DNA from: Bacillota bacterium
GTDB taxonomy: Bacteria > Bacillota > Clostridia > Lachnospirales > CAG-274
Assembly (NCBI GenBank): GCA_017627115.1
Contig: JAGAHK010000026.1
Coordinates: 1 to 20,918 of the forward strand
DNA: 20,918 bases
Reading direction: 5' to 3'
Under the pieces are notes generated by a model. The model was not told where the DNA came from and searched no databases. It worked only from the letters and a program-made list of their open reading frames with translations. This document shows, one piece after another, positions 1 through 20,918 of this stretch. A program made the position numbers and the translations under genes. Each line of letters begins with the position of its first letter. The stretch's first letter is position 1.

Positions 1-93
1 CAAGCTCCCACTGAATTTGGAATTGCTTGCAATTCCGTTGGTTATGAATATGTAGCAGAAATTTATTTCTGCGGAATATGAATATCATTGACG
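1..93. repeat. Paired short hairpins at the window edge
   Basis: Noncoding stretch downstream of the leucine-rich-repeat gene. It holds two perfect hairpins: 19-36 (arms GGAATTG and CAATTCC around CTTG) and 55-72 (arms GCAGAAAT and ATTTCTGC around TT). ATGAATAT follows each hairpin, at 44-51 and 78-85. Neither stem is followed by a clear T-run on the minus strand, so a standard terminator is not obvious. The hairpin-plus-direct-repeat layout suggests part of a dispersed palindromic repeat cut off by the window start. The hairpins are seen directly; the repeat-family reading is inference. Confidence 0.5.
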
Positions 94-1257
94 TTACCAT
101 TTAAAACCGCTGTTCAGAACCTTTTGCAGTACTATTGCCGAGTCTGCTGCGGTTATCGTTTTATCCTTATCAACATCCACATATGTCAGATAATCGGATG
201 TTTTGTATTCGATATTCATTTTGTAGCTTTTGTTGAGTACCTTTTGCAGTATTACCGTGCTGTCGGCAGCCGTGAGTTTGCCGTCCGCATCAGCATCACC
301 CTTCATAGGCGTATAGGACTGTGAACCGCCGCCCTGCTGTGCTGTCGTGGTCTCGGTCGCTTTTTCGGTCACGGGCTGTGCCTTTGTTGTTGCCTGTGTA
401 GTCGCCTGTGTTGTGGGCGCTTTTGTTGTTGCCTGTGTGGTCGCCTGTGTTGTGGGCACTTTTGTTGTTGCCTGTGTAGTCACCTGTGTTGTGGGTGCCT
501 GTGTTGTCGCTTCCGTTTTAGGCTCTGTACTGCCGCCGCCCGAATAAGGTGCGCAGGTACGGCCCCACCATGTTGAGCTCCAGCCCGTTTTGCCCTGTAC
601 ATAGGTTATAACAAGATCCGAGGGACAGCCGTCAAACGGATCTTCGCTGCCGTTGTATGTAGGAAAATCGCCTTTAAAATCTACTTTTTTAAGTTTTTTA
701 CATCCCTTGAATACAGAGTTTCCCATTGCATCGACCGTAGACGGTACAGTCACACTCTGCAATGATGTACATTTATAGAACAGCTGGTTGCCCATGCCCG
801 TAAGACCCTCGGGCAGACTGACATCGGTAAGAGATGAACAGCTCATAAACGCTTTCATACCTATTTTTGTTACGCTGCTCGGTATTGATATGGATTTAAG
901 CGAGGAACACATTGCAAATGCACTCTCGCCGACAGTTGTAAGCGTATTTGGCAGATTTATGCTTGTAACACTCATATTACCGCCGAAAACAGCATTGTTG
1001 CCGATTGCCGTAACAGGATAGCCGCCTAAATTGGACGGTACATCTATATAAGTGATGCTGTCACTTGACGAAGTAAAGGATGTTATAGTGGCTTTGCCGC
1101 CCGATACGGTATATTCCACAGTACCGCCCGTGATAGCCGTTGCCGCCTCAACTTCCACCGAAAATGCCTGTGATGCCCTTTCCGCTATATTATCTGTGCA
1201 GAACACCGCAAACGTAACAGCCGCCATAATGCAGGCTGTCAGTCTCCTTAATTTCAT
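94..1257 (-). CDS. Secreted leucine-rich-repeat (BspA-type) protein with C-terminal dockerin
   Basis: 387 residues. Residues 1-37 form a Sec signal peptide (KLRR start, then a hydrophobic stretch). Residues about 40-225 are BspA-type (LRR_5) repeats with recurring SITSI/NLP, SLKSISIPSSV and SSLTDVSLPEGL units. A Thr-rich linker spans about 242-314. A type I dockerin spans about 319-387, with two calcium loops (GDADADGKLTAADS and DVDKDKTITAADS), each followed by an LQKVLN helix. It should be exported and docked onto a cohesin scaffoldin; BspA-type repeats usually mediate binding to proteins or surfaces, and no catalytic domain is visible. The ATG at 1257 has a strong GGGAGG site. It lies 46 bp after mtnN with no terminator between, so readthrough from the glm operon is possible. 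The target ligand is unknown. Confidence 0.9.
   Translation of the reverse strand: MKLRRLTACIMAAVTFAVFCTDNIAERASQAFSVEVEAATAITGGTVEYTVSGGKATITSFTSSSDSITYIDVPSNLGGYPVTAIGNNAVFGGNMSVTSINLPNTLTTVGESAFAMCSSLKSISIPSSVTKIGMKAFMSCSSLTDVSLPEGLTGMGNQLFYKCTSLQSVTVPSTVDAMGNSVFKGCKKLKKVDFKGDFPTYNGSEDPFDGCPSDLVITYVQGKTGWSSTWWGRTCAPYSGGGSTEPKTEATTQAPTTQVTTQATTKVPTTQATTQATTKAPTTQATTQATTKAQPVTEKATETTTAQQGGGSQSYTPMKGDADADGKLTAADSTVILQKVLNKSYKMNIEYKTSDYLTYVDVDKDKTITAADSAIVLQKVLNSGFKW
382..498 (-). repeat. Three 39-bp tandem repeats coding a Thr-rich linker
   Basis: Three nearly identical 39-bp units (382-420, 421-459, 460-498) encode a 13-residue period of the type TTQATTQATTKAP in the linker of the leucine-rich-repeat dockerin protein. 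Units differ by a few bases. Length in whole codons keeps the frame, so unit number could vary between strains. Such Thr/Pro linkers are common between cellulosomal modules and are often glycosylated (family knowledge). Confidence 0.9.
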
Positions 1258-1268
1258 AATAATTATCC

Positions 1269-1296
1269 TCCCTTAATTTTTAATCCCTTAATTTTT
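1269..1296 (-). repeat. Duplicated 15-bp unit carrying the ribosome binding site
   Basis: TCCCTTAATTTTT occurs at 1269-1281 and again at 1284-1296, a 15-bp period. Read on the minus strand this gives AAAAATTAAGGGA twice, just ahead of the leucine-rich-repeat gene. The copy nearer the start codon extends into GGGAGG and is the working Shine-Dalgarno; the farther copy is a weaker duplicate. It looks like a recent small tandem duplication. Confidence 0.75.
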
Positions 1297-1303
1297 ATGA
1301 TCT

Positions 1304-1990
1304 TCAGAACGTTTCCAGCATATTTTTGATTATGCAGTTTGCCTTGATCGCAGACTCCCTGAAAAAGCGTTCATAATTCACATCCGTACCCTCATCTGCA
1401 TTATCCGATATTGCGCGGATAACAACAAAGGGTATTTTATTGAGATAGCAGGTCTGCGCGATAGCGGCACCCTCCATTTCACAGCACTTCGCCTTGAAAA
1501 GCTTCCAGATGCGTTCCTTGCCCTCCGGCGTGGATACAAACTGGTCGCCGCTGCCTATTCTGCCTATGCTTACGGGCAGACCGACTTTTTCAACGGCTTC
1601 AAGCGCACGCTTTATAAGCTGCTCGTCCGCCTTGAAATAGCTTTCGGGGATACCCGTTATCTCGCCCGGTTCGTCACCGCAGGCAGTAGTATCAAAATCA
1701 TGATTTACAAGATCGTCGGAAATAACGATATCACCTATTTTAAGCTCGGAGGAAACAGCGCCCGCAACACCGATATTTATTACCGCATCAACAGCGTACA
1801 TATCAATAAGTATCTGCGTGCAGACAGCGGCATTTACCTTGCCCACACCCGAACGCACAAGCACAACGCTCTTGCCCTCCAGCGTACCCATATAAAAATC
1901 CAGCCCCACTATGTTTTTTGCGGCTATGATATTCATATCCTCTTTTATAGTGGTTATTTCCTTTTCCATTGCACCGATAATGCCTATCAT
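1304..1990 (-). CDS. mtnN: 5'-methylthioadenosine/S-adenosylhomocysteine nucleosidase
   Basis: 228 residues, the usual MTAN length. It hydrolyses methylthioadenosine and S-adenosylhomocysteine (and 5'-deoxyadenosine in many bacteria), releasing adenine in the cytoplasm for methionine salvage and SAM-product clearance. Diagnostic parts are the N-terminal IGIIGAMEKEI with the acid matching Glu12 of the E. coli enzyme, the INIGVAGA glycine loop, CCEMEGAAIAQ carrying the ribose-binding Glu, and VIRAISDNAD with the catalytic Asp. The ATG at 1990 has a GGAGG site. It starts 12 bp after glmS, so it is almost surely cotranscribed with glmM-glmS, although the pathways are not directly linked. Its stop is 46 bp before the leucine-rich-repeat dockerin gene. 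Confidence 0.96.
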   Translation of the reverse strand: MIGIIGAMEKEITTIKEDMNIIAAKNIVGLDFYMGTLEGKSVVLVRSGVGKVNAAVCTQILIDMYAVDAVINIGVAGAVSSELKIGDIVISDDLVNHDFDTTACGDEPGEITGIPESYFKADEQLIKRALEAVEKVGLPVSIGRIGSGDQFVSTPEGKERIWKLFKAKCCEMEGAAIAQTCYLNKIPFVVIRAISDNADEGTDVNYERFFRESAIKANCIIKNMLETF

Positions 1991-2002
1991 TGGTGTGCCT
2001 CC

Positions 2003-3841
2003 TTACTCGACGGTAACACTCTTTGCAAGATTTCTCGGCTTGTCTATATCCTCACCGAGACCGAGTGCCATATAGTATGCAAAAAGCTGCTGCGGTATAT
2101 TCGCAAGCACGGATGTGAGCATCCAATGTGTACGCGGTATGTAGATAACATCATCCGCCACCTCTTCAATGCTTGTGTTGCCCTGCATTGCAATTGCAAG
2201 CACCTTTGCACCGCGCGCCTTTACCTCCTGCAAATTGCTCTTTGTCTTATCAAACAGTGCTTCCTGTGTTACCACGCCCACAACAAGCGTTGCCGATTCT
2301 ATAAGTGCGATGGGACCGTGTTTCAATTCGCCCGCTGCGTAAGGTTCGCTGTGCAGATATGCGATCTCTTTAAGTTTGAGAGAACCTTCCATGCCGACAA
2401 CATAGTCAAGACCCCTGCCGACATAGAACACGTTTTTGGAACCTATGTATTTATCGACAAAGCCTCTTATTGCAGGTACCGCCTTTGTAAGAATATCGTT
2501 TATCTGTGACGGAAGTTTCATCAATGCATTCTTTATTTCAACAAAGTTCTTTTCATCAAGCGTACCGAGTTCCTGCGCAATATGCAGGGTTATAAGATAC
2601 ATTGCTATCACCTGCGCCGAGAACGCCTTTGTTGAAGCAACGGCGATCTCAAAGCCCGCAAGCGTGTAGAGAACATCATCCGAATCACGCGCAATGGAGC
2701 TGCCGACGGCGTTTACCACGCCAAGCACCCTTGAACCCTTTGCTTTTGCGAGTTTAAGGGCGGAGTGAGTATCTGCCGTTTCGCCCGACTGCGAAACAAC
2801 AATAACAAGCGTATGCTCGTCTATCAACGGGTCCTTATATCTGAATTCACTTGCAACTTCCGCATTGACGGGTATGCGCACCATTCTTTCAAGCAGATAT
2901 TTACCCACAAGGCCCGCATAATACGCAGTACCGCAGGCAACTATATATATCTGGTTGATATTTTCAAGCTCCGCTTTGCCGAGTTTTATGCCGTCAAGCT
3001 CGATATGTTTGCCATCCTCGGAAAAACGTCTTGCAAGGTTGTCCGAAACAACTTTGGGCTGCTCGTATATCTCTTTGAGCATAAAATGGTCATAGCCGTT
3101 TTTCTGTGCTGCCTCAACGTCCCAGCTGTAGGTATATACATCGTGATGTACCTCATTGCCGTCTATATCGTATATTTTTATCTCATCGGCTTTGATAAGT
3201 GCAAATTCCTTATCGCCGAGAATATAAGCATCCTTTGTGTATTTAAGTATTGCGGGGATATCGGAAGCGATAAAGTTTTCGCCCTTGCCTATACCGACGA
3301 TAAGCGGAGATTCCTTCCTTGCGGCTATTATCTGATCGGGGTAGTCCGTACAGAGCACACCGAGCGCATAGGAACCCTCGATAACATTAAGGGTCTTTCT
3401 GACAGATTCAAGAAGGTCGTTGCCCTGCTTGTAAAAATCGTCAATAAGGTGAGCGACAGTTTCCGTATCCGTATCGGAATGGAAAACATAGCCTTTTTCC
3501 TGCAAACGCGCTTTAAGTTCCTGATAGTTTTCGATAATTCCGTTATGCACCACGGCTATTTTATCGTCATTGCTGAAATGCGGATGCGCATTTTCATCCG
3601 ACGGCGCGCCGTGAGTAGCCCAGCGTGTATGACCTATGCCTGCATTGCCCGCTGCGGGCTGTTCAAGCAGAAGATCGCGCAGGTTGGCCACTTTGCCCTT
3701 TGTTTTTCTGATATTTATAACACCCTCGGAAAGCACGGCAACACCTGCGGAATCATAACCGCGGTATTCAAGGCTTTCAAGGCCGTTTATAAGTACGGGC
3801 ACAGAGTTCTGCGCACCGATATAGCCAACTATTCCACACAT
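2003..3841 (-). CDS. glmS: Glutamine--fructose-6-phosphate aminotransferase (isomerizing)
   Basis: 612 residues, typical for GlmS. It makes glucosamine-6-phosphate from fructose-6-phosphate and glutamine, the entry step to UDP-GlcNAc. The start MCGIVGYIG places Cys at position 2, which becomes the N-terminal nucleophile after Met removal. GHTRWATHG and HNGIIENY mark the glutaminase domain. Two SIS sugar-isomerase domains fill the C-terminal half (VVSQSGETADT near 350; EPYAAGELKHGPIAL near 500). The C-terminal PRNLAKSVTVE is the conserved tail. The start has a GGAGG site and lies only 15 bp after glmM. That gap is far too short for a glmS ribozyme, which sits just upstream of glmS in many Firmicutes, so control must act at the glmM promoter or on the protein. 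Confidence 0.98.
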   Translation of the reverse strand: MCGIVGYIGAQNSVPVLINGLESLEYRGYDSAGVAVLSEGVINIRKTKGKVANLRDLLLEQPAAGNAGIGHTRWATHGAPSDENAHPHFSNDDKIAVVHNGIIENYQELKARLQEKGYVFHSDTDTETVAHLIDDFYKQGNDLLESVRKTLNVIEGSYALGVLCTDYPDQIIAARKESPLIVGIGKGENFIASDIPAILKYTKDAYILGDKEFALIKADEIKIYDIDGNEVHHDVYTYSWDVEAAQKNGYDHFMLKEIYEQPKVVSDNLARRFSEDGKHIELDGIKLGKAELENINQIYIVACGTAYYAGLVGKYLLERMVRIPVNAEVASEFRYKDPLIDEHTLVIVVSQSGETADTHSALKLAKAKGSRVLGVVNAVGSSIARDSDDVLYTLAGFEIAVASTKAFSAQVIAMYLITLHIAQELGTLDEKNFVEIKNALMKLPSQINDILTKAVPAIRGFVDKYIGSKNVFYVGRGLDYVVGMEGSLKLKEIAYLHSEPYAAGELKHGPIALIESATLVVGVVTQEALFDKTKSNLQEVKARGAKVLAIAMQGNTSIEEVADDVIYIPRTHWMLTSVLANIPQQLFAYYMALGLGEDIDKPRNLAKSVTVE

Positions 3842-3856
3842 TTAAGAAATACCTCC

Positions 3857-5206
3857 TTAATTCAGCAAACCTTCAATAAGTCTTGCAAGGCGCTCCGCCT
3901 CGGCTTTGAGGACCTGCTTGTCCCTTCCCTCTATCATAACACGCACGATAGGCTCCGTACCCGAAGGACGGATAAGCACTCTGCCGTCACCCGAGAACTT
4001 CGCTTCAAGTTTTTCGATCTCGGATTTGATAGTTTCGTTTGAAAGGTAATCGTTTTTCTTTTTATTGTCAACACGCGCATTTACAAGCACCTGCGGCAGA
4101 ACTTCCATAATATTTTTTGCTTCCGCAAGGGTCTGATCTGTCTTTTTGAGCGTTGTAAGCAGCTGGATAGCGGTGAGTATGCCGTCACCCGTTGTATTGT
4201 AGTCAAAGAAGATGATATGTCCCGACTGTTCACCGCCGAAGCAGTCGCCTTTTTCAAGCAGATGTTCCAGAACATAGCGGTCGCCGACTTTTGTTTTTTC
4301 TATATTAATGCCATTGTTCTTGCCCATGATGAACAAGCCGAGATTGCTCATTACCGTTGCAACGATAGTGTCGTTTTTGAGCGTTCCGCAGTCTTTCATA
4401 TATTTGCCGCAGATAGCCATTATAACATCACCGTCCACCATTTCGCCGTTTGCATCCACAGCAAGGCAGCGGTCGCCGTCACCGTCAAAGGCAATGCCTA
4501 TATCGGCGCCGTTTTCCTTAACGGCTTTGCAGAGACTTTCCATATGGGTAGAACCGCAGTTCAGGTTGATGTTTGTACCGTCGGGTTCGCGGTGTATGGC
4601 GATAAGGTCTGCACCGAGACGGTTAAAAGCAAGCGGAGCAGCCTTATAAGTAGCACCGTTTGCGCAGTCTATAACTATTTTTATGCCGTCAAGCTTGATA
4701 TCGGTAGTTGAGACCACAAAATCCACATAATCATCCACAGCGGTATCCGAAACGGACTTCGCGCCGACCTGTTCCGCATAGGGACGCGGTATTTTGTCAA
4801 AATCATCATACATAAAACGCTCGATCTCGTTTTCAAGATCGTCACGCAGTTTAAAGCCCTGTGAGTTAAAGAACTTTATGCCGTTATCCTGCACGGGGTT
4901 GTGTGATGCGCTGATAACAATGCCCGCATCCGCGTCATACTTTCTTACAAGATAAGCAACCGCGGGTGTGGGTACAACGCCAAGGCTGACAGCATGCGCA
5001 CCGACGGAGCATATGCCTGCGATAAGCGCAGCTTCAAGCATATCGCCCGAGATACGTGTGTCCATACCGACGATTATCTTTGCATTGTGATTGGTCTCCT
5101 TTGTAAGAACGTAAGCGCCTGCACGGCCAAGTCTGTAAACAAGTTCCGGAGTAAGCTCGGTATTGGCAACACCGCGCACACCGTCTGTTCCGAAATATTT
5201 TCCCAT
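3857..5206 (-). CDS. glmM: Phosphoglucosamine mutase
   Basis: 449 residues, the standard length. It converts glucosamine-6-phosphate to glucosamine-1-phosphate. KYFGTDGVRG opens the protein; the phosphoserine motif ISASHNP lies at about 98-104 with the active Ser near 101; the metal-binding loop DGDGDR is near 240; GGEQSGHI is the sugar-binding loop; and RPSGTEPIVRVM is the phosphate-binding loop near the C-terminus. The ATG at 5206 follows a GGGAGG site. It is the first gene of the glmM-glmS-mtnN run, with its own promoter at 5295-5323 and a leader of roughly 80 nt in which I see no riboswitch. Confidence 0.98.
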   Translation of the reverse strand: MGKYFGTDGVRGVANTELTPELVYRLGRAGAYVLTKETNHNAKIIVGMDTRISGDMLEAALIAGICSVGAHAVSLGVVPTPAVAYLVRKYDADAGIVISASHNPVQDNGIKFFNSQGFKLRDDLENEIERFMYDDFDKIPRPYAEQVGAKSVSDTAVDDYVDFVVSTTDIKLDGIKIVIDCANGATYKAAPLAFNRLGADLIAIHREPDGTNINLNCGSTHMESLCKAVKENGADIGIAFDGDGDRCLAVDANGEMVDGDVIMAICGKYMKDCGTLKNDTIVATVMSNLGLFIMGKNNGINIEKTKVGDRYVLEHLLEKGDCFGGEQSGHIIFFDYNTTGDGILTAIQLLTTLKKTDQTLAEAKNIMEVLPQVLVNARVDNKKKNDYLSNETIKSEIEKLEAKFSGDGRVLIRPSGTEPIVRVMIEGRDKQVLKAEAERLARLIEGLLN

Positions 5207-5294
5207 TTTGTGATTCCTCCCAGAAATTTTAGTTCAAAATAGTATAAAGTCAATGATATTCGTATTTGTCATTTTTTTCTACACATTATTTTTA

Positions 5295-5323
5295 ATTATA
5301 TCACAAGTAAAAAAAATATACAA
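5295..5323 (-). promoter_or_regulatory. Promoter for glmM-glmS-mtnN
   Basis: On the minus strand TTGTAT (5318-5323) and TATAAT (5295-5300) are 17 bp apart. The predicted start is near 5288, giving a leader of about 80 nt to glmM. The surrounding 5207-5420 is very AT-rich and holds no gene. Confidence 0.7.
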
Positions 5324-5419
5324 CTATTTTTATTTTATTTACGTTTTTCCAACTGTTAAGGGAAAACAGACAGGTAACAATAAAAACAGAATACCGCAAA
5401 TCTATCCTGTTTGTCAAGC

Positions 5420-5456
5420 AAAAAGGACTGCCGTGTCAATTCAACCGCGGCAGCCC
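5420..5456 (-). terminator. Rho-independent terminator of glmU
   Basis: On the minus strand GGGCTGCCG (5448-5456) pairs with CGGCAGTCC (5425-5433), nine pairs with one G-T, then five T (5420-5424). It lies 12 bp past the glmU stop and separates glmU from the glmM promoter. Confidence 0.85.
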
Positions 5457-5468
5457 AGTTACGATATA

Positions 5469-6833
5469 TTATTTGCCTGTTTTTACTCTCCAGCCCTCTT
5501 TATTTTCCTGTCTTGCTCTCGCAATTGCAAGGCTGTCCCCGGGAACGTCCTTTGTGATAGTGGAGCCTGCGGCTGTGTAAGCATTGTCTGCGACTTCTAC
5601 GGGAGCAACGAGGTTGGTGTTGCAGCCGATAAATACATTGTCGCCTATCTTGCAGCGGAACTTGTTTTTGCCGTCATAGTTAACGGTAACCGTACCGCAG
5701 CCGAAGTTAACGAATTTTCCGACATCGGAGTCACCCACATAGGTAAGGTGGCTGACCTTTGTGCCGTCATCTATGGTAGAGTTCTTTATCTCGACAAAAT
5801 CGCCTATTCTTACGTGTTCGCCTATCTTGCTGTTCGGACGCAGGTAAGCGTAAGGTCCGACTGTGGTGTAGTTATCCACAAATGCGTTTATCATAGTGGA
5901 ATTCTGCACGGTAACGCAGTTATTCACCTTTGAGGAAGTGATGCGGGAATTGGGGCCGATGATGCAGTCCGAGCCTATCTCCGTATCGCCCTCGATATAA
6001 CAGCCGGGAAGTATAAGTGTGTCCTCGCCTATCTTGACATCCTTGCCGATATAGGTATTGTCGGGATCCTGCAAAGTAACACCGTTGAGCATATGGAAAG
6101 CATTGATGCGCTTTTTCATGATCGTTGTTGCTTCGCCAAGCTGAAGCTTGCTGTTTACGCCGAGGAACTCGTCGGGGTCGTCGGCTACCATAACACCGAC
6201 TTTACCACCGTTGTTTTTGATTATCTCAAGCGTATCGGTGAGATAATACTCACCCTGCGCGTTGTTGTTGGTAAGCTTTTCAAAAGCCGCCGTAAGGTCT
6301 GCGCCCTTGAAGATATAAACGCCCGTATTTACTTCCCTGCACGCCTTTTCTTCATCTGTGGCATCTTTCTGCTCAACTATCTTTTCAAAGTTCTCACCGC
6401 TGCGGATTATTCTGCCGTAGCCTGTGGGATCGTCAAGTATCATTGAAACAACGGTAACGGAATTGTTTTGTGCATTATGTATATCCGCAAGCTTTTTAAG
6501 CGTTTCTGCCGTGATAAGCGGTGTATCGCCGCAAAGAACAGCTATATCCTCGTCACCTTTAAGAAAATCGCCTGCCTGCATTACAGCATGACCCGTACCG
6601 AGCTGTTCCGTCTGTAGACCGTACTTCACCCTGTCGCCTATCATAGCCTTGACCATTGCGGACTGATGACCGATTATAACGCAGATATCGGATGCGCCTG
6701 CCTTTATGCTCTCATCTATTACATAATCAACCATAGGCTTGTCTATAACTTTATGCAAAACCTTGGGAACTTTCGATTTCATGCGTGTGCCCTGACCCGC
6801 AGCCAGAATGACCGCCTTAAAACTATTGCTCAT
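5469..6833 (-). CDS. glmU: Bifunctional GlcNAc-1-P uridyltransferase / GlcN-1-P acetyltransferase
   Basis: 454 residues. It acetylates glucosamine-1-phosphate and couples it to UTP, giving UDP-GlcNAc for peptidoglycan. The N-terminal half is a nucleotidyltransferase with VILAAGQGTRMKSKVPKVLH near 8-27 and LCGDTPL; the C-terminal half is a left-handed beta helix with hexapeptide repeats, KVSHLTYVGD carrying the catalytic His, and NYDGKNK. An in-frame GTG at 6842 overlaps the Shine-Dalgarno itself (GAGGTG, 6 nt before the ATG at 6833), so the ATG at 6833 is taken as start. It has its own promoter (6877-6905) and terminator, so it is a separate unit from glmM-glmS although in the same pathway and orientation. 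Confidence 0.97.
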   Translation of the reverse strand: MSNSFKAVILAAGQGTRMKSKVPKVLHKVIDKPMVDYVIDESIKAGASDICVIIGHQSAMVKAMIGDRVKYGLQTEQLGTGHAVMQAGDFLKGDEDIAVLCGDTPLITAETLKKLADIHNAQNNSVTVVSMILDDPTGYGRIIRSGENFEKIVEQKDATDEEKACREVNTGVYIFKGADLTAAFEKLTNNNAQGEYYLTDTLEIIKNNGGKVGVMVADDPDEFLGVNSKLQLGEATTIMKKRINAFHMLNGVTLQDPDNTYIGKDVKIGEDTLILPGCYIEGDTEIGSDCIIGPNSRITSSKVNNCVTVQNSTMINAFVDNYTTVGPYAYLRPNSKIGEHVRIGDFVEIKNSTIDDGTKVSHLTYVGDSDVGKFVNFGCGTVTVNYDGKNKFRCKIGDNVFIGCNTNLVAPVEVADNAYTAAGSTITKDVPGDSLAIARARQENKEGWRVKTGK

Positions 6834-6876
6834 TTCAAACACCTCGTTTATTATTTAAGTTTATTAATATGATACT

Positions 6877-6905
6877 ATTGTATATCATATTGAAAACTTT
6901 TTCAA
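6877..6905 (-). promoter_or_regulatory. Promoter for glmU
   Basis: On the minus strand TTGAAA (6900-6905) and TACAAT (6877-6882) are 17 bp apart, giving a leader of about 35-40 nt before the glmU ATG. No clear terminator of the upstream kinase-like gene is seen between 6906 and 6956, so some readthrough into glmU is possible. Confidence 0.6.
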
Positions 6906-6956
6906 GATGTTTTTTTATCACCGCGCCTTTTTGTCATTTTTATTGGAAACACTGAT

Positions 6957-7859
6957 TTATTGTTTTATATTCCCAAGCTCCTTGACCAGCTTTTCTTTTA
7001 CATAGAGCGGTGCAAAAGGTCTGTGTCGGCTGTAATGCTCCTTTGCCACTGCAATATACTTTTCGGGATAGTCCATAATGCCGTAAAGTGCGGTCAGTTC
7101 GCTGTCCGTAAGCGGATTTATTTTGGCATACCGTTCTATTATATCGCCGTGTGTAAGCTGCGGCACGGGATTTTTCTTGTCATAGCGCTTTATCATATAG
7201 GCAAGGTCTGCAAGAAAATGCGACACTTTAAGTGTGTTCCAATTGGTGAGAGTAAGCCTGCCGTCAAGACTTGAAATAAAGTTTTCTTCTTTAAGGCTTC
7301 CGTAGGCATAGGTCTGCGCAAGACCACAGCTGCCGAGTGCCTCCGCAGCCCTCTGTGCGCAGGCAAAAACGCGCGGATAGTTTTCGCAAAAGAGTTTATC
7401 TATCTCCGAAAGCTTGTTTTTGCGGTTTATAATGCCCTTTATGTGCTTCAGAGTGCCAAGCCCCTTTTCGTAAGGCAGCGGCGGACACTCACCCGAAACG
7501 GGTATAAGTTTCAGCTCTTTATGAAATTTTGCGGCAAGTTCCGTCATTTTAAGAAAATCGCGTTTATTCTCAATATCGGGGCTTTGTCCGTGCGGTACTT
7601 TTGTAAGAATAAACTTATCCTCGCCGTACAGTGAAAACGGCTCGCCCTCTTGTGTGCATACTACGGGACAAACAGCTGTACCGTTTTCATAAAGCCGCTT
7701 ATTGAGAGAAAAAAGCACGCGCAGCTCCTCCTCGGACTGCACAAAAGGATAAAGCCTGTAATAACCGCTGCCCGAAACTATTATGTAGAAATATTTGCTT
7801 TTTATGATACTGCGCGGAGATAAGCCGTAAACAGAAAGCTCGGGTATAGGAAAATCCAT
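6957..7859 (-). CDS. CotS-like kinase-fold protein, probable pseudokinase
   Basis: 300 residues. The layout fits the aminoglycoside-phosphotransferase/CotS family seen in spore coat proteins: an N-terminal lobe with paired strands (YFYIIVSGSGYYRLYPF), a hinge with FILTKVPHG near 83-90, a helix FLKMTELAAKFHKEL, then a C-terminal lobe. Where active members have HGDxxxxN, this one has YGSLKEEN (186-193); where they have IDxD/IDW, it has LTNWN (204-208). The catalytic Asp and the metal-binding Asp are therefore absent, while the fold and the Asn persist. A structural, scaffold or small-molecule-binding role is more likely than catalysis. The ATG at 7859 has a perfect AGGAGGT site. No promoter could be fixed. 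A link to sporulation is only inference. Confidence 0.65.
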   Translation of the reverse strand: MDFPIPELSVYGLSPRSIIKSKYFYIIVSGSGYYRLYPFVQSEEELRVLFSLNKRLYENGTAVCPVVCTQEGEPFSLYGEDKFILTKVPHGQSPDIENKRDFLKMTELAAKFHKELKLIPVSGECPPLPYEKGLGTLKHIKGIINRKNKLSEIDKLFCENYPRVFACAQRAAEALGSCGLAQTYAYGSLKEENFISSLDGRLTLTNWNTLKVSHFLADLAYMIKRYDKKNPVPQLTHGDIIERYAKINPLTDSELTALYGIMDYPEKYIAVAKEHYSRHRPFAPLYVKEKLVKELGNIKQ

Positions 7860-7937
7860 TTTTATGACCTCCTTGTGATGTCGGGTAATGATAATTTAAC
7901 CTTATCACATAATATGCAGCAGTTTTGTTTTATATGC

Positions 7938-7972
7938 AAAAACGGCAGAACATCTTTACGATGCTCCGCCGT
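7938..7972 (-). terminator. Terminator of the beta-helix dockerin gene
   Basis: A 13-bp stem (7942-7954 with 7960-7972, loop 7955-7959). Read on the minus strand the two imperfect positions become G-U pairs, and the stem ends in five T (7938-7942). On the plus strand they would be A-C mismatches, so the element is built for the minus-strand transcript of the gene ending at 8019. Confidence 0.85.
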
Positions 7973-8018
7973 TTTTTATATATGGAAGGGGAATATATGA
8001 AACTTTTTCAATTACGAT

Positions 8019-10412
8019 TTAGTTATTTGCTGCTGTCAGCGCCGTTACAGCCGAGGTCACAGTGCCCGAAGCAAGCTTTGTGCCGCCGCTTATCGTGCCG
8101 CCTGTGCCGTAGCCGTTCTCGTCAAGAGTGCCCGTGTAAGTGCCGCCCGAATACAATGTGTATGCAGTGCCGCTTGTTATGCTGTCGGAGCCGAGGATAA
8201 CGGCTGAGGTATTTACCTTGACTTTAAGTGCGGCAGCCACATTGCCGTTTGCATCCGCAAGTGTAAGGAGAGTGCCTGCCGCTACAGATGTACCGCCCGT
8301 GCTGCCCTGTCCGGGTCTGCTCATACCGCCGAAGCCGCCGCCGGGTCCGCCCATACTCATACCGTTAATGCCGTATGTGACTGCATAGCCCTTGCCGCCC
8401 GTTGACGGTGATTCCGCCATGCCCGAGCTGCCGACTGCGAACAATACGCCGCCGTTGTAGTAAAGCTGTGCATTGTCGCCGAAGTCCACTGCCGTGTCGC
8501 CGTCGCTTGTGGGGCCGTTTACAATGACCGTACCGCCGTTTATTACGAGATCGCCGTTTGAGTCTACGCCGTCACCCATAGCCAACGAGTTCTCGCAGTA
8601 GATATAGCCGCCGTTTATTTCAAGGTAACCCGTTGAGCCCGTGTTGGGACCAAAACGGTTCTGATCCGTTGAAGTCGTATCATTGCCGCCTGCCGCGTTG
8701 ATATTATCGTCACTTGAATAAATGCTCATTTCTCCGCCGTTGATGTAGATATACCAACCCTCGACACCCTCGTAGCTTTTAAGCACTCTGATCTTGCTGC
8801 CGTCATTTATTTTAAGCGTGCCGTCGGCATGGATGCCGTCATCACCGCTCGATACCGTTATATCGGCTGCGTTTATAGTCATATCACCGTCTGTATGTAT
8901 GCTGTCATCCGTAGACTCAACAACTATCGTGCCGCCGTCAAGCACAGTTGAGGTACCCGATTTAAGACCCTTTGCGGAAATATCGTCCGCTGTGTTGATC
9001 GTGCCTGTTGTGGTTATGTTCAATGTCGGAGTACCGCTTATAACAAGGTCAGTCTCTGCCTGTATACCGTCACAGTAAGCTTTTACGGTGATATCGCCGC
9101 CGCTTATCGTCACCGAACCGACTTTTGCAAATATACCGTCATAGTTATAAGCCGAATCATATGTGCCGCTTGGAAGTACCGTAACATTCACAGTGCCGCC
9201 GCTTATCACTATATTGCCTGCCTTTGCGCCTATGCCTTTATCGGCTGCGTTTATCGTAAGGCTGCCGTCAAGTATATTTACATCGCCCTTTGTACACTGT
9301 ATGCCGTTGCCCTTTTGGGATGTAAGGTCAAGTGTACCGCTTTCCACTGTCACACTGTCCTTTGCCTTTATTGCGTTGTCAACGGAATTTACCGTAAGTG
9401 TAAGGTTCTTTACTTCCACCTCGTCCTTGCCCGAAATGCCGTTTGCATAATTGCCGTTTATGATAAGTTCGCCCTTGCCTTTAAGGCTTATGCCGTCATG
9501 TGAGAATATGCAGCCGTCGGGTTCGTCGGTTGTCGTTACCGTGCCGTCATCCGCAGTTTCTGTTTCAAATACCGCAGGCGTACCGTCGGAGAGGGTGTTT
9601 GTCGTACCCTTCTTTGCACTCAGCTTTATATCGCCGCTTATGCCGTATATGGCAGGACCCGAGCTGTTTGTTATACTCACGCCGTTAAAATTGATCTCTG
9701 CATTGTTGTCGGTATAGCTTTCGTCAATATTGACTACAAGCTGACCGTTTGTAAGTGTGCCCGAGAAATTGTATGTACCGGGGCTTAAAACGGTTATCAA
9801 ATTTGTGCTGTTATCCACCGTTATGTATTGGCTTGCGTTTTCTGCGCCCGAAACCGTGCTTGCGCCGTCCGCAAGAACAATGTCAAGCTCTATGGCTGCC
9901 GCTTCTTCCGTGCTGCCGCTTTCCGCCGCTGTCGTGCTTTCCGATGCGCCGCCCTGTGCCGACTGTGTTGTTGTCTCCGAAGTGCTTTCTTCAACCGTTG
10001 TCGGCAGTTCACCCGAGCCGCCCTCGACCTTGAACTTAAAGGCGCCGTCAAGCACTTTCTGCATTATAAAGACCGAATCAGCCGCCGTAATGCTCTTGTC
10101 GCCGTCAACATCAACAACTGTGAGATATTCGTCCGTTTTGTCCTCTATCTCCATTTTGTAGGCGCTGTTAAGCGTTTTCTGCAATACAGCCGCCGCATCA
10201 TCCGCCTGCACTTTTCCGTCACCGTTTGCATCACCGTAAATAAAATCCGCCGCCGAAGCCTTTGTGCTTGCTTCAAACATAACCGCCGATGCCGAGATGA
10301 CTGTGTCTTCCGTTATCTCCGCAGTTTCCTCCGCCGCAGTCGGCACCGTCACGGAACCGAAAACCATTGCAGCCACAGCCGCAATACTTATTAGTCTGCT
10401 GTACTTTTTCAT
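8019..10412 (-). CDS. Secreted beta-helix carbohydrate-binding-type protein with N-terminal dockerin
   Basis: 797 residues from the ATG at 10412, which has AAGGAG 9 nt upstream; an in-frame TTG at 10421 abuts that site and is rejected. Residues 1-28 are a signal peptide. A type I dockerin lies at about 59-128 (GDANGDGKVQADDA and DVDGDKSITAADS loops). A Ser/Thr-rich linker follows to about 172. The rest is rich in parallel beta-helix repeats (DGIHADGTLKINDGS, DSIHTDGDMTINA, DGIQAETDLVISG) matching the Cthe_2159-type carbohydrate-binding family (DUF4353), a pectin-lyase-like fold reported to bind polygalacturonate, cellulose and calcium. A Gly-rich stretch (GGPGGGFGG) lies near 685-705. No hydrolase motif is seen. 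Likely role: binding plant polysaccharide, perhaps pectin, on a cellulosome. The dockerin right after the signal is less usual than a C-terminal one. Confidence 0.88.
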   Translation of the reverse strand: MKKYSRLISIAAVAAMVFGSVTVPTAAEETAEITEDTVISASAVMFEASTKASAADFIYGDANGDGKVQADDAAAVLQKTLNSAYKMEIEDKTDEYLTVVDVDGDKSITAADSVFIMQKVLDGAFKFKVEGGSGELPTTVEESTSETTTQSAQGGASESTTAAESGSTEEAAAIELDIVLADGASTVSGAENASQYITVDNSTNLITVLSPGTYNFSGTLTNGQLVVNIDESYTDNNAEINFNGVSITNSSGPAIYGISGDIKLSAKKGTTNTLSDGTPAVFETETADDGTVTTTDEPDGCIFSHDGISLKGKGELIINGNYANGISGKDEVEVKNLTLTVNSVDNAIKAKDSVTVESGTLDLTSQKGNGIQCTKGDVNILDGSLTINAADKGIGAKAGNIVISGGTVNVTVLPSGTYDSAYNYDGIFAKVGSVTISGGDITVKAYCDGIQAETDLVISGTPTLNITTTGTINTADDISAKGLKSGTSTVLDGGTIVVESTDDSIHTDGDMTINAADITVSSGDDGIHADGTLKINDGSKIRVLKSYEGVEGWYIYINGGEMSIYSSDDNINAAGGNDTTSTDQNRFGPNTGSTGYLEINGGYIYCENSLAMGDGVDSNGDLVINGGTVIVNGPTSDGDTAVDFGDNAQLYYNGGVLFAVGSSGMAESPSTGGKGYAVTYGINGMSMGGPGGGFGGMSRPGQGSTGGTSVAAGTLLTLADANGNVAAALKVKVNTSAVILGSDSITSGTAYTLYSGGTYTGTLDENGYGTGGTISGGTKLASGTVTSAVTALTAANN

Positions 10413-10465
10413 TTTGCCCAACTCCTTGATATATTAAAACTGTTATTTTTGTTTTGTTGGGTCTT

Positions 10466-10471
10466 ATTATA
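10466..10471 (-). promoter_or_regulatory. Possible -10 box for the beta-helix dockerin gene
   Basis: TATAAT on the minus strand about 54 bp before the ATG at 10412. The -35 region at the expected distance (ATTACT/TTACTT) is a poor match. The rest of 10413-10546 is AT-rich with no recognised element. Confidence 0.35.
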
Positions 10472-10546
10472 TAGGGTGTTTATTAGAAAGTAATTAGAGA
10501 TATATTAATTGTCGATAAATTTAGGTTAAAAAATCATTATCACCAA

Positions 10547-10793
10547 AAAAGGGGCTGTCGCATTAAAAATTATCTTGAAAATTAGCGATTAAGCCCCTTT
10601 TAACAGTTTTATTAACATTATCAGCGCCGCAGGCTTTAATCCGCAGTGCGGGCTTTGCCCGTGCGAGGAGCGGACAAAGTCCGCAAACCTTACAGACTTG
10701 CAAGTGTATCTTTGATGCACGCAGACAAGTCTGCCAATTGGCGAAAAACCTGTTTTTCGCCAGAGGGTGGAGCTTAATGCGACACCCTCCTTT
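10547..10793. mobile_element. MITE-like insertion between the beta-helix gene and upp
   Basis: Imperfect inverted repeats bound a noncoding block of about 247 bp: 10547-10566 (AAAAGGGGCTGTCGCATTAA) and 10774-10793 in reverse, identical over the inner TGTCGCATTAA and at most outer positions. A third related end occurs inside: 10592-10601 is the exact reverse complement of 10547-10556 (AAAAGGGGCT), forming a hairpin with TCGC/GCGA inside it. Other hairpins are 10740-10761 (10-bp stem, CT loop) and 10763-10789 (GAGGGTG/CACCCTC). No transposase is encoded, so any mobility would need one elsewhere. The right end touches the upp stop codon. No clear target duplication is seen. It resembles a non-autonomous transposon remnant; the family was not identified. 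Confidence 0.55.
10624..10733 (+). repeat. Structured intergenic element, copy A
   Basis: Ordered blocks shared with copy B (15141-15315): block 1 at 10624-10646 (21 of 23 bases shared, containing CTTTAATCCGCAG); CGAGGAGC at 10664-10671; TACAG at 10691-10695; and the 24-nt block at 10701-10724 (23 of 24 shared, beginning CAAGTGTATCTTTGATGC). Between them are hairpins with their own sequences: CGGGC-TTT-GCCCG, GCGGAC-AAA-GTCCGC (10670-10684), and CAGACTTG/CAAGTCTG (10693-10700 with 10726-10733) enclosing the 24-nt block as its loop. It may be transcribed by readthrough from upp on the minus strand or be a DNA-level repeat; direction is not settled. Function unknown. Confidence 0.7.
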
Positions 10794-11421
10794 ATTTTGT
10801 GCCGAAGATCCTGTCGCCCGCATCGCCCAGACCCGGTACTATATAAGCGTTATCGTTGAGTTTTTCGTCAAGTGCGCCTACATATATCTCAATATCGGGG
10901 TGCTTTTCGCTCAACGCTTTCAAGCCCTCGGGTGCGGCGATTATGCACATGAACTTGATATGTTTGCAGCCCTTGCTTTTAAGGAAATCGACCGCCTGTA
11001 TGGCCGAACCACCCGTTGCAAGCATCGGGTCGGGTACTATAACGAGCCTGTCCTCTATTTTATCGGGCAGTTTTGCAAAATATGCGTGAGGTTCGTGTGT
11101 ATTTTCATCGCGGTAAAGCCCGATATGACCTATCTTTGCGGTAGGCACAAGCGAAAGTATGCCGTTTACCATGCCGAGACCGGCGCGCAGGATAGGCACA
11201 ACGGCAAGTTTTTTGCCCGCGATAACAGGCACCTCTGCCTCGGTGATGGGCGTTTCGACACTTATCGTTTCGACAGGCAGGTCACGCATTGCCTCGTAAC
11301 CCATAAGCATAGATATTTCCTCGACAAGAATACGGAAGAACATAGTACCCGTGTTTTTGTCCCTCAACATGGAAATTTTGTGCTTGATAAGCGGATGATC
11401 AAAAATAGTTACATTTTCCAT
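10792..11421 (-). CDS. upp: Uracil phosphoribosyltransferase
   Basis: 209 residues, the usual length. It makes UMP from uracil and PRPP in pyrimidine salvage. The PRPP-binding loop [21 protein letters not shown] lies near 130-150, [12 protein letters not shown] is the conserved N-terminal-half motif, and the uracil-binding C-terminal [13 protein letters not shown] is intact. The ATG at 11421 follows AGGAGG. It has its own consensus promoter (11484-11512) and is divergent from adhE. Its stop codon falls in the end repeat of the MITE-like element, so its terminator may have been replaced by that element's hairpins; no stem followed by a T-run is seen directly after the stop. Confidence 0.98.
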
Positions 11422-11483
11422 AAAAAGGACCTCCTGTTTTGTATTTCGTGCAATTCACGCTTTTTATAAAGTTTTTCAGACCA

Positions 11484-11512
11484 ATTATAAGCTTTTAGCA
11501 GTGCAAAGTCAA
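11484..11512 (-). promoter_or_regulatory. Promoter for upp
   Basis: On the minus strand TTGACT (11507-11512) and a perfect TATAAT (11484-11489) are 17 bp apart. The predicted start lies about 55 nt before the upp ATG. Confidence 0.85.
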
Positions 11513-11526
11513 GACAGAGGGAAGTA

Positions 11527-11544
11527 TTGTTATAAAAATAACAA
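11527..11544. promoter_or_regulatory. Rex-like operator, distal site
   Basis: TTGTTATAAAAATAACAA has perfect 6-bp inverted arms and differs at two inner positions from the clostridial Rex consensus TTGTTAANNNNTTAACAA. It lies between the divergent upp and adhE promoters, about 60 bp upstream of the adhE -35. Confidence 0.6.
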
Positions 11545-11605
11545 ATATTTCGGTTTACGCTTTTAATAGTATTATATTTTTCCCAAAAATTTTACAAGAA
11601 ACCTA

Positions 11606-11634
11606 TTGCAATAGTATGGAAAATCTGATATAAT
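11606..11634 (+). promoter_or_regulatory. Promoter for adhE operon
   Basis: TTGCAA (11606-11611) and TATAAT (11629-11634) are 17 bp apart. The predicted start is near 11641, leaving an unusually long leader of about 125 nt, AT-rich and with no riboswitch I recognise, before the adhE ATG. Confidence 0.8.
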
Positions 11635-11638
11635 AACT

Positions 11639-11656
11639 ATGTTAAAAAAATAACAA
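11639..11656. promoter_or_regulatory. Rex-like operator overlapping the adhE transcription start
   Basis: ATGTTAAAAAAATAACAA matches TTGTTAANNNNTTAACAA at all but two fixed positions and sits 4 bp after the -10 box, over the predicted start site. A repressor there would block RNA polymerase. Rex senses NADH/NAD+ and controls adhE in many Clostridia (established knowledge); binding here is inference. Confidence 0.7.
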
Positions 11657-11766
11657 TATATTTTGAATATATGACAGACAAAAGCAAAAAATAAACATAA
11701 ATGCTTTATTGAACCAAATGTTTTGTTGATCTGTTATTGATTTGTTGAACGAAAGGAGATTTGCAT

Positions 11767-14361
11767 ATGGAAAACATCGTTATCGACAATCTTGAAGCGC
11801 TTACGCAAAAGATGAAGGAGATGAAAGCGGCGCAGCGGGAATTTGCGCATTTCACGCAGGAACAGGTGGATAAGATCTTCCTTGCGGCTGCACTTGCGGC
11901 AAACAAAGCAAGAATACCGCTTGCGAAAATGGCTGTTGAAGAGACAGGCATGGGCGTTGTTGAGGACAAGGTCATCAAAAACCACTATGCGGCGGAATAC
12001 ATCTACAACGCATACAAAAACACAAAGACCTGCGGTGTTATAGAGGAAGACAAGGCTTACGGCATAAAGAAGATAGCCGAGCCTATCGGTCTTATTGCGG
12101 CCGTAATACCCACGACCAACCCCACATCAACGGCAATATTTAAGGCGCTTATCGCACTCAAAACACGCAATGCCATTATCATCAGTCCGCATCCGCGTGC
12201 GAAACTGTCCACTATAGCCGCCGCAAAGGTCGTGCTTGATGCGGCTGTCGAGGCAGGCGCACCCGAAGGCATTATAGGCTGGATAGACGTGCCGTCGCTG
12301 GAACTTACAAATCAGGTGATGCGTGATGCGGATATCATCCTTGCAACGGGCGGTCCGGGTATGGTAAAAGCGGCTTACAGTTCGGGCAAACCCGCACTTG
12401 GCGTAGGCGCGGGCAACACACCCGCAATAATAGACGATACGGCGGATATACGCCTTGCGGTGAATTCCATCATACACTCCAAAACTTTCGATAACGGTAT
12501 GATATGTGCTTCGGAACAGTCCGTTACCGTAGTGGGAGATATTTATGATGCGGTCAAAGCGGAATTTGCCGACAGAGGCTGCTATTTCCTCAAAGGCAGG
12601 GAGCTTGACAAGGTAAGGAAAACGATGATCATAAACGGCTCTCTCAATGCAAAGATAGTAGGTCAGAGCGCATATAAGATAGCGCAGCTTGCAGGTGTTG
12701 AGGTACCCGAAAACACAAAGGTGCTGATAGGCGAGGTAACATCGGTGGATATATCCGAAGAATTTGCACATGAAAAGCTTTCGCCCGTGCTTGCCATGTA
12801 TCACGCAAAAGATTTTGACGATGCGATAGCAAAGGCGGAACAGCTTGTTGCGGACGGCGGCTACGGTCACACTTCTTCCTTATATATCGACCCTGCCGAG
12901 ACGGAAAAGCTCGCAAAGCATCAGGCGGCTATGAAGACCTGCCGAATACTTGTGAACACGCCGTCCTCCCACGGCGGTATAGGCGATCTTTACAACTTTA
13001 AGCTTGCACCCTCGCTTACACTCGGCTGCGGCTCATGGGGCGGCAACTCCGTAAGCGAAAATGTAGGCGTAAAGCATCTGCTGAATATAAAGACCGTTGC
13101 AGAGAGGAGAGAGAATATGCTTTGGTTCCGCACACCCGAAAAGGTATACTTCAAAAAAGGCTGTATGCCCGTTGCTCTTGACGAACTCGGCACGGTAATG
13201 GGCAAGAAAAAGGCATTTATCGTAACCGACAGCTTCTTATACAAAAACGGCTATACAAAGCCCATAACCGACAAGCTTGACGAGCTCGGGATAACGCACA
13301 CCTGTTTCTACAATGTCGCACCGGACCCCAACCTTGCATGCGCACTTGAGGGCGCGGAACAGATGCGTTTGTTTGGACCCGATGTTATTATCGCACTCGG
13401 CGGCGGTTCGGCAATGGATGCAGGCAAGATAATGTGGGTGCTTTACGAGCATCCCGAGGCTGATTTCCTCGATATGGCAATGCGTTTTCAGGATATAAGA
13501 AAACGTATCTACACTTTCCCGAAAATGGGCGAAAAGGCTTATTTTGTGGCTATTCCCACATCTTCGGGCACAGGCTCCGAGGTAACGCCTTTTGCGGTCA
13601 TAACAGACGAAAAAACGGGCACGAAATATCCGCTTGCGGACTATGAACTCCTGCCCGATATGGCTATAATAGATGCCGACAATATGATGGATCAGCCCAA
13701 GGGACTTACAAGCGCCAGCGGCATTGATGCACTTACACACGCACTTGAAGCCTATGCATCCGTAATGGCGAGCGACTACACGGACGGCATAGCTTTAAAG
13801 GCTATGAAGCTTATTTTCAAATATCTGCCCTCCGCTTACGAAAACGGTGCAAAAGATATAAAGGCACGCGAAGAAATGGCAAACGCAAGCACGCTTGCAG
13901 GTATGGCATTCGCAAACGCTTTTCTGGGTGTATGTCACTCGCTTGCGCATAAGCTCGGTGCTTTCCACCACCTGCCGCACGATGTTGCAAATGCACTTCT
14001 GATAACTTATATAATGCGTTTCAATGCGGCACACGTACCGACAAAAATGGGTACTTTCAGTCAATACCAATATCCGCACGCACTTGAACGCTATGTTGAA
14101 TGTGCAAACTTCTGCGGCTTCTTTGGCAATACTGATGAAGAAACGCTTGAAAACTTTATAAACGGCATTGAAGAACTCAAAGAAAAGGTCGGCATCAAAA
14201 AGACTATCCGCGATTACGGCATTGAAGAGAGTGCTTTTCTTGAAACACTTGACGATATGGTCGAGCAGGCATTCGATGACCAATGCACGGGTGCAAATCC
14301 GCGCTATCCGCTTATGAGCGAGATAAAAGAGATCTACCTTAAAGCATACTACGGCAACTGA
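11767..14361 (+). CDS. adhE: Bifunctional acetaldehyde/alcohol dehydrogenase
   Basis: 864 residues, typical AdhE. It reduces acetyl-CoA to acetaldehyde and then ethanol, regenerating two NAD+; AdhE proteins usually form helical filaments (spirosomes). The N-terminal half is a CoA-acylating aldehyde dehydrogenase with catalytic Cys247 in GMICASEQ and the GVGAGNTPAIID loop. The C-terminal half is an iron-type alcohol dehydrogenase with ALGGGSAMDAGK, GTGSEVTPFAVITD and the metal-binding FLGVCHSLAHKLGAFHHLPHG-like region (here ending HHLPHD). The ATG at 11767 has AAGGAG 8 nt upstream; the TTG two codons earlier is rejected. It is expected to be controlled by redox through the two Rex-like sites. 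The phosphotransferase gene follows after 14 bp. Confidence 0.98.
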   Translation: MENIVIDNLEALTQKMKEMKAAQREFAHFTQEQVDKIFLAAALAANKARIPLAKMAVEETGMGVVEDKVIKNHYAAEYIYNAYKNTKTCGVIEEDKAYGIKKIAEPIGLIAAVIPTTNPTSTAIFKALIALKTRNAIIISPHPRAKLSTIAAAKVVLDAAVEAGAPEGIIGWIDVPSLELTNQVMRDADIILATGGPGMVKAAYSSGKPALGVGAGNTPAIIDDTADIRLAVNSIIHSKTFDNGMICASEQSVTVVGDIYDAVKAEFADRGCYFLKGRELDKVRKTMIINGSLNAKIVGQSAYKIAQLAGVEVPENTKVLIGEVTSVDISEEFAHEKLSPVLAMYHAKDFDDAIAKAEQLVADGGYGHTSSLYIDPAETEKLAKHQAAMKTCRILVNTPSSHGGIGDLYNFKLAPSLTLGCGSWGGNSVSENVGVKHLLNIKTVAERRENMLWFRTPEKVYFKKGCMPVALDELGTVMGKKKAFIVTDSFLYKNGYTKPITDKLDELGITHTCFYNVAPDPNLACALEGAEQMRLFGPDVIIALGGGSAMDAGKIMWVLYEHPEADFLDMAMRFQDIRKRIYTFPKMGEKAYFVAIPTSSGTGSEVTPFAVITDEKTGTKYPLADYELLPDMAIIDADNMMDQPKGLTSASGIDALTHALEAYASVMASDYTDGIALKAMKLIFKYLPSAYENGAKDIKAREEMANASTLAGMAFANAFLGVCHSLAHKLGAFHHLPHDVANALLITYIMRFNAAHVPTKMGTFSQYQYPHALERYVECANFCGFFGNTDEETLENFINGIEELKEKVGIKKTIRDYGIEESAFLETLDDMVEQAFDDQCTGANPRYPLMSEIKEIYLKAYYGN

Positions 14362-14375
14362 AAGGGGTGCAGAAT

Positions 14376-15134
14376 ATGGCAGAGATAAAACTTGAAAATC
14401 TTATTGCAGAGCGCAAAAACAAAAAGATATACAGAGACGGAAACTACAAAATAAAGGTATTTGACAGCGAATTCTCAAAATCCGATATACTTAACGAAGC
14501 CTTAAATCAGGCGCGTGTCGAGGAAACGGGTCTGAGCATACCCGCACTTGAAGAAGTGCGCAAAATAGACGGCAAATGGGCTATAATAACCGATTTTGTG
14601 GAGGGCAGGACCCTTGCCGAGATAATGGCGGAGGACAGGGCGAACCTCGGACGCTATATGGAAAAATTTGTAGATATACAGATGGAGATACACAGCAAGC
14701 GCGCGCCCCTGCTCAACAAGCTCAAAGACAAGATGAACCGTAAAATAAGCGAGACCACCCTGAGCGCAACAACGCGCTATGAGCTGCACACGCGCCTTGA
14801 GGGTATGCCAAAGCACAATAAGGTATGCCACGGCGATTTTAACCCGAGCAATGTTATAATCTCACCCGAGGGCAATTATTACGTTATAGACTGGTCGCAC
14901 GCAACGCAGGGCAACGCAAGCGCAGATGCCGCAAGGACTTATCTGCTTTTCAGCCTTGCAGGCGATACCGAAGCTGCGGAGATGTACCTTGATATGTTCT
15001 GCCGCAAAAGCGACACCGCAAAACAGTATGTGCAGGCATGGATGCCCATAGTTGCCGCTTCACAAAGCGTAAAAGGCAACGAAGAAGAACGTGAGTTCCT
15101 GCTTAAATGGGCGGATGTTGTGGATTATGAGTAA
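14376..15134 (+). CDS. Aminoglycoside-phosphotransferase-fold kinase, substrate unknown
   Basis: 252 residues from the ATG at 14376, which has AAGGGG upstream; the GTG at 14367 lies inside that site. The fold is that of the APH/choline kinase group: N-lobe with IYRDGNYKIKVF (Lys near 25-27 as likely ATP-binding residue), hinge WAIITDFVEGRTL (68-80), catalytic loop CHGDFNPSN (151-159), and IDWSHA (171-176) with the metal-binding Asp. All catalytic residues are present, unlike the CotS-like protein at 6957. The sequence resembles the TIGR02172-type paralogous family of unknown substrate. It lies 14 bp after adhE with no terminator between, so it should be cotranscribed and under the same redox control. 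There is no evidence that it confers drug resistance. Confidence 0.85.
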   Translation: MAEIKLENLIAERKNKKIYRDGNYKIKVFDSEFSKSDILNEALNQARVEETGLSIPALEEVRKIDGKWAIITDFVEGRTLAEIMAEDRANLGRYMEKFVDIQMEIHSKRAPLLNKLKDKMNRKISETTLSATTRYELHTRLEGMPKHNKVCHGDFNPSNVIISPEGNYYVIDWSHATQGNASADAARTYLLFSLAGDTEAAEMYLDMFCRKSDTAKQYVQAWMPIVAASQSVKGNEEEREFLLKWADVVDYE

Positions 15135-15140
15135 TTCAAA

Positions 15141-15315
15141 GCGTCGCAGACTTTAATCCGCAGGTTGTTTGCGCCGCTGCAAGCGGCACAAATCCCGAAG
15201 GGACGGCGCGAACAATTCTGTTCGCTGCCGCTATACCGCGTTTTCACCGAGGAGCAAAACTTGCTTTTGCTACAGATATTCGGGCAAGTGTATCTTTGAT
15301 GCGCGCAGCCCGAAT
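15141..15315 (+). repeat. Structured intergenic element, copy B
   Basis: Same ordered blocks as copy A: 15141-15163, CGAGGAGC at 15248-15255, TACAG at 15271-15275, and the 24-nt block at 15285-15308. The 24-nt block is again a hairpin loop, here closed by ATTCGGG/CCCGAAT (15278-15284 with 15309-15315), unrelated to the stem of copy A. The hairpin after CGAGG is AGCAAAA/TTTTGCT (15253-15271). Between blocks 1 and 2, copy B has a longer arm: a 12-bp stem 15165-15176 with 15204-15215 (one G-U) enclosing TCCC-GAA-GGGA, then GAACA/TGTTC. It begins 7 bp after the phosphotransferase stop, so it would be in the 3' part of the adhE operon transcript, sense strand. Confidence 0.7.
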
Positions 15316-15320
15316 GCAAT

Positions 15321-15371
15321 TTGACAGCAAACATTAGTTTTCTGTCAAGGCTGTCAACTTTATCGACAGCC
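15321..15371 (+). other. Overlapping alternative hairpins
   Basis: TTGACAG (15321-15327) can pair with CTGTCAA at 15342-15348 or with the identical CTGTCAA at 15351-15357. GGCTGTC (15349-15355) can instead pair with GACAGCC (15365-15371). The second and third pairings exclude each other. It joins copy B to the bidirectional terminator. Confidence 0.55.
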
Positions 15372-15402
15372 AAAAAAAACCGCGTTATTCACGCGGTTTT
15401 TT
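15372..15402. terminator. Bidirectional terminator between the adhE operon and rpsU-yqeY
   Basis: Eight A, then CCGCGT (15380-15385), loop TATTC, ACGCGG (15391-15396), then six T. It works on both strands and serves the two convergent transcripts. Confidence 0.92.
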
Positions 15403-15413
15403 GTTCGGGCTTT

Positions 15414-15863
15414 TTACAGCGCCGATAATGTTTCTTTAACTAATTGACTTACAAGCCTGTTATCCGCACGGCCTTTGGTCTGCGCACTGACTGCGCCCAT
15501 GACCTTGCCCATATCCTTCATGGATACCGCGCCCGTTTCTTCAACGGTTTTAAGGATAAGTTCTTTGATTGCGTCTTCTGACATCTGTTCGGGAAGGTAT
15601 GCTTTCAAAATAGCAATTTTCTTTTCGGCTTCGTCAATCAAGTCTTGTCTGTCCGCCTTTTTAAAATCGGGCAGGACATCATTCAGCTTTTTGATCTCTT
15701 TGTTGATAACGACCATAACATCCTCATCGGATGCCTCTATCTTGTTATCTTTTTCGATTTGCAGCACGCCTGCGCGGACCATCTGAACAATGTCTTTTTT
15801 AACAGTGTCCTTGTCCTTCATAGCCTGCTTCAGATCGGCAAAAAGCATGTCTTTTAAAGCCAT
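15414..15863 (-). CDS. yqeY: YqeY/GatB-domain protein
   Basis: 149 residues, the full length of the YqeY family, which resembles the tRNA-binding tail domain of GatB. Features are the N-terminal LFADLKQAMKDKDTVKKDIVQMVRAGV, the KEIKKLNDVLPDFKKADRQDL helix, AYLPEQMSEDAIKELI and the conserved GKVMGAVSAQTKGRAD near the C-terminus. Its biochemical role is not settled; a tRNA or amidotransferase-related function is inferred from the fold. It follows rpsU by 12 bp, an arrangement kept across Firmicutes, and shares its promoter. The ATG at 15863 has AAAGGAA upstream. Confidence 0.93.
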   Translation of the reverse strand: MALKDMLFADLKQAMKDKDTVKKDIVQMVRAGVLQIEKDNKIEASDEDVMVVINKEIKKLNDVLPDFKKADRQDLIDEAEKKIAILKAYLPEQMSEDAIKELILKTVEETGAVSMKDMGKVMGAVSAQTKGRADNRLVSQLVKETLSAL

Positions 15864-15875
15864 AAAACCATTCCT

Positions 15876-16052
15876 TTAATTGTACTTGCGCTTTCTTGCA
15901 GCTTCAGATTTCTTCTTACGCTTAACGCTTGGCTTGTCATAATGCTCTCTCTTACGAACCTCGCCCATGATACCTGCTTTAGCACAGTTTCTTTTAAAAC
16001 GGCGAAGAGCACTATCCAAAGATTCGTTTTCCTTAACTCTAACTTCAGACAT
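15876..16052 (-). CDS. rpsU: 30S ribosomal protein bS21
   Basis: 58 residues from the ATG at 16052, which follows the GAGGGGAGGG site; a longer frame reaching to 16106 has no such site and no family match. The sequence starts [20 protein letters not shown], has the family Cys-x-Ala-x-Ile helix ([21 protein letters not shown]) and ends in a Lys/Arg-rich tail. bS21 helps base pairing of the Shine-Dalgarno with 16S rRNA during initiation. It is the first gene of rpsU-yqeY. Confidence 0.97.
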
Positions 16053-16116
16053 CAATTTTCCCTCCCCTCGGTTACGTTTCGGGTGGTGAATGATATACAT
16101 AACCACACATTACAAA

Positions 16117-16145
16117 ATTATACACAAAAAATCAGCTACAGTCAA
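16117..16145 (-). promoter_or_regulatory. Promoter for rpsU-yqeY
   Basis: On the minus strand TTGACT (16140-16145) and TATAAT (16117-16122) are 17 bp apart, a near-perfect housekeeping promoter, with a leader of about 58 nt to the rpsU ATG. Confidence 0.85.
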
Positions 16146-16198
16146 CCGTTTTTGCAATTTTTCCGAAAAAAAAATTACCAAAAATCTTTTTTAGATTA

Positions 16199-16210
16199 TG
16201 TAAATTTACA
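16199..16210. promoter_or_regulatory. 12-bp perfect palindrome, possible operator
   Basis: TGTAAATTTACA lies in the AT-rich gap between rpsU and the pilin gene, about 55 bp upstream of the rpsU -35 and 100 bp upstream of the pilin -35. The other bases of 16146-16308 show only short A/T runs and a weak AATCT/AGATT hairpin. A regulator is not identified. Confidence 0.3.
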
Positions 16211-16308
16211 CAAAAGGAGCATTTCCGCCATTTTATTGCCGTTTTTGCCGCATTTATCGCCTATTCTGCAAAATCTTTACATTTTGTTCATATTTTTTTA
16301 ACATTTGA

Positions 16309-16337
16309 TTGACTTAATGTTTTTTATATGATATAAT
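16309..16337 (+). promoter_or_regulatory. Promoter for the pilin-like gene
   Basis: TTGACT (16309-16314) and TATAAT (16332-16337) are 17 bp apart, a near-perfect promoter, about 60 nt before the ATG at 16401. Strong constitutive expression would be expected. Confidence 0.85.
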
Positions 16338-16400
16338 AATATAACAATGCATTACGGACAATCTCAAAATTAAAACCAAAACAGAAGGGCGGTGTAAATT

Positions 16401-17075
16401 ATGCGCAAAAAACTACATAATATTCTTAAAGACGAACAGGCTTTCTCACTCGTTGAGCTTATAATAGTAATAGCTATAATGGTAGTTCTGGTAAGTATGA
16501 TGGTACCAAAAGTTACGGGGTATATTGAAAAGGCGAACCGCATACGAGCGCTTGAAACGGCAAGAACATTGGTAAACGGTGTGGAAGTCGGTCTTGTTGA
16601 CCGCGCGCTTGTCAACGAAGAGCGTCTTGTGAAATACTATTATCATAAAGATCTTGGCAGGAGCAGACCGCTTGTTGCAGGCTGTATAACAAACTATATG
16701 TTCTCAAGAGCGCAGAAAGGCGAAAACTATACAAACCCGACTGACCTTGTCGATTTTCAGCTGGCACAGCAGGTGCTTACCGCAGTGCACAGCGAGCACG
16801 GGGTCAAAAATCCGCCTTTGGTATTCAAATATCCAAATGCTGCAAACGGCAGAACTATACGTGAGGTATGCCACAGTACATACGGTACATCCGATGCGGT
16901 AATATTCATATACGCGCCGAGCGGCGGTGTATACTATGCACAGATATGTTTAAGGGGTTCCTACCTTGTAACATATGAAAACGGCGAATACGATGTTGAA
17001 AACGTAAAGAGAAACCAGGACCGAAGATTTGCGGGTACAGAAAAAGTATCTAACTTCAACGGCAATCAGTGGTAA
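16401..17075 (+). CDS. Type IV pilin-like (prepilin) protein
   Basis: 224 residues. A short charged leader of 14 residues ends in Ala, followed by the class III prepilin motif A|FSLVELIIVIAIMVVL: the peptidase would cut between Ala14 and Phe15, and Glu19 is Glu5 of the mature protein. A single hydrophobic helix (15-38) runs into KVTGYIEKANRIRALETARTLVNGV, the normal pilin alpha-1. The C-terminal globular part has Cys in VAGCI, REVCHS and QICLRG and resembles no named pilin I recognise. It would be held in the membrane or built into a pilus or pseudopilus. No prepilin peptidase, ATPase or other pilin is adjacent, so it is an orphan with its own strong promoter and terminator. Pil proteins serve cellulose adhesion in Ruminococcus albus (established), which suggests but does not prove a similar role. 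Confidence 0.85.
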   Translation: MRKKLHNILKDEQAFSLVELIIVIAIMVVLVSMMVPKVTGYIEKANRIRALETARTLVNGVEVGLVDRALVNEERLVKYYYHKDLGRSRPLVAGCITNYMFSRAQKGENYTNPTDLVDFQLAQQVLTAVHSEHGVKNPPLVFKYPNAANGRTIREVCHSTYGTSDAVIFIYAPSGGVYYAQICLRGSYLVTYENGEYDVENVKRNQDRRFAGTEKVSNFNGNQW

Positions 17076-17102
17076 AACAATCAAAAAAAATAATCAAAAA
17101 AA

Positions 17103-17132
17103 CGAGTGAGTCACAGCGGCTCACTCGTTTTT
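17103..17132. terminator. Bidirectional terminator between pilin gene and comM
   Basis: CGAGTGAGTC (17103-17112) pairs with GGCTCACTCG (17118-17127), ten pairs with one T-G, loop ACAGC, followed by TTTTTATTTTT; an A-run precedes it, so it serves the convergent comM transcript as well. Confidence 0.9.
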
Positions 17133-17136
17133 ATTT

Positions 17137-18663
17137 TTAAAGCAGCCTTTTCCTGTCAAGGTTGCGCAGCTGCAAAGCCTCGGCAATATGGTTCTTTTTT
17201 ATATCCTCACTGCCTGCAAGGTCGGCTATGGTGCGCGAAAGTTTAAGTATCTTATGATACGCCCTGCCGCTTAAACCGAGCCTGTCAAATGCAAGCTTCA
17301 TCAGGGAAGTTTCCTCATCACCCAAAGCACAGTATTTGTTTATCTGTGATGCGGAAAGCTGCGAGTTAAAGTAAATACCCTCGTTTTTATATCTCTCCTG
17401 CTGTATTTTATGCGCCTTTACCACCCTTGCCTTTATATCGGCGGAGCTTTCGGAGGGCGCACGGCTTCCCATTTTGTTGAAATCCACCGCCGCAGCCTCG
17501 ATATGTACATCTATCCTGTCAAGCAAAGGACCGCTTATTCTGCCCATATATTTCGCTATCTCGCTCTCCTTGCAGGTGCATTTCTGCGAGTAACCGTGAT
17601 AGCCGCAGGGACAGGGGTTCATACTTGCAACGAGCATAAGGCTTGCGGGATAGGTCATTGTGCCGCCCACACGGGAGATAGTGACCTCGGCATCCTCCAG
17701 CGGCTGCCGCAGTTCTTCAAGCACCGAGCGCGCAAACTCGGGCAGTTCATCAAGAAAAAGTATGCCGTTATGCGAAAGGCTGACTTCACCCGGCTTCGGC
17801 ACTCTGCCGCCGCCTACCATAGCCACATTTGATATGGTGTGATGCGGCGAACGGAAAGGGCGCTTTGTGATAAGTGCGTTTTTGTTGCGCAAAAGCCCTG
17901 CGACCGAATATATCTTTGTTATCTCTATACTCTCCTCAAAACTCAGATCGGGCAGTATACCCGGCATACGCTTTGCCATCATAGTCTTGCCAGAGCCGGG
18001 AGGACCTATCATCAGCACATTGTGCATACCTGCGGCGGCTATCTCCAGCGCACGCTTCACACTCTCCTGACCCTTTACATCGCTGAAATCAAGCAATTCG
18101 CCGCCGCCTGCATTTTTAAAGACGGCATCTATATCCACGGTAAACGGCATCACCTTGTTTTCGCCCCTGAACACGGATATAGCCTGCAAAAGATGACTTA
18201 CGGCATACACCTGCATCCCCTTTACAAGCGCGGCTTCCTCGGCGTTGTCAAAAGGCACTATACACTGCCTTATCCCCTGCTCGTATGCAAAATGCAGCAT
18301 AGGCAAAACGCCGTCCACGGGGCGCACGGAGCCGTCAAGCGAAAGTTCGCCCAGCACGATGATATCCTCACGGCTTTCTATAACACCCATACATGCAAGT
18401 ATGCCTGCGGCAATTGGCAGGTCGAATGCCGCGCCCTCTTTTTTGGTATTTGCAGGCGCAAGGTTGACGGTAACGTGTTTTGACGGGATCTCGCAGTCGG
18501 TATTTTTAAGCGCCGTCCTGACCCTTTCTTTGGACTCCTTGACCGCATTGTCGGGCAGGCCGACTATATCGAAAGCGGGAAAGCCGACACTTATATCCAC
18601 TTCCGTTTCGACCAGATAGCCGTTTATGCCCGTAAGAGCGGCAGATAAGATTTTTGCAAGCAT
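17137..18663 (-). CDS. comM: YifB/ComM family Mg-chelatase-like AAA+ ATPase
   Basis: 508 residues from the ATG at 18663, with GGAGG 9 nt upstream; a longer frame to 18708 only overlaps rnr. The N-terminal Lon-protease-like domain (SVGFPAFDIVGLPDNAVKESKERVRTALKN, residues 25-54) is followed by an AAA+ module with Walker A GPPGSGKT (220-227), Walker B ILFLDELPEF (301-310) and the chelatase-type C-terminal domain (AYHKILKLSRTIADLAG). A Cys-rich CPCGYHG...CTC site may bind zinc. In Gram-negative bacteria ComM is a hexameric helicase that aids branch migration during natural transformation; in Clostridia the role is less studied. It starts 4 bp after rnr and should be translated from the same mRNA. 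Confidence 0.95.
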   Translation of the reverse strand: MLAKILSAALTGINGYLVETEVDISVGFPAFDIVGLPDNAVKESKERVRTALKNTDCEIPSKHVTVNLAPANTKKEGAAFDLPIAAGILACMGVIESREDIIVLGELSLDGSVRPVDGVLPMLHFAYEQGIRQCIVPFDNAEEAALVKGMQVYAVSHLLQAISVFRGENKVMPFTVDIDAVFKNAGGGELLDFSDVKGQESVKRALEIAAAGMHNVLMIGPPGSGKTMMAKRMPGILPDLSFEESIEITKIYSVAGLLRNKNALITKRPFRSPHHTISNVAMVGGGRVPKPGEVSLSHNGILFLDELPEFARSVLEELRQPLEDAEVTISRVGGTMTYPASLMLVASMNPCPCGYHGYSQKCTCKESEIAKYMGRISGPLLDRIDVHIEAAAVDFNKMGSRAPSESSADIKARVVKAHKIQQERYKNEGIYFNSQLSASQINKYCALGDEETSLMKLAFDRLGLSGRAYHKILKLSRTIADLAGSEDIKKNHIAEALQLRNLDRKRLL

Positions 18664-18667
18664 AGGC

Positions 18668-20803
18668 TTATTCCTCCGTAAACTCAAAATCAATGGTTCT
18701 TGTGACAAGGCTTGCGCTTATCAGCTTAACACGGACACTGTCGCCGATCTTATACTCCCTGTGCGTGTGTTCGCCGAGATATGACATATGCTCCTCGTCA
18801 AAGATATAGTGATCGTCGGTAAGGTTTTTCAGTGCGACCATACCCTCGACCGTGTTCGGCAGCTCGACATATATACCCCAGCTTACAACACTGCTTATTA
18901 TGCCGTCAAAGCACTGCCCCACCCTGTCGGACATATATTCGACCATTTTGTATTTGTCGGTCTCACGCTCGGCATCTTCGGCACGGCGTTCCGCCATGGA
19001 ACAGTGCGAAGTTATCTCGGGCAGGTTCTTGTCAAGATAATGAATATCGTTTTCGGTGAGCGTACCCTCAAGGTTTTTGCTGATTATGCGGTGTATCTGT
19101 AGATCGGGATAGCGGCGTATCGGCGATGTAAAATGGCAGTAGTACTTTGCCGCAAGACCGAAATGACCGCCGTTTTCGGGGCTGTAGCGTGCCTGCTTCA
19201 AACTGCGCAGCACCATACGGTGGATAAGCATTTCTTCGGGCTTGTCCTTTGTCTGCGCAAGCAGTTTCTGAAAGCTTTTCGGGTGAGTGGCACTGCCCTT
19301 TAAATAATAGCCCAGACCGCCGAGGATATCGCGCAGTTTTTCGACCTTTTCGCTGTCGGGTTCCTCGTGGTTGCGGTAAACGAAAGGCAGTTCAAGCCAG
19401 AAATAATACTCGGCTATACACTCGTTTGCGGCAAGCATAAACTCCTCGATAATGCTTGTGGCAAGATTGCGCTCATAGGGCTTTATATCAACGGGCTTGC
19501 CGTTTTCGTCAAGAATTATCTTTGCTTCGCGCGACTCAAACTCTATTGCGCCGCGTTTTCTGCGTTTTTCAAAAAGAATATCCCGAAGCTGCGCCATAAG
19601 CCTAAACTGTGGCAGAAGTTGGGCATATTCTTCTGTGTAGGGGCTGTTTTCGTCACATAAAAGGCTGTTTACAACGGTATAGCTCATACGGCGGTCAACA
19701 TTTATCACCGCGCGTTCTATCTTCTGCGAAAGCACCGTGCCTGCGCTGTCAAGTTCCATTATACAGCAAAGGCAGAGCCTGTCCTCGCCCGCATTGAGAG
19801 AGCAGATGCCGTTTGAGAGTTTATGCGGCAGCATAGGTATGACCCTGTCAACAAGATAAACGCTTGTACCGCGCTCGTAAGCCGCCTTATCAAGCGGACT
19901 GCCCTGCGTTACGTAATGCGAAACATCGGCAATATACACGCCAAGACGGTAATTGCCGTTTTCAAGCTTTTCAACGGAGACCGCATCATCAAGGTCTTTC
20001 GCATCCTCACCGTCAATGGTCACCATCTGCACACTGCGGTAGTCACTGCGCCCCGACATTTCTTCCTCGGAAACTTCAAGAGGTATATCCTCGATATATT
20101 TGTACACTTTTTCGTCAAAATCCATAGGCAGTTCAAACTGCCGTATTATAGACACAATATCCACACCCGGGTCATTGATATGACCTATTATCTCAACGAC
20201 CTTGCCCTCGGGCTTGCTGTTTTCGGCGGCGTTTTTTATTATCTTTACAACTACCTTATGTCCCGATACCGCGCCAAGAGTATTGGCCTTTGATATAAAA
20301 ATATCGTCCGCAAGCTTTTTATCATCGGGTATGACAAAGCCGAAACCCTTTGACTGCTCGAAAGTGCCGACAATGCTGTGCATACTTCTGTCAAGTATCT
20401 TCACTATCTCGCCCTCGGCGTGTCTGCCGTTTTGCGAGGTTATGCGGCACATTACCCTGTCACGGTGTATGGCGCCGTTGGTCATGGCGGCAGGAATGAA
20501 AATATCCTCGGCAAAGGGGCTGTCCTCGCGCGTTACAAAGCCAAAACCGCGCGCATTGCCCGTAAAAGTGCCCGTGTAAAGGTTCTGATCTTCGGGCAGC
20601 ATTATTTTGCCTTTTTTTGTCAAAACTATCTTGCCTTTTTTCTCCATTTCGCCGATAATATCATAAAGCATCTGCATATCGCCCGAATGTATGTCCAAAA
20701 GCATTGCAATATCATGCACCGTCATGGGATTATACTGCTCGGAATTGATAAAACCCCATATTTTCTCGTAACGAGCTTCAAATAAATTATCCGTATTTTC
20801 CAT
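18668..20803 (-). CDS. rnr: Ribonuclease R
   Basis: 711 residues. A 3'-5' exoribonuclease able to degrade structured RNA, with roles in RNA quality control. In order: N-terminal winged helix (about 10-70), two cold-shock domains (TGTFTGNARGFGFV near 77 and GTFEQSKGFGFV near 147), the RNB catalytic domain with DGEDAKDLDDAV near 264 (the acidic metal-binding cluster) and YCHFTSPIRRYPDLQIHR, then a C-terminal S1 domain (FDGIISSVVSWGIYVEL). It ends in DFEFTEE right after S1: the long basic tail of E. coli RNase R is missing, as is common in shorter Firmicutes forms. The ATG at 20803 follows GAGGAGGG. It is the first gene of rnr-comM. Confidence 0.97.
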   Translation of the reverse strand: MENTDNLFEARYEKIWGFINSEQYNPMTVHDIAMLLDIHSGDMQMLYDIIGEMEKKGKIVLTKKGKIMLPEDQNLYTGTFTGNARGFGFVTREDSPFAEDIFIPAAMTNGAIHRDRVMCRITSQNGRHAEGEIVKILDRSMHSIVGTFEQSKGFGFVIPDDKKLADDIFISKANTLGAVSGHKVVVKIIKNAAENSKPEGKVVEIIGHINDPGVDIVSIIRQFELPMDFDEKVYKYIEDIPLEVSEEEMSGRSDYRSVQMVTIDGEDAKDLDDAVSVEKLENGNYRLGVYIADVSHYVTQGSPLDKAAYERGTSVYLVDRVIPMLPHKLSNGICSLNAGEDRLCLCCIMELDSAGTVLSQKIERAVINVDRRMSYTVVNSLLCDENSPYTEEYAQLLPQFRLMAQLRDILFEKRRKRGAIEFESREAKIILDENGKPVDIKPYERNLATSIIEEFMLAANECIAEYYFWLELPFVYRNHEEPDSEKVEKLRDILGGLGYYLKGSATHPKSFQKLLAQTKDKPEEMLIHRMVLRSLKQARYSPENGGHFGLAAKYYCHFTSPIRRYPDLQIHRIISKNLEGTLTENDIHYLDKNLPEITSHCSMAERRAEDAERETDKYKMVEYMSDRVGQCFDGIISSVVSWGIYVELPNTVEGMVALKNLTDDHYIFDEEHMSYLGEHTHREYKIGDSVRVKLISASLVTRTIDFEFTEE

Positions 20804-20838
20804 AATGCGACCCTCCTCAAAAAAGTTACTTTAATTAT

Positions 20839-20867
20839 AGTATAACAAAAACCATAAAAATAATCAA
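20839..20867 (-). promoter_or_regulatory. Promoter for rnr-comM
   Basis: On the minus strand TTGATT (20862-20867) and TATACT (20839-20844) are 17 bp apart, about 30-40 nt before the rnr ATG. The rest of 20868-20918 is AT-rich with nothing further recognised. Confidence 0.6.
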
Positions 20868-20918
20868 TCGTATTATATTTGAGTTTTGCCATTTTTGTTT
20901 TGAGTTTTCTCTTTTTTA

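Follow-up and report, generated by a model that had tools for sequence, protein, structure and literature searches.

Insertion sequences (ISs) of the IS1182 family, to which IS1272 belongs, as well as TnSha1, have an IS1182-family transposase and are described as targeting hairpins, often terminators, which are selected by structure and not by sequence (PMC5678879, PMC4923244). The hairpin is reportedly deleted or replaced by IS1272 and TnSha1, blunt partial deletions are reported for hairpin targets (PMC4923244) and no duplication is reported; duplication of the whole stem-loop by IS1272 is drawn as one possibility, pathway b (PMC5678879). No demonstration of whole-hairpin duplication by a transposon was found in the literature searched. 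A second set of related systems comprises short, non-coding, foldable repeats with IS-like ends that are dispersed between genes, such as RUP, ERIC, Correia/NEMIS, BOX and SPRITE, and some small bacterial repeats or miniature elements (MITEs) affect mRNAs (PMC2229807, PMC10969869). The accessible text of these two sources describes neither hairpin-length terminator duplications nor the core reported here. Long target duplications, of 16–28 bp in one group, are given for the IS1202 family (PMC10132070), and REP elements are likewise dispersed intergenic hairpins.

The elements presented below share hairpin targets with IS1272 and TnSha1, a short, non-coding, dispersed and foldable make-up and IS-like ends with the small repeats, long target duplications with the IS1202 family and dispersed intergenic hairpins with REP elements. 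In contrast to IS1272 and TnSha1, they contain no genes, carry a conserved folded core and, in one of their two forms (type B), duplicate the whole hairpin. No description matching them was found in the literature searched, a search whose coverage left out preprints and most subscription journals.

Results

Two miniature elements in the window and their relatives in the genome

The window is a stretch of 20,918 nucleotides from a Bacillota bacterium (assembly GCA_017627115.1, contig JAGAHK010000026.1), in which a first-pass annotation had noticed two copies of an intergenic element, A and B, sharing four blocks in the same order. Re-measurement gave the same positions and identities: a 23-nt block starting at 10624 in copy A and 15141 in copy B (21/23 identical), CGAGGAGC at 10664 and 15248, TACAG at 10691 and 15271, and a 24-nt block at 10701 and 15285 (23/24 identical). 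The stems that change while remaining complementary were also recovered as written there, in the sequence and folds of both copies. Other parts of that description had to be revised. The extents given were too small, the two copies spanning approximately the coordinates listed in Table 1, and the 24-nt block, taken for a loop, forms a hairpin of its own (GTGTATC TTT GATGCRC) that includes an internal loop, CAA/GCAG. As this inner hairpin is altered in six relatives, what stays constant is that internal loop together with its closing pairs. The sequence between the blocks had been called unrelated; in copy B, part of it is a nested hairpin insert of ~70 bp, missing from uninterrupted relatives.

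Table 1. Coordinates of copies A and B and of their parts within the window.
Feature	Position	Strand	Basis and remarks
Copy A, type-A miniature element	10551..10789	+	Ends located; imperfect terminal inverted repeats 10551-10566 and 10774-10789
Copy A 5' terminal hairpin, with A-tract before it	10551..10597	+	Fold
Conserved 5' core domain, copy A	10624..10669	+	Alignment A6 and pair counts
Hairpin H2, copy A	10670..10684	+	Fold, covariation
P3, copy A	10693..10733	+	Fold, covariation; contains 24-nt block 10701-10724
Hairpin H4, copy A	10738..10762	+	Fold, covariation
Copy B, type-B right end TCGACAGCC	15130..15371	+	Sequence, aligned flanks
Copy B conserved 5' block	15141..15164	+	Sequence comparison
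Nested hairpin insert, REP-like, splitting H1 of copy B	15165..15234	+	Uninterrupted relatives without it
P3, copy B, around 24-nt block 15285-15308	15278..15315	+	Fold, covariation
Hairpin H4, copy B	15320..15348	+	Sequence, covariation
Copy B 3' terminal hairpin, type-B end	15349..15371	+	Sequence, aligned flanks
Terminator-like hairpin immediately 3' of copy B	15380..15396	+	Sequence

The element is two-copy within the window only, since the genome holds many more. The 18 bases that open the 24-nt block, CAAGTGTATCTTTGATGC, gave 34 matches with 0–3 mismatches (29 exact) in the genome to which the window belongs, versus none for the reversed control, and the 5' block gave 45 matches versus none for its controls, so that the shared blocks are not due to chance. 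Several copies lie at contig ends of this 457-contig assembly, and the real copy number may therefore exceed 34.

At its left end copy B is trimmed to AGTAATTC and adjoins the upstream gene at its stop codon. Both here (15120-15140) and at another locus (L070) this stop codon (GAG TAA) falls on the left boundary of the core element (AGTAAYT). The 800-aa frame adjoining copy A (8019-10421, - strand) had no NCBIfam match. Nested inserts of ~60–70 bp (TTTGNGN..CAAATCCCGTAGGGA plus a hairpin), as in copy B, were also seen at nine other loci, twice at one of them. They interrupt either hairpins of the element itself or its 5' block, where a few bases of the target are missing, and their stems vary among copies yet remain complementary. 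These inserts look similar to REP elements, which have a GTAG head.

One core with two types of ends

Aligned flanks of many copies revealed a single core joined to different ends. Type-B elements start with CAGACTGTCRAAAAA and finish with TCGACAGCC or TCGACACGC, while type-A elements start with GGGGCTGTCGCATTAA and finish with an imperfect inverse of that start. The elements are ~0.25 kb long, non-coding and without a transposase gene: element plus one hairpin measures 260–272 bp at six loci, and type-A elements measure 236–383 bp at six loci, sizes within the limit for MITEs (no transposase gene, less than about 600 bp). By a simple pattern rule for type-B ends, 45 of 111 flanked cores had both ends, 32 had one and 34 had neither, this last group including type-A elements, copies without recognised ends (as L030 and L070) and a few false hits.

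Departures from these two forms were also observed. Four loci, in G004 and other genomes, retain the 5' domain, but their 3' half differs strongly and terminates in TCGAAAAAGTCC..GGACTTTTTCGA, which resembles the IS1182-type end CAGACTGTCGAAAAAGTCC found at locus L158. At one locus of G000 (contig C161), a solitary type-B-like end is joined to another end that resembles one of IS200/IS605 type, and to an inverted type-A end.

Many type-B elements lie between two copies of a local hairpin

Type-B copies often sit between two copies of the same local terminator-like hairpin. Such a duplication was found in 52 of 110 flanked cores and in none of 1499 control pairs, in which the left flank of one locus was paired with the right flank of another; the 110 are the unique cores with both flanks as returned by the searches, a non-random set that contains some related loci and a small number of false hits. 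Direct repeats scoring at least 14 flanked 55 of the 110 cores, and 52 of these 55 fold, whereas repeats of that score occurred in 7 of the 1499 mismatched pairs and none of them folds. The duplication is 18–44 bp long, with both copies identical in 30 of the 52 pairs. In the remaining 58 flanked cores, both window copies among them, no hairpin duplication was detected; at the copy B locus, no left duplicate of the terminator-like hairpin was seen and the best direct repeat is 7 bp. At two loci (L194 and L204) the right hairpin copy looks inverted with respect to the left one, with its loop flipped, and such copies may record hairpin or cruciform intermediates.

Empty sites were searched with the joined flanks of three type-B loci (L112, L117 and L103) in seven genomes of one genus. 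The L112 site is continuous in the sister species G027 and G062, and the L117 site in G027, in each case with a single hairpin and no element, so insertion is documented by an empty site at two of the three loci. None was found for L103 in the seven genomes, nor for L110 or the type-A loci. In another species, G063, the L117 site is occupied by an element that has these ends but lacks the core, and that is likewise placed between two hairpins. This coreless element (on contig C127), whose interior also looks REP-like, occupies the very terminator that bears the core element in G062.

Whole-hairpin duplication by type-B elements is thus well supported. The target is a hairpin, as for IS1272, and it is duplicated, in contrast to the replacement without duplication described for that IS. 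The directions of neighbouring genes, assigned at 61 loci by a simple open-frame rule, were convergent in 22, -/- in 21, +/+ in 13, divergent in 4 and undecided in 1. The scarcity of divergent neighbours fits a terminator location, and the lack of a fixed direction fits a palindromic target.

An origin from IS1202-family elements with unusually long target duplications is extremely improbable. The 16–28 bp of one group (PMC10132070) overlap the lengths found here, but our duplications extend to 44 bp and vary with the length of the hairpin, and the element ends match IS1182-type ISs. Furthermore, with NF033594 as the stand-in profile for one family of IS1202-type transposases, none of six congeneric genomes, all from this genus only, had a match above the cut-off, and a single weak match was obtained. 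REP elements were also considered for the main element and rejected, as its IS1182-type ends and target duplications do not fit them.

IS1182-type insertion sequences share the ends

The IS1182 transposase profile NF033551 matched in 26 of the 48 genomes of the taxonomic family, and in 7 of the 48 above its cut-off. At locus L157, an IS1182-type IS of 1511 bp, which contains a 475-aa frame, is bounded by type-B-like ends (CAGTCTGTCAATAAA / TTTTTTGACAGACTG), and one and the same hairpin flanks both this IS and an adjoining core element, giving three hairpin copies in total. Of the IS1182-type loci, 14 were examined. Seven (L157, L158, L160, L164, L165, L183 and L184) start with CAG[AT]CTGTC and border on a hairpin-like flank; L163 has an end of this kind without such a flank, and the other six have no such end. 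These six include the two loci in the genome that contains the window, where neither type-A nor type-B ends were found. Both ends are also present on the IS at L183, flanked by two different hairpins, so that both ends together with a duplicated hairpin were seen on an IS at L157 only. For type A, the shared end is represented by one transposase fragment of IS1182 type in the congener G002, whose start lies immediately within a type-A end.

The presence of IS1182 genes does not correlate with that of the element: they occur in 16 of the 31 genomes with covariance-model matches (see below) and in 10 of the 17 without. Lost or diverged transposases, broken assemblies, or another partner in some lineages could explain the missing correlation.

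Type-A elements probably replace their target

Type-A elements, copy A included, probably replace the target terminator hairpin. Right flanks of three type-A loci were matched to gene ends in four relatives each, and inspection by eye revealed a terminator-like hairpin at 9 of these 12 gene ends, near the site of the element in G000. For copy A, the gene-end hairpin was present in two of the four relatives (L280 and L286) and absent from the others (L271 and L288). Replacement is proposed with modest confidence, since the left flanks of the type-A loci map elsewhere in those relatives, without synteny.

The core is conserved across genera and covaries

The 5' core domain consists, in order, of a GCGYCGCAGRC mini-hairpin, ATCCGCAG, H1 (10646-10664 in copy A) and CGAGGA. 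Further downstream, P3 has a variable outer stem that encloses the CAA/GCAG internal loop and the inner hairpin. A pattern of the 5' domain was found in 30 of the 48 family genomes, with no control matches, and in 4 of 344 genomes sampled from the rest of the order. One of these, G304, has 28 copies, with a perfect hairpin duplication at one locus (L304) and a repeat that folds in part at another (L307). A covariance model, built from seven type-B copies given a structure and used to align the rest, matched in 31 of the 48 genomes and in 10 of 11 genera, with up to 65 candidates scored per genome. A public genome collection yielded 18 stretches with an exact 19-base match, of which 15, from Bacillota/Eubacteriaceae records, display the element, and three, from other phyla, have the 19 bases alone. 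Copy A had no match in plasmid and phage collections; among viral contigs, the 18-base block was absent and the 5' block was present in one (L156).

Covariation was assessed in a plain MAFFT alignment (A6, 45 of 48 distinct sequences) and in an alignment of 28 sequences fitted to the structure (A7), both made of related, non-independent sequences, over which these counts and the G.T counts below are taken. In A6, two-sided changes were seen in 10 of 13 pairs, with 97 such cells versus 36 ± 5 after shuffling; the count of pair types was less striking, being reached by 25 of 500 shuffles, and the outer TCC/GGA helix showed no two-sided change. In A7, whose counts lean towards the structure given to the model that aligned it, two-sided changes affected 31 of 42 pairs (16 ± 2 shuffled), and the 170 two-sided cells (49 ± 7 shuffled) were reached by none of 500 shuffles. 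This covariation supports the fold, as in a structured RNA. With a separate MAFFT alignment, likewise plain, RNAalifold missed two variable stems, H2 and outer P3.

The first-pass annotation had put forward selection on the fold, in either a structured RNA or a mobile DNA recognised through its hairpins. Further copies turned up in this and related genomes and covariation grew with them, both of which strengthen the case for selection. Mobile DNA is borne out by the IS-type ends, empty sites and hairpin duplications. The hairpin that is recognised is the target; the element's own hairpins are at most candidates for such recognition.

Template-switch correction of quasi-palindromes could in principle produce stem covariation without selection; hairpins abound in the genome, and inverted-looking hairpin copies occur at L194 and L204. 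We consider it very unlikely, as the unpaired bases CGCAG, GCA/GA and CAA/GCAG hardly differ between genera although the stems vary, and as an excess of G.T on one strand is not predicted by it. Such an excess was observed: G.T cells outnumbered A.C cells on the + strand by 41 to 9, and by 86 to 7 in A7, where 16 of the 42 pairs contain some G.T; the cells are concentrated, 21 of the 41 falling in one pair and 60 of the 86 in three pairs. The + strand is thus probably the folded single strand; the folded core is real and probably strand-specific.

The core probably works in single-stranded form, with RNA as the likeliest candidate. The same G.T asymmetry would be expected if one DNA strand had to fold, and the core does sit within a mobile element, yet a role as folded single-stranded DNA in transposition or replication appears rather unlikely: the IS at L157 and the G063 element lack the core and inserted regardless, so transposition does not need it.

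Conservation in 10 of 11 genera, strong covariation, strand asymmetry and the occurrence of the core with different or no recognisable ends would also suit a host regulatory RNA (an sRNA or cis-element) with many paralogous copies, its mobility being incidental or past. Against this reading, which we regard as distinctly unlikely, stand the hairpin duplications, the empty sites, the IS-type ends and an orientation to neighbouring genes that is not fixed. In addition, the stretch preceding the core varies in length and sequence, and therefore a built-in promoter is not general. 

An Rfam scan of the window gave nothing at gathering score, the best sub-threshold matches being at the 3' end of copy B, and in a scan of 12 distant loci only two tRNAs passed, both outside the element. 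Group IIC introns also target terminators, and target duplication is not expected from them; they were discarded, as the Rfam scans show no intron family.

Discussion

Both copies are, in all likelihood, non-autonomous miniature elements that are mobilised by IS1182-type functions, target hairpins and carry a folded cargo. Transposases of the IS1182 family would act on them in trans, as the shared ends suggest, on a target that is a hairpin-forming sequence, usually terminator-like, beside a gene end. In type-B insertion, the two 3' ends of the element are probably linked to opposite strands, one at each foot of an extruded hairpin or cruciform, and gap filling would then duplicate the entire hairpin. 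Duplication length would in this way track hairpin length, and not a fixed stagger. Type B fits pathway b of PMC5678879. Type A would probably exchange the hairpin for the element, as described for IS1272. Both types carry a separate cargo, made up of a conserved 5' domain of ~50 nt and a variable multi-hairpin 3' domain, which folds, probably on the + strand, and is maintained by selection, most likely as RNA.

A broader reading, to which we give slightly less than even weight, is that of a previously undescribed structured RNA present in more than 30 species, swapped as cargo between different IS1182-type ends and spread by a transposition route that recognises its target solely as a DNA hairpin and duplicates the whole terminator. 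The core is a candidate for a new structured-RNA family, with covariation and a predicted strand. As for transposition, these genomes provide dozens of natural whole-hairpin duplications by a transposon, two of them with empty sites, and a choice of target by structure, not sequence, that is directly testable. If the proposed route is true, duplication of the whole terminator leaves both neighbouring genes their termination signal; terminator doubling would be a nearly harmless form of insertion, and may account for the high copy numbers of these elements.
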